Origin: Candidatus Dojkabacteria bacterium
GTDB lineage: Bacteria > Patescibacteria > Dojkabacteria > SC72
DNA: 45,478 nt
Direction: 5' to 3'
Assembly: GCA_023229785.1 (NCBI GenBank)
Contig: JALNYV010000015.1
Coordinates: forward strand, 1 to 45,478
Position numbers and translations under genes: made by a program. Below the pieces are notes generated by a model that was not told where the DNA came from, searched no databases, and was given only the letters and a program-made list of their open reading frames with translations. This document shows, one piece after another, positions 1 through 45,478 of the stretch (its first letter is position 1; every line of letters begins with the position of its first letter).

Positions 1-54
1 GCCTATTAAACGGTGTATCCAAAACACTATTTTGTCTTCATTTATTGTTTCCAT
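1..54 (-). CDS. 5' fragment of the coiled-coil-like protein that is complete at 45156-45380
   Basis: The first 18 codons of a minus-strand gene start at base 54 and are cut by the contig end. The same start (54 + 45,326 = 45380) is present in the right terminal repeat, where the gene is complete. A GGAGG-type SD lies just upstream of the ATG. It is one gene in the circular genome. Confidence 0.85.
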   Translation of the reverse strand, partial: METINEDKIVFWIHRLIG

Positions 55-152
55 ATTGTCCTCCTATTCTAAAATTTCTTTTAATATCTGTATTGCTGAT
101 TCTATTAGCTTATAGTTGTCTGTCTTGTTATGTTTACTGGCTTCCTTGAAAG
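1..152. repeat. Terminal direct repeat, left copy (circular closure)
   Basis: Bases 1-152 repeat bases 45327-45478 in the same orientation with 149 of 152 matches. The three differences are adjacent (127-129 gtt versus 45453-45455 tcc). Such end identity is expected when a circular or terminally redundant genome is assembled as a linear contig, which gives a unit of 45,326 bp. Genes read continuously across the junction on the minus strand. Confidence 0.92.
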
Positions 153-225
153 CGTTAAGGGCTTTAAGTGCCTGTTCTATGTTGTGTATCTGAATATCCC
201 TTTGGAATAGCTGTGTGTCAGTCAT
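64..225 (-). CDS. Small helical protein of unknown function (53 aa)
   Basis: I do not recognise this gene. The start at 225 is chosen because an AAGGAGG SD lies five bases upstream; a longer in-frame start would place the SD inside the gene. The start overlaps the stop of the upstream gene (ATGA). The product is soluble, polar and predicted mostly helical (repeated A/L/K/E pattern from residue 15 on). Codon 33 is AAC (Asn) here but GGA (Gly) in the right terminal repeat, so the sequenced population or the assembly carries two versions. Confidence 0.75.
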   Translation of the reverse strand: MTDTQLFQRDIQIHNIEQALKALNAFKEASKHNKTDNYKLIESAIQILKEILE

Positions 226-464
226 TGTGCCTCCTTGCATAAGCAAACATCAGAGCCTATCATTCTATTTTCAAAATAAAAAGGCTGTGGTGAGCAAAAG
301 TTTTGGCATTTAATCGTGTCATTGGCTTTTCCTGATTCATAAGTTGCAGTTGCGTCATTAACAACCTCTTGAATACCTAATACAGAGGCAATTACTATAC
401 TTGCTATCAATAATGTAAATCCTATAGCCAAACCATTATCATAAAACCATTCTTTAATTGTCAT
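222..464 (-). CDS. Small single-pass membrane protein with exposed Cys-rich tail (80 aa)
   Basis: A hydrophobic helix at about residues 13-31 follows a short acidic N-terminus. The remaining part carries Cys at about 53, 57, 74 and 76 and one N-D-T sequon, as in an extracytoplasmic domain with disulfides. There is no recognised family. The gene sits in the minus-strand accessory operon, overlapping the next gene by an ATGA junction and the previous one by 11 bases. An SD (GGAGG) lies in the end of the upstream gene. Confidence 0.7.
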   Translation of the reverse strand: MTIKEWFYDNGLAIGFTLLIASIVIASVLGIQEVVNDATATYESGKANDTIKCQNFCSPQPFYFENRMIGSDVCLCKEAQ

Positions 465-699
465 TTGTTTCCTCCTTTTCCACTTGTTCTTCTATCATTT
501 GCTGTTCCGCTTCGGCTTCTGCTTGTAATCCACACTCATAAGCATATTTGGCTTGTGCGTCTTGCTCTGCCTCATATTCATCGTTAGCTTTACATTCTGC
601 TTCGTGTTCGGCTTCAGCCTCTGCTCTTGCCTGTTCTTCCCCCTGCCTATCACTTTGCTCTTGCTCATAGTCAGCGTCTATACCTTCTTCATTTACCAT
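454..699 (-). CDS. Highly acidic Glu/Ala-rich protein (81 aa)
   Basis: The start at 699 is set by a GGAGG SD seven bases upstream. The product is almost entirely Glu, Ala, Asp, Gln and Tyr, with repeats of the type AEAEAEHEAE. It should form a single charged helix or a disordered chain. Strongly acidic small viral proteins can act as DNA mimics or protein-interaction decoys, but nothing here proves that. No family is recognised. It overlaps its upstream and downstream neighbours by about ten bases. Confidence 0.7.
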   Translation of the reverse strand: MVNEEGIDADYEQEQSDRQGEEQARAEAEAEHEAECKANDEYEAEQDAQAKYAYECGLQAEAEAEQQMIEEQVEKEETNDN

Positions 700-892
700 T
701 GTTTTCCTCCACGTTTTTGTTCTTATAAAATTCTTCATAAAAAGCTAAAATCATAGCATAACCTTGAACTTTAGTAAAATGCTGCCTTCTATCATTTATT
801 ACTAATTTTTTAGGATTATCTAATGCTTCCTTTTGGAAGGGATATAATTTTAAGCCCAATACCTGCTCTGCAAATTCACTACAACTTAACAT
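689..892 (-). CDS. Terminase/helicase N-terminus-like fragment with degenerate P-loop (67 aa)
   Basis: A GGAGG SD precedes the ATG at 892. The protein follows the order of a terminase ATPase N-terminus: an adenine-binding Q motif (LYPFQKEAL), then a strand, then RRQHFTKVQGYAMI where the genome's own large terminase has SRQIGKTEGLAII. The Walker A lysine/threonine pattern is disturbed, so ATP hydrolysis is unlikely. It ends after the segment equivalent to about residue 110 of TerL. It could be a relic, a decoy or a regulator of the packaging motor, or the resemblance could be accidental. The downstream gene overlaps by 11 bases. Confidence 0.6.
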   Translation of the reverse strand: MLSCSEFAEQVLGLKLYPFQKEALDNPKKLVINDRRQHFTKVQGYAMILAFYEEFYKNKNVEENNGK

Positions 893-1865
893 TAGTTTCC
901 TCCTTCTCTTTTTTTGCATCATAATTTATTTTCTCTTTTTGGTTTATAGCCTGAATAGAGGCAGTTTGCTCTTTAAACGGGTTTACAAGGCTCTTTTTGC
1001 TGTCAAATATAGGCATATACTCAAACCTGTGCTTCTCGGTAAGCAAGTTAGTAAGCACCATATAGGTATCTTTAGCACATTCAAACCTATAATCACTGCT
1101 TGAATACAGCCCTTCTACTTTTCGCTTTAATGTAGTTCCATTAACTAGGTTGTTGTATTCTATCTCTTTTACCAGATAGCAGTTAACAATACCGCACATA
1201 AACTTGTTCCAGAATCCTGCCTGTGCAGTAGAGAGTATAAACCAGTTGTTTAAATGGAATATCCTATTAAAGAACTTCTTAATCCTGTGGAACTGCTTAT
1301 CCCTGCTTTCAACGCTGAATACATCTGCAAATTCATCGCAATACACAATGCTTCCTGTCAGTTTAAGGTCTAGTATGTCTTCTTTGTTGTAGATAGTCGT
1401 AATGCCAACCGCCTTTAAAGGTGCTATAAGCGATTCAGCAACACCGAAAGCATAGATAGGCACTTTAGGATACTCTTTCTTTAGATTGGTAAGTAATACA
1501 AGCGTAAGCGAGGTTTTAGCAGAGTTTGGGTTACCGACAACACCGATTATCCTGTTTTCCTTTAATATACTTTTTAATGCGAGTGAATCAATAGGCACTA
1601 CTTCAGATGCAAACGCTTTTTTTAATTGCTCTTTTTCTTCAGCTTCAAATTCTTTAATATCGTTAGCAAACGCTTTAATATCCTCTTTAGATGTTTCGGC
1701 TTTAATTAGCCCTTTTTGCTTCAAATCCTCAATTATAATATCCTTGTTTTGAGAGAAAGGAAGTGTAGAATCATATAAACTGGTTAGGTCTATTTGCTGA
1801 ATATCGCAGTTTAAAAGCCCCTTTAATTGTGTTCGCAGGTTTGAAATGGCTATGCTTTTATCCAT
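879..1865 (-). CDS. P-loop ATPase, possibly Zot/FtsK-like (328 aa)
   Basis: The protein has a helical N-terminus (1-105), then a nucleotide-binding domain. Walker A is GNPNSAKTS at 111-119, Walker B SIVYCDEFAD at 172-181, and a sensor-like strand LSTAQ lies at 211-215. The spacing fits RecA-fold ATPases of the FtsK/HerA/Zot kind. The C-terminus (from about 290) is Lys/Glu-rich. The Walker A has Asn-Ser in place of the usual second Gly, as in some Zot-like proteins. Its role could be DNA movement or membrane-linked assembly; the family is not certain. It lies between the TerL-like fragment and a short RNase H-fold-like protein. Confidence 0.75.
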   Translation of the reverse strand: MDKSIAISNLRTQLKGLLNCDIQQIDLTSLYDSTLPFSQNKDIIIEDLKQKGLIKAETSKEDIKAFANDIKEFEAEEKEQLKKAFASEVVPIDSLALKSILKENRIIGVVGNPNSAKTSLTLVLLTNLKKEYPKVPIYAFGVAESLIAPLKAVGITTIYNKEDILDLKLTGSIVYCDEFADVFSVESRDKQFHRIKKFFNRIFHLNNWFILSTAQAGFWNKFMCGIVNCYLVKEIEYNNLVNGTTLKRKVEGLYSSSDYRFECAKDTYMVLTNLLTEKHRFEYMPIFDSKKSLVNPFKEQTASIQAINQKEKINYDAKKEKEETNVKL

Positions 1866-2058
1866 ATCTCACCTCACATTTATACTTTTTTTCCAACCCT
1901 TTAACTACATTATCTACTTGCTTTTGAGTTAGAGGTTTAATCTTTTCTTTTCTTATAAAAGATATTAGTTTTAGGGTTTTTCCGTCTTTGATTAACCGAC
2001 AAATAGTATATTCCTTTTCTCCAAAGTCTATTCCAATAAACATTTCTTTATTTATCAT
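1858..2058 (-). CDS. Short RNase H/actin-fold-like protein (66 aa)
   Basis: The SD GGAGG lies seven bases before the ATG at 2058. Residues 6-26 (FIGIDFGEKEYTICRLI) match the first two strands of an RNase H or actin-like fold; the TerL nuclease domain of this virus has SIGIDYG at the same place. The protein then ends with a basic helix, so the other metal-binding acids are absent. It may be a truncated resolvase or terminase-nuclease relative, or simply a small protein with a similar strand. It overlaps the ATPase start by eight bases. Confidence 0.6.
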   Translation of the reverse strand: MINKEMFIGIDFGEKEYTICRLIKDGKTLKLISFIRKEKIKPLTQKQVDNVVKGLEKKYKCEVRYG

Positions 2059-2059
2059 T

Positions 2060-2212
2060 TTAGTCCTCCAAGTCCTCTTTTGTCAAATATCCCTCTGGTG
2101 CTTCTATATAACAATCACCGCACCATTCAGTTATTAGCAAATTTAATGCTTTAATTACTAGTTTAGGTTGTCTTAACGTATCTGTTTCTATAATAAAACT
2201 AATTTTTACCAT
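2060..2212 (-). CDS. Small protein with CxxC motif (50 aa)
   Basis: This short gene starts at ATG 2212 behind a GAGGTG SD and ends at 2060, just before the next gene. It encodes a beta-strand start (MVKISFIIETDTL), a helix, then WCGDCY, a CxxC motif flanked by Gly and Asp as in thioredoxin-like or metal-binding loops, and an acidic end. At 50 residues it is too short for a thioredoxin fold. The function is unknown. Confidence 0.6.
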   Translation of the reverse strand: MVKISFIIETDTLRQPKLVIKALNLLITEWCGDCYIEAPEGYLTKEDLED

Positions 2213-2528
2213 TTTTCACCTCATTATACTGATAGTTACATTTAAATTGAATACCATGTTCTGCAAACCCTGAACCTAAATAAGCTATAATAGTGCTTAT
2301 CGGTGTGAATAATGAAAACATTAAGGCATCTCCTTTTTGTTCTCTACACCTTTCTTCTGCAATTATTGGATAATCATTTTGAATATCTGCAAGTGTTATA
2401 CCATAAGTAAGAATAAATAAAGAAATATAAGTAAGAGGTATTATTAACCATAAAGATAGTATGAATAATATAATTATCAAACAAAAAGTTTTATCCAAAA
2501 TATCTTTTAATTTAATTGTTAATACCAT
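2199..2528 (-). CDS. Membrane protein with two hydrophobic segments (109 aa)
   Basis: A long hydrophobic stretch at residues about 14-44 (long enough for a helix or a hairpin) and a second weaker one at 68-86 flank a polar loop. The start at 2528 directly follows the stop of the upstream gene (TGA then ATG), with AAGGAG about nine bases upstream. Two Cys (61 and 96) fall on polar parts. There is no recognised family. It could be an early membrane protein acting on the host envelope, but the sequence gives no direct support. Confidence 0.65.
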   Translation of the reverse strand: MVLTIKLKDILDKTFCLIIILFILSLWLIIPLTYISLFILTYGITLADIQNDYPIIAEERCREQKGDALMFSLFTPISTIIAYLGSGFAEHGIQFKCNYQYNEVKNGKN

Positions 2529-2744
2529 TCACTTCATCTCCTTTGCTTTTCTCTCGTAATAGTATCTAAGGCTTCTTTCATTATGGCGTTTAATTGCTTC
2601 CTCTTTGGTATAAATGGCTTTTCTAACATAGTTTTCCTTGTCAATGACTGGCTTTTTAAGTTCAGCAATAGCTTCACGTTTAATTCTAACGCTATCACCA
2701 TCAAATATAAATATATCACTTACATCCTTTTTAAACTCAATCAC
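2529..2744 (-). CDS. Small basic helical protein of unknown function (71 aa)
   Basis: The GTG at 2744 is chosen because it sits six bases after GAGGTG, the same spacing as at two other promoter-proximal genes (35507 and 39894). A longer GTG start at 2753 would lie inside that SD. The product has a short strand region (VSDIFIFDGDSVRI) and a long Lys/Glu/Arg helix with RSLRYYYERKAKE near the end. It is the first gene behind an archaeal-type promoter at 2781-2790. The function is unknown. Confidence 0.65.
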   Translation of the reverse strand: MIEFKKDVSDIFIFDGDSVRIKREAIAELKKPVIDKENYVRKAIYTKEEAIKRHNERSLRYYYERKAKEMK

Positions 2745-2780
2745 CTTAAACACCTCTTTCTTTTTTAAACTAATATCTAC

Positions 2781-2790
2781 TTATTTATAA
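2781..2790 (-). promoter_or_regulatory. Archaeal-type promoter for the 2744-leftward genes
   Basis: On the minus strand the box TTATAAATAA is preceded by the purine/A-rich AGAAATC, a BRE-like flank. The downstream edge is about 25 bases from GAGGTG at 2756-2751, which would place the transcript start at or next to the SD. The same layout recurs at 6892, 35464 and 39849. Confidence 0.55.
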
Positions 2791-2832
2791 AGATTTCTAC
2801 TGGAATACTTACGCTGTCTTTCAAGCATAAGT

Positions 2833-3042
2833 TTATTCAGCTTTCTTATCTCGCTTCTTTTTATCATCTACTATCACCAATTTAACTCGCTTTCCTATTA
2901 AGCATTTAGGAATATTTATATAGGCATTATTTGCCTTAGCACCGTTTAATTTAATTAGATATATTCTATCAAGTGCCTCAGTTATATTAAATGCCTTACC
3001 ACTTCTATATTGTCGTGGTGCGGAAGTGCTATTATAACTCAT
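2833..3042 (-). CDS. Small AbrB/DUF2080-like protein (69 aa)
   Basis: Residues 27-58 contain a strand-rich stretch ending INIPKCLIGKRVKLVIV. The pattern 'IPK-hydrophobic-IGKxVKxxIV' is familiar from short archaeal AbrB-like and DUF2080 proteins, some of which bind DNA as swapped dimers. The C-terminus is a Lys/Asp-rich tail. The start at 3042 overlaps the upstream stop (ATGA). A role as a small transcription regulator is plausible but inferred from one motif only. Confidence 0.6.
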   Translation of the reverse strand: MSYNSTSAPRQYRSGKAFNITEALDRIYLIKLNGAKANNAYINIPKCLIGKRVKLVIVDDKKKRDKKAE

Positions 3043-3290
3043 AGTTTAGCCTCAATGAATTTAGAGCATTTAATTGTGTCTTTCTTCTCGCCCAAATGGG
3101 TGCATTTTGCAATAAGTTTCCCTGTTGCTTTTGAAAGTGAAGGATAAGTAGAAAAAAAGATACAATTTAAGCACGTTGTTTTAACTTCTTTGTAGTATTT
3201 ACCGCCCTCTATACATTCATCTGGCGGATTGCCATTTAAACACCAACTCCATTGAGGACAACCATTACAATTAAGTTTCATAACTACCAT
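3039..3290 (-). CDS. Cys-rich putative metal-binding protein (83 aa)
   Basis: Ten Cys are arranged in several clusters (CNGCPQWSWC near the N-terminus, CLNC at about 40-43, later single Cys at about 63 and 75). This suggests zinc or Fe-S binding or disulfides. No family is recognised. A second in-frame ATG at 3281 lies about 11 bases after a GGGGGA stretch and could be the true start, giving 80 residues. The gene overlaps its neighbours by a few bases on both sides. Confidence 0.65.
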   Translation of the reverse strand: MVVMKLNCNGCPQWSWCLNGNPPDECIEGGKYYKEVKTTCLNCIFFSTYPSLSKATGKLIAKCTHLGEKKDTIKCSKFIEAKL

Positions 3291-3703
3291 ATCCCCCGTT
3301 CTGCTTTTAATCCTAACTTCTTGTCTATCAATAAAGCTATATTGTGGGTTAATCGGACTAATTCGCTTAAATCTTTATAAGTCCATGTTTTGTTTGTAAA
3401 GCCATGCCCTATTTCTAATCCTTTATGATGCAATTCTTTAACTAATGCCCTTATTTCGTTCCATTCTTTGCCTTTAGGCACTTCTATTTGATATAAATGG
3501 TCAGATGCCCCGTTTGCCCATAATTCTATACTATGGCTAATATATTTCTCTTTGTCATTGTTATAAACATCTTTGCAAATAACCTTTTGCTGTTCATTTA
3601 AATCTCCATTTAATAATCTAAAAATATCATCTCTTTCAAAATGTTCAGCAAACTTAACAAGGCAAATTACTAATCCTTTTCCAAAATCGCTTTCTTTTTT
3701 CAT
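3284..3703 (-). CDS. Conserved-looking hypothetical protein (139 aa)
   Basis: A GGAGAG SD lies six bases before the ATG. The protein is mixed helix/strand, with a hydrophobic core segment near the N-terminus (GLVICLVKFAEHF), a central YQIEVPKG strand and a helical C-terminus ending in a basic patch. No catalytic motif stands out and the family is not recognised. It is the second gene of an ATGA-coupled pair with the 41-residue gene at 3700-3825. Confidence 0.65.
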   Translation of the reverse strand: MKKESDFGKGLVICLVKFAEHFERDDIFRLLNGDLNEQQKVICKDVYNNDKEKYISHSIELWANGASDHLYQIEVPKGKEWNEIRALVKELHHKGLEIGHGFTNKTWTYKDLSELVRLTHNIALLIDKKLGLKAERGIW

Positions 3704-3825
3704 AATTCACTCTCCTGCAACATCTTTTTAGCTTTAATAAATGAATCCTTTAGGTTCTTTTTATCTGTAATGCAGACAATAGAACATTTGTCTTTTGATA
3801 GCCCAACTCTTATTTCACTTTCCAT
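3700..3825 (-). CDS. Very small protein (41 aa)
   Basis: A 41-codon gene begins just after the stop of the 97-residue gene and ends in an ATGA overlap with the next gene, the junction type used throughout the genome. The SD is weak (AGGTTGA). The product has two Cys (14 and 18) in a strand-like stretch and a Lys-rich helical end. The support is organisation only; no function can be proposed. Confidence 0.5.
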   Translation of the reverse strand: MESEIRVGLSKDKCSIVCITDKKNLKDSFIKAKKMLQESEL

Positions 3826-3826
3826 T

Positions 3827-4120
3827 TTAATCAACCTTTAAAGAATCAAAATTGGAACTCCACATAGATATTTCATACTCTTTGCTTTTATCTTTCCAAA
3901 ATTTAATAAGTTCTTGTTTAGTAGCATTACTTTTTACCAATTCCTTAACTTCATTAAAAAGCAAGTTACTACAATTCAAAATCCAGTAATGCTCTTTACC
4001 ATCTAATACAAATGCTATTTCGTTACCAAAGGCAAAACTAAAATAACCGCCTTTAAAATTTATAACTTTGTTTGTTCCTTGTGCTGATAATGCACTTCCA
4101 AATCCATCTTTATTTCCCAT
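3827..4120 (-). CDS. Hypothetical protein (97 aa)
   Basis: A GGAGG SD six bases before the ATG supports the start. A Gly-rich N-terminus leads to a beta-rich centre (VINFKGGYFSFAFGNEIAF, then FVLDGKEHYWIL) and a helical, Lys-rich C-terminal third with one N-A-T sequon. No signal peptide or membrane segment is seen. The family is not recognised. Confidence 0.65.
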   Translation of the reverse strand: MGNKDGFGSALSAQGTNKVINFKGGYFSFAFGNEIAFVLDGKEHYWILNCSNLLFNEVKELVKSNATKQELIKFWKDKSKEYEISMWSSNFDSLKVD

Positions 4121-4121
4121 T

Positions 4122-4220
4122 TTAGTCCTCCGCTTTAATAGTGCTTAGTTTGGCTCTTATCTGTGCGTCTATATCGTCGGCTATCTCTCGCCTTTGCTGT
4201 TTTAAATCCCTTTTTGTCAT
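4122..4220 (-). CDS. Very small charged helical protein (32 aa)
   Basis: A GAGGTG SD four bases before the ATG and tight spacing to the next gene (its stop lies within the downstream SD region) support this 32-codon gene. The peptide is a single amphipathic helix rich in Arg, Lys, Asp and Glu. The function is unknown. Confidence 0.5.
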   Translation of the reverse strand: MTKRDLKQQRREIADDIDAQIRAKLSTIKAED

Positions 4221-4422
4221 GTTACACCTCTTGTTTTTATGATTATAAAGGTATGAAGTAGGGGATTAGTGGAGAATACAATTTAACCAAGAAAGCCCCT
4301 ACCTCAAATGCAAAAAGCATACAAGGGTTATTTAGGGTTAATAAATAATTAAAGAGGTTAAAAACCGAGAGGGCTTTTAAACGTCTATGTTCCCTTGTAT
4401 TGCCTTTGTTTGCTGTTATACC
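4221..4422. other. Non-coding gap with nested inverted repeats (possible RNA or control element)
   Basis: This gap of about 200 bases interrupts the otherwise gene-dense minus-strand operon. It holds an inverted repeat ATACAAGGG (4319-4327) / CCCTTGTAT (4392-4400), a 7-bp pair GTAGGGG (4258-4264) / CCCCTAC (4296-4302) and a small hairpin ATGC-AAAAA-GCAT (4308-4320). It also contains AT-rich runs (TTTAGGGTTAATAA) resembling the repeat family of the 6.9-7.2 kb hub. It could be a terminator plus a new promoter, or a structured transcript. Confidence 0.4.
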
Positions 4423-4629
4423 TTATTTTACACCTCGTTTTAACAACCTTTCAAGTAATTCTATTTCTCTTTCTAATTGCTTTAATTCTCGCTTTGCAGA
4501 TAGAAAAAATCCAATAAACCAGATAACCCCTAGTAATAAAAGGCTTATTCTAGTAGATAGTTTTTCAACCACAAAACTTAATCCCATAAAATACATGGAA
4601 ATAAGTAAATGTAATTCGCTGTTTTTCAT
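4423..4629 (-). CDS. Small membrane protein with C-terminal coiled coil (68 aa)
   Basis: Two hydrophobic stretches (about 7-21 and 28-44) precede a heptad-like Leu/Glu/Arg helix at 46-64 (LKQLEREIELLERLL). The start overlaps the stop of the pentapeptide-repeat gene (ATGA), with an AGGAGA SD seven bases upstream. Membrane-anchored coiled coils of this size are common in viral holin-accessory or superinfection proteins; the role here is unknown. Confidence 0.7.
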   Translation of the reverse strand: MKNSELHLLISMYFMGLSFVVEKLSTRISLLLLGVIWFIGFFLSAKRELKQLEREIELLERLLKRGVK

Positions 4630-5267
4630 TTTAGTTTCTCCTGTATCATTTTCTTGTTGATACCACTTATCGTTTCAAACATTCCATAATTGAAGTTTGG
4701 AAGTTTAAGCGTCTTTGCTATATCTTCTTTTGTTGCCTTGTTAAATCTATTCTTCCACGCTTGTTTATATTCAAACACTCTTAAAAAGCCTTCTGTTACT
4801 GCATACTTAGGATATTTGGCTTTTTCTTCGTCAGTCATACTGCTAACGCTTACCCACTCTGTTAAATCAAAATAAAAGTAGTTTGGAAATATTATTTTAG
4901 TTCCCACATCTTTTATTTTAAACTTTGTTATCTTTCCAAATATCCTTAAATAAGGTTCATCAATGTTTAAATAGCCTGAATTCCTATTGCCTGAATTCCA
5001 ATCGCCTGAATTCAAATTGCCTGAATTCCTATTGCCTGAATTCAAATTGCCTGAATTCCTATTGCCTGAATTCCTATTGCCTGAATTCAAATAGCCTGAA
5101 TTCCAATAGCCTGAATTCCAATAGCCTGAATTCCAATTGCCTGAATTCCTATTGCCTGAATTCAAATTGCCTGAATTCCAATAGCCTGAATTCCAATTGC
5201 CTGAATTCGTGTTGCTGTTCTGCTCGTCTTTTGGTATATACTCTTTCCCATCAACTAAAATTTGCAT
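4626..5267 (-). CDS. NSG pentapeptide-repeat protein with phage-type C-terminal domain (213 aa)
   Basis: After a short N-terminus (MQILVDGKEY) come sixteen five-residue repeats of the form N-S-G-(N/Y/D)-(W/L/R), then a C-terminal domain of about 110 residues. Such NSG repeats joined to a domain with an 'EW...MTDEEK...P' strand-helix and a 'LPNF...F..I(S/T)GI' ending are familiar from hypothetical proteins of bacterial gut phages and prophages, judged from memory. The start at 5267 is chosen for its AAGGAGG SD; an upstream ATG at 5294 lacks one. Repeat number probably varies between relatives. The function is unknown; repeats of this type usually form a right-handed beta-helix. Confidence 0.8.
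   Translation of the reverse strand: MQILVDGKEYIPKDEQNSNTNSGNWNSGYWNSGNLNSGNRNSGNWNSGYWNSGYWNSGYLNSGNRNSGNRNSGNLNSGNRNSGNLNSGDWNSGNRNSGYLNIDEPYLRIFGKITKFKIKDVGTKIIFPNYFYFDLTEWVSVSSMTDEEKAKYPKYAVTEGFLRVFEYKQAWKNRFNKATKEDIAKTLKLPNFNYGMFETISGINKKMIQEKLK
4978..5208. repeat. 15-bp tandem repeat coding for NSG pentapeptides
   Basis: Sixteen 15-bp units run in register, each containing GAATTC (first at 4978, last at 5203). The unit is cctgaattc followed by six variable bases. All units are in frame with the minus-strand gene and differ mainly in the last two codons. Slippage or unequal recombination is the likely origin. Confidence 0.95.
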
Positions 5268-5290
5268 TGTGTTTCCTCCTTTATACTGTT

Positions 5291-5620
5291 TCATAGTTCT
5301 ATTTCTCCATTAAATATTTTAAGTAGTACTATATAACTTCCACCAAAACAAAATTCTTTATCTGTTTCTAATACTTTAAAAATACATTTTTTAGTATCAA
5401 ATGGATTTGAGCCTTCCAGTAATATATATCTATGCCCGTGAAACCAAGTTCTACCATTATGTAGCTTTATATATCTTAATGTTAAGTTCCAATCTAAACT
5501 AAAACTAGTACGTATTTTTGAATAAATTTTTGCACCATTTTCTTCATTCCAAAAATCTTCAAATGAAGTAAGTTCTTTTATTGCCAATACCTCACACTTT
5601 TGTTTTTTTGTTTTATTCAT
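5291..5620 (-). CDS. Hypothetical protein (109 aa)
   Basis: The start at 5620 lies inside the end of the preceding gene, behind GAGGTGATGGT. The protein is beta-rich with many aromatic residues (SFSLDWNLTLRYIKL, then TWFHGHRYILLEG), followed by a Cys- and Phe-containing strand. Three Cys occur, at about 9, 79 and 91. No family or motif is recognised. It directly precedes the pentapeptide-repeat gene. Confidence 0.6.
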   Translation of the reverse strand: MNKTKKQKCEVLAIKELTSFEDFWNEENGAKIYSKIRTSFSLDWNLTLRYIKLHNGRTWFHGHRYILLEGSNPFDTKKCIFKVLETDKEFCFGGSYIVLLKIFNGEIEL

Positions 5621-5823
5621 TTTACCATCACCTCAAATTCCCAATCATAAAGGGATACAGGTAAATCCTTACAAGATATTAAATTCCCCCCTATACATCT
5701 ATCATAACCTTGATGTTCTTGTTCAGATGTAGCAATATGTTCCACTATCCAAATCTGTTTTACCCATTTACTATATTGCCCATCTTGGTTTAATATTCTT
5801 ATCTTATCTCCAATTTTTACCAT
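5617..5823 (-). CDS. Small SH3/KOW-like beta protein (68 aa)
   Basis: An AAGGAGG SD precedes the ATG. The start MVKIGDKIRILNQDGQY and later 'W-I-V-E-H-I' strand pattern resemble small SH3-like or KOW barrels ('xGDxVRI'), which often bind nucleic acids or proteins. Two Cys (43 and 51) fall in loops. It ends at 5617 in an ATGA-type overlap with the next gene. The fold call is a guess from the strand pattern. Confidence 0.6.
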   Translation of the reverse strand: MVKIGDKIRILNQDGQYSKWVKQIWIVEHIATSEQEHQGYDRCIGGNLISCKDLPVSLYDWEFEVMVK

Positions 5824-5927
5824 TTTAAATCCTCCTTCTTTAAGTGTTTGCCCTGCAACCTTTTGGTTTCATCATTAAGCTGTTTATTCATAATATCAGT
5901 ATAGCCCTCTGCTTGTGTTTCTCTCAT
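5817..5927 (-). CDS. Very small polar protein (36 aa)
   Basis: This 36-codon gene starts in an ATGA overlap with the stop of the gene at 5924-6115 and ends seven bases into the next gene, so it fills an otherwise empty 100-base gap. The peptide is polar and helical (MRETQAEGYTDIMNKQL, then Lys-rich). The stretch 5841-5859 inside it is repeated exactly at 7363-7381 in the intergenic hub. The function is unknown. Confidence 0.5.
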   Translation of the reverse strand: MRETQAEGYTDIMNKQLNDETKRLQGKHLKKEDLKW

Positions 5928-6115
5928 CTTCTCACAACCTTTAAACCCTTAGGTATAGTTAAATATAAAACATCTTTTCCATTTTCATCTGCGTGTAAAG
6001 AAGCATATACATCATTATTCCAGCTTTTAATATGTGCAGTTATTCCGCTTTTCTTGCTTCCGCAACGTGTAGCCGTTCCTCTGTTTCCTTCTAGGTATCC
6101 GTAAAAATGGCTCAT
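5924..6115 (-). CDS. Widespread phage-type small protein, 'RGxATRxGxKxSG' family (63 aa)
   Basis: The N-terminus SHFYGYLEGNRGTATRCGSK and the following 'SGITAHIKSWNNDV' closely follow a small protein family that I know from many bacterial phages, prophages and plasmids, whose function is unknown. The start at 6115 is chosen for its G-rich SD (GGGGGTGG five bases upstream) and because relatives begin at this Met. It overlaps its upstream neighbour by one base (TAATG). Finding it with archaeal signals suggests transfer between virus groups. Confidence 0.75.
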   Translation of the reverse strand: MSHFYGYLEGNRGTATRCGSKKSGITAHIKSWNNDVYASLHADENGKDVLYLTIPKGLKVVRR

Positions 6116-6447
6116 TATAACCACCCCCATCTTATTCTTTTTTGCCAGTCGGATTTACTGCCTTCAAGGTGATAAAACATACCATCAACAACATGAAAAC
6201 CCATATCCATACCACAGCCAGAAACTTTAAGGTTTCCTTTATCATTCCTTTTATACGTGCCTAACCTTTCAATATACCAATTAAGGCATACTATTTCTTT
6301 GTTTTTTGGAATGACTATTGAAAGAGTGCGACTCATTCCGCTTTGGCTTACTGAATGTATAATCCCATATATGTTATTAACGCCCTTTAATAGCTTTTTA
6401 AGCGACTTAATCGCCTCGTCTTTATCTGTTTTGTTTTCTGGTTTCAT
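6115..6447 (-). CDS. Phage-type hypothetical protein with 'SGMSR...GCGMDMGF' signature (110 aa)
   Basis: The motifs VSQSGMSRTLSIVI (about 33-46) and VSGCGMDMGFHVV (about 75-87) are the signature of a hypothetical protein found in many bacterial phages and plasmids, often encoded near the gene type found just downstream. The function is not known to me. A GGAGG SD precedes the start. The C-terminus is basic and Trp-rich (WQKRIRWGW). Confidence 0.75.
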   Translation of the reverse strand: MKPENKTDKDEAIKSLKKLLKGVNNIYGIIHSVSQSGMSRTLSIVIPKNKEIVCLNWYIERLGTYKRNDKGNLKVSGCGMDMGFHVVDGMFYHLEGSKSDWQKRIRWGWL

Positions 6448-6859
6448 AGTGTATCCTCCACTTATTTAATAGTTTTCCATTACATTTTGAGCAGGTTTTT
6501 GAACCTATACATTTAAACCCATTACAAGTAGGGCATCTATCTTTTGTCCTATTGTTCCTAATATTAGGGTTTGGGTGGTGTATATGAGAATGGCACATAT
6601 TACAAACAGGCGTAACTTCAAAGGGTCTAGTATAATCATAATGGTGATATTCTACCGCTTGTTTATTGCAGATAGCACAATTAAGAGTATTAGGGCTTGG
6701 TAAATCTCCTTTCTTTATTGCTATTCTTATTTTAGTATAAAGCTCATTAAGTGTATCATTCTTTTGCTTATTATTTATCTTCCAATTCTTACGGGCTATT
6801 TTTAGTTTTATGTTTTTTACTATTAATTTTTTGTATGTTTCGTATATTGTATTTTCCAT
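6422..6859 (-). CDS. HNH-like zinc protein with C-terminal zinc ribbon (145 aa)
   Basis: After a basic helical N-terminus, residues about 60-95 give CAICNKQAVEYHHYDY...VCNMCHSHIHH, the Cys pairs and His of an HNH-type zinc finger nuclease. A second module (CPTCNGFKCIGSKTCSKC, about 108-125) is a zinc ribbon. HNH proteins nick or cut DNA; in viruses they serve packaging, homing or host DNA breakdown. The start at 6859 is used because GAGGAT lies four bases upstream and the promoter at 6892-6901 would give a leader of only a few bases. It is the first gene of the leftward arm. Confidence 0.75.
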   Translation of the reverse strand: MENTIYETYKKLIVKNIKLKIARKNWKINNKQKNDTLNELYTKIRIAIKKGDLPSPNTLNCAICNKQAVEYHHYDYTRPFEVTPVCNMCHSHIHHPNPNIRNNRTKDRCPTCNGFKCIGSKTCSKCNGKLLNKWRIHYETRKQNR

Positions 6860-6891
6860 TTGTATCCTCGCATACATAGTAAATACTACCT

Positions 6892-6901
6892 TATTTATAT
6901 A
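6892..6901 (-). promoter_or_regulatory. Archaeal promoter driving the leftward arm
   Basis: On the minus strand TATATAAATA is preceded by CCGAAAGG, a good BRE plus TATA pair. GAGGAT (SD of the 6859 gene) begins 23 bases downstream, so transcript start and SD nearly coincide. It stands at the edge of the intergenic hub and faces left, making it the main promoter candidate for the minus-strand accessory operon. Confidence 0.7.
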
Positions 6902-7122
6902 CCTTTCGGTTCTGTATTGCCTTATTTAACCCTAATAAAGCGTTATACCTCACTAAATACATTAAAACATAGCAATCGCTCAGAGCCGCATTATTTACTA
7001 TGCCTAATAAATGCCTGTCCTACGGCTTTGCAGAAACTACACTATAAGCAAATAAGATAAATAGTCGTATGAGTAAGTAAGATAAAGTCATACGTCTATC
7101 GTGGCGATTGTCATACAAGCCT

Positions 7123-7180
7123 ATTATTTAACCTAATACGTGGCTTATCTTTACTGGAAAGTACATTATTTAACCTAATA
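7123..7180. repeat. Two exact 16-bp AT-rich direct repeats
   Basis: ATTATTTAACCTAATA occurs at 7123-7138 and 7165-7180. A near copy with one extra C lies at 6922-6937, and the shorter ATTAACCTAA follows at 7189-7198. A version differing by one base over fifteen (TTATTTAACATAATA) lies in the helicase gene at 43261. Confidence 0.85.
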
Positions 7181-7194
7181 TAGAAAATATTAAC

Positions 7195-7325
7195 CTAAAG
7201 TCGAACAAATTAAAGTGGTAACATTAGAGGTGTTTTTACTTATGTGTTGTTACCACTATTGACGCTTTGACAACCGCTATGATTTATTTGTGCTAAAGTC
7301 GAACAACTCATAGTGGTAACATTAG
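7195..7325. repeat. Bipartite 33-bp iteron pair with inverted half-site between
   Basis: CTAAAGTCGAACAA, six variable bases, then GTGGTAACATTAG occurs at 7195-7227 and again at 7293-7325, exactly 98 bp apart. Between them TGTTACCACT (7248-7257) is the inverse of AGTGGTAACA (7214-7223), giving a perfect 10-bp stem with a 24-base loop. Conserved half-sites with a free centre suggest protein binding, for example by a replication initiator or repressor. Confidence 0.85.
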
Positions 7326-7616
7326 GGCGAATAGCCCAGTATCCTATTAAATAACACAATAATAAGTGTTTGCCCTGCAACATTACGACTATACCTATAC
7401 AATGGACTTCAGGAATCGCCTTTCAGCCCATATAAGCCGTATGGCAGTAAGCAGGTACCATCGGTAGTTGTAGAAAGGTTCAAAGGTAGCTTCAGTCAAT
7501 ATTGCTATTATTTAAGGTACCATTGACTACTTACTTCACGAACTGGAAAAGATACTATACTGGTTAGCTGTTGTTCTTCTATATGTAAATAATGTGTGGT
7601 CGCAGGGCAGACATTT

Positions 7617-7643
7617 TTGTCAGTGTGAGAGAAGGTTTAAATA
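7617..7643 (+). promoter_or_regulatory. Promoter P1: upstream element TTGTCAGTGTGA plus TATA box
   Basis: The 12-bp element at 7617-7628 is followed after seven bases by GTTTAAATAG (TATA box 7636-7643). The ATG at 7670 lies 27 bases after the box, where an archaeal transcript would begin, so the message is probably leaderless. The same element precedes the promoters at 35464 and 39849. Confidence 0.75.
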
Positions 7644-7669
7644 GTAGAATATTTATTATATTAAATAAG

Positions 7670-8194
7670 ATGGGTAAAGATTTGCTAGAGATAGGAAAGA
7701 AGTTTATTTCTGATAACTTGATTAAGGGCGAATATAGAGAAAGCAAGAACATTTTAATGCAAAGTCTGTCTTCTTGTGACGCTTGTCCGATAAAAAGCAC
7801 TTGCACTATTACTCCGCTAATGAAACCAAAAGATAGACTGAAAGGTTGCAGGGAGATTAGAAGCTTGTATAAAGAGAACCTTGAGAGTTGGGGCAATCCG
7901 ATACTACAGTTGCGGATTAGACTTGCTGATATTAAGCTGAAGATACAACAGCAGAGCATAATAGATATTGAGAAAGGAATTACGATGAGTAAGAGGATGA
8001 AGTTGCTTTTGGACTTGGAAAGCAGGTATATTGATAAGTTATTGAAATACTGCCCTCCTGACAGGAAAGATAACAAAGAGATTGGCAGTGTGATAGAAAT
8101 GAGTGGTTATGACGAAACACCAGTGAAAGAAGTAGAAGCGGTGGAAAACGAAGAAAAGAAAGAGGAACCGCATGGAATTGAACAAAGTCTATAA
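7670..8194 (+). CDS. Zinc- and coiled-coil protein, possible small terminase subunit (174 aa)
   Basis: The start at 7670 fits the TATA box at 7636-7643 (leaderless); an in-frame ATG at 7592 lies upstream of the promoter. The N-terminal part has a Cys cluster (SSCDACPIKSTC, then GC), followed by basic helices and a Glu-rich tail. Position at the head of the packaging operon and a helical, DNA-binding-like build fit a small terminase, but no conserved TerS motif is visible. Alternatives are a transcription factor or nucleoid protein. The end overlaps the methyltransferase start by 23 bases. Confidence 0.65.
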   Translation: MGKDLLEIGKKFISDNLIKGEYRESKNILMQSLSSCDACPIKSTCTITPLMKPKDRLKGCREIRSLYKENLESWGNPILQLRIRLADIKLKIQQQSIIDIEKGITMSKRMKLLLDLESRYIDKLLKYCPPDRKDNKEIGSVIEMSGYDETPVKEVEAVENEEKKEEPHGIEQSL

Positions 8195-9107
8195 TATGGA
8201 TTGTTTGGAAGGAATGAAGCAGATGGCAGATAATTCTGTTGATTTAGTAGTAACTTCTCCACCTTATGATAATTTAAGGGATTATAAGGGATATTCGTTT
8301 GATTTTGAAACTACAGCTAAAGAAATATGTAGGATTTTGAAAGAAGGTGGAGTTATTGTTTGGGTGGTTAGTGATAGTGTAGTTGATGGGAGTGAAACAG
8401 GTACCTCTTTTAAACAAGCATTATTTTTCAAAAGTTTAGGTTTAAACCTACACGATACAATGATATACGAAAAAAGTGGTATGTCACATCCAGATAATAT
8501 CCGTTATTATAATATTTTTGAGTATATGTTCATTTTTAGCAAAGGAAAACCTAAAACTATTAACTTAATTGCAGATAAGAAGAATAAGTGGGCAGGAACT
8601 AAAAATTTTGGAAAACATACCCAAAGACAAAAAGACGGTTCTTTACTTGTAAAAGAAGAAAAGACAGTTAAAGAAATAGGTATAAGGTGGAATATATGGA
8701 GATATAATACAGGATTTGGTTATACTACTAAAGATGAATATGCTTTTGAACATCCAGCTATGTTTCCTGAAGCATTGGCAAAAGACCATATTATATCTTG
8801 GAGTAATGAGGAAGATATAATTTTAGACCCTTTTGCAGGTGCAGGTACTACTTTGAAGATGGCAAAACAGAATAGACGTAAGTATATTGGATTTGAAATT
8901 TCTAAAGATTATGTAAAAATATGTCTAAGGAGATTAGAACAAAATATATTACCAACAGAGGAGGTACAAGAAGATGATGTACAAGGAACACAAGATGAAG
9001 AAGGGCGAGAGAGTGGAACAGAGGCTAAAGATGGCAAACAACCTGAGTACGGAAACGAACCAGAGGCTGATAGCGGAGAACGAGGAGAAAATACGAATGT
9101 TCAGTAG
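8172..9107 (+). CDS. Beta-class DNA methyltransferase (N4-C or N6-A), 311 aa
   Basis: Motif IV (TSPPYDN, residues 28-34) precedes motif I (DPFAGAGTT, 219-227), the order of beta-group amino-methyltransferases (N6_N4_Mtase family). The N-terminal YNMDCLEGM and C-terminal 'YIGFEISKDYVKICLRRL' also fit. SPPY is commonest in N4-cytosine enzymes. No partner nuclease is encoded nearby, so it probably protects viral DNA from host restriction or marks it for packaging. The last 50 residues are an unusual low-complexity acidic tail that overlaps a second gene in another frame. A GAGG SD precedes the ATG. Confidence 0.9.
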   Translation: MELNKVYNMDCLEGMKQMADNSVDLVVTSPPYDNLRDYKGYSFDFETTAKEICRILKEGGVIVWVVSDSVVDGSETGTSFKQALFFKSLGLNLHDTMIYEKSGMSHPDNIRYYNIFEYMFIFSKGKPKTINLIADKKNKWAGTKNFGKHTQRQKDGSLLVKEEKTVKEIGIRWNIWRYNTGFGYTTKDEYAFEHPAMFPEALAKDHIISWSNEEDIILDPFAGAGTTLKMAKQNRRKYIGFEISKDYVKICLRRLEQNILPTEEVQEDDVQGTQDEEGRESGTEAKDGKQPEYGNEPEADSGERGENTNVQ

Positions 9108-9129
9108 AAACAACAGGAGGAAGAAATGA
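8974..9129 (+). CDS. Overprinted small basic protein nested in the methyltransferase tail (51 aa)
   Basis: In the +1 frame relative to the methyltransferase, an ATG-ATG start at 8974 follows an AGAGGAGG SD (8957-8964) by about nine bases. The frame stays open for 51 codons and ends in an ATGA overlap with the next gene at 9126, exactly like true gene junctions elsewhere here. The product is a plausible amphipathic, Lys/Arg-rich helical protein (MMYKEHKMKKGERVEQRL at the start). The overlapped methyltransferase tail is low-complexity, as expected of the frame under weaker constraint. Confidence 0.65.
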   Translation: MMYKEHKMKKGERVEQRLKMANNLSTETNQRLIAENEEKIRMFSRNNRRKK

Positions 9130-9455
9130 AATTTAAAATACAACCAAGACAGAGTGGAAAGTCGTATGACATAGCACAAATAATGAAAAAAGACAAGAAA
9201 GCTATATGTATTCAACCAACCGAGAGTTTAAAAAATTATTTTTGTAAAGCATATAACATTTCTAAAGACAGAGTATTTACTGCGGGTGATATTATTAAAA
9301 GAAAAATACCTAGAAATAAAAATGTTTATATTGATGAGATAGGTAGTTTGCTTAATATTTTAATACCATCTGAGATAGTATATGCGACAACTACTAGTAA
9401 AATAGAAGTATCTTTTAAGAGGTATATTAAAGGTTGCGGAATGTTGGAGGATTAA
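9126..9455 (+). CDS. Minimal P-loop NTPase (109 aa)
   Basis: Walker A is PRQSGKS at residues 7-13 and Walker B NVYIDEIGS at about 65-73, with an intervening strand AICIQPTES. This is a mini P-loop protein of the kind seen in phage genomes (short '(K/Q)PRQ(S/T)GKT' proteins), missing the rest of a motor domain. It could help terminase or act in regulation. An AGGAGG SD precedes the ATG, and the start overlaps the nested gene's stop. It sits between the methyltransferase and the histone-like gene. Confidence 0.75.
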   Translation: MKFKIQPRQSGKSYDIAQIMKKDKKAICIQPTESLKNYFCKAYNISKDRVFTAGDIIKRKIPRNKNVYIDEIGSLLNILIPSEIVYATTTSKIEVSFKRYIKGCGMLED

Positions 9456-9456
9456 G

Positions 9457-9894
9457 ATGGGCTTAAAAGAAAGGTTTACTAGCAAACCAATGTTAAAGAA
9501 GATGATACTTGCTACTGCTAACGGCAAAGTGCTAGAGATTTCTTATGAATGTTACGAAATAATAGACAAGATATTGGGAGAGTTTTTGGAAGCTATTACT
9601 AAGAAAGCGGTAGAAAACCTTGTTAAAACCAAAGGTAAGAGATTGGACAGGCGTGATTTTGAAGCTGCCATGGGAATGGAAATAGTTGATATGCCAAACA
9701 GGAAATGTTTGCAAAAGAAGAATCGTGTTAAGATAAAACCTCTTGAAAAGGCAGAAGAACCGAAAGAGGAAGCGGAATTGGAACAAGAAGACGAAGATGT
9801 GGTAATAAAACAAGAACCGATGGCAAGTCTGCAAACAACCGAAGTTCCAGTGCAAATGCCTGAACCGACAACAATACCAGAAGGAGGAAACTAA
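9457..9894 (+). CDS. Histone-fold protein with long acidic C-terminal tail (145 aa)
   Basis: Residues about 12-72 match the archaeal histone/CBF-NFY fold: short helix, a strand loop ending EIS, a long central helix with 'DKILGEFLEAITKKAVENL', the loop GKRLD and a last helix 'RRDFEAAM'. Against my memory of HMfB, the 44 residues from the Ser before helix 2 align without a gap, with K-I-L, I, A, and D-x-E-x-A conserved. The remaining 73 residues are a Glu/Pro/Gln-rich tail, unlike tail-less archaeal histones. A role in packing viral or host DNA, or in transcription, is likely. It lies two bases after the mini NTPase, with a GGAGG SD. Confidence 0.75.
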   Translation: MGLKERFTSKPMLKKMILATANGKVLEISYECYEIIDKILGEFLEAITKKAVENLVKTKGKRLDRRDFEAAMGMEIVDMPNRKCLQKKNRVKIKPLEKAEEPKEEAELEQEDEDVVIKQEPMASLQTTEVPVQMPEPTTIPEGGN

Positions 9895-9896
9895 AA

Positions 9897-10079
9897 ATGG
9901 AAAAGATAAAAGACGAGAAAGAAGTAATAATAGACATACACGCAAAATGTGGAGAATGTGGAAGAAAGATGGTTGAACATTATAGAATTGACAACCGTTC
10001 TAAGAAAGAACTACACAAATTGATTGATTTGTATGCTATACCTTATAATATGGCTTGTAAGAAGTGTTCAAACAAATGA
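9897..10079 (+). CDS. Zinc-ribbon protein (60 aa)
   Basis: Two CxxC motifs (CGEC at about 18-21 and CKKC at about 54-57) frame a charged helix, a typical small zinc ribbon. A GGAGG SD lies before the ATG. The stop overlaps the next ATG (ATGA). Such proteins often act as transcription or DNA-binding accessories in archaeal viruses; the specific role is unknown. Confidence 0.7.
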   Translation: MEKIKDEKEVIIDIHAKCGECGRKMVEHYRIDNRSKKELHKLIDLYAIPYNMACKKCSNK

Positions 10080-10189
10080 AATGCAATCATTGTAATGTAA
10101 AGAATGGATTGTTTGGCAGCATTGATAATAAGATGTATTGTGAAGATTGTTTGATTAAGATTAGCAAATTCCATCAAGGAGTTAAATGA
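10076..10189 (+). CDS. Mini zinc-finger protein (37 aa)
   Basis: The peptide starts MKCNHC and has a second pair YCEDC, a four-Cys half-LIM-like finger. It is coupled by ATGA overlaps to the genes on both sides. The protein at 40409-40558 begins MTKCNHC and has the same layout (CNHC...YC..C), so the two look like paralogues. Confidence 0.6.
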   Translation: MKCNHCNVKNGLFGSIDNKMYCEDCLIKISKFHQGVK

Positions 10190-10332
10190 ATAATTGGGAA
10201 TTAGGAAAAAAGCATAAATATTATGGCAAAGTTGTAATGATGAGAACAATAGAAGGAGAGCCTTATAGATTCTTTATGGATAAAGAAAAGACTATATCTA
10301 TGATGCCTTTAAGTGCTTTAGAGGTTAAATGA
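10186..10332 (+). CDS. Small protein preceding terminase (48 aa)
   Basis: A 48-codon gene is bounded by ATGA overlaps with the mini zinc finger upstream and terminase downstream. The product is basic, with five Met and a beta-like pattern (YYGKVVMMRT...YRFFMD). No motif is recognised. The evidence is the strict junction geometry. Confidence 0.6.
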   Translation: MNNWELGKKHKYYGKVVMMRTIEGEPYRFFMDKEKTISMMPLSALEVK

Positions 10333-11948
10333 CTGAAGAAAAGACAATAACTAAAGTATTTAACAATATGTTAGCAGAAATGAAAGGCGAACTTACTTAT
10401 ACTGATTTTTCTGACGAATTAAAGAAAGAACGAGATAATAAGTGCAAACCGCAAAAGATGCTTAATCTTAATGATTGTGCCAAAGACCCTACTTTGTTCG
10501 CTTATCACATTCTAGGCATTTCTCCGTATGCTTACCAGTTTAAGATGTTTGAAGCAATTAGGACAGGAAAAAAGAGAGTTGCTATGATTACTTCTAGACA
10601 GATTGGCAAAACTGAAGGTTTAGCAATAATAGCGGTTTGGGCTGCTTTTAATAACGCATTTCCAAGCGGACTGCACAGAAACACTAAAGTTCTCATTGTA
10701 AGCAAATCTGAAGAACAAGCCAAGATGATTGTTACTGAAATCAAAAAGTTGATTGACTTGGGTGACAGGATAGTAGAACAGAGAACTAAAGATAATGTTA
10801 CTAATTATATTTCAAGAGAATTGGATGAAGGCAAAACCCAAACGGCTTTCCAAAGTACGTTTAAGAATGGTTGTTATATTAAGTGTATTGCACCTACAGG
10901 AAGCGGAAAAGGTTATACAGTAGATGTACTGATATTAGACGAGTTTGCATACATTCCTGAAGAATTGTTTAACGAAACCTTAGAACCTACTACTTCTGCG
11001 GTTAATGGCATTATTTTAATGGCAAGTACTCCGAATGGTATGCAAGGGTTGGGTTATAAGATATTTGACCCTGAGAACATTAGACAAAATAACAGGTATG
11101 AAAGGATTTGGGTACCGTGGTGGAAGTGCGAAAACCCTAAACAGTTAGAATGGATAAAAAATCAAAAGGAAGAAATGATAGCTAAAGGAGATATTAAGAG
11201 TTTTCAGCAAGAGTATGAAGCAAAGTTTACAACTAGCGAAAGCAGCTTTTTTGACGCTGACAAGGTAGACAAGTCTATTGACAGTAGCTTGGCACACGTT
11301 ATGGACTGGCACACTGAACCTTGTTCTATTGGAATTGATTACGGATTTAAAAGCAGCAGAACAGTTTTAACTATAGTAAGTAAAGGAAAAGACGGAGTTA
11401 TTAGAGAAAGGTTTCAGCATACTTATATTGAAGAAGGAAGCGACTTGAATGTGGATGTTGATGTAGAGAAACTAATGAAGCGGTTTAACATAATTCACGT
11501 AGTACCTGACGATTGCCCTAGTGGGTTTAATCCTAACCAGAAAATGATACAAAAGGGCTTTCCTGTTAAGCTGTTTAACTTTAGAACTGACCAGAACGCA
11601 GGAGAGAGAAACAGAGGATATTATATGCTGAGAGCAGGGTTGTATCAAAACAAAGTTAAGATTACTAAAAATGTAGAATTGATACGAGAAATGAAAAGTT
11701 TGTTAGAGATACATAAAGAGATTAATATTACAATTAAGGGCGAATGTTGTGACCGCACAGATTCCCTATGCATGGGATGTTATCCTTTCCTTGCGGAAGG
11801 TAACGATAGTGGGTTTGGTGTAATAAACGATACAGATATGCCTAAAGAGGAAAAGAAGATAGATAATGGCAGGTATGACAGTTTTGCTGCTACAATGGCA
11901 GAAAAGCAAAAGTATGAGATGGAACAAATTAAAAAGGGTGCATTATGA
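10329..11948 (+). CDS. terL: Large terminase subunit, TerL (539 aa)
   Basis: The DNA packaging motor. The ATPase domain has a Q motif (YAYQFKMF, about 67-74), Walker A SRQIGKT (89-95), Walker B VLILDEFA (200-207) and coupling motif MASTP (231-235). The RNase H-fold nuclease has D337 in SIGIDYGF, the acidic pair at D394-D395 (VPDDCPSG) and D517 in GRYDSFA. Length is normal for TerL. Unusual is a Cys cluster (C473, C474, C481, C484) between the last two nuclease motifs, possibly a metal site. It overlaps genes on both sides by ATGA. Confidence 0.95.
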   Translation: MTEEKTITKVFNNMLAEMKGELTYTDFSDELKKERDNKCKPQKMLNLNDCAKDPTLFAYHILGISPYAYQFKMFEAIRTGKKRVAMITSRQIGKTEGLAIIAVWAAFNNAFPSGLHRNTKVLIVSKSEEQAKMIVTEIKKLIDLGDRIVEQRTKDNVTNYISRELDEGKTQTAFQSTFKNGCYIKCIAPTGSGKGYTVDVLILDEFAYIPEELFNETLEPTTSAVNGIILMASTPNGMQGLGYKIFDPENIRQNNRYERIWVPWWKCENPKQLEWIKNQKEEMIAKGDIKSFQQEYEAKFTTSESSFFDADKVDKSIDSSLAHVMDWHTEPCSIGIDYGFKSSRTVLTIVSKGKDGVIRERFQHTYIEEGSDLNVDVDVEKLMKRFNIIHVVPDDCPSGFNPNQKMIQKGFPVKLFNFRTDQNAGERNRGYYMLRAGLYQNKVKITKNVELIREMKSLLEIHKEINITIKGECCDRTDSLCMGCYPFLAEGNDSGFGVINDTDMPKEEKKIDNGRYDSFAATMAEKQKYEMEQIKKGAL

Positions 11949-12091
11949 GTTTAACATTAGACGAAAGTGTTAAAAAGTTTGAAGACGATAAAGAAGATAT
12001 AGTCCAAGAAATAATCTTGCTTGGCAAGAACGGAAACATAAGAAGGTTAAGAATGGAGGAAAAAGACAATGACAAAATCTATTTCGGCTGA
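11945..12091 (+). CDS. Small acidic protein after terminase (48 aa)
   Basis: The gene begins in an ATGA overlap with terL and ends 23 bases into the next gene. The product is acidic at the start (SLTLDESVKKFEDDKED) with a short strand and an Arg-rich turn (NIRRLRM). The family is unknown. Confidence 0.55.
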   Translation: MSLTLDESVKKFEDDKEDIVQEIILLGKNGNIRRLRMEEKDNDKIYFG

Positions 12092-12593
12092 AAAGCTAGA
12101 AGAAGAAAAAAAAATAAAAGACGAGAAAGAAAGGCTACTTGTTAAGGAATATAAAAACAACGCAGATAGGCTAAAGAAGATTCCTTACGAGATTGAGAAA
12201 GTCAAGCAAGACAAACTGCTTACCCAAGAGCATATTAATATGCAGGTTGAGAAGGCAGAACTACAGATTAAAGATTTGGGAATAAGGGAAAATAACTTTA
12301 AGGTACACGAAGTTAAGTATGATTGGGAACTAGACCCTCAATGGATAGTTGTGCAGAAAGACTTGCTTAAAGCAGAAATAAAGGCGTTAGAGTTTAACAT
12401 GAAATGCAACAAGCAATCACTGCTTCAGGCAGAAAGCAACTTTGATATGCAGATTGGCGAGATAGAAGCACAAGAAAAAAGATGCTTTGACAGCCACAAG
12501 AACAATTTAAAGTTGTTAAAAGAGGAACATAATTGGAAACCAGAGCAACTTAGTGGACTAAAAAAGGATTGCAACTATAAGTGTTGCAGATAG
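12069..12593 (+). CDS. Long coiled-coil protein (174 aa)
   Basis: Nearly the whole chain is charged helix with heptad-like spacing (Lys, Glu, Leu, Ile), ending in a Cys pair (CNYKCC). A GGAGG SD is present. It lies between terminase and portal, the end of the packaging operon. It could be a packaging accessory, scaffold-like or structural protein; no family is recognised. Confidence 0.65.
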   Translation: MTKSISAEKLEEEKKIKDEKERLLVKEYKNNADRLKKIPYEIEKVKQDKLLTQEHINMQVEKAELQIKDLGIRENNFKVHEVKYDWELDPQWIVVQKDLLKAEIKALEFNMKCNKQSLLQAESNFDMQIGEIEAQEKRCFDSHKNNLKLLKEEHNWKPEQLSGLKKDCNYKCCR

Positions 12594-12598
12594 AAACC

Positions 12599-12608
12599 TT
12601 TTTATATA
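12599..12608 (+). promoter_or_regulatory. TATA-box promoter before the portal gene
   Basis: TTTTTATATA at 12599-12608 follows AGAAACC, a BRE-like purine/A run, directly after the stop of the coiled-coil gene. Transcription would start near 12633-12636, giving a leader of about 70 bases before the portal ATG. It opens the structural module. Confidence 0.6.
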
Positions 12609-12658
12609 AGTTTCACTATACATAAGTAATAGATATACTGAGATAGTGTTTGTGTAAC

Positions 12659-12689
12659 GGCGTGGGTCTTATCACTTCCCTTCCACGCC
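12659..12689 (+). other. GC-rich hairpin in the portal leader
   Basis: GGCGTGG (12659-12665) pairs with CCACGCC (12683-12689) across a 17-base loop, strikingly GC-rich for this AT-rich genome. It ends 15 bases before the portal start, which has no SD. No T-run follows, so a terminator is unlikely. It may control translation of the portal or be a processing or packaging site. Confidence 0.55.
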
Positions 12690-12704
12690 TTACCCTTTAT
12701 ATTC

Positions 12705-14135
12705 ATGACAGAATCACAGGATACCGAGATAGCATCACCATTTGACCCGTTAGCAGAAATTAGAACCAGTCTTGGTTTGGCTATGAACTTTTCTTTAGGT
12801 ATGCCTGAAACCGAAGGTCAAAACCCTCCACAGGAATACGAAATTCTAAAACAGATTTATCTTAAAGACCCGATTGTTTCTACTGCTATTGACATTAAGT
12901 CTGAGATGGTTTTGACTAACGGTTGGAATTTTAGAGGCAAAAATAAAAGGGATGTTGAAAAGGCTTATTCTGAGTTTGAAAGATTAAATATGTATGAAGT
13001 TCTTTTGAACTTTTTAAAGCAGGTAGAATTGTATGGTGACGGTTATTTAGAGCCTAGGTATGACGAAGTTAACGGAATAGCAACTACTAAAGTAAAAGAA
13101 GTATGGACTTTAGAAACACCGCTTACCAGAATTAAGTTTGACAAAAACGGTAAGGTTGAAGGTTATTGTCAAGTAAACAGGTTCACTCCAAACGTTACAG
13201 GAAAGATGCCTGAATGGAAATCTGACGAATTGTTTCATTATGCAGAAAACTGGTTTGGTTCAAGCGTATACTCTTATTCTCCTATATTAAGCGTTGGAGG
13301 ACAGTTTACTAATAAAGTTTACGGAAATAACTATATAATGCAGTTGTTTAAGAATTTGCCTCCTAAATTTATGCACATTCTTTCTAACGCAAGTAAAGAC
13401 CAAGCTGCTAATTACAGACAAGCATTACAAGCAGGTAAGTCTAATGTTAATCAAGATTTAGTTGTGTTTACTACAGGCGAAACTACGCAAACTAAGATAA
13501 TGCCTATTGAGGTTAATTTCACAAGCAACGGAATAGTAGAACTGCTTACTTATCTAAGGGAAGAAGTATTGACTAGAATGAGGGTGCCTCCCACTTTACT
13601 AGGGTTGGCAGCAAAAAGCGAAGGAAGAAGCGAACCACAGATGTTTTTGTTTTCTTCTCATATTAAAACCAAACAGCGAAGATTGGCTTGGTTCATTAAC
13701 AAGAACATAATGCCTTTACTTGGTTTAGATAATATCCAAATATTCTTTAGACCTGTTATGTTTGAAGATGCAGAAAAGGTAATGGCTATTGCTAGAAGCA
13801 TGATTGACGCAGGAATAAGGAACGAAAATGGTGAAGACCCTGCATTGAAATATCTTAAAGATAACGGGTTTGATTTGCCTGAAGGAACAGAGATTACTGA
13901 ACCGAAAGAGAAAGACATAGAAGGTAACCCGAGCAGAAAGAGGTTGGGTATGTCTGAAGGCAAAGACCAGAAAAGCAATAAAAGTTCAACTGGCGATAGT
14001 TCTGAAAGCAGAGATAAGTTAGCCAAGGCACAGACTAGAAGTGCTGAAACAGTGGTAATAACACCTGAAGAAGCCATAAAAATGGGCGACTTTGAAAGTT
14101 GGCGTAAAGCGAAAGATTTAATAACTTGTAAGTAA
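12705..14135 (+). CDS. Portal protein (476 aa)
   Basis: The dodecameric portal at the unique capsid vertex. Position after terL and before the protease, length, and the C-terminal half 'LREEVLTRMRVPPTLLGLA' followed by a helical 'FINKNIMPLLGL' segment fit phage portals (SPP1/HK97-like). The last 90 residues are charged and probably disordered. The start at 12705 lacks an SD but is supported by an N-terminal motif (FDPLAEIRTSL, residues 13-23) nearly identical to residues 7-17 of the major capsid protein. A GC hairpin precedes the start. Confidence 0.9.
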   Translation: MTESQDTEIASPFDPLAEIRTSLGLAMNFSLGMPETEGQNPPQEYEILKQIYLKDPIVSTAIDIKSEMVLTNGWNFRGKNKRDVEKAYSEFERLNMYEVLLNFLKQVELYGDGYLEPRYDEVNGIATTKVKEVWTLETPLTRIKFDKNGKVEGYCQVNRFTPNVTGKMPEWKSDELFHYAENWFGSSVYSYSPILSVGGQFTNKVYGNNYIMQLFKNLPPKFMHILSNASKDQAANYRQALQAGKSNVNQDLVVFTTGETTQTKIMPIEVNFTSNGIVELLTYLREEVLTRMRVPPTLLGLAAKSEGRSEPQMFLFSSHIKTKQRRLAWFINKNIMPLLGLDNIQIFFRPVMFEDAEKVMAIARSMIDAGIRNENGEDPALKYLKDNGFDLPEGTEITEPKEKDIEGNPSRKRLGMSEGKDQKSNKSSTGDSSESRDKLAKAQTRSAETVVITPEEAIKMGDFESWRKAKDLITCK

Positions 14136-14154
14136 TATAAAGGAGTGAATTATA

Positions 14155-14193
14155 ATGCCCTGCAAAAAGAAAGGTAAAATTAAGCGAAAGTAA
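14155..14193 (+). CDS. Twelve-codon basic leader ORF
   Basis: ATG at 14155 follows AAAGGAGTG by six bases and encodes MPCKKKGKIKRK, then stops two bases before the protease ATG at 14196. The protease start itself has no SD, so this mini-gene may couple translation into it. The peptide is extremely basic with one Cys. It could also be a tiny DNA- or RNA-binding peptide in its own right. Confidence 0.45.
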   Translation: MPCKKKGKIKRK

Positions 14194-14195
14194 AT

Positions 14196-15350
14196 ATGGA
14201 AAATAATGAAGTTATACCATTTGAAGCAATAGAGATTCGTAGTTCTAAGACAGAAAAAGGCAGGTATAATATCAGAGGCAAAGCCAAGATTGTACCAGAC
14301 AAAAAGTATGCTTACAAGTTTATCACTGACGAGAAAGGAAACCCAGTAAAGTCAATGAAAGAGATATTCAGCGAAAATGCGTGGGATAAGATTAAAAAGA
14401 AAATAATGAGCAAACAGATATTCCTTGACGTGAATCATAAAAAGATAGCACAAATTAGGATAGATAACACGCTTAACGCTATGGAAAGGGAAACAGGCAA
14501 AGATTTATCTTCTCACAGGGAAGAATTGCATAGGTGGCTTAAAGAAAGCGATATGCCTATGTTTAAGTGGAACGATGTAAAGCTTAGTGAAGATACAATG
14601 GCATTAGACTTAGATATAGACATGAACCCTTATTTTAGGGATATTGACAAAGAACACGCAGCATACTTTGACGCAACTTGGAACAGCCTTAAAGACGGCT
14701 TTCTTAACAGTTTAAGTTTAACTATGAGTCCTACTAACTGGAAATATAACAATGAAGGAATACCATTAATAGACGATATTGACGTTTATGGCATTACTTT
14801 GTTAGGCAGTCCTGCTCACGATGATATGTATGATTGTTTAGACGTAGCAATACGTTCTTCTCAGACGGTAATTGAAAAACAGGAAGGTGGAAAGAACATG
14901 ACAGACGAAATGAAAGACACAATAAAGAAAGAATTGAAGAACGAACTTAACGCTGAGGCGTTAAAGTTGGAAAATGAAAAAATGAAGAAGGAAATTGAAG
15001 AAAAGGATAACCTTTTGAAAGCAAAAGAAGTGTCCGAAAGAGAAGCAGAAAAAAAGTCTTTGATAGACGAACAGGCAAGACTTACTGCGGAACTGGAAGC
15101 AAAGAATAAGAAGTTACAGGAAGCACCTTTAGGCTCTAGGGGTATGCAACCTCAAACGCCTAGCTTTTATCCTTCTTACGAAGAAAGAAAGAGGGTACAA
15201 GAAGTATTAAGACCTCTTGAAGAAGGCAAAAAGTTGGGAGAACTTATTATATTGCAACGAGAATTTGAAGGTTTAAAAAGCCTATCACCAGAAACGCAGA
15301 GATTGCTTAGAAAGAATGATGGTGACATAGTAGCACCTAGAGCAAGTTAA
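14196..15350 (+). CDS. Prohead protease fused to scaffold (384 aa)
   Basis: Residues 1-225 resemble HK97-type/S78 prohead proteases: an N-terminal 'EAIEIRSS...YNIRGKAKI', a candidate His in LDVNHKK (H81), a candidate nucleophile in NSLSLTMSP (Ser172/174) and an ending ITLLGSPAHDD. Residues about 236-310 form a charged coiled coil, followed by a Pro-rich linker and a helical end, like scaffolds. Processing would remove the scaffold during maturation. An internal ATG at 14898 with an upstream GGAAGGTGG could make the scaffold separately. Catalytic residues are assigned by pattern only. Confidence 0.8.
   Translation: MENNEVIPFEAIEIRSSKTEKGRYNIRGKAKIVPDKKYAYKFITDEKGNPVKSMKEIFSENAWDKIKKKIMSKQIFLDVNHKKIAQIRIDNTLNAMERETGKDLSSHREELHRWLKESDMPMFKWNDVKLSEDTMALDLDIDMNPYFRDIDKEHAAYFDATWNSLKDGFLNSLSLTMSPTNWKYNNEGIPLIDDIDVYGITLLGSPAHDDMYDCLDVAIRSSQTVIEKQEGGKNMTDEMKDTIKKELKNELNAEALKLENEKMKKEIEEKDNLLKAKEVSEREAEKKSLIDEQARLTAELEAKNKKLQEAPLGSRGMQPQTPSFYPSYEERKRVQEVLRPLEEGKKLGELIILQREFEGLKSLSPETQRLLRKNDGDIVAPRAS
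14898..15350 (+). CDS. Possible internal-start scaffold protein (150 aa, same frame as the protease)
   Basis: AGGAAGGTGG at 14881-14890 stands seven bases before an in-frame ATG (14898, codon 235 of the protease), exactly where the protease domain ends and the coiled coil begins. Nested protease/scaffold pairs made from one frame are established in lambda (C/Nu3). Separate synthesis here is inference. Confidence 0.4.
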   Translation: MTDEMKDTIKKELKNELNAEALKLENEKMKKEIEEKDNLLKAKEVSEREAEKKSLIDEQARLTAELEAKNKKLQEAPLGSRGMQPQTPSFYPSYEERKRVQEVLRPLEEGKKLGELIILQREFEGLKSLSPETQRLLRKNDGDIVAPRAS

Positions 15351-15374
15351 AAAAAATATAGGAGGAAACAAAAA

Positions 15375-16463
15375 ATGTACGGAACACAAATGTTTGACCC
15401 GTTGGCAGAAGTCAGAACAGCTTTGACTACAACCACAAACGCCGTAGGTGGAGATACAAGAACTACACTTGGCGGTAACGAGATTCAAAAGATGATTGAT
15501 AGGGTTATCGTTGACACGCTTAACAGAAGCACAGGTTTCAGGCAGTTCTTAAAGAGGACACCTACAGACCAGTTGGGTGCAATACACAACCTAAGAACAG
15601 ACTTGGGTAGCACAGGAAAGGCTGCTTTTTATAGTGATGGTGCAGGTGGAACGCCTTACCCGTCAACTAAAGTGCAGATATACTTCCCAGTGAAGTCATA
15701 CAGAAGCGATTATGAAGTTACAGGACTAGCACAGTCAGCGATGTTCATAAACGCATTGGAAGACGAGGCAAGAGATGCACTTGACGCACTCAGAATACTT
15801 GAAGAAAAAGCAATTCTTTGCGGTGCAAACACATCAGCATACGGTTTTGCAAGTTCGTTTAACGGACTGCTTCAGTATATGAACAGTTACGTTACGCTAG
15901 GAGATACTACATCTGTTGGTGGAATTGCAAGAGCATCAAGCAAGACTTACTTGGATGTTGCATTAGTGGCAGCGAACTCTACCACTTCGGCAGCGTTTTC
16001 AATGGCTTTGCTTGACAGTGCTATTGACAAGTCACTGAAACAGGATGATAGAATGGATAACAAAGTATTCCTTATGTCAGTTGAAAGAAAGACAGATATA
16101 TCTCAGTTGTTACAGACACAACAGAGGTACCCAATGACTTTCGTTGAAACTAATTTTGGTTTCAGAGTGGAAGCATATAGGATGTTTCCATTAGTAGCGT
16201 CAAGGTTTATGGACAAGAACGGTTTGACATCAACAGGTTCAGACTTTACATTGTCTTATGCCGACAATGCTATGTACTTCATACCTCTTGACAGTTTGGA
16301 CATGGTTATCTTGAACGGTGTAGACTTTACACACGTTCCAATAAGCGGTTCAGACAGCAACATTAGGTATGATGTGACTGGTGGATACTTCAAGACATAC
16401 GGAACACTGAGAATGAAAAGGTTTGACAACTGTGTATTGATATACAACTTGTCGGCACCTTAG
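15375..16463 (+). CDS. HK97-fold major capsid protein (362 aa)
   Basis: Placed directly after the protease-scaffold with a strong AGGAGG SD. The sequence follows HK97-fold capsid proteins: an N-terminal arm (1-40), an E-loop-like segment rich in Gly and Ser (GKAAFYSDGAGGTPYP), a long spine helix (ALEDEARDALDALRILEEKAIL, with alternating charges), and A-domain strands near the end (LRMKRFDNCVLIY). There is no long delta domain. Residues 7-17 (FDPLAEVRTAL) repeat the portal's N-terminal motif. Confidence 0.88.
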   Translation: MYGTQMFDPLAEVRTALTTTTNAVGGDTRTTLGGNEIQKMIDRVIVDTLNRSTGFRQFLKRTPTDQLGAIHNLRTDLGSTGKAAFYSDGAGGTPYPSTKVQIYFPVKSYRSDYEVTGLAQSAMFINALEDEARDALDALRILEEKAILCGANTSAYGFASSFNGLLQYMNSYVTLGDTTSVGGIARASSKTYLDVALVAANSTTSAAFSMALLDSAIDKSLKQDDRMDNKVFLMSVERKTDISQLLQTQQRYPMTFVETNFGFRVEAYRMFPLVASRFMDKNGLTSTGSDFTLSYADNAMYFIPLDSLDMVILNGVDFTHVPISGSDSNIRYDVTGGYFKTYGTLRMKRFDNCVLIYNLSAP

Positions 16464-16473
16464 GTGAAACCAA

Positions 16474-16734
16474 ATGACTGAAGCAACCAAGGAATTAATC
16501 AAAGGAGGAGTTATTGGCGATTTGAAGTATAGGATATACGAAATAACCAATGCTGCAAACGCAGAAACAGTAACTACTGACTTGAATAATGCGTTCGCTT
16601 GGTTTGGTTGTAATGAAACAACGGCAGATAAAGTGTTTGGTGCAAGTATGGCTATTTCAAGTGGAGTAGCAGTACTAACACTGTTGTTAAATACAACCAC
16701 TGACGAATTGCGAATAATGGTAGTAGGACAGTAA
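16474..16734 (+). CDS. Small virion protein, possible capsid decoration (86 aa)
   Basis: It starts ten bases after the capsid gene with AGGTGA as SD and is followed by a T-rich terminator, so it is probably co-expressed with the capsid protein. The sequence is beta-rich (DLKYRIYEIT, SGVAVLTLLL, TTDELRIMVVG), like small decoration or head-stabilising proteins found at this position. There is no specific motif. Confidence 0.65.
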   Translation: MTEATKELIKGGVIGDLKYRIYEITNAANAETVTTDLNNAFAWFGCNETTADKVFGASMAISSGVAVLTLLLNTTTDELRIMVVGQ

Positions 16735-16745
16735 AACCTATTATC

Positions 16746-16761
16746 TTTTTTTTCTTTTTTT
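16746..16761 (+). terminator. Poly-T terminator after the capsid genes
   Basis: Eight Ts, one C and seven more Ts (16746-16761) follow the stop of the small virion gene. T-tracts without a strong hairpin are the usual intrinsic terminators of archaea. Termination here may be partial, since the next gene lacks its own clear promoter. Confidence 0.6.
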
Positions 16762-16787
16762 AATTTTAATATAACAGGAGGAAAACA

Positions 16788-17120
16788 ATGGTAAAATTCA
16801 TGATTAAAGGCGATAATAAAACCACAGTAAGAATGTGCGGTCACGGTTATACTGGCGGTGTTGTTTATGATAACGACTTTTGCAGACTACCTTTAGAGGT
16901 AATCAAACCTTATATAATAGGCGAAGCACCTAAAGCAGTTGTAAAAGCAGAAGAACCTATAGAGGATAAGCCGATAGAAAAAGTGTGGACTGCTGAAGAA
17001 TTGTTTAAGTTAAACAAGGCAGAACAAGTAGCACTATTGAAAGAGAAAGGGCTTACTGATAAAGAAATAAAATTACTTTCAACAGAAAAAATGCGAATTG
17101 AAAGGATTTTGTTGTTATAG
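16788..17120 (+). CDS. Structural-module protein with SAP/HeH-like C-terminus (110 aa)
   Basis: The N-terminal 45 residues are strand-rich (KFMIKGDNKTTVRM). A linker of Ala, Glu and Pro leads to a three-helix segment at about 66-108 (WTAEELFKLNKAEQVALLKEKGLTD in part) like the SAP/HeH mini-domains that often end small head genes of phages. An AGGAGG SD is present. The role could be neck or head completion; it is not certain. Confidence 0.6.
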   Translation: MVKFMIKGDNKTTVRMCGHGYTGGVVYDNDFCRLPLEVIKPYIIGEAPKAVVKAEEPIEDKPIEKVWTAEELFKLNKAEQVALLKEKGLTDKEIKLLSTEKMRIERILLL

Positions 17121-17125
17121 ATAGG

Positions 17126-17133
17126 TTTAAATA
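17126..17133 (+). promoter_or_regulatory. TATA-box promoter inside the structural module
   Basis: GTTTAAATAG, identical in core to the P1 promoter, lies just after the stop of the previous gene. Transcription would begin near 17155-17160, at the base of a predicted leader hairpin. It would drive the genes from 17215 on separately from the capsid genes. Confidence 0.6.
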
Positions 17134-17153
17134 GTTAGTGGATATATGATAAT

Positions 17154-17200
17154 GTAGGAATTGAGGAATGATGTGGTGCGAAAGCGACACTAAATCCTAC
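17154..17200 (+). other. Structured 5' leader with GNRA-capped hairpin
   Basis: GTAGGA (17154-17159) pairs with TCCTAC (17195-17200) and encloses a second stem, GTGGTGC (17173-17179) with GCGACAC (17184-17190), closed by a GAAA loop with one internal mismatch. The AAGGAGG SD of the next gene begins four bases after the outer stem (17205-17211). It may stabilise the message or control initiation. Confidence 0.45.
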
Positions 17201-17214
17201 CAGAAGGAGGACAC

Positions 17215-17559
17215 ATGGCTGTACAACCAAAGAAAAACGCAGAAAACGACGAGTGGCAAGTTAGTTCTATATCTGATGTTGAAGTAGATTTATTCAATTC
17301 GGGAGTAGACACTGCAACAAAAAGATTTTTTGGTATAGGTGCAGACGTAACTGCTTGGGAACTTAGAACTGACCAGATTGTTACCATTGAAGAAATAAAC
17401 GGCTTTACACTAAAATCTCCACTTACAATTAATGCTAATACCAGTTGGACTAACCAAAAGACTGCAAGGTTCAGGTTGCGAAGCTTAAAAATAAATGTCC
17501 TTACAGCAAATACTAATTTAAAATTGTTTGTACAAGCAATAGGGAAGGGTGAATTATAA
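17215..17559 (+). CDS. Beta-rich virion protein, possible decoration/head fibre base (114 aa)
   Basis: An AAGGAGG SD follows a structured leader and its own promoter. The protein is strand-rich with a typical sandwich pattern (TAWELRTDQIVTIEEINGF, KTARFRLRSLKINVL) and no signal peptide. It is followed by a one-base overlap with a second small beta protein. Position suggests capsid decoration, but this is inference. Confidence 0.6.
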   Translation: MAVQPKKNAENDEWQVSSISDVEVDLFNSGVDTATKRFFGIGADVTAWELRTDQIVTIEEINGFTLKSPLTINANTSWTNQKTARFRLRSLKINVLTANTNLKLFVQAIGKGEL

Positions 17560-17879
17560 TGGCAAATAACTTAGTAGTTCCTTATACAATCTTTTTAGCA
17601 GATAGTAATGCGAGTGAAGGGCACATAGTTATTGCTATTAACAGAACAAACGGAGAAAAGCTTACTGAAAGGTTTAGCAGTGATAAAGAAGTAGGTTTTG
17701 ACTTGGCTAACTTTCCAACGGAAGTAGCGGAAGGAGATGTAATAGAAGTCAAGATGTTAAGCAAATATGTGGCTTTTACAACTCACACAGTATCAAAGAC
17801 AGGGGCTAGTTCAGGTGGAGTAACACTTACTTGGACATCAGCTGCATCGCCATCAAGTTTAGTAGCAGTTTCACTTTAG
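17559..17879 (+). CDS. Beta-rich virion protein (106 aa)
   Basis: It starts on the last base of the previous stop (TAATG). Alternating hydrophobic strands with Thr/Ser/Gly-rich loops (VVPYTIFLADSN, GHIVIAINRTNG) suggest an Ig-like or jelly-roll fold. No signal peptide is seen. Probably a structural partner of its upstream neighbour; the family is unknown. Confidence 0.6.
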   Translation: MANNLVVPYTIFLADSNASEGHIVIAINRTNGEKLTERFSSDKEVGFDLANFPTEVAEGDVIEVKMLSKYVAFTTHTVSKTGASSGGVTLTWTSAASPSSLVAVSL

Positions 17880-17891
17880 GAGGAAAAAGAA

Positions 17892-20060
17892 ATGAACAAA
17901 ATAGCAAAAATCAAGACAATCATACCTTTATGCTTAATAGTAGTTTTATTGTGTGCATATTTAGTGTTTGGCACAACAGGCATTTCAGGTGCAGACGCTA
18001 CTCCTACTGGTGCAGATGGGATACAATATGTAACTAATGATTCAGTAATAAATCATACAGCAGCACTAACTTTTAGTTATTGGACAAACGAAACAAATTT
18101 ATCATTTACTAATTGGAGAGCAAGTGTAGATGATATTGAGAACCTTACCTTTTGGACAGATATTGACGGAACTTGGAAATCTTTTGGCGTTAATAGAACA
18201 GCAGTTACTCTTAATGCCACCTATGGGTTTAATGTAACTAATATACCTATTTCTTATGAGGGAACAGTATTATGGAATATTCAGGTTTGGAATATAAGCA
18301 ACTTAAAATCTGAATGGGTATTTTCAACAAACAAGTCATATACTTTAGATTACGTGCAAATAAGAAATAAGGCGGTAAGCCCAGTTAGTGGAACTGTATT
18401 TACAACTTCTACGCCTGAGATTAACTTAACAGTATTAGGCACAGAAAGTGTTTATTATTGTTGTTTGTATATGGAGAATGTATCTAAAGTATGTAGGAGT
18501 GATGTTTTAAACAATACTTTAACTTCTTTTATTAGCACTGAAATAACTACAGCAGGTTCTTATGAGAGTTTCTTTAATTGCACTAAGTCAGGTAGTGGAA
18601 TATCAAATAGGACTACAAACTTTACAATTAAGTATGTAAGTGCAGCACCAACTGTAACAGTAAATGTGCCTGTAAACCCAGTTAACTATTGGAGTTCATC
18701 TAATACAGTTGTTATTAATTTGTCTTCAAATGGCACTTTGATTACTAACTGTAGTATATATGGCAACTTTGCAGGTGCATGGGTTCTTAACCAAACAAAG
18801 ACAGGAATGACTAGTGGTTTAGTCTATAACTTTTCAATTATGGTAGCAGATAATCATACAGGTTATTTGTGGGGATATAGGTGCAAGAACGAGGCAAGTC
18901 AAGTGGCTTCTGCAAACTATACTTTATTTGTTGATACATTATATCCAGTAAATGCAAACTGTTCTTTGCCTATTAACTTAACAAGAGGAACAGATTATAC
19001 GCCTACTTTAAGTTGGACTACAGTAGGAGATACTGGATTTGATAGGTATACACTATTTTTAATGAATGATAGTACAGGATACCAATACAGCTATAATATA
19101 ACAGATAGTAATGCTACGAGTTCATTTGCAATAACAACTGACTTAAATGCAGATATGCAGTGGTACTGGAACATCAGTGTAACTGACAAGGCAGGAAATA
19201 CTAACATTTCTGGTAATTGTTTCAGTAAAGGGTTATTTTATTACCCTGATAGTGTAGGACATACTTTACTTGCAGGGTATAACTTCTTTAGCATTGTAAG
19301 AAATACAGACGACCAGAAGTTAACAAATGTAACAGGTATATGTTCTGAACCCAGTGTTACGCCTACGAGCATATCTAAATGGAACTTTACTAAAAATGGT
19401 TGGGCTACACACGTTTGCGGAACTTCAACCAACAAGTTTAACTTGACTAGGGGAGAAGCTATTGTAATCAATATGCCTAGTGCAGGTGTTTGGGAAACAG
19501 GAAGGGTTTGGGATATGACTAACACTACAATGCCTAATATGAATATAACTAATGTAAGTGGTGTTGTATGGAGTTTGGTTGGGGTTATGAACGATAGTAC
19601 ACTCCTTTCAATAGACCACGCTAATATGGATTTAATGAATTATGGATTAATGAGTGCGTTAAACCCTGCAAATGTAACTACAGAAAATACTCTATTGCAG
19701 AATGTAACTTATTGGATACATAGTAATATGAGTACATTAATTGTATACAATGCAAGTCCAATAGCAGTAGTACCTGCTGACGACTACACAATTAATCTAG
19801 TTTCTGGTAGGTTTGAAATGGGAACGCCAACAACTGCTGCAAACTTTACTGGTTTGAATTTAACCTTTGATTACACTTTCTATGATGGTAGAGTAATTAA
19901 CTGGATTAGTTATCCTAACCACTCGCAAGTTAACGTGCCTTTTAAATCAAATTGGACTTTGAATGGTGCTGTAAATGTTTTCAATGGTGATGCAATATGG
20001 GTTGCTTTGAACAGTACAATACAAACTACGCTAACAATTAATAGAACATTGTGGAGGTAA
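17892..20060 (+). CDS. Secreted glycoprotein-like protein with Ig-like repeats (722 aa)
   Basis: A basic start plus hydrophobic segment (about 10-30, IIPLCLIVVLLCAYLVF) forms a Sec signal peptide. The mature part is Thr/Asn/Ser-rich, with dozens of N-X-S/T sequons, Trp-Asn-X-Ser strands and paired Cys, the style of archaeal surface proteins with Ig/FN3-like domains. No C-terminal anchor is seen. It would be exported and N-glycosylated, unlike ordinary virion proteins that assemble in the cytoplasm. It may coat the host or virion, block superinfection or bind hosts. The next gene starts two bases after its stop. Confidence 0.75.
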   Translation: MNKIAKIKTIIPLCLIVVLLCAYLVFGTTGISGADATPTGADGIQYVTNDSVINHTAALTFSYWTNETNLSFTNWRASVDDIENLTFWTDIDGTWKSFGVNRTAVTLNATYGFNVTNIPISYEGTVLWNIQVWNISNLKSEWVFSTNKSYTLDYVQIRNKAVSPVSGTVFTTSTPEINLTVLGTESVYYCCLYMENVSKVCRSDVLNNTLTSFISTEITTAGSYESFFNCTKSGSGISNRTTNFTIKYVSAAPTVTVNVPVNPVNYWSSSNTVVINLSSNGTLITNCSIYGNFAGAWVLNQTKTGMTSGLVYNFSIMVADNHTGYLWGYRCKNEASQVASANYTLFVDTLYPVNANCSLPINLTRGTDYTPTLSWTTVGDTGFDRYTLFLMNDSTGYQYSYNITDSNATSSFAITTDLNADMQWYWNISVTDKAGNTNISGNCFSKGLFYYPDSVGHTLLAGYNFFSIVRNTDDQKLTNVTGICSEPSVTPTSISKWNFTKNGWATHVCGTSTNKFNLTRGEAIVINMPSAGVWETGRVWDMTNTTMPNMNITNVSGVVWSLVGVMNDSTLLSIDHANMDLMNYGLMSALNPANVTTENTLLQNVTYWIHSNMSTLIVYNASPIAVVPADDYTINLVSGRFEMGTPTTAANFTGLNLTFDYTFYDGRVINWISYPNHSQVNVPFKSNWTLNGAVNVFNGDAIWVALNSTIQTTLTINRTLWR

Positions 20061-20062
20061 AA

Positions 20063-20722
20063 ATGAAAACCACTAAAATAGTATTAGTATGTTTGGCTTT
20101 TTTAATTTTAATGACATCAGTAATAGCAGCACCGCCAATGCCTTACCCAATAGCAGGTAAGATAACTATTGTGGGTGACTTAGTGCCAATGTTTGAAGTA
20201 AGTTTATCAACTTGCGACTTTGGTTCAAATGTAGATAACTGCATTGAAGATGTTGTAACCAAGTTTGCTACAGACAGTACTGGCAGTTATATATTTGCAT
20301 TAGACGATATTAATCCAATGTATAGGACAAAAATGTGCAATAGCAAAGGTGTTTGTTATACTGGCGATTTTGTTAAGATTAAGGTATGTGACAACCACCC
20401 TAACTGCGAAGTTGTAAGAGAACTGACAGGTTCGGCTTTACTTGTAGACTTTGAATTAGGAACAAAAGAACCAGTAGAGATAGTTAAAACAGTAGAAAAA
20501 ATAGTTGAAGTTCCAGTAGTTAATGACAAAGGTGAAGATGTTAATGTTGTTATTGCAGATGAAAGGACTACACTTGAAAGATGGATAGCATTTAAAGGCT
20601 TCTGGTGGATAACTGGTTTTATTGCTATGGTTCTAGTATTGATGGGAACACAGGCAGGAAAGGCTAAAAAGATGTTATCTACCCTTATTAAAAAGCATAA
20701 CAAGAAAGGGTATGGCAAGTAG
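20063..20722 (+). CDS. Type I membrane protein with carboxypeptidase-regulatory-like domain (219 aa)
   Basis: The ATG at 20063 follows GGAGG. A signal peptide (about 1-22, ending VIAAPP) leads to a domain of the CarboxypepD_reg/CNA-B type at about 28-130 ('GKITI...TDSTGSYIF...DFVKIKVC') with Cys pairs. A TM helix (about 180-198, GFWWITGFIAMVLVLMG) and a Lys-rich cytoplasmic tail follow. It probably anchors in the host membrane. The next gene, a connector, carries a similar domain at its N-terminus. Confidence 0.75.
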   Translation: MKTTKIVLVCLAFLILMTSVIAAPPMPYPIAGKITIVGDLVPMFEVSLSTCDFGSNVDNCIEDVVTKFATDSTGSYIFALDDINPMYRTKMCNSKGVCYTGDFVKIKVCDNHPNCEVVRELTGSALLVDFELGTKEPVEIVKTVEKIVEVPVVNDKGEDVNVVIADERTTLERWIAFKGFWWITGFIAMVLVLMGTQAGKAKKMLSTLIKKHNKKGYGK

Positions 20723-20732
20723 GGGGAACTAG

Positions 20733-21734
20733 ATGTCACAAGGATTACCCTATGTTATTTCGGGTACTATTTTTGACACTGATGGTAGTACGAGTGTAAA
20801 TGGTGCGACTGTTAGGGCAAGAAACGAAACTAACAACGAAATCATCAGCACTACTTCTGATAGTGACGGTAATTACATTGTGGATTGCTCTAATTTTGCT
20901 AGTGGTTATCTACAAACTGATGTTGTCACTGTCTACGTAATATATTCTAATTTAGATGCAAGTGGCACTATAACAATAGCGAATGATGAGCATACTAAGA
21001 ACCTTACTCTTGCTGTGATAGCAGATAGTTCTTTGATTAACTATTGCACAGTGCAAGATGTGTATGATGAATTGGGTTTGACTTCAAGTGATATATCTGC
21101 ACAGATTGTAATTAAGAAGATACAGAGAGCAGAGGCTAGGATTAACGAAAAGACTAGGACTACTTTTACTGCTACAACTGTAACAGAATATTATGATTAT
21201 AACCAGTACAATAGCTTTAGAAGTGCAGAGCAGATGGATTCTATTGGTTGGACAATACGTTCTGACCACTGGAACATGAACTTTAATGATATGTTTAGGC
21301 TTAATCATTATCCAGTTGTTTCTATTACAGGCATTTGGAAAGCAGGTGCAGGTGCTAATCAGGCAGACAGTTGGACTGCTTTAACTGAACAGACAGGCAG
21401 TGGCGGTGACTTTGTTTATTCACCTGATGGTGGTTGGGTTAAGTTTATTACTAACATACCTAGGTTTGGAAAGAGAGCAATCAAGGTAACTTACACTTAT
21501 GGTCATTCAACGGTGCCTAAACACATAGAAAGGCTTACTATTTTACTTGCAACGTCAGATATAATAAGGGCAAAAGCCAGTTATGCGACGTTTGCGAGTG
21601 CTATGGATATTTCTATTGAAAGTCTGAGCATTAGAAACAACTCAGGAAGTTCTGCTTCTTATTTGAGGCAGTTGAATGAGGAGATAGACAGGGCTTGGGG
21701 GGAAGTTGGCGTAATGTCAACTGACATAGTCTAA
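20733..21734 (+). CDS. Head-tail connector fused to an N-terminal Ig-like domain (333 aa)
   Basis: Residues 1-95 form a CarboxypepD_reg/CNA-B-like beta domain ('VISGTIFDTDGS...ATVRA...SDSDGNYIVD'). From about 103 (YCTVQDVYDELGL...IQRAEARI) the sequence follows HK97 gp6-type connector proteins, with a helical start and later beta insert. It has no signal peptide, so the Ig-like domain is intracellular until lysis and probably decorates the neck. The fusion is unusual; the similar domain in the upstream membrane protein suggests duplication. Confidence 0.75.
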   Translation: MSQGLPYVISGTIFDTDGSTSVNGATVRARNETNNEIISTTSDSDGNYIVDCSNFASGYLQTDVVTVYVIYSNLDASGTITIANDEHTKNLTLAVIADSSLINYCTVQDVYDELGLTSSDISAQIVIKKIQRAEARINEKTRTTFTATTVTEYYDYNQYNSFRSAEQMDSIGWTIRSDHWNMNFNDMFRLNHYPVVSITGIWKAGAGANQADSWTALTEQTGSGGDFVYSPDGGWVKFITNIPRFGKRAIKVTYTYGHSTVPKHIERLTILLATSDIIRAKASYATFASAMDISIESLSIRNNSGSSASYLRQLNEEIDRAWGEVGVMSTDIV

Positions 21735-22114
21735 TGGGCTTGGGTAGCGATTTCAAGAGTAAGATTGACAGCATTTTAAACAATACTGCTATCAGAAGCA
21801 CAGTTACTTTCATACCAAAGACAAAGGCAATAGGGGCTTTTGGTGGTTATGTTGCACCTACAGAAACTACAAGTGCCAATGTAACAGTTTATTGTATACC
21901 TTTTAGTTATGTTAAAACTAGATTTATGAAGCAAATAGTTGGTAATTTTAATGCAGGAGATTTTGGAATAGTAATTAAAGGTGATATAACGGTTACTAAG
22001 GATTATGATGCAACTTGGCAGAGTGAAACTTATGATATAACAGAGATTAAGCCAGTAATATTGAACGATGTTATAGTTGCAAATATAGTTACATTAAATA
22101 AGAAGACATCATAG
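21734..22114 (+). CDS. Head closure/neck protein (126 aa)
   Basis: It overlaps the connector stop by one base and is strand-rich after a short helical start, with a 'GDITVTKDYDATW...YDITEIKPV' ending like the small beta-barrel stoppers (SPP1 gp16/HK97 gp7 type). Assignment rests on position and build. Confidence 0.65.
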   Translation: MGLGSDFKSKIDSILNNTAIRSTVTFIPKTKAIGAFGGYVAPTETTSANVTVYCIPFSYVKTRFMKQIVGNFNAGDFGIVIKGDITVTKDYDATWQSETYDITEIKPVILNDVIVANIVTLNKKTS

Positions 22115-22167
22115 GGGTAGGAGTAATCCTTGCCCGATAAGTTCCTTTGCGGAGGAATAGGAGAAAG

Positions 22168-22587
22168 ATGGTAAGCAAGACGAACACAAGGAGAGATGTA
22201 TTTAGGGGAGTTTACACAGTTCTTAATGCTTCAAAACCAAGTGGTTGGTATGTGAGAAGTGTGTTTCCTAATGTAGATACAGAATTTCCGCTTATATTTT
22301 TACATCCAGTTGACAAGAACAGCGATTTTTGGAGTAATGATGGAACTAATAGTTCTGATGATATTTTAATTCAAATAGAAGTTATGGTACATATAGATTC
22401 AGCACCAGAGGTTCTTGATACTGGCAGGGATTATGTTACAGACGAAATTCAAGACAATGTGTCTACTTTTTATAGTAGTTATAACATAGATTTATTAGGA
22501 ATAGATGATGGTGGAACTAATATGCAAGAATATAACAATGAAACATATTTAACTGGAACGTTTACAGTGAGGTTTAGAAGGTTATGA
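22168..22587 (+). CDS. Tail terminator-like protein (139 aa)
   Basis: The ATG at 22168 follows AGGAGA by four bases; an in-frame TTG at 22147 is less likely. The helical start (RRDVFRGVYTVL), central strands and 'GTFTVRFRRL' end fit gpU/tail-terminator proteins found before tail tube genes. It overlaps the next gene by four bases. Confidence 0.6.
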   Translation: MVSKTNTRRDVFRGVYTVLNASKPSGWYVRSVFPNVDTEFPLIFLHPVDKNSDFWSNDGTNSSDDILIQIEVMVHIDSAPEVLDTGRDYVTDEIQDNVSTFYSSYNIDLLGIDDGGTNMQEYNNETYLTGTFTVRFRRL

Positions 22588-23069
22588 TTAATATACAAGT
22601 TAGAGTGGATGATAGGAGTTTTAACAAAACCATGACTAATATTGCTAAGAATAGTGGCAGAGTTGGGGATAGGATGCTTTGGGGTATGGCAAAACGTTGT
22701 GAAACCGAGATAAAGCACATGATAGTTGCAAGAAACCACGATAGTTCAGGCAATTTAAGAAGAAGAACAAGGGCTAGAAAAGTGTCACAAGGAAAGTATG
22801 TAGTTAGTATGCCTTGGTACATTGTTCCGTTAGAAGATGGAACAAGTCCACACGCAATAGCACCTACTCAAAGAGCAAGATTATGGGCAAGGAAACATGG
22901 AATGACATTTATAGAAATGTGGTCTAATATAAACAGTAAAGGAACTAAGCCACATCCTTTTGTGTCAGAAGCGGTTATGAAAGCAAAGATTAGATTTGAA
23001 AATGAAGTTATACGACCTACAATGAAAGTATGGTTAAGAAGCAAAGGAACAACTTTAATAAATACATAA
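22584..23069 (+). CDS. HK97 gp10-like tail completion protein (161 aa)
   Basis: The pattern 'DDRSFNKTMTNIAKNSGRVGD' then basic strands, 'PLEDGTSPHAI' and a helical 'HPFVSEAVMKAK' end is typical of the HK97_gp10-like family, which joins head and tail. It is ATGA-coupled to the terminator-like gene. Length and position are as usual. Confidence 0.75.
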   Translation: MINIQVRVDDRSFNKTMTNIAKNSGRVGDRMLWGMAKRCETEIKHMIVARNHDSSGNLRRRTRARKVSQGKYVVSMPWYIVPLEDGTSPHAIAPTQRARLWARKHGMTFIEMWSNINSKGTKPHPFVSEAVMKAKIRFENEVIRPTMKVWLRSKGTTLINT

Positions 23070-23084
23070 AGGAGGAAAACAATA

Positions 23085-23717
23085 ATGGCAGGAATATCAC
23101 CAGATGTTTGGACACACAGATGTCTAATAGGAGTATGTAAAAAAAGTGGTTCTGCTGTACAATTTGCAGCTAGAACAGAAGACGTTGATATTAACGAAGG
23201 TAGTAGAGGCGGTGCAAGTGTAGCAAGTATAGACGGAAGCAGACTATGGGTAGACGCACCACAGGAAGCGGGTACAATTACAATGAAAATGCGACCAGTT
23301 AACTTGGATAGCACTAGTGCCACAGGTGGTTTGTTTCAGCAGTATAGGGGTGGAACGTATGATACTTCAGACCCTTTAATTACTGCTGAAGATAGTATTA
23401 CTGGAACGGCAGCAACAACTACAATACTTAGAGATGAGTTTCAGGTTGCTATATTGTGGACAAACGACCCAGTTGCTACAACCGCAGAAGGTGCAGCACC
23501 CGCAGGAAGTGGAGTTGCAGTTACGGCTACTTGGCAAGGGTTAAGGTTTTATGCTAAGAGTTGCAGGATAACCGAGCATAGTGTTAGTTTTGCAAACAAG
23601 GAAATGGTAGTTAGTGTGACGTTTAAATTTCCAGTAAGAAGTTCGGCAGGTGCTTGGAACTATGACTGGCAGAGTTGCACAACATCACAGTTGAATACGT
23701 TGGCAGCGTATTCTTAA
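23085..23717 (+). CDS. Major tail protein, copy 1 (210 aa)
   Basis: A GGAGG SD precedes the ATG. It is a beta-rich tube-type protein directly after the tail-completion genes. It shares long identical stretches (for example AARTEDVDINEGSRGG, GLFQQYRGGTYDT, CRITEHSVSFANKE) with the next gene. Copy 1 has a longer variable loop at about 100-150. Confidence 0.75.
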   Translation: MAGISPDVWTHRCLIGVCKKSGSAVQFAARTEDVDINEGSRGGASVASIDGSRLWVDAPQEAGTITMKMRPVNLDSTSATGGLFQQYRGGTYDTSDPLITAEDSITGTAATTTILRDEFQVAILWTNDPVATTAEGAAPAGSGVAVTATWQGLRFYAKSCRITEHSVSFANKEMVVSVTFKFPVRSSAGAWNYDWQSCTTSQLNTLAAYS

Positions 23718-23729
23718 AGGAGGTAAAAA

Positions 23730-24332
23730 ATGACAGCACCAGACATTTGGACAAAGAGATGTTTTATTACTATAACTAAACTGTCAGGAACAGACTACGA
23801 GTATGCAGCTAGAACGGAAGATGTGGACATAAATGAAGGTAGTAGGGGTGGAAACCAAGTTGCAAGTACTGACGGTAGTATGTTATGGTTGGACACGCCA
23901 CAAGAAGATGGAACTATTACTGTTAAGATGCGACCTATTGACTTGAACACAGTACAAGCATCAGGAGGTTTGTTTCAACAGTATAGGGGTGGTACATACG
24001 ATACCACTGAGGCAGCAGGTGGGCTTACTACCGCTAGAACTACTACAGATGTGCAAGAGAGTTATAATAGGCAACTGTTTAGAGTAGCAATACTTTGGAC
24101 AAATGATGGCACAGCAACAGCAGGTTCAGGTGCAGTAGCAGAAGGTTCACAAGGACTTAGATTCTTTGCAAAGAACTGTAGAATAACCGAGCATAGTGTT
24201 AGCTTTGCAAACAAAGAACTAGTAGTTAGTGCTACCTTTAAGTTCCCTTGTAGAACAGCAGGTAATATTTGGAACTACGATTGGCAGAGTTGCAACAGTG
24301 CAGCTTTAGCAGCATTATCAGCGTATACTTAA
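23730..24332 (+). CDS. Major tail protein, copy 2 (200 aa)
   Basis: A tandem paralogue of the preceding gene, 12 bases away with its own AGGAGG SD. Most of the core is conserved, while the start (TAPDIWTKRCFITITK) and the central loop differ. The pair is followed by a strong terminator-like hairpin. Both copies may mix in one tube, or one may form the tail cap or a special segment. Confidence 0.75.
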   Translation: MTAPDIWTKRCFITITKLSGTDYEYAARTEDVDINEGSRGGNQVASTDGSMLWLDTPQEDGTITVKMRPIDLNTVQASGGLFQQYRGGTYDTTEAAGGLTTARTTTDVQESYNRQLFRVAILWTNDGTATAGSGAVAEGSQGLRFFAKNCRITEHSVSFANKELVVSATFKFPCRTAGNIWNYDWQSCNSAALAALSAYT

Positions 24333-24358
24333 AAGCAATTTTTTATTTTTTTGCTTTT
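24331..24358 (+). terminator. T-rich hairpin terminator after the tail tube genes
   Basis: AAAAGCAA (24331-24338) pairs perfectly with TTGCTTTT (24351-24358) around a T-rich loop, with further Ts after. It would end or reduce transcription after the highly expressed tube genes. Confidence 0.65.
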
Positions 24359-24384
24359 GTTTTGAAAGACAATGGAGGAAAAAA

Positions 24385-24753
24385 ATGAGTGAAAGCGAGA
24401 AAGAAACGGAAACATTTACAGACGAGCAGAAAGGCATAATGAACAAGGCACACGAAAAGAAGTTGCCTGATATGGAAATATGGAGTATGCCTTATAAGTG
24501 CAGAAAAGAGTTTAAAGACTTTGCAAGGCGAGAGTTTATGGGTCATTACGGGTTTGCTTTTAAAGAAGTATGGGATTGTTATATTGGTGGTATTGAGATG
24601 TTAGGTGTACAGGTTTCTAACGAAGTAAGGGAACTTAACGCAAGGATTGTGGCATTAGAGGAACAACTTAAAGTATCAAACAAAACTAAGGAAAGTGAAC
24701 CGAAAAAGGTTACTAAGACTATGTGTGATGGTACACAAGTGGAGGTAGACTAA
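24385..24753 (+). CDS. Tail-module protein, possible assembly chaperone (122 aa)
   Basis: A charged N-terminus and a compact helical centre (about 25-75) are followed by a coiled-coil stretch (NEVRELNARIVALEEQL) and a Lys-rich end. It lies between the tube genes and the likely chaperone pair. GGAGG SD; its last base is the first base of the next gene. The family is not recognised. Confidence 0.6.
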   Translation: MSESEKETETFTDEQKGIMNKAHEKKLPDMEIWSMPYKCRKEFKDFARREFMGHYGFAFKEVWDCYIGGIEMLGVQVSNEVRELNARIVALEEQLKVSNKTKESEPKKVTKTMCDGTQVEVD

Positions 24754-25193
24754 TGGTAAGCGAACAAGATATAATGAATAATTTTGTTGGTAATGCTTAT
24801 AAGGTTAAACTGAAGGGTGCAAACAAAGAGGAAATTGAATTTGAGTTTCAGCAGTTTGACAGTAAAGATTTGCCTGATTTTATACCTATTATTGATATGT
24901 TTTTAAAGGATAATACTATATTAAGTAATACGGAATTTGTAAAGAAGTGCCTTCATTTTGTAGTAAAGATGGTAGATTTATCTTACCCTGAATGGAAGAA
25001 AGAAACAAAAGAAGCATTTATAAACTATAATCTACTATTACTAATACAGGTAATGTTGAGTGCAAATACGCTTACTTTAACAAATTCAATAATAAACCAA
25101 CGAAGTGACGAAGAATTGAATAAGTTTGTGGAAGAACAAAGGAATAAACTAAATGACAAATGCGTTAGCCCTGATACAAAGCCGTCTGCCTAA
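24753..25193 (+). CDS. Tail assembly chaperone, G-like (146 aa)
   Basis: A helical protein starting VSEQDIMNNF and containing 'DSKDLPDFIPIIDMFL', at the usual place before the tape measure. It overlaps the next small gene by 41 bases in another frame, the layout of the G/GT chaperone pair. No strong slippery site is evident. Confidence 0.6.
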   Translation: MVSEQDIMNNFVGNAYKVKLKGANKEEIEFEFQQFDSKDLPDFIPIIDMFLKDNTILSNTEFVKKCLHFVVKMVDLSYPEWKKETKEAFINYNLLLLIQVMLSANTLTLTNSIINQRSDEELNKFVEEQRNKLNDKCVSPDTKPSA

Positions 25194-25371
25194 ACAGCAG
25201 GAAACGGGAGTAGAAAGGAAAGGATTTGATATAGACTTGTCTTCGTTTTATCATTATTTTCAAAGCAAATGGAATAAGGATATTAACCAGATAAATAAAT
25301 GGAAGATGGGAACTTTTTGGGGAAATTGCCAATTAATTTGCAAAGAACTAGAACAAAGGGGTAATTCCTAA
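25153..25371 (+). CDS. Tail assembly chaperone, T-like part (72 aa)
   Basis: It lies +1 relative to the preceding gene and has its own ATG with AAGGA about nine bases upstream, so it may be made alone or by frameshift. The C-terminal 'FYHYFQSKWNKDINQINKW' helix fits chaperone T domains. It ends overlapping the tape measure start by one base. Confidence 0.55.
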   Translation: MTNALALIQSRLPKQQETGVERKGFDIDLSSFYHYFQSKWNKDINQINKWKMGTFWGNCQLICKELEQRGNS

Positions 25372-26309
25372 TGGCAGTTACAGAAGAACACGTTGTAACT
25401 ACTTTTGATTATAATGTTAATGATAAGCAATTAAAAGAATCAATAGGAACTTGGCAAACTTCTAAAAGAATGATGCAAGACGGTAATGTATTAGCAGAAA
25501 AACAAGTTAGAATAAATAAAGATGGTACTAAAGAAATAAAAAATATAACACAAGAAACAAGAAAATTTAGGGGAGAATATTTATCACTTATGTTTTTAGG
25601 CATGGGAATATCTAGAATATTTGGAGGACAAATTTCTAGGATGTATGAACTTACTGGTACAAAATCAATAGTCCAAGCATTTTGGACAGAAGCATTAATT
25701 GACCCCATGCTTAAAGTACAAGAATTAACTACTTGGCTTTATAATCATTTTCCTGATATTGCTAAAACTCCTATAGGATATACTGCTGTAGCAGTTACAG
25801 GAATTGGTGATGTATTGTCTTGGATTGGAATGTCCTTTTTAGGTTTAAAAGGAATAGAAGAAATATTAGGGATAAAGTTATTGGGTGCAGGTGGTTACTT
25901 ATCAAAATTTGCTTCATTTGAAATTGCAGGTACACCTTTGGCATTAGGTATAGCAGGAATATTAGCTGATTTAACCGCTAGTATGATTGCATTTTCAAAA
26001 TTACAAAATGCAGCTTTAAGTGGTGCAACATCTACGGCTTTACCTTCTTTTGCTGAAACCACCAGTGGTGCAGTATCTCCAACAACTGGTATGAGAGAAG
26101 TTGTAGTTCCAAGTGTACCTCAGATGCAACCATCAATAAATCCATTTACAACTGCAAGACAAGCAGGACAATTAGCAGGAATAACTGCTGGTTATTATGC
26201 AGGGGCTTTTCAAACAGGTATAGAAAATACAGCTAATATGTTGGCTAATATATTTAGAAATCAAATTAATAATACAGGTTATTCAATAGGTGGAGGTACA
26301 TCTGTATAA
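25371..26309 (+). CDS. Short tape measure protein (312 aa)
   Basis: Position between chaperones and distal tail genes, a helical N-terminus, and long hydrophobic, Gly/Ala-rich segments (about 65-90 and 120-215) fit a tape measure protein. At 312 residues it is very short; with the usual 1.5 Angstrom per residue the tail would be near 47 nm. The C-terminal third is Thr/Pro/Gln-rich. Confidence 0.65.
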   Translation: MAVTEEHVVTTFDYNVNDKQLKESIGTWQTSKRMMQDGNVLAEKQVRINKDGTKEIKNITQETRKFRGEYLSLMFLGMGISRIFGGQISRMYELTGTKSIVQAFWTEALIDPMLKVQELTTWLYNHFPDIAKTPIGYTAVAVTGIGDVLSWIGMSFLGLKGIEEILGIKLLGAGGYLSKFASFEIAGTPLALGIAGILADLTASMIAFSKLQNAALSGATSTALPSFAETTSGAVSPTTGMREVVVPSVPQMQPSINPFTTARQAGQLAGITAGYYAGAFQTGIENTANMLANIFRNQINNTGYSIGGGTSV

Positions 26310-26791
26310 TGACATATAATATAATATTAAGGAAAACTGGAACAGATACTACAGTTACAATACATACCATAGCAGTTAAAGAAAATTGGGTTAATACAGT
26401 AGAAAACTTTAATATACCCAATACCCCATCTAGGTATAATAGGGGCTATGAAAAGAAGTTATTAAACTTTCAAAATATGGCAAGGAATATAGAAGTTACT
26501 GGTTATATTGCATTAGAACAGGATGGTAGTACACCTGCTGAAACGCTTAGAACTAGGCTTGTTGACTTTTTCAAGTGCCAAAGTCCAGCAAATGCGGTTT
26601 GTACAATAACTACAGGTTCAAGTAATTGGTATGATGTAAACGAAGGTGGAATAAGTGGTGGTATCTCTGGTGTTATGACTGGACTAGAGTTTAGGGATAT
26701 TCCAAGTGATATGATGGATAGCACAACAAAGGCACCTAAGTTTTTCTTAGTTACATTTTCAATAATAGAGGGAGAGAGTTTGTTAGGTTGA
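26309..26791 (+). CDS. Distal tail-like protein (160 aa)
   Basis: It overlaps the tape measure stop by one base. The strand-rich build with 'RNIEVTGYIALEQDG...RLVDFFKCQ' and 'FFLVTFSIIEG' resembles distal tail (Dit) or baseplate barrel proteins. Two Cys occur (about 89 and 97). The assignment rests on order and strand pattern. Confidence 0.65.
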   Translation: MTYNIILRKTGTDTTVTIHTIAVKENWVNTVENFNIPNTPSRYNRGYEKKLLNFQNMARNIEVTGYIALEQDGSTPAETLRTRLVDFFKCQSPANAVCTITTGSSNWYDVNEGGISGGISGVMTGLEFRDIPSDMMDSTTKAPKFFLVTFSIIEGESLLG

Positions 26792-26803
26792 AAGGAGGAA
26801 AGA

Positions 26804-29011
26804 ATGGTAGAAAACAAGACGTTGGTTGGTGGCTTGATTGCAGTTATTTTTATGGTAATAGGTGCTGCTTACTTTTATCCAATATATACAGAAACAGATA
26901 CTTGCGTATTAAGTGGAAGTTATGGTACGTGGGAAAATGTTACTGAAAAGGTTTATTTCAATTCTTCTTTCCCTGCTATTGCTAGGTACTACTGTGCAAA
27001 GGAAGCCAAGATAACAAAAGAGGAATGTCTACTTCAAGATAAGTTAATTAACTCTGACGGTTGCAAGTGGGGAGGAAAAGTAGGCGGAACTACTAGGCTT
27101 TATGTAATGGTAGACCCTGAAGTTTCAATCAGTTCAGAAAGCATTAAATCATATCCTCTTGTTGATGTTGGACTGCAAACATCTGAAGGTATTAAGATGG
27201 ATTGGCTAGAAAATGGGCTTACTCATAAGTGCCTTGGGTTTGAAATAACTAAAGGAATATCTATTAATGCTGTTGCAGGGCTTATACTTGATACTGCTTC
27301 AAAAGAAAATGCTAAACCCATTCTTTCAAAGAAATCAATAAACAACTGGAATGAAACAAGGCAAATGAATGATAAATGTAATTCAATAGAGATAACACCT
27401 GATTTGAATGGAACTAAAATATTTATTGATAATTGCACTAAAAAAGATATTATAATTACACATTCAGATGAAATTTGGGCTGATGTTAAAATAGATAGCA
27501 CTGAACTCAATAAGGAAAGATTAGATGGAGTTAAACTTCAAGATGGATATTACAAATATTGCTTTAATGTTCCGATTATTAAGACAGCAAAGGGATATGG
27601 CAATTCAGGGGAAGTTAAATTAATATTAGGCAGTAATATTTATACTGATAGGCAACATTCAAGTTATTGGAATGCATCATATACCAATCAAACATTAATT
27701 AATGTCACAGTAACTGAAACAGACACGAACCAACAGATTTATATTAATCTCTCTAGGAATGTTAACTGGAAATGTGCATTTGTTATTTTGAATGGAACTA
27801 CTGAGAAAGAATTGGCTTGGCTTAATGAAACAAGAGAGGCATTTTATACTAATTTTTCAGTTACATCTGGACAAGCAGAGATAATTAAAATTATACATAA
27901 TGCAACCTGTGCAGTATCAACACCGCAATACAATTATTCTCAAATTATGTTATTGGCAAATGAATTTGAAACTGATGCAGATGTAGATAGGGTATCTTCT
28001 GTTGATGCTTTAAATCTAACAGTAGGACAAAAGGGAAATAGTGTATATTTAACAACAGCAGACGGAACTGCATATACTGACCACTCGTGGAGCATAAGTA
28101 GATGGAGTAATACTTCATCAGTTGCTTATTTTTACACTTTAAAGTCAGGAACTTTTAATAACTGCTTTTTAAAATTATCAACAGGAACAACAGTTAGGGC
28201 TGCGTTAGGAATGATTAATACTAGTTCTATTTATTGGCAGTATAAAACTAATCCCACGGAAAGACAATCTGATACATTAATTGAACAGAATGTATGGACT
28301 AAGTTTAGATTTCATCTTAATAGTACTTTGGGTGTTTATATAAAAGAACAAAGAGAAATATGGGTTGGAACTACTGCGGAAATACCGAGTAATATGTCAA
28401 GCATAGGTTGGTATTATGATACCAAGGCAGGGGATATGTTTGATACATTTTTTGTTTATAGGGATTATGGTGCAAAGAATCCAGTATTAAATATAGGTTC
28501 AGACCAACAAATTATTAATTTAGCACCAACATTAGGTTCATTAAATTGCACTAATGCAACAGTATATGCAACTTCTTTTAAATGGAATGAACCAGTAATA
28601 AATTGTCAATTAACTTGCACAGATGATACTTCAGTTTCTTATGTTAAATTTAGTGGTACTGAAGGGGTAAGTGCGTTTGATACTACTGATACTAATGACA
28701 CTTGGTTTGCTAACATGACTAACTTTACAGGGGTAGGAGATTACTTTTCGTTTACTGTTCCTGAAAATGCAAACAAGATGAACTATAGTGGGGTTTGGAA
28801 TGTATCTGCTATCTGTTCAGATGGCACTTTAACTAGTAGTTCTTATATTGCTTGGACAGTTCCTAATGGTAATGTAAACATTAGTCTACTTTATCCTGAC
28901 ACTAATTTAAGCAAGAAGAATGGCACTTACATACTAAACGTACAGGTTAGGAAAGGGTGTACTGGTGGTGAGTGCTTTAATATGACACCTTACTTTACTA
29001 TTGGAGTATAA
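26804..29011 (+). CDS. Membrane-anchored glycoprotein-like protein (735 aa)
   Basis: An N-terminal hydrophobic helix (about 6-27, LVGGLIAVIFMVIGAAYFYP) acts as signal or anchor. The rest is extracytoplasmic in style: dense N-X-S/T sequons, Cys pairs, beta-sandwich patterns and, at about 380-560, a lectin/LamG-like stretch ('NEFETDADVDRVSSVDALNL ... KFRFHLNSTLGVYIKEQRE'). Its place in the tail module suggests a receptor-binding or host-surface role. AGGAGG SD. Confidence 0.7.
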   Translation: MVENKTLVGGLIAVIFMVIGAAYFYPIYTETDTCVLSGSYGTWENVTEKVYFNSSFPAIARYYCAKEAKITKEECLLQDKLINSDGCKWGGKVGGTTRLYVMVDPEVSISSESIKSYPLVDVGLQTSEGIKMDWLENGLTHKCLGFEITKGISINAVAGLILDTASKENAKPILSKKSINNWNETRQMNDKCNSIEITPDLNGTKIFIDNCTKKDIIITHSDEIWADVKIDSTELNKERLDGVKLQDGYYKYCFNVPIIKTAKGYGNSGEVKLILGSNIYTDRQHSSYWNASYTNQTLINVTVTETDTNQQIYINLSRNVNWKCAFVILNGTTEKELAWLNETREAFYTNFSVTSGQAEIIKIIHNATCAVSTPQYNYSQIMLLANEFETDADVDRVSSVDALNLTVGQKGNSVYLTTADGTAYTDHSWSISRWSNTSSVAYFYTLKSGTFNNCFLKLSTGTTVRAALGMINTSSIYWQYKTNPTERQSDTLIEQNVWTKFRFHLNSTLGVYIKEQREIWVGTTAEIPSNMSSIGWYYDTKAGDMFDTFFVYRDYGAKNPVLNIGSDQQIINLAPTLGSLNCTNATVYATSFKWNEPVINCQLTCTDDTSVSYVKFSGTEGVSAFDTTDTNDTWFANMTNFTGVGDYFSFTVPENANKMNYSGVWNVSAICSDGTLTSSSYIAWTVPNGNVNISLLYPDTNLSKKNGTYILNVQVRKGCTGGECFNMTPYFTIGV

Positions 29012-29012
29012 C

Positions 29013-31505
29013 ATGAAAAGGTTTCTTATCCTTTTATGTATAATACTTGCTTTATCTGGTGTTACATTGGGTATTGACATAATAGGGTACACTGGAACTA
29101 TCTATGTAAATGATACTAGTTTGGTTACAAATGGCACTTTTTTAAGAGATGGAGAAAGTGAATTTTTTAATGTTACCCTTGTAATGAATGGAAAAGGAAA
29201 CTATATATTGGGTTCTCAGGTAAATTCTACTGCTAATGGAACTGCGGTTTATTCAAACAGAGTTAATGTAACTATCTATGGTGCAACACCAATTATGCCA
29301 CTTTGTACTGAACGCCTTACTTCAGACCCAATGTGTAATAATAACACTTATAATGGAACATTTTTAAGAGAAGGACAGAGTGAGTTGTTTACTATAGACA
29401 TATTTATTGACGCAAATGTTCCTGTTCCTAGCAACTGGACTTTATCTGCTTTTGTTAATTCAACAGCAAACGGAACAGAAGTAAAAAGCAATTCAGTCAT
29501 TATAGAAGTAACAAGCGAAGTAACTACAGAACTTTCTGTTACAATAAATCAACCCACCAATATTTCATATACAAATAAGACAGTTCTTTTTGATGTAGCT
29601 AGTGTAGGTGATGAACTAAAGGATTGTTGGTATGATATAGGGAGTGGAGATGTTTCTTACACTTGTAATAGCACTTTCCAGTTATATTTAAGCGAAGGTA
29701 GTTATTATTTTACTGCGTATGCTAACCAAACAAATGGTAGTGAAACTAGTGCAAATGTTAGTTTTAATGTAGACACTTACCCTGTATGGTCAAACAACGT
29801 ATCTACTTTGAGTGGTATGAATTATAATCCACAATTATTCTACAGTTTCAATATAACTTTTACAGATGTTATTGATTTGGCTAACATAAGTTTCTATTGG
29901 CAAGGAAGTTTATTTTCTACTGAGAATTATACAAGCACATTGTCTGCAACAGTAAGTAATAACTTTACAACCTTGGGTGCAGGTAACTATTCATATTACT
30001 GGATAGGTTGTGATAGGATGGCAAACTGTAACACTACTGACACTTGGGTATATGAGGTAAGGAAAGCAGATACGACTTCTTATGCTTACATTGACAGTTT
30101 AAGAGCAAATAAGACGTATACTTACAACCCTTCAGAACACACTATACTTTCAAATGGCACAACAAATCTGACTGCTTTGCTTTACCTTGATGGCACGTCT
30201 ATTACTAATGGAACAGACATAGTCTTTGGTGCAGGATTGTTTAATGTTACTGTAATCAATGAAGGAAATACAAACTATACTGGAAGCACAGAAACTTGGT
30301 TGGTAAGAGTAAATCAGCATCCTTCATCTACTTATTTGTTTATAGATAATGCCACTTTGAATGTTACTAAGACTTATGGGCTTAACACAAACATAAGTGC
30401 TTACAATACAAATGCTACATTGAGTTTATGGATAAATGGAAGTAATACTCTTAACACTTCTTATAATGTGTTCATTGGGATATTGGGTGCAGGTAGGTAT
30501 AATATAACTGCTTATTCTGTTAATAACACAAATTATAGTGGAAGTAACCAGATGCTTTGGCTTAACGTCACACAGAAAGGAACAGAAGTTATAATGACAG
30601 CAGACGGAACAAGGGGAAATATATTTGCACAGGTAGAAGAAGTAATAAACTTTACAGTTACTTTGAAAGACGTTAACGGAACGTTGCTTACAAATAATGT
30701 AGGTTGGTACAACAACTTTAGCGGTTCTTGGGTGCTTCATAATACGAGTGCTTCGCCTCTTTACAATTCAACAAACTTAATAGGGTTTGCTACTGGACTG
30801 TACTTGTTTGGCGGTAGTTTCTCAGGCAACACAAACTATAGTGCTAGTGGCGAGAACTGGACAATGGAAGTGACTGACTTTAATTTAACTGTGACTTATT
30901 CGTGCAACATATCAGAATTTACTTACAATACAACTAGTGGATGGGTTTACAATCAAACTATAAATATGACTAATGGTACAGGTGGAGATACAGGATTAAA
31001 TGATTTTAGGCAGGTTAACTTATGGGATGTTAAAGTTACTAATATGACTAGTGGTAATAGAGTAAGTATAGGTAATTGGACAGTAAATGGAAGATATATA
31101 AGGGCTTATAATAATGTAAGTTATGCAAATAAACTAGTTAATGTAACTTATTATTACGTATATAAGAGCATTACAAATAATACACAAAAGAGGATAGAAC
31201 CAAGGTGGCAGAATGATACTTGTGGTATATTCAATGTAACTTTAAACACCGCAGGGAGTAATTCAAATGGCACTTTGAAAGCCAAGATAATTGGTGCTTA
31301 TATTCCAAATGCAACTATTAAACTATCAAACGTTTCAAACTATACACTTGCGATTAGTTTAAATAATAATACTTATGTTAGTTTATTTAATCTTACAAGA
31401 GGCACGAGTTATATGTGGTGGCACTGGCTTGACTTGAACGGAACAAAATGGGGTACTAATCTTACTCATACAATAGACTTCCATATGTTTACGGAGGGCA
31501 GTTAA
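29013..31505 (+). CDS. Secreted S-layer-like glycoprotein with Ig-like repeats (830 aa)
   Basis: The ATG at 29013 follows TTGGAG; an upstream in-frame TTG is less likely. The signal peptide (MKRFLILLCIILALSGVTLG) is clear. The mature chain has several Ig-like units, including a pair with 'TYTYNPSEHTILSNGT...GLFNVTVINEGNTNYTGS' and 'GRYNITAYSVNNTNYSGSN', as in archaeal surface proteins. N-X-S/T density is very high and there is no C-terminal anchor. It is coupled with the preceding glycoprotein gene. Confidence 0.75.
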   Translation: MKRFLILLCIILALSGVTLGIDIIGYTGTIYVNDTSLVTNGTFLRDGESEFFNVTLVMNGKGNYILGSQVNSTANGTAVYSNRVNVTIYGATPIMPLCTERLTSDPMCNNNTYNGTFLREGQSELFTIDIFIDANVPVPSNWTLSAFVNSTANGTEVKSNSVIIEVTSEVTTELSVTINQPTNISYTNKTVLFDVASVGDELKDCWYDIGSGDVSYTCNSTFQLYLSEGSYYFTAYANQTNGSETSANVSFNVDTYPVWSNNVSTLSGMNYNPQLFYSFNITFTDVIDLANISFYWQGSLFSTENYTSTLSATVSNNFTTLGAGNYSYYWIGCDRMANCNTTDTWVYEVRKADTTSYAYIDSLRANKTYTYNPSEHTILSNGTTNLTALLYLDGTSITNGTDIVFGAGLFNVTVINEGNTNYTGSTETWLVRVNQHPSSTYLFIDNATLNVTKTYGLNTNISAYNTNATLSLWINGSNTLNTSYNVFIGILGAGRYNITAYSVNNTNYSGSNQMLWLNVTQKGTEVIMTADGTRGNIFAQVEEVINFTVTLKDVNGTLLTNNVGWYNNFSGSWVLHNTSASPLYNSTNLIGFATGLYLFGGSFSGNTNYSASGENWTMEVTDFNLTVTYSCNISEFTYNTTSGWVYNQTINMTNGTGGDTGLNDFRQVNLWDVKVTNMTSGNRVSIGNWTVNGRYIRAYNNVSYANKLVNVTYYYVYKSITNNTQKRIEPRWQNDTCGIFNVTLNTAGSNSNGTLKAKIIGAYIPNATIKLSNVSNYTLAISLNNNTYVSLFNLTRGTSYMWWHWLDLNGTKWGTNLTHTIDFHMFTEGS

Positions 31506-31506
31506 A

Positions 31507-34173
31507 ATGGCACATAATGTATTAAAAACAGTTCCAACAAGTAGTTGGTGGGTACCTTATGGTGCAGAAAATAAGGTTTCTGTTTATGTTAAAGATGATA
31601 CGCTTGGAGAGTATGACTTAACACCGCACATGGTTTCTTGGGATTTTGACTTGGTTAATAATAGGATAGCAGTAGGAACATTACATCTTTACTCAATTAC
31701 TTCAGAAGAACAGGCATATTTGGATAGAATGAACCGAGTTAAAGTATTTGTTGGCAATACAATATTACACGTGTTTGAGATTAAGAAAGTGGCTTTTGAC
31801 ACAACACAGGGTGCTACTATTACTCTTGAAGGAATAGAATGTAAAGCATTAAGGGCTTTAACTAACAGAATGACAACTACTGATTATCAAGATGTGCTTA
31901 GTGAAACTATTACTACTGATTTGATTAGTGGCATATTTGAGCAAGGCACCATTTCTAGTTTTGGCAAAGTATTCTTTAGGGCAGAGTTTGATAAGAAATT
32001 AAAATGTTTAATGAACCAAGCGGATTATCATAGGGCAGACTGGTGGATAACTTGGAGTGAAGCAAGTTCATATAACACTGATTATTATAATATTTCTCAA
32101 AATAGGGGTAGTGGAACTAGCCTTTGGACATTTACAACTGATGGAGAAGACCAGAACATATTTTTAACAAGCAAAGCGGAAGACCAAAGTAATATCGTTA
32201 ATTATGTAATTTGCATTGGTGCAGGAAATGAACTTACTTCTATCAACTACCATGCAACTACGAACAGAACTTATTTGAATGGCGGAGATACTTGGTTAGC
32301 AACGGCTATAGATGCAGACGATACAACTTTAACTGTGAATAATACGAATGGATTTCCAACAGCAGGAACAATAACATTAGGTACAGAACAGATAACTTAT
32401 ACTGGAAAAACACAAAGTGCAACTACTGGAACTTTTACAGGATGCACTAGGGCTAGTGGTAGTACTACTGCAATATCTCATCCAGTAGACACACCGATTA
32501 TTAACCGCCATACTTTAATTGTAGATGATGCTAGTAGTTTTGGTGATACTGGACAAGTATGGGTTGGAAGCGAAAGGATTAGGTATACAAGTAAGACAGC
32601 AACTACTTTAGTTCTAGGTGATACAACTTATAGAGGATATTATAAAGATGGAACTTCTGGTGATACTACTCCTGTTTATGCTCACGCTGATAACATAGAA
32701 GTGTGGGATGCTCAATATACTCCAACTAGCACACAAACAGGAAGTTCTATTGATGATAATGGATTAGTGGAAGCTAAATACGATTTCAGGACTATAATTG
32801 ACAGGAATATGTTAGATGTGACTGCACAGGCAATACTTGCAGAGAATAGAACACTAAAAGAAAACATAGTTGTTATTCCAATAAACCAGTTTGAGTGGTT
32901 TGATGATAAGAAACTAAAGTTGGGTGATACTGTTACTTTGATTGACAGTTCAGCAGCTTTAAGTGGAGATTATGAAATAAAGAGGTTGCACGTGTTCAGA
33001 AACCATGGTAGTCAACAGAGTTGCGAAATTGAGTTAGGCAAAGAGAGAGTAGATTATGTAAAGAGCATAGCAGACGCACAGATATTTACAAAAGATATTA
33101 CTTCCTACGCACAAGGAAGTCCTGTAATTGTAAGTGATAGCGAGAGTGATAACTGTGATACAAGCGTTAATCTTACTGATGAATTTTATGGTATTGATTT
33201 AGATGTAATAATTCCAAAGAATACAATAGCAGTTAAAAATATGAATTTAAATTATACGATTGGAAGATATAAAGTATTTGCTAGTTCAACTCCGAGTGGA
33301 GGTGGAGATACAACAGTTTCAGGTGGAGGTTCTACAACAGTATCAGGGGGAGGAAGTACAAGTGGAACTAATTATTCATTAGCAGGAACATCACCAACAA
33401 GTCATACATCAGGGGGTAATACTGTTACTGGTGTTTCAGTTACAGGGGATGGTTCTACTTATGATGATTTAATTACAGGAATATCCCTACCCCAAAATGA
33501 AACACAAGATATAACGATTAATCTTACTATGTGGGCGAGTGCTAATATGAGTATAGTATATTTAAGATTAAAAGACCCTAGTTCTAATAGATATTATCCT
33601 GATGCTACAGGTTTAAGAACCATATTAAGAGTTGCATCTCATACTCATACACAAGGTAATGATAGTGGTGGGAGTACAGAAGTTACAACCGATACAGCAA
33701 ATATAACCAAACACGCATCTCCTACTATGATTATACCTATTAGTTGGTTAGATGAAAGTTCTTCTAATTATAAACTACAAATATGCACTTCTACTTCAGG
33801 AACAGTATATTATACCTATGATATTATAGAAAATGCAGCACATAGCCATACAACTCCAGACCATCAACACGCAACACCTGACCATCAACACGCAACCCCA
33901 AATCATATTCATACTATTACTTATGGTATAACTTCGGTTGCTTCTGCTTGTTCTGATATACAAGTTTATATTGATGGAACTGAAAAGACATCTGCAATAG
34001 AAAGTTTATATGGTACTCTTTCAACATCTTTAATGAATGAAGTTAATTTGGCAGACAGTTCAATTTTTACATTTGAGGCAGGAAAGAGGTATAGTATTAA
34101 AGTTAGACCTACTGGAAAATGTTTTATCCACGCAGGAGTGCAGGGAGAATTGTTTATTAAATCAACAACATGA
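31507..34173 (+). CDS. Tail tip/hub protein with His-rich fibre end (888 aa)
   Basis: Residues 1-250 resemble hub proteins that begin 'KVSVYVKDD...SWDFDLVNN...LHLYSIT'. Two copies of a small beta domain ('LTVNNTNGFPTAGTITLGTEQITYTG') at about 262-400 are common in phage tail proteins. After hub strands to about 520 and a Gly/Ser/Thr linker near 600, the C-terminal part carries HTHTQG and a repeat of DHQHATP with flanking HSH and HIH motifs, like metal-binding fibre tips. No signal peptide, so it is a true virion protein in contrast to its neighbours. Confidence 0.8.
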   Translation: MAHNVLKTVPTSSWWVPYGAENKVSVYVKDDTLGEYDLTPHMVSWDFDLVNNRIAVGTLHLYSITSEEQAYLDRMNRVKVFVGNTILHVFEIKKVAFDTTQGATITLEGIECKALRALTNRMTTTDYQDVLSETITTDLISGIFEQGTISSFGKVFFRAEFDKKLKCLMNQADYHRADWWITWSEASSYNTDYYNISQNRGSGTSLWTFTTDGEDQNIFLTSKAEDQSNIVNYVICIGAGNELTSINYHATTNRTYLNGGDTWLATAIDADDTTLTVNNTNGFPTAGTITLGTEQITYTGKTQSATTGTFTGCTRASGSTTAISHPVDTPIINRHTLIVDDASSFGDTGQVWVGSERIRYTSKTATTLVLGDTTYRGYYKDGTSGDTTPVYAHADNIEVWDAQYTPTSTQTGSSIDDNGLVEAKYDFRTIIDRNMLDVTAQAILAENRTLKENIVVIPINQFEWFDDKKLKLGDTVTLIDSSAALSGDYEIKRLHVFRNHGSQQSCEIELGKERVDYVKSIADAQIFTKDITSYAQGSPVIVSDSESDNCDTSVNLTDEFYGIDLDVIIPKNTIAVKNMNLNYTIGRYKVFASSTPSGGGDTTVSGGGSTTVSGGGSTSGTNYSLAGTSPTSHTSGGNTVTGVSVTGDGSTYDDLITGISLPQNETQDITINLTMWASANMSIVYLRLKDPSSNRYYPDATGLRTILRVASHTHTQGNDSGGSTEVTTDTANITKHASPTMIIPISWLDESSSNYKLQICTSTSGTVYYTYDIIENAAHSHTTPDHQHATPDHQHATPNHIHTITYGITSVASACSDIQVYIDGTEKTSAIESLYGTLSTSLMNEVNLADSSIFTFEAGKRYSIKVRPTGKCFIHAGVQGELFIKSTT

Positions 34174-34388
34174 ATAAAGAAGATAGAGAGCATTTGGACA
34201 GGATAGAAGGCAAGATTGACGTAATTAACGAAAGAAGCATCCGCACTGAAGATAAAGTATCAGCACATTTAGACGAACACGCAAAGAGGGTTAGGTACGC
34301 ACTTGCGATGCTCGGCACGTTTGGGTTGGCTTTCACTGTGTTTTTAGTCAAGTGTGGTAAATGGATTTGGATAAAGTTAACCGATTAA
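34170..34388 (+). CDS. XhlA-like coiled-coil membrane protein (72 aa)
   Basis: A charged amphipathic helix (about 3-40, 'DREHLDRIEGKIDVINERS') is followed by one TM helix (about 45-62) and a basic end, the layout of hemolysin XhlA/holin-accessory proteins of phages. ATGA overlap with the tip gene. A role in envelope permeabilisation or virion release is likely by analogy. Confidence 0.7.
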   Translation: MNKEDREHLDRIEGKIDVINERSIRTEDKVSAHLDEHAKRVRYALAMLGTFGLAFTVFLVKCGKWIWIKLTD

Positions 34389-34396
34389 TTTAAATA
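34389..34396 (+). promoter_or_regulatory. TATA-like box before the egress/accessory genes
   Basis: ATTTAAATAG directly follows the stop of the XhlA-like gene. The spacing to the AGGAGG SD at 34414-34419 is short (about 18 bases), so a transcript starting at the usual distance would barely include the SD. It may be a weak or chance box. Confidence 0.35.
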
Positions 34397-34427
34397 GTTA
34401 AAATGAGTATGTAAGGAGGAACGCAAA

Positions 34428-34607
34428 ATGAATTTAGACAACTTTTTGAACATCTTTAGACGCAAACCAGAACCGCAAATGGCTTTACCTTTTTGGGCTT
34501 TTAGATTAGAGTGTCCAGTGTGCAAGATGAGTTTTATCAGTCCAGAGGCACATTACAAACAAGCGTTAAAGGACTTGAATTATAAGCATCAAAGGTGTAG
34601 ACAATGA
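34428..34607 (+). CDS. Small Cys/His protein (59 aa)
   Basis: An AGGAGG SD lies eight bases before the ATG, and the stop overlaps the next ATG (ATGA). A CPVC pair, a His and a final Cys (residues 29-57) suggest a zinc finger; the pattern C-x2-C...H...H-x3-C is close to a C2H2-type knuckle. The function is unknown. Confidence 0.65.
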   Translation: MNLDNFLNIFRRKPEPQMALPFWAFRLECPVCKMSFISPEAHYKQALKDLNYKHQRCRQ

Positions 34608-34900
34608 GTGAAGAAAAGCCATTTTTTATACTTTCTATACCTAACGGCACTTATCCTCAGTTAGAGCAACTTAAAACGCTTTTAAGACCATTTGCTAAAG
34701 AAAATAACCTTGTTGTTACGATTAAAAACATAGAACCTACCTCTTTTTCTGACTTGAAAGTTTGGTTAGAGGGTATGTTAGTTACCTTAAATAATATGCC
34801 CGTTAAAGTGGTTCCAAAGGAAGCAGTTATTAACGAAGTGTTGGATAAAGAAATAAGGGCAAAGGCAACCGAGATACTAAAGAAGGAAGGTAGATTGTAA
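34604..34900 (+). CDS. Hypothetical protein (98 aa)
   Basis: An alpha/beta chain (FFILSIPNGTYPQLEQL, NLVVTIKNI) with a helical Lys/Glu-rich C-terminus. It is ATGA-coupled to the small zinc-like gene and overlaps the acidic mini-gene by one base. No motif is recognised. Confidence 0.6.
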   Translation: MSEEKPFFILSIPNGTYPQLEQLKTLLRPFAKENNLVVTIKNIEPTSFSDLKVWLEGMLVTLNNMPVKVVPKEAVINEVLDKEIRAKATEILKKEGRL

Positions 34901-34992
34901 TGCCACTAAAATATTTTGGATTAGAAGACGAAGAAGACGATAACTTTAATATTGACGACGAAGAAGATATAGATGTAGTAGATATAGTCTAG
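34900..34992 (+). CDS. Very acidic mini-protein (30 aa)
   Basis: The ATG overlaps the previous stop (TAATG) behind AAGGAAGG. The peptide is more than half Asp/Glu (GLEDEEDDNFNIDDEED). It ends inside the SD of the holin-like gene. It may be a DNA-mimic or binding peptide, but only the layout supports the gene. Confidence 0.5.
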   Translation: MPLKYFGLEDEEDDNFNIDDEEDIDVVDIV

Positions 34993-35003
34993 GAGGAACA
35001 AAA

Positions 35004-35279
35004 ATGGTAAATTGGGTAGATTTAGGTACCGCTATACTGATTCCGATTGGAAGAAGCTTGTCTGGTTGGTTTCAGAACTGCTATTTAGATGATGGCAAGG
35101 TGCAAGACTTTGAATGGAGGTTGTTAGCATCTACGATATTAAGTGTGGGTGTTCCTTCAGTTGCATTGTATTTCAGCTTTAACGCAGCAGGTATTGATTT
35201 AAGTGCATTAGGTGCTGCCTGTGGCGGTTTATTGGTAGATATGGTGTTGAGAGCCATCAAAGCAAAGAAAAAGGCTTAA
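35004..35279 (+). CDS. Holin-like membrane protein (91 aa)
   Basis: Two hydrophobic segments (about 38-58 and 62-84) separated by a short turn, with a polar N-terminus and a Lys-rich C-terminus, fit a small holin. AGGAGG SD. It closes the structural operon. No peptidoglycan hydrolase is seen nearby, in keeping with an archaeal host. TM prediction was done by eye. Confidence 0.6.
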   Translation: MVNWVDLGTAILIPIGRSLSGWFQNCYLDDGKVQDFEWRLLASTILSVGVPSVALYFSFNAAGIDLSALGAACGGLLVDMVLRAIKAKKKA

Positions 35280-35302
35280 AACGCAAGGGATTAAGGATTT
35301 TG

Positions 35303-35366
35303 AAGTAAGGTATTGGGGCAGAATAAGAAGGATTTGAGGTGTTTCTCTTTGCCCACTGCCTTACTT
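35303..35366 (+). terminator. Interrupted hairpin at the end of the structural operon
   Basis: AAGTAAGG (35303-35310) pairs with CCTTACTT (35359-35366), and inside it GGGCA (35316-35320) pairs with TGCCC (35350-35354). It follows the last virion gene and may end transcription or protect the 3' end. A small inverted repeat ACTAT-ATC-ATAGT follows at 35371-35383. Confidence 0.4.
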
Positions 35367-35444
35367 ATCTACTATATCATAGTGAAAGTAAGTTAATAAA
35401 CCTTTCTAATGAGAGATATAGATGAGTGCTATGCCTCCAACTAC

Positions 35445-35471
35445 TTGTCAGTGTGACGAAAGCTTTAATAA
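35445..35471 (+). promoter_or_regulatory. Promoter P2: upstream element TTGTCAGTGTGA plus TATA-like box
   Basis: The element at 35445-35456 is followed after seven bases by TTTAATAA (35464-35471). GAGGTG begins 24 bases later and the ATG at 35507 follows six bases after that. The layout matches P3 at 39828-39856, except for a weaker TATA box. Confidence 0.65.
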
Positions 35472-35506
35472 GGTGTGTTAATTACTATACCTCTGAGGTG
35501 TTAGAA

Positions 35507-35884
35507 ATGGTAAAAACATTAAAAGACATAAGTCTTCAGGCAAATGAAAATTATTTAGGAAAAGCAGAGTATTTTGGTGGTGAAGAATGTATAAGAAATA
35601 GATTAAAGGCAGAAGCGATTGCTTGGATAAAAGAACTTGAAAATCCAGATAATAAAGGCACTAATCCTGATGGAACTTTTAATATCCCTTCAAGAACAAC
35701 TATTGAATGGATTAAGCATTTTTTTTCAATATCAGAGGGGGATTTATGTGATAATACGTGCCATATTTGTGGTAGTAAAGAGCATATAGTTTGCGGTTCA
35801 GGAGAATTAGGCAATATAAAATATACTTGCTCTAAATGTTATTTAGAAGGTATAGATGAATCATTAAAGGAGGAAAGCAAATGA
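35507..35884 (+). CDS. Zinc-ribbon protein (125 aa)
   Basis: The start at 35507 is set by promoter P2 and GAGGTG; an in-frame ATG at 35426 lies upstream of the promoter. A helical N-terminal 75 residues leads to a zinc ribbon (CDNTCHICGSKEH..., then CSKC, about 82-110). It overlaps the next gene by four bases. It could be a regulator; the family is unknown. Confidence 0.65.
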   Translation: MVKTLKDISLQANENYLGKAEYFGGEECIRNRLKAEAIAWIKELENPDNKGTNPDGTFNIPSRTTIEWIKHFFSISEGDLCDNTCHICGSKEHIVCGSGELGNIKYTCSKCYLEGIDESLKEESK

Positions 35885-36063
35885 ATAAAAAGAAGTTATT
35901 GATTAAGAACAACGGTATAGTGATAGAAGTGCCAAAATCAACAGAACAGAAATTTGGTGAAAGAAGGGAAGAATTTGTAGGTAATGGAACTAAATTTATT
36001 AGTTATGGGGTTAAATTAAAGAAATTTAAATCTAACGCCAAAGTAACAATGGTTAATTTATGA
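35881..36063 (+). CDS. Small basic protein (60 aa)
   Basis: AAGGAGG SD and ATGA overlaps at both ends. The chain is Lys-rich and strand-like (LLIKNNGIVIEVPK...FISYGVKLKKFK), perhaps a small nucleic-acid-binding protein. No family is recognised. Confidence 0.6.
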   Translation: MNKKKLLIKNNGIVIEVPKSTEQKFGERREEFVGNGTKFISYGVKLKKFKSNAKVTMVNL

Positions 36064-36803
36064 CAAGAAAATCTAATGAATCACTTATGTTAGAGGTGCA
36101 TAGTTTACTTACCAATGAGCAGGTTAAAGAGCATAAGGAAAGAATCAGACTTGAATATAAAGATTTGGGGCTTTCTGATAAAGCAATCATTGAAATAATA
36201 GCAAAAGAAATAGGAATAAACATGGAGGAGAGGACTAAAATGACAGACGAAAAGGAATTAAAAGGCGTGATTGAAGAAAAGAAGCTAACTGAAGGACTAA
36301 GCAACGGTAAGGTTTGGAAGCGGTGGACATACAAGGTAAGCGGTGCTAATCTTACTCTTGCTACCTTTACCGAGTATCCTTTCAGCATAGGTCAGACGGT
36401 TAAGATAATCTATGTAGACAACGTAAACGGCAGTAACACTTACCACAATGTACAGTCTATGGAACTAGACGCACTTTCGGTAGTTAAAGAGGAAACCATT
36501 GGCTTGAAACCAACTGAAAAAACTTATCCAGTAGGGCATAATTTTGAAGGAATGACACCAAGCCAAGTTAATGAAGGATATGATAAAAATAAAGAAGTAA
36601 AACCCTTGTATGGAGAAAATAGGCAGTTGAATAGTGCTAACATTGAATACTTTGAAGACCTTAATGGCACTGACTTGAGCAAAAGAATGACAGAGTTTGG
36701 CAGGAACCATAATGTATTTGCTTCTCAGACGCACGTGTTTAGCGGATATAACGCAAGGGCAGAACCTATTAACTTGTTTTGTGCCTTTGTATGGTGGAGG
36801 TAA
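36060..36803 (+). CDS. OB-fold-like protein, possible single-strand DNA binding (247 aa)
   Basis: Residues about 80-138 follow the OB-fold/SSB pattern: 'GKVWKRWTYKVSGANLTLATF', a turn, 'SIGQTVKIIYVDN' and 'YHNVQSMEL'. The N-terminal 60 residues are a helical extension, and a second ATG at 36240 (codon 61) has GGAGG upstream, so a shorter 187-residue product is possible. The C-terminus is Asn/Phe/Trp-rich. A role in replication or recombination is likely by analogy. Confidence 0.6.
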   Translation: MTRKSNESLMLEVHSLLTNEQVKEHKERIRLEYKDLGLSDKAIIEIIAKEIGINMEERTKMTDEKELKGVIEEKKLTEGLSNGKVWKRWTYKVSGANLTLATFTEYPFSIGQTVKIIYVDNVNGSNTYHNVQSMELDALSVVKEETIGLKPTEKTYPVGHNFEGMTPSQVNEGYDKNKEVKPLYGENRQLNSANIEYFEDLNGTDLSKRMTEFGRNHNVFASQTHVFSGYNARAEPINLFCAFVWWR

Positions 36804-36806
36804 AAA

Positions 36807-36968
36807 ATGTCAATAAAAATCACTATGAACAAAGAAAAATGGCGAATAAACATACAAGAAGAAGTATTTGAGTATCCTACCAAAGAGGAATTTGATAGTG
36901 ACTTAAAATCTTTTATAAACAGCAAAAATGTGTTTGGCAAACTAAATAATAAAGATGAGAGGTACTAA
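36807..36968 (+). CDS. Small charged protein (53 aa)
   Basis: A GGAGG SD lies seven bases before the ATG, and the stop is one base before the next ATG. The product is polar with a Trp and alternating charged residues (MSIKITMNKEKWRINIQEEV). The function is unknown. Confidence 0.6.
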   Translation: MSIKITMNKEKWRINIQEEVFEYPTKEEFDSDLKSFINSKNVFGKLNNKDERY

Positions 36969-36969
36969 G

Positions 36970-37191
36970 ATGGAAGAAGAAGAAGAAACTGAACAGACAT
37001 CTAGTATGACTATCGGCACACCTGCAAAAGGAGGTGCTTTTAAGTTTTATTTCTCTCTTGATGAGCCATTAGAGAAACTTATACCAATAAAAGCTGAAGA
37101 CGTAGAGAAAGCCAAGGGGCTTACTAAGATACAGAAAGGATTAAAAGTTTTGGCTTACCTAAGAGAACAGGGTTTTTGCAGGGGAGAGTAA
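36970..37191 (+). CDS. Small protein with acidic head and 'TPAKGGAFKFYF' core (73 aa)
   Basis: The ATG at 36970 follows GAGAGG. Five Glu follow the first Met; then TIGTPAKGGAFKFYFSLDEP forms a strand core and the end is helical (KAKGLTKIQKGLKVLAYL). No family is recognised. It precedes a gene starting with a GC-rich repeat. Confidence 0.6.
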   Translation: MEEEEETEQTSSMTIGTPAKGGAFKFYFSLDEPLEKLIPIKAEDVEKAKGLTKIQKGLKVLAYLREQGFCRGE

Positions 37192-37192
37192 A

Positions 37193-37220
37193 ATGACACC
37201 CCCCACGACGACGCTGAAAG
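37193..37220 (+). repeat. 28-bp GC-rich direct repeat, copy 1
   Basis: Identical over 28 bases to 39966-39993, with the core CCCCCCACGACGACGC. Both copies are read in the same frame (MTPPTTTLK). The high GC content contrasts with the surroundings. Confidence 0.95.
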
Positions 37221-37408
37221 CACAATTAACAACAACGGAAGAGTTTGATGTTATTATTTGTGACAATAAGAAATGTAAAAATAAGTTTATTATGTTTTGT
37301 AGATATGTTTATGACGTTGCAGATAACGGACAAGAAGATATAAGAAATGAATCATTAACATTTATGAAGTTCTGCCCTTTTTGTGGAAAGAAACAGGAGA
37401 AAAAATGA
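37193..37408 (+). CDS. Zinc-ribbon protein starting with the MTPPTTTLK repeat (71 aa)
   Basis: The first 28 bases are an exact copy of 39966-39993 and encode MTPPTTTLK. The rest has Cys pairs (CDNKKCKNKF and CPFCGKK), a zinc ribbon joined to a Tyr/Asp-rich centre. The start has only a weak SD (GGGGAG). ATGA overlap with the next gene. Confidence 0.6.
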   Translation: MTPPTTTLKAQLTTTEEFDVIICDNKKCKNKFIMFCRYVYDVADNGQEDIRNESLTFMKFCPFCGKKQEKK

Positions 37409-37869
37409 TGAAATACGAGCCAAGCCCGACGGAACACAACGAAGAATGGTATTTAAAACACAATCCACAGAAAGTAGCAACTTTTATGTGTGATGATTGC
37501 GGAGAATGGGTAAGGCAGGATAGGCTTGAGTTTCACGAATGTCCAAAAGATAAGAAAGAAAGCCCTGTGGAACTTGATATTTGGACTACAAATCAGATTA
37601 AAGATGCTTGTATAGGTATTAATAGCATTTTATTGCCAACAAAATGGATTAAACTTGAACGCCATAATGAGATAGTCGCCAAGCTGAAGCAGGAACTCGC
37701 CGAGAGCATACCCAAGGCTCAATTGCAACATCTCCAAGACATGATTAAGAAAGAAATGGAAATTGCACATAAAGCAAATACAAACAATGGAAACCAAAGT
37801 TGGCAAACATTGAATATGATTAGAGTGCAAATAGATAAGCTTCTCGGCACAGGCAAGGGGGAACAATGA
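37405..37869 (+). CDS. Zinc-finger plus coiled-coil protein (154 aa)
   Basis: The ATG at 37405 follows CAGGAG in the end of the preceding gene. A finger (CDDCGEW...FHEC) at about 29-46 is followed by a helical region containing KQELAES in unusually GC-rich codons (37672-37745). The coding DNA ends in AAGGGGGAACAATGA, the same junction as at 40399. The function is unknown; the mosaic base composition suggests imported segments. Confidence 0.65.
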   Translation: MMKYEPSPTEHNEEWYLKHNPQKVATFMCDDCGEWVRQDRLEFHECPKDKKESPVELDIWTTNQIKDACIGINSILLPTKWIKLERHNEIVAKLKQELAESIPKAQLQHLQDMIKKEMEIAHKANTNNGNQSWQTLNMIRVQIDKLLGTGKGEQ

Positions 37870-38060
37870 AATACGAAGACATACCTAAAGGAATAAGGGA
37901 TAGAATGTTATTAGACGAATGGATTACAGGCAACGCTTTTTGTCTTAAAAAAGAAGATGGCACTTTTGAAAGAATTGACCCTATGAAAGTAATATTAAAT
38001 ATAACAACAGGCAAGTTTGAAATAGTAAAGAAACATTCAGCCAAGGGGGACAAGCCATGA
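37866..38060 (+). CDS. Hypothetical protein (64 aa)
   Basis: SD AAGGGGGA and ATGA overlap. The chain starts MKYEDIPKG, like the MKYEPSPTE start of the gene before, then is mixed strand and helix. No motif is recognised. The end carries TTCAGCCAAGGGGGA, a sequence shared with the end of the gene at 40412. Confidence 0.6.
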   Translation: MKYEDIPKGIRDRMLLDEWITGNAFCLKKEDGTFERIDPMKVILNITTGKFEIVKKHSAKGDKP

Positions 38061-38251
38061 AACACTTTTTTGCTATTGGAACTGACAAGGAAGGACAAAA
38101 ATATAGTCAATGGATAGATTTAGAAAATAATGAATCTAGTTGTAGTTGTGTTCATGGCAGTTTCTTTAGGTTTACTAAGAAGAATAAAGGCAAAGAGTGC
38201 AGACATTTGGCAGAATGTAGAAGATTATTGGAGGCACAATGCAAGAAATAA
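38057..38251 (+). CDS. SWIM-type zinc-finger protein (64 aa)
   Basis: The pattern CSC at about 29-31, fifteen or so residues, then CRH (about 48-50), preceded by a 'W-I-D' strand, follows the SWIM finger C-x-C-x(n)-C-x-H. SWIM domains occur in DNA-binding and ubiquitin- or recombination-linked proteins. Here the domain stands alone. ATGA overlap with the previous gene. Confidence 0.6.
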   Translation: MKHFFAIGTDKEGQKYSQWIDLENNESSCSCVHGSFFRFTKKNKGKECRHLAECRRLLEAQCKK

Positions 38252-38427
38252 AAAGTAATATATATAACTTTTGGATTCCTTTTATTATAGAATTATATGA
38301 CGGCAAAAAATATATTGGAAGTATTTTTACGAATGTGGGAGAAGTTAAAGAGATAATGGAACAAGTAAGGTGCGAATATATGAATTTCAAACCATTTATA
38401 AGAGGTAATAAAAAATGCAAGAAATAG
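38239..38427 (+). CDS. Hypothetical protein (62 aa)
   Basis: It overlaps the SWIM gene by 13 bases, with GGAGG upstream. A strand start (NFWIPFIIELYDG) and helical end with two late Cys. No family. Confidence 0.55.
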   Translation: MQEIKSNIYNFWIPFIIELYDGKKYIGSIFTNVGEVKEIMEQVRCEYMNFKPFIRGNKKCKK

Positions 38428-38576
38428 TAGAAGTGGGTGGCTCAAAGGAACTAATGCCATGTGATGAGTGCGGTGGTATAGTAAGATGTTATCATACTTC
38501 TGATACACTAGGGAATACTTCGTGGCTATGTTTTGGTTGCCTTACTTGGATATACGGCTACAAGAGGAACAAATGA
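38415..38576 (+). CDS. Small zinc-ribbon protein (53 aa)
   Basis: Two CxxC motifs (CDEC at 16-19 and CFGC at 39-42) in a Gly/Trp-rich chain. It starts MQEIVEVGG, like the MQEIKSN start of the previous gene, behind AGAGGT. ATGA overlap with the next micro-gene. Confidence 0.6.
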   Translation: MQEIVEVGGSKELMPCDECGGIVRCYHTSDTLGNTSWLCFGCLTWIYGYKRNK

Positions 38577-38659
38577 GAGATAAATCAATTATGGTAATAC
38601 TTATGTTTTTGATAATTTGTGAAACATTAATAATCTTATCTGCTACAGGAAGAATATGA
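38573..38659 (+). CDS. Membrane micropeptide (28 aa)
   Basis: An ATG in an ATGA overlap with the previous stop opens 28 codons that end in an ATGA overlap with the HNH gene. The peptide is almost all one TM helix (MVILMFLIICETLIIL). Double coupling makes it credible despite its size. The function is unknown. Confidence 0.5.
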   Translation: MRDKSIMVILMFLIICETLIILSATGRI

Positions 38660-38997
38660 CTAAATCTAAAACAACAAAGGCTTACCTTAAAAAGCAAGAA
38701 AGGAAAGAGTTAAAACGTCTTGATAAAGAGTGGGCTATTGCTGTCAAAGAACGTGACGGAAAAAAGTGTGTTATTTGTGGCAGAACAGAATATCTAAATT
38801 CCCACCATCTAATTCCTAGAGAAGACCATAAGTTAAGGCACGTAATTGCTAACGGTATCTGCCTTTGTTCGTTACATCACCGTTTTAGTAATATTATTTC
38901 TGCTCACAAGAATCCATTTATGTTCTTAGAATGGTTCCAAATAAATAGAAAAGAACAGTATATGACATTATTAAAGGAAATAACCAATGCTAAATGA
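38656..38997 (+). CDS. HNH endonuclease (113 aa)
   Basis: A basic helical N-terminus then CVICGRTEYLNSHHLIPRE (38-56) and GICLCSLHHRF (67-77): the paired Cys, HH and later HH of an HNH nuclease with structural zinc. It could nick DNA in replication, recombination or host takeover. It stands away from terminase, so a packaging role is less likely. ATGA overlap upstream; it overlaps the next gene by 11 bases. Confidence 0.8.
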   Translation: MTKSKTTKAYLKKQERKELKRLDKEWAIAVKERDGKKCVICGRTEYLNSHHLIPREDHKLRHVIANGICLCSLHHRFSNIISAHKNPFMFLEWFQINRKEQYMTLLKEITNAK

Positions 38998-39472
38998 TAA
39001 TACAGATAACTCAGAAAGTAATATCAAGTTGTTAACTGAATTAGCTAATGCTTATGAACATAAGGGCGAGAAGCTTCACCCTGCGTTTGCTAGGCTAGTA
39101 AATCCGCTTAAACGTGTTGACTGTTTGTTTCACGAAACTACTTGTAAGCATTACTGTAACGAAAAGTGTAAACTGTCAAGTAAAGCAGTTAGGCGAAAGA
39201 ATTGTCCTAGGGAACCGCCAGTAAGGGCTTACATTCCCTCTTCTATTTCCAGTGCAAAACACCCCTTTAGTCAGGTTAGAGAAAGTTCAGGCTTACCCCC
39301 GAATAATCCTCTTTTTCCCCCTGACGACCGTGCCAATCCTGCACTGGAACACAAACATATTCTAAGGGTTGGCAGGGGATTTTATTGCAAAGTGTGTAGG
39401 ATTAGGTTTTATTACAAAAGGAACTATGACTTGCATTTGCAAAGCAAGAGCCATAAGATGAGGTCAGTATGA
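38987..39472 (+). CDS. Cys-rich protein with C-terminal C2H2 zinc finger (161 aa)
   Basis: Residues about 46-73 hold a Cys cluster (CLFHETTCKHYCNEKC), a Pro/Ser-rich linker follows, and the C-terminus has CKVC, twelve residues, H, five residues, H, a full C2H2 finger of the U1/matrin-like type (YCKVCRIRFYYKRNYDLHL). C2H2 fingers occur in several archaeal viruses as DNA-binding proteins. ATGA overlap with the next gene. Confidence 0.7.
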   Translation: MLNDNTDNSESNIKLLTELANAYEHKGEKLHPAFARLVNPLKRVDCLFHETTCKHYCNEKCKLSSKAVRRKNCPREPPVRAYIPSSISSAKHPFSQVRESSGLPPNNPLFPPDDRANPALEHKHILRVGRGFYCKVCRIRFYYKRNYDLHLQSKSHKMRSV

Positions 39473-39825
39473 ATAAGTTGGAAACATACAAGCAGTATAG
39501 AACTAATTTGAACCAAATACAAGGTGGAAATAGGTGTGGCAGCCACGTTAACTGTGTTAGGTTAAATAGCCATTCTACTAAAAAACATGAAGAAACCAAG
39601 TTTATAGTATGTTGGATATTACTTCAAGAAGGGTATGATTTTATCACTGAAGGCATTTGGCTATCGGGGTTAAGGGCGGATGTGTTTGATATTCAAAGAA
39701 ACATAGCATTTGAGATTTTATGCAGTGAAATGGAAGCGGAGTGCGATTTAAAGGGCTACCCTGTGCCTATCATTAAAGTAAAAGCAGGAATGAGTTATGA
39801 AGAAATCAAGAAGTTGATACTATGA
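39469..39825 (+). CDS. PD-(D/E)XK nuclease-like protein (118 aa)
   Basis: From about 39 the pattern 'KHEETKFIVCWILLQEGYDF', 'GLRADVFDIQRNIAFEILC' then 'PVPIIKVKAG' fits the core of PD-(D/E)XK nucleases: a helix, an Asp after a strand, and an Asp/Glu pair on the next strands (D70 or D73, E81). The usual Lys is not clear, so activity is uncertain. It may be a Holliday-junction or restriction-like nuclease relative. Confidence 0.55.
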   Translation: MNKLETYKQYRTNLNQIQGGNRCGSHVNCVRLNSHSTKKHEETKFIVCWILLQEGYDFITEGIWLSGLRADVFDIQRNIAFEILCSEMEAECDLKGYPVPIIKVKAGMSYEEIKKLIL

Positions 39826-39827
39826 TT

Positions 39828-39856
39828 TTGTCAGTGTGAGGATAACTATTTAAATA
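39828..39856 (+). promoter_or_regulatory. Promoter P3: upstream element TTGTCAGTGTGA plus TATA box
   Basis: The element at 39828-39839, nine bases, then CTATTTAAATAAG (TATA box 39849-39856). GAGGTG begins at 39882, about 26 bases after the box, and the ATG at 39894 follows six bases later. The core of the SD and leader (GAGGTGTTAGA-ATG type) is shared with P2. Confidence 0.75.
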
Positions 39857-39893
39857 AGAAGATATTAAGGTATACTAAATAGAGGTGTTAGAT

Positions 39894-40412
39894 ATGAAAA
39901 ACAAAAAAGATGATTTAGACGATTGCACACACGTTGCAAAGCCAAATGCGTTCATACCGCAGATAATGACACCCCCCACGACGACGCTGAAAGATGAGGC
40001 TAAGAGAATAACTGCACTGGAAATATTTAACAATTTAGAAAGAGCAGAGACTCAATCAATTGATTGCTATGTTCTTACTTCAAGACATGAGTTTTGTGAT
40101 TATGAAATCCACGAAGCCATCGTCAAGGACTTGCAACAGCAACTCGCCGAGAAAGACAAGAAGATCGAAATATTAAGCACTAATATGGAAGGAGCAGTTA
40201 AGTTTATGGAAGAATTTGGAAGAATGGAAAGGCAACTCGCCGAGAACAAAGAAGATAAGAAGGTATTAGTCAAGATTAGTAATAATCTTAATAAGGAACT
40301 CGCTGACTATAAAGCCAAAGTGCAAGAAATTGATAGTTTGCTTGATGATGAGAAGTGGCTTACAGCTCAACTGCTATTAAAGAAACTGCTTTCAGCCAAG
40401 GGGGAACAATGA
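39894..40412 (+). CDS. Coiled-coil protein with GC-rich inserted segments (172 aa)
   Basis: The ATG at 39894 is chosen over an in-frame GTG at 39885 because it stands six bases after GAGGTG. Residue 25 onward is MTPPTTTLK, encoded by the 28-bp repeat. The rest is helical with repeats QQLAEKDKK, RQLAENKED and KELADYKAK in GC-rich codons. It looks like a mosaic gene. The SD of the next gene (AAGGGGGAACA) lies at its end. Confidence 0.65.
   Translation: MKNKKDDLDDCTHVAKPNAFIPQIMTPPTTTLKDEAKRITALEIFNNLERAETQSIDCYVLTSRHEFCDYEIHEAIVKDLQQQLAEKDKKIEILSTNMEGAVKFMEEFGRMERQLAENKEDKKVLVKISNNLNKELADYKAKVQEIDSLLDDEKWLTAQLLLKKLLSAKGEQ
39966..39993 (+). repeat. 28-bp GC-rich direct repeat, copy 2
   Basis: Exact copy of 37193-37220. 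Here it lies inside the gene rather than at its start; the ATG at 39966 could act as an internal start but has no clear SD. Confidence 0.95.
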
Positions 40413-40558
40413 CAAAATGCAATCATTGTGGATTAATTATAGAGGACTATAATCTTTATAATCATTATCAAATAGGAGATAAAGTATATTGTAAGAGCTG
40501 TGGAAATGACATAGTAAAAGAAATTAGAATACAAAGAATTAGGAATGATGAAGAATGA
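40409..40558 (+). CDS. Mini LIM-like zinc-finger protein (49 aa)
   Basis: SD AAGGGGGA and ATGA overlap set the start. CNHC near the start and CKSC later frame a Tyr/Asn-rich loop. It resembles the protein at 10076-10189 (both start CNHC after Lys) and is probably its paralogue. Confidence 0.65.
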   Translation: MTKCNHCGLIIEDYNLYNHYQIGDKVYCKSCGNDIVKEIRIQRIRNDEE

Positions 40559-40776
40559 AAACAAAGACACCAGACGAGCAGATTAAAGAGTTTGAACAGG
40601 AAAATAGAGATTTATCTAATAAACTATTGTCAAAAGGAATAGAAATTAAACCTAAAAAGAAGTTCAGATGGTTTCAAATACCTGTCTATTTCGCTTTAAT
40701 AGTAGGATTAACCAGTTTAATGGCTTTACCTTTCTTGGTTGTACTTGCTTTACTTAAATACTTGGGAGTGATATAA
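40555..40776 (+). CDS. Small membrane protein (73 aa)
   Basis: A charged helical N-terminal half (EQIKEFEQENRDLSNKL) is followed by a basic turn and a hydrophobic C-terminal stretch (about 42-70) long enough for one or two TM helices. ATGA overlap upstream. Unknown role. Confidence 0.65.
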   Translation: MKTKTPDEQIKEFEQENRDLSNKLLSKGIEIKPKKKFRWFQIPVYFALIVGLTSLMALPFLVVLALLKYLGVI

Positions 40777-41004
40777 ATGGAAAGTAGGGATTTTTTCCAG
40801 TGCAGGGGTTGTAGGCACTTTGAAGACGCAGACTGGGCAGGTTGCATTAAAAGAGGACAGAAGGAAGGGTTAGACCAATGTTATAACCCGTCTTTATCTA
40901 AACGCCAAAGGTGTGTAGTTTGCGGTAATCATTTGATATTTAACGAATTGGAAGGTAAAAAATATTGCCGTGAACACTGGGATAATTTGAAGGTGGACAA
41001 ATGA
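40777..41004 (+). CDS. Double zinc-finger-like Cys-rich protein (75 aa)
   Basis: Cys/His clusters CRGCRHF at 9-15, a lone C in WAGCIKRG, then CVVCGNH and CREHW near the end suggest two metal sites. It starts right after the previous stop, with GGGAG as SD. Function unknown. Confidence 0.65.
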   Translation: MESRDFFQCRGCRHFEDADWAGCIKRGQKEGLDQCYNPSLSKRQRCVVCGNHLIFNELEGKKYCREHWDNLKVDK

Positions 41005-41189
41005 ATAAAATACTTAAATTTCTTGTTAGACATGAACTTAGAGATTTAGAAGCAGAATTAGAGTTAGAAAGAAACTGGCGTAAGAATTTACAAACTGATA
41101 AAGAGAATTATCTTAAAGAATTAAAAGAAACTAAATGGGAATTGGAAGATGCAAGAAAAGCAATATTAAGGTTAAAGGGGGATAAATGA
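41001..41189 (+). CDS. Small coiled-coil protein (62 aa)
   Basis: One long charged helix (LRDLEAELELERNW...LKETKWELEDARKAI) with heptad spacing. ATGA overlaps at both ends. The family is unknown; it could be an assembly or regulatory partner. Confidence 0.6.
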   Translation: MNKILKFLVRHELRDLEAELELERNWRKNLQTDKENYLKELKETKWELEDARKAILRLKGDK

Positions 41190-41305
41190 ATTTATTAGAC
41201 CAAATGGCTTTAGATATAACTCAAATTAAACTAAACGAAAAAATAGTTATACGTATTGATAAGATGGTAATTGATAAACTAAATAAATTATGTAAGGAGG
41301 ACTAA
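41186..41305 (+). CDS. Very small protein (39 aa)
   Basis: ATGA-coupled to the coiled-coil gene. The chain is Ile/Leu/Lys-rich (IKLNEKIVIRIDKMVIDKL), perhaps a ribbon-helix-helix half-like peptide: a strand 'EKIVIRI' followed by a helix is the start of that fold, but it ends early. Confidence rests on layout. Confidence 0.5.
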   Translation: MNLLDQMALDITQIKLNEKIVIRIDKMVIDKLNKLCKED

Positions 41306-41428
41306 ATGAAAAACCGTTTAATAGACCCGTTTAAAGGAATAGACTTCCTTACTGACATTAAAAGCAGTTATACTAAAGTGTTTGCTTGGCAACTGCTATG
41401 CTATTATATGGAGATAAAGTATGTATGA
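41306..41428 (+). CDS. Very small protein (40 aa)
   Basis: An AAGGAGG SD lies five bases before the ATG, directly after the preceding stop. The peptide is hydrophobic-aromatic in its second half (KVFAWQLLCYYMEIKY), possibly membrane-associated. No family. Confidence 0.5.
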   Translation: MKNRLIDPFKGIDFLTDIKSSYTKVFAWQLLCYYMEIKYV

Positions 41429-41562
41429 TGTAGAAAGCAGTGGTGGTAATTATTGTTAGTAACGCTACGATTCGGGAAAATCTCCTTTTTAGGCTAAGTT
41501 TCATCAATACCCGCATTAACTCCTGCACTGCCTACTACAATTTCGCTTTAATAGGATAAAAA
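41429..41562. other. Non-coding gap near the end of the rightward arm
   Basis: This 134-base gap has no gene or clear promoter. On the minus strand 17 codons ending in a stop at about 41497 read SEIVVGSAGVNAGIDET without a start codon, which could be a gene remnant or chance. A short T-run (41488-41493) could act as a weak terminator. Confidence 0.3.
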
Positions 41563-41706
41563 ATGAATAAAGAAGATATGTTAAAGTGCCCACGTTGCGG
41601 AAAGAAATATGTTCCTGAATATGACAGTATAGCAAAAAAGGTCACAGGGCATTTATTTAAGCCAACTTGCAAATGTTACAAAGATGTTGGCGTTATGATT
41701 GGATAA
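41563..41706 (+). CDS. Small zinc-ribbon protein (47 aa)
   Basis: CPRCGKKY near the start and CKCY near the end suggest a zinc ribbon. The SD is weak (TAGGAT). It is the last rightward gene and converges with the minus-strand gene at 41709, only two bases apart. Function unknown. Confidence 0.55.
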   Translation: MNKEDMLKCPRCGKKYVPEYDSIAKKVTGHLFKPTCKCYKDVGVMIG

Positions 41707-41708
41707 CT

Positions 41709-41915
41709 TTAAATTAACCTTTTCTGTTCTATGTCTTTTCTTAACTTCTTAAAATGCACAAAAGAGGCAATAGTTCTGTCATAAGAGCAGGTAGCCCTTT
41801 TACGTCGCCAATCTCTTAACCTGCACATTCTTTTAGATGGGTCTTTACTATAGAAAACGAAGTAAGCATCAGGTATCTTGCAAGGTTTATCTTGAAATGG
41901 GCATACTATTGGCAT
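41709..41915 (-). CDS. Small basic Cys-containing protein (68 aa)
   Basis: Four Cys (5, 12, 31, 43) and many Arg/Lys (RLRDWRRKRATC) suggest a zinc-stabilised nucleic-acid-binding protein; the 'CPFQDKPCKIPDA' start is a metal-knuckle-like pattern. AAGGAGA lies upstream of the ATG. It is the last gene of the replication operon on this strand. Confidence 0.6.
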   Translation of the reverse strand: MPIVCPFQDKPCKIPDAYFVFYSKDPSKRMCRLRDWRRKRATCSYDRTIASFVHFKKLRKDIEQKRLI

Positions 41916-41919
41916 TATA

Positions 41920-42312
41920 TCATCTTCTCCTTCTAAACTGCTTCAGAAAGCCCCACAGATGCTCTAGGACACGAGATTTGGGTTTAGGTATGATTATCTG
42001 TGTAATAGGCTCTGAAGGTGGTATAAGGCTTATGTTTGCATCAGTTATTTCTATATCTATTGGCTTAGAAAACCTTTCTCCCTTATATATGAACAATTTT
42101 CCCTTCACTTGGTAAGTATAAGGTTCAAGTATCATAACTGCCTTCCCTCGGGGTGAACTGCCATTAATTGAGAACACAATGGTCGTATAAGAGTGATAGC
42201 AGTCCATTACTGTCTGAACCACTATTTTACGTTCAAAAGCGTCTAAAGGTATTTGTTTACCATAATAACTTTTAAGCAGCATTTCTTTAAGTCCTTGCAT
42301 TGTAGTTTCCAT
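41920..42312 (-). CDS. Hypothetical protein of the replication operon (130 aa)
   Basis: A helical start (residues 1-15), a beta-rich centre (TTIVFSINGSS, LEPYTYQVKGKLFIYKGERF) and an Arg-rich C-terminus (FLKQFRRRR). GGAG SD. It follows the helicase gene directly and may assist it; the family is not recognised. Confidence 0.65.
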   Translation of the reverse strand: METTMQGLKEMLLKSYYGKQIPLDAFERKIVVQTVMDCYHSYTTIVFSINGSSPRGKAVMILEPYTYQVKGKLFIYKGERFSKPIDIEITDANISLIPPSEPITQIIIPKPKSRVLEHLWGFLKQFRRRR

Positions 42313-42314
42313 TT

Positions 42315-43976
42315 TTAGTTCACTCCTTGAAAATATCCGTTCTTTGGCTCAAAAATATATCCCTCATTCTTGATTTTCTGCACTATCTTGTCAAATTCAA
42401 AAAAGCTATACTTGTCTTTAAACTTGTCATACCATTCTTCAAGCAAAACGTCATGCTGCGGTGCTTCGTCAGCTAACTTCTTGAAATGTGCCATAATTTC
42501 AGATTTAGCGTCAATTTTAGTTTCTTTTTTTGTTTTTAAGCTCATTTCTAACGATACAGCCAATTCCATTCCTGTAAACATTTTAAGTTTTTCTCTTGCT
42601 TTTGCAAATTCTATCCTTTTAGATATTCCTTCATTAGTTCGTTTGGTTTCTATTACTAAATTTAACCTTTTTAGTGCGTGGCTTATCCATTCGGGCTTAA
42701 TCCAATCTACATCATATCCAACATAATCTTTGAAATCCCTATTAAATCTTGCTATTGGCACCCAATCTAACTCAGAATATGGCATTTTAGAAAGGTAGTC
42801 TAAAAACATTACATCACAGCTTTCAGAAATATCGTTTTGTTTCTTTGTAAGCACCATTTCCTTAGCTATTTCAAGCACTTTAAAGAAAATGTCGTTATTA
42901 ACAAAACTAGCCAGAATTAAGATAGGAAAATAAAGTTCCAAATCTCTACCAGTTATATTACTTTCATAAATATACTTAAATATATCATTATTATTTAATA
43001 TATTATTATTTATTATTATATTATTAGTTAGTGTAGGTAGTGTAAGTAGTGTCGGTGTAGGTGGTGTAGGTTGTGTAGGCAAAACTCCATCGGAAATAGA
43101 GGTGTTATTTAATAGGGTTATGTCGTTAGGTATGTTATTTAATATACTTGTGTCCTTAGGTGTGTTATTTAACATACTTTCCTCTTTTCTTTCCCCTTTT
43201 TCCCATAGCCCCCCCTCCGCTACACTACCATCACTACCTACACTTTTTTGCAAAGGTGTGTTATTTAACATAATAAAATTATTCCATTCCCCAATACCCC
43301 CTTTTCCAAACTTATTTTCACAGCATATCTTAATTACATCTAAAGTTCCCCTAAATTCTTCGTTAAAACCTTCCCCTTCTACTAATTTAGTCTTAAATCC
43401 ATCATTTTTGTCTAAAATGAATGAAATACACCTATTTCCTAAAACATCATTCATTCCATTTATATTAGCCATGCAGATAGGGCTATACATTTCAAAATAT
43501 TCAGTAACATAAGTCCTATTGCCATTAGTCATTACTTCCTTTTGTCTAGGCACCTTTAATCCCTTTTTATAGCCAGAATTAAGCAATTCCCTTAAAGTTT
43601 GCAGTTCTTTGCTTTTAATGCTCTCAAATTCATCAATACAATGGCATTTTTGATTTGCTGTCCTGAATAATGTTGCATCTGTTAGGTTTCCAAGCATTTC
43701 TCCATTATTGGCAAAGTTTGCAATAAGGTTTAATAACCTACTTTTTCCTGAACCAGTGGTAGCACAGAAAAATAAGTAAGGATAACTATTAAACTTTTTG
43801 TGTATATAAGTTCCCATTATCCACAGATTTATAATAGGGTAATAGTCTTCATCCATTTCCATATAGAACCGAATATATTTATCAATAAGGTTATAGCAAT
43901 ACTGCATTACCTGTTGCTGTTCTTCGTCAGTTCCACTAGCCAATCTTATCAGTTCTGCCTTTTCAATTTGTTCCAT
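42315..43976 (-). CDS. DUF3631-like replicative helicase/ATPase (553 aa)
   Basis: Numbers below count from the ATG at 43976, chosen for GGTG five bases upstream (a GTG at 43985 is possible). Walker A TTGSGKS lies at about 73-79 and Walker B CHCIDEFE at about 111-118. These and the following 'LRELLNSGYKKG', 'PICMANINGM' and 'VLGNRCISFIL' fit AAA-type helicase domains (DUF3631-like) of virus and plasmid replication proteins. A low-complexity, repeat-rich linker (about 240-340) joins it to a helical C-terminal domain, where primase or DNA-binding parts often lie. No polymerase is encoded, so host enzymes would be used. Confidence 0.8.
   Translation of the reverse strand: MEQIEKAELIRLASGTDEEQQQVMQYCYNLIDKYIRFYMEMDEDYYPIINLWIMGTYIHKKFNSYPYLFFCATTGSGKSRLLNLIANFANNGEMLGNLTDATLFRTANQKCHCIDEFESIKSKELQTLRELLNSGYKKGLKVPRQKEVMTNGNRTYVTEYFEMYSPICMANINGMNDVLGNRCISFILDKNDGFKTKLVEGEGFNEEFRGTLDVIKICCENKFGKGGIGEWNNFIMLNNTPLQKSVGSDGSVAEGGLWEKGERKEESMLNNTPKDTSILNNIPNDITLLNNTSISDGVLPTQPTPPTPTLLTLPTLTNNIIINNNILNNNDIFKYIYESNITGRDLELYFPILILASFVNNDIFFKVLEIAKEMVLTKKQNDISESCDVMFLDYLSKMPYSELDWVPIARFNRDFKDYVGYDVDWIKPEWISHALKRLNLVIETKRTNEGISKRIEFAKAREKLKMFTGMELAVSLEMSLKTKKETKIDAKSEIMAHFKKLADEAPQHDVLLEEWYDKFKDKYSFFEFDKIVQKIKNEGYIFEPKNGYFQGVN
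43102..43191. repeat. 30-bp tandem repeats in the helicase linker
   Basis: Units starting at 43102, 43132 and 43162 begin GTGTTATTTAAYA or close variants, with a fourth, separate copy at 43258. In the protein they give LNNTP-type ten-residue repeats. The segment GTGTTATTTAATAGG (43102-43116) is the exact reverse complement of 7343-7357 in the intergenic hub. Confidence 0.8.
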
Positions 43977-44184
43977 TGTTTTCACCTTTCCCTTTTTGCT
44001 TTAATACCTCTATAAGACCAAGATTTTCATAATGAACAGCCCACGCTTTAATTATGCTTAATTCAAAAGAAGTAGGATTAGGTTTGTTTAGAATTTGTTT
44101 GGTTTTATCCTTACGGAACTGTAGTGCTTGTAATGCTTCTTTAGAATTGTTCCAATTAGCCAATAACTCGCTAGTCTTATCCAT
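43963..44184 (-). CDS. Small helical protein upstream of the helicase (73 aa)
   Basis: The ATG at 44184 follows GGTGGT by five bases. A polar helical chain (MDKTSELLANWNNSKEAL...) with a Lys-rich end. The stop overlaps the helicase start region by 14 bases. It could be a helicase loader or cofactor, from position only. Confidence 0.6.
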   Translation of the reverse strand: MDKTSELLANWNNSKEALQALQFRKDKTKQILNKPNPTSFELSIIKAWAVHYENLGLIEVLKQKGKGENNGTN

Positions 44185-44374
44185 CAAATACCACCACTTC
44201 TTTGCAAAGGAGTGGTTGAGAAAAGGTTTTATGGTTTCTCAACCAAACCAAATTATTATGATGGCTTAACAAGTATTTAAACGTTTCTCTTTCAATTTTG
44301 TTGGCAAATTGCAGGTTTTGCGAGTAACCGCTAACCTTCGCCTTGCCTTTTACCTTTGGTTTATTCCTTGTCAA
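44177..44374 (-). CDS. Possible small basic protein with TTG start (65 aa)
   Basis: A TTG at 44374 overlaps the previous stop (TTGA) behind GAGGGAG and reads 65 codons into the next gene. The start is Lys-rich (TRNKPKVKGKAKV). Against it, the same DNA holds a TATA box and two strong inverted repeats, so the frame may be accidental. Confidence 0.35.
   Translation of the reverse strand: MTRNKPKVKGKAKVSGYSQNLQFANKIERETFKYLLSHHNNLVWLRNHKTFSQPLLCKEVVVFDG
44194..44245 (-). promoter_or_regulatory. Palindrome plus hairpin in the leader of the replication operon
   Basis: CCACTTCTTTG and CAAAGGAGTGG (44194-44215) form a 22-bp palindrome with one mismatch. TGGTTGAGAAA (44213-44223) pairs with TTTCTCAACCA (44235-44245), 11 bp with an 11-base loop. 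Both lie between the TATA box at 44274-44281 and the ATG at 44184. They may be an operator or a leader structure controlling helicase expression. Confidence 0.6.
44274..44281 (-). promoter_or_regulatory. TATA-box promoter of the replication operon
   Basis: On the minus strand GTTTAAATAC follows AGAGAAAC, a BRE-like run. Transcription would start near 44247, right at the hairpin above, giving a leader of about 63 bases before the ATG at 44184. Confidence 0.6.
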
Positions 44375-45159
44375 CTACTCCCTCTTATTCTAATGTTAAT
44401 TAGATAAGTATTAATCTTTTCAATATCTTTTTCGTCAGGATAGTTTGGTATTTTGCTTTTGAGGAACGCTTCATCTAACTTTAAGAACAAGTCAGCAATA
44501 AGTTTGTCTAAAATACCATTTTCCAATTCTTTTAGTTCTTCTTCCTCTAATCCTGCCTTTTTTATTTCAACTAATCTGGTTACTTCAGGTATTTTGAAAC
44601 TTTTGTTTAATTCTGTTATGTTTGGTTGGATATCACCTGATTGTAGTGCGTGGATACCAGCCATAAGCCCCCTAAAGACATACAAATACTTCTTAACGGT
44701 GTGCCTACCTTGCAATATGAACTTCTTATAGTTAAACTCTGCAAGTCCTTTATATGAGCCATAAATGCCCATCTTACCCCACGAGTTGTTAATTAACCGC
44801 CTTAATTCAATGAACTCTGCACTTTTGTATAATTGTGGTGCGTTTAATTCTTCAAGGATATTACAGTTTCCTTGTAAAGCCAAATTAATCATCTTTTTTA
44901 TTTCAAACAATACAATATCCAAATCTTCATTTAGTTTATCTGTATCGTTTATTTTAATGTTGATAACTTCATTAGGAACAGAAAGCCCCAAAAATTTAGT
45001 TTTATCATAAGCAAAGCAACCTCTAATGTCTATATCTGAATTTTTGCTTTCCCAACCATATAAATGGCTACCTGAGATATACATATTAAAAAGTGTGGCA
45101 TTTTTACTTGACGTTTCTTCTTTAATCTTTCCGATTAATTGTATTTGATTTAAGTTCAT
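44371..45159 (-). CDS. RlaP/YcgL-type nucleotidyltransferase (262 aa)
   Basis: A polymerase-beta-fold nucleotidyltransferase with GSHLYGWESKNSDIDIRG at residues 30-47 (GS plus D42-x-D44) and a third Asp at D81 (DIVLFEI). The 'LYG...SD.D.RG' wording is typical of PF10127/RlaP proteins tied to RNA ligase repair pathways. No ligase is encoded, so it may act on RNA ends alone or with host enzymes, perhaps against host RNA-cleaving defences. A GGAGG SD precedes the ATG, and it overlaps the upstream gene by four bases. Confidence 0.8.
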   Translation of the reverse strand: MNLNQIQLIGKIKEETSSKNATLFNMYISGSHLYGWESKNSDIDIRGCFAYDKTKFLGLSVPNEVINIKINDTDKLNEDLDIVLFEIKKMINLALQGNCNILEELNAPQLYKSAEFIELRRLINNSWGKMGIYGSYKGLAEFNYKKFILQGRHTVKKYLYVFRGLMAGIHALQSGDIQPNITELNKSFKIPEVTRLVEIKKAGLEEEELKELENGILDKLIADLFLKLDEAFLKSKIPNYPDEKDIEKINTYLINIRIRGSS

Positions 45160-45380
45160 TTCAAAACCTCCTTTATTTCATAATTCCAACCTAATTTTTT
45201 AAATTCCTTATTTAAGTCTTGTATTACAGTTCTTTGCCATATCCTTTCCATTTTATTAAAATTTTCTGCTTGATGATTTAATATGCTTATTTCTTCTCCA
45301 ATTTCATTTAATTGTTTCACTTTTTCGCCTATTAAACGGTGTATCCAAAACACTATTTTGTCTTCATTTATTGTTTCCAT
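45156..45380 (-). CDS. Coiled-coil-like protein (74 aa)
   Basis: GGAGG SD, ATG at 45380; the same start appears at base 54 in the left repeat. The chain is helical (KQLNEIGEEISILNHQAENF) with an aromatic end. It is ATGA-coupled to the nucleotidyltransferase, which hints at joint function. Family unknown. Confidence 0.65.
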   Translation of the reverse strand: METINEDKIVFWIHRLIGEKVKQLNEIGEEISILNHQAENFNKMERIWQRTVIQDLNKEFKKLGWNYEIKEVLK

Positions 45381-45478
45381 ATTGTCCTCCTATTCTAAAA
45401 TTTCTTTTAATATCTGTATTGCTGATTCTATTAGCTTATAGTTGTCTGTCTTTCCATGTTTACTGGCTTCCTTGAAAG
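45327..45478. repeat. Terminal direct repeat, right copy
   Basis: Matches bases 1-152 except 45453-45455 (tcc instead of gtt). The change replaces one whole codon, Asn33 by Gly, in the small gene that is complete at 64-225. Confidence 0.92.
45390..45478 (-). CDS. 3' part of the 53-residue gene that is complete at 64-225
   Basis: Only the C-terminal codons are present because the contig ends. In the circular genome this is the same gene as 64-225, here with GGA (Gly) in place of AAC (Asn) at codon 33. Confidence 0.8.
   Translation of the reverse strand, partial: FKEASKHGKTDNYKLIESAIQILKEILE

Follow-up and report, generated by a model that had tools for sequence, protein, structure and literature searches.

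What does a small histone-like protein do beside the terminase genes of a head-tailed virus? The question is raised by a gene at positions 9457 to 9894 of the window, by which we mean the whole stretch of DNA analysed, 45,478 nucleotides in length. The first and last 152 bases (1-152 and 45327-45478) form a direct repeat, apart from three adjacent mismatches, which indicates that the contig is probably a complete genome, assembled as a circle. It carries terminase, portal and probable capsid genes; the virus is head-tailed, and its host is probably archaeal. The helicase-like protein encoded at 42315-43985 on the reverse strand matches an archaeal MCM winged-helix profile at 21.8 bits (cut-off 26.1), and in a search of 50,697 phage records it matches Methanobacterium virus PhiF3 alone (28% over one third of the protein). 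Against an archaeal host, the best phage-record matches of the terminase large subunit (TerL) and the capsid protein are bacterial phages, both distant. Scans with short word patterns, which can miss relatives, returned nothing for TerL in GTDB and nothing for the portal protein in IMG/VR. Elsewhere, the genome encodes a 222-aa protein with many NSGxW/NSGNx five-residue repeats (4626-5294, reverse strand), an RlaP-like nucleotidyltransferase of RNA repair (44371-45159, reverse strand, 117.9 bits), and an HNH endonuclease followed by a C2H2 zinc-finger protein (38656-39472, forward strand). The genes around the locus are as follows:

7592..8194, forward strand: terminase small subunit (TerS) candidate, from position and conservation
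8172..9107, forward strand: DNA methyltransferase (N6_N4_Mtase), profile match
9126..9455, forward strand: small ATPase-like protein (AAA_14, below cut-off), profile match
9446..9450, forward strand: GGAGG, Shine-Dalgarno-like, upstream of the P0001 gene, read from the sequence
9457..9894, forward strand: gene of the histone-fold protein P0001, 145 aa, intact frame from ATG to stop
9897..10079, forward strand: 60-aa cysteine-rich ORF, possible zinc ribbon, weak matches only
10329..11948, forward strand: TerL, profile matches
12705..14135, forward strand: portal protein, profile matches
15375..16463, forward strand: major capsid protein, weak matches

The P0001 gene thus sits between the TerS candidate and TerL, all on the same strand. 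The initial annotation had placed it between a methyltransferase and a terminase; the proximity to the terminase stands, but the ATPase-like ORF separates the gene from the methyltransferase, and three small ORFs separate it from TerL. The TerS candidate shares 33% identity across 98 aa with the gene that precedes TerL in L003, the nearest virus in IMG/VR, and no family match to a small terminase was found for it. We also considered P0001 itself as the TerS, and rejected this because the gene at 7592-8194 is conserved upstream of TerL in L003 and, by eye, in L006.

We regard P0001 as a histone-fold protein with little doubt. Its residues 26-72 match positions 19-65 of PF00808, the archaeal histone/NF-Y profile, without a net gap, since the matched lengths are equal. 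At full length the score is 20.2 bits (E 7.2e-4), just below the curated cut-off of 21.4 bits, while the fold domain alone (88 aa) scores 21.9 bits, above it. A search of 5.8 billion clustered proteins yielded four homologues, of 143-148 aa and 59-88% identity, and a profile search for the family added none. No homologue was found in phage records by tblastn, or in IMG/VR or GTDB genomes by short-word-pattern scans, which can miss relatives. At full length, the homologue P0003 exceeds the PF00808 cut-off (23.5 bits), P0002 reaches 20.6 bits, P0005 matches only PF00125, weakly, and P0004 matches no Pfam family; with E allowed up to 10, three of the five full-length members match PF00808. When the sequences are trimmed, three of the five match PF00808 and four match PF00125 at the same threshold.

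Structural comparisons gave the same picture. AlphaFold predicts, with moderate confidence, a helix at residues 10-21, a long helix at 30-58 (29 residues) and a short helix at 65-71 (7 residues); past residue 71 the model has no helix and the tail is without structure, mostly at low confidence. Of the 22 PDB matches of a profile built from the five fold domains, all weak, 21 are histone-fold, as are four of the six matches of the full-length family profile. Histone-fold chains fill the first 15 of the 37 rows of the Foldseek PDB listing for the model, headed by a Marseillevirus nucleosome chain (E 0.25), and a profile–profile comparison places the family in the same register as archaeal histones. 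The histone fold proposed from the sequence at the outset is therefore borne out by the PF00808, PDB-profile, Foldseek and profile–profile comparisons, and the predicted succession of helix, long helix and short helix agrees with the short helix, loop, long helix, loop, short helix of the superfamily. The gapless alignment claimed for residues 1-72 holds for 26-72 only, helix 1 being a prediction; in the alignment, loop 1 of the family is longer than that of HMfB by 1-4 residues (3 in P0001). The parts of the protein map to the window as follows:

9484..9672, forward strand: histone-fold domain, residues 10-72, helices 10-21, 30-58 and 65-71 (PF00808, AlphaFold, PDB profile)
9535..9537, forward strand: codon of E27, invariant in five of five members; archaeal histones have the loop-1 arginine here
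9634..9645, forward strand: G60-K61-R62-L63, at the place of loop-2 RKTV; G60, R62 and L63 invariant in five of five
9682..9741, forward strand: basic segment after the fold, residues 76-95, largely conserved (alignment, charge count)
9742..9891, forward strand: acidic, proline-containing tail, residues 96-145, net charge -12 (charge count, model)

The residues by which histones grip DNA tell a different story from the fold. The universal histone signatures are the loop-1 RV, the loop-2 RKTV, the R-D clamp and the RT pair (PMC13260811, as far as its text was available). In the P0001 family, the RV motif is replaced by E27-I28 (E-V in P0005), with the glutamate in all five members, and RKTV by GKRL in four members and GVRL in P0005. 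The clamp aspartate, D67, is kept, whereas its arginine is G60 throughout, so that RxTxxxD becomes GxRxxxxD. Given the substitutions at E27 and R62, an E27-R62 pair between subunits may stand in for the RT pair. Judged by these residues, P0001 is not a canonical wrapping histone. The core is basic in every member (net +5 to +10) and the C-terminal tail acidic (net -9 to -13). The segment directly after the fold (PNRKCLxKK...KIKP, about residues 76-95 in P0001) is basic and largely conserved in the family, which leaves an acidic tail of only about 50 residues; of the 73-residue Glu/Pro tail described initially, the acidic, proline-containing end exists, but the first part is basic. The TerS candidate (7592-8194) and the methyltransferase (8172-9107) likewise have acidic C-termini by eye, and acidic ends are therefore not special to the P0001 gene.

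Among known systems, the archaeal nucleosomal histones (HMfA/HMfB, HPhA) resemble P0001 in the register of loop 1, helix 2, loop 2 and helix 3, and share the clamp aspartate D67. P0001 differs from them in lacking RV, RKTV and the clamp arginine, in its longer loop 1, and in carrying an added basic segment and acidic tail; most archaeal histones are tail-less (PMC13260811, in the part available). Of the groups described in tailed viruses, the phage histones of PMC11390915 come nearest, as far as the accessible part of that paper goes. According to the same part, these alpha3 histones are encoded by tailed viruses and lack the RxTxxxD motif, both as in P0001; their helix 3 is truncated (3-4 residues), their helix 2 is shorter, and they carry a C-terminal helical domain for tetramerisation. 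P0001 may differ here: its model has a helix 2 of 29 and a helix 3 of 7 residues (moderate confidence) and no C-terminal helix (mostly low confidence there).

The Marseillevirus and Medusavirus histones are, like P0001, virus-encoded histone folds; P0001 differs from the giant-virus histones in its single fold, its virus class and the lack of the wrapping signature. When we tested P0001 for a doublet of the giant-virus type, we found one fold only in its 145 aa. Not all giant-virus histones are fused doublets, and a single fold alone therefore does not exclude that group. Histone H1 is not a histone-fold protein, and because it lacks the fold an H1-like protein would not belong to the P0001 family. 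One such protein is described in jumbo phages (PMC12619734, in the portion available).

We next consider the relatives of the virus. A search with TerL returned 14 homologous proteins, up to 81% identical. One of them, P0007 (68%), and the histone homologue P0004 are both recorded with an 8102-base contig, and the two genes may therefore lie together on one contig. The 878-aa TerL relative P0013 carries a PF14528 (homing endonuclease) insertion, probably an intein. L003 has a TerL 53% identical to that of the window and collinear matches to 15 window genes at 33-67% identity. Between its TerS-like gene and TerL lies a single ORF of 66 aa, which overlaps both by a few bases. The product weakly matches three histone-fold families, CENP-X (E 0.012), PF00808 (E 0.02) and TFIID-18kDa (E 0.027), and also an FKBP-like family (E 0.0056). 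A six-frame scan of the whole record finds PF00808 nowhere else; in it the ORF scores 14.1 bits (E 0.0019, below the cut-off). Aligned with P0001, the structural register is the best one and is gapless, and 13 of 2000 shuffles score as well; the other scores are unremarkable against shuffles (Smith-Waterman 237/2000, profile A4 187/1998, archaeal profile 285/1950). A single-sequence model gave one long, uninformative helix, a PDB search found no histone, a scan for relatives recovered only the protein itself, and the P0001 family profile A1 did not match the L003 record. Neither this protein nor HMfB had a tblastn match in the phage collection. From its sequence, the 66-aa protein is possibly to probably a histone-fold protein.

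The PF00808 scan of TerL relatives covered 91 records, 11 at E up to 1 and 39 and 41 at E up to 0.1; one of the searches for such relatives kept the best 80 of 152. Outside it were L002, L023, L025/L096 and L027, as well as L029-L031 and L077, which repeat scanned records. No open-frame match appeared in the other 90 TerL-related records scanned, many of them short fragments, or in L001, scanned separately; a match in G035 was rejected owing to a stop inside the frame. The possible histone-fold gene of L003 in the same slot lends some support to a link with packaging.

A scan of IMG/VR with archaeal histones revealed canonical histones in six further contigs, L106-L111. Of the two search patterns, one includes GRKT and the other the residues that immediately follow it, so the presence of GRKT in these contigs is partly caused by the search. 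The L106 histone (4962-5174; PF00808 69.7 bits) has a head maturation protease as its neighbour, with capsid, connector and tail genes coming next, and that of L107 (4995-5204) lies beside genes with weak connector matches. These two resemble P0001 in being histone folds in contigs with head or connector genes, but they keep GRKT and, unlike the window gene, lie on the strand opposite to their listed neighbours. The canonical histones of L109 (4980-5201) and L110 (5001-5201), contigs of 152 and 85 kb, lie close to an anaerobic ribonucleotide reductase gene, and the two contigs share this gene order. L108-L111 could be host DNA (L108-L110 were read in part, L111 for its histone frame only). Taken together with the P0001 family, these canonical histones raise the possibility that archaeal tailed viruses acquired the histone fold on more than one occasion.

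We propose, with a probability of roughly 0.4, that P0001 is a dimeric, non-wrapping histone-fold accessory of DNA packaging. Histone folds normally form handshake dimers, and P0001 would do the same. It would not wrap DNA in a nucleosome-like manner, since all five members lack both the minor-groove arginine and the clamp arginine, and would instead touch viral DNA through other conserved basic residues, namely K14/K15, R62, R65/R66 and the PNRKCLxKK segment. The acidic tail may limit unspecific binding or dock the protein on a partner such as the terminase. In this role P0001 would give architectural help at the packaging site, comparable to that of IHF at cosB. E. coli IHF helps the lambda terminase to assemble on bent cosB (PMC4856287, in the part available); the likeness is an analogy only, the shared role being that of a small dimeric DNA-architecture aid to terminase assembly. 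Unlike P0001, IHF is host-encoded and of another fold.

Other readings have to be weighed against this packaging accessory. The initial suggestion that the protein coats viral DNA would make it a viral chromatin protein, compacting replicating or packaged DNA with a changed DNA-binding surface. The fold and the basic core of all five members are consistent with such a role, as are the canonical archaeal histones of the six IMG/VR contigs, that of L106 lying among head genes. However, the coating reading is weakened by the residues themselves, as none of the five members keeps the loop-1 RV, the loop-2 RKTV or the R-D clamp, and with the tail acidic besides we consider it unlikely. The same invariant glutamate in place of a DNA-contact arginine, together with the acidic tail, could instead point to a protein that acts on host chromatin, pairing with host histones and either disabling the complexes or stripping histones from DNA. 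Histone folds can form heterodimers, which would suit this mechanism, but the gene lies among late packaging genes rather than clearly early ones, and such a poison seems distinctly improbable.

A transcription factor of the NF-Y, NC2 or TAF kind controlling viral late genes, which we rate as a slim prospect too, would agree with the PDB profile matches, where NF-YC/HapE, NF-YB/HapC and NC2 alpha stand beside histone H4, in the same register, as the best matches of the family. These matches are weak (best E 0.078), those to NF-Y/NC2 are no better than those to H4, and no second histone-fold partner subunit was found among the part of the window proteins scanned. Finally, P0001 might be an unrelated small helical protein that resembles histones by chance. 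All matches are modest and the model shallow; VIA lists unrelated helical chains at similar Z. A single-sequence PDB search gave three weak matches, none a histone, the NCBIfam and PHROGs searches gave no histone match, and a BFVD structure search no credible match. Nevertheless, Pfam, PDB profile, Foldseek and profile–profile comparisons agree on histone folds, the sequence alignments share one register, and of 1852 shuffles of the core that gave a score (2000 were made), only 1 reached the 9.8 bits that the core itself obtains with a profile of four archaeal histones. Chance likeness is thus very improbable.

A more far-reaching version of the packaging accessory, which we advance as doubtful, is that a lineage of archaeal head-tailed viruses made the histone fold part of its packaging machinery. 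The dimer, encoded with the TerS candidate and TerL, would have exchanged the Arg-Thr pair of histone–DNA contact for an invariant glutamate in loop 1 and arginine in loop 2, perhaps forming a salt bridge between subunits, and acquired a basic arm and an acidic tail, so as to hold the packaging site and hand the DNA to the terminase.

Most known virus histones come from giant viruses of eukaryotes or from a single metagenomic phage group (PMC11390915, in the part available). We recognised no literature on histones encoded by archaeal tailed viruses in the text available to us, in which subscription journals are poorly covered. The word 'histone' is absent from the accessible main text of two papers on archaeal tailed viruses (PMC8651126, PMC11705971), as are 'phage' and 'archaeal virus' from that of a paper on viral histones (PMC9145170).

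To conclude, our analysis suggests that this virus has adapted a histone as an instrument for managing viral DNA. The presence of the fold among the packaging genes of a probable archaeal tailed virus, in a form lacking the residues that grip DNA, would mean that it has been recruited to a different job, and P0001 is a small protein on which this reuse can be tried.
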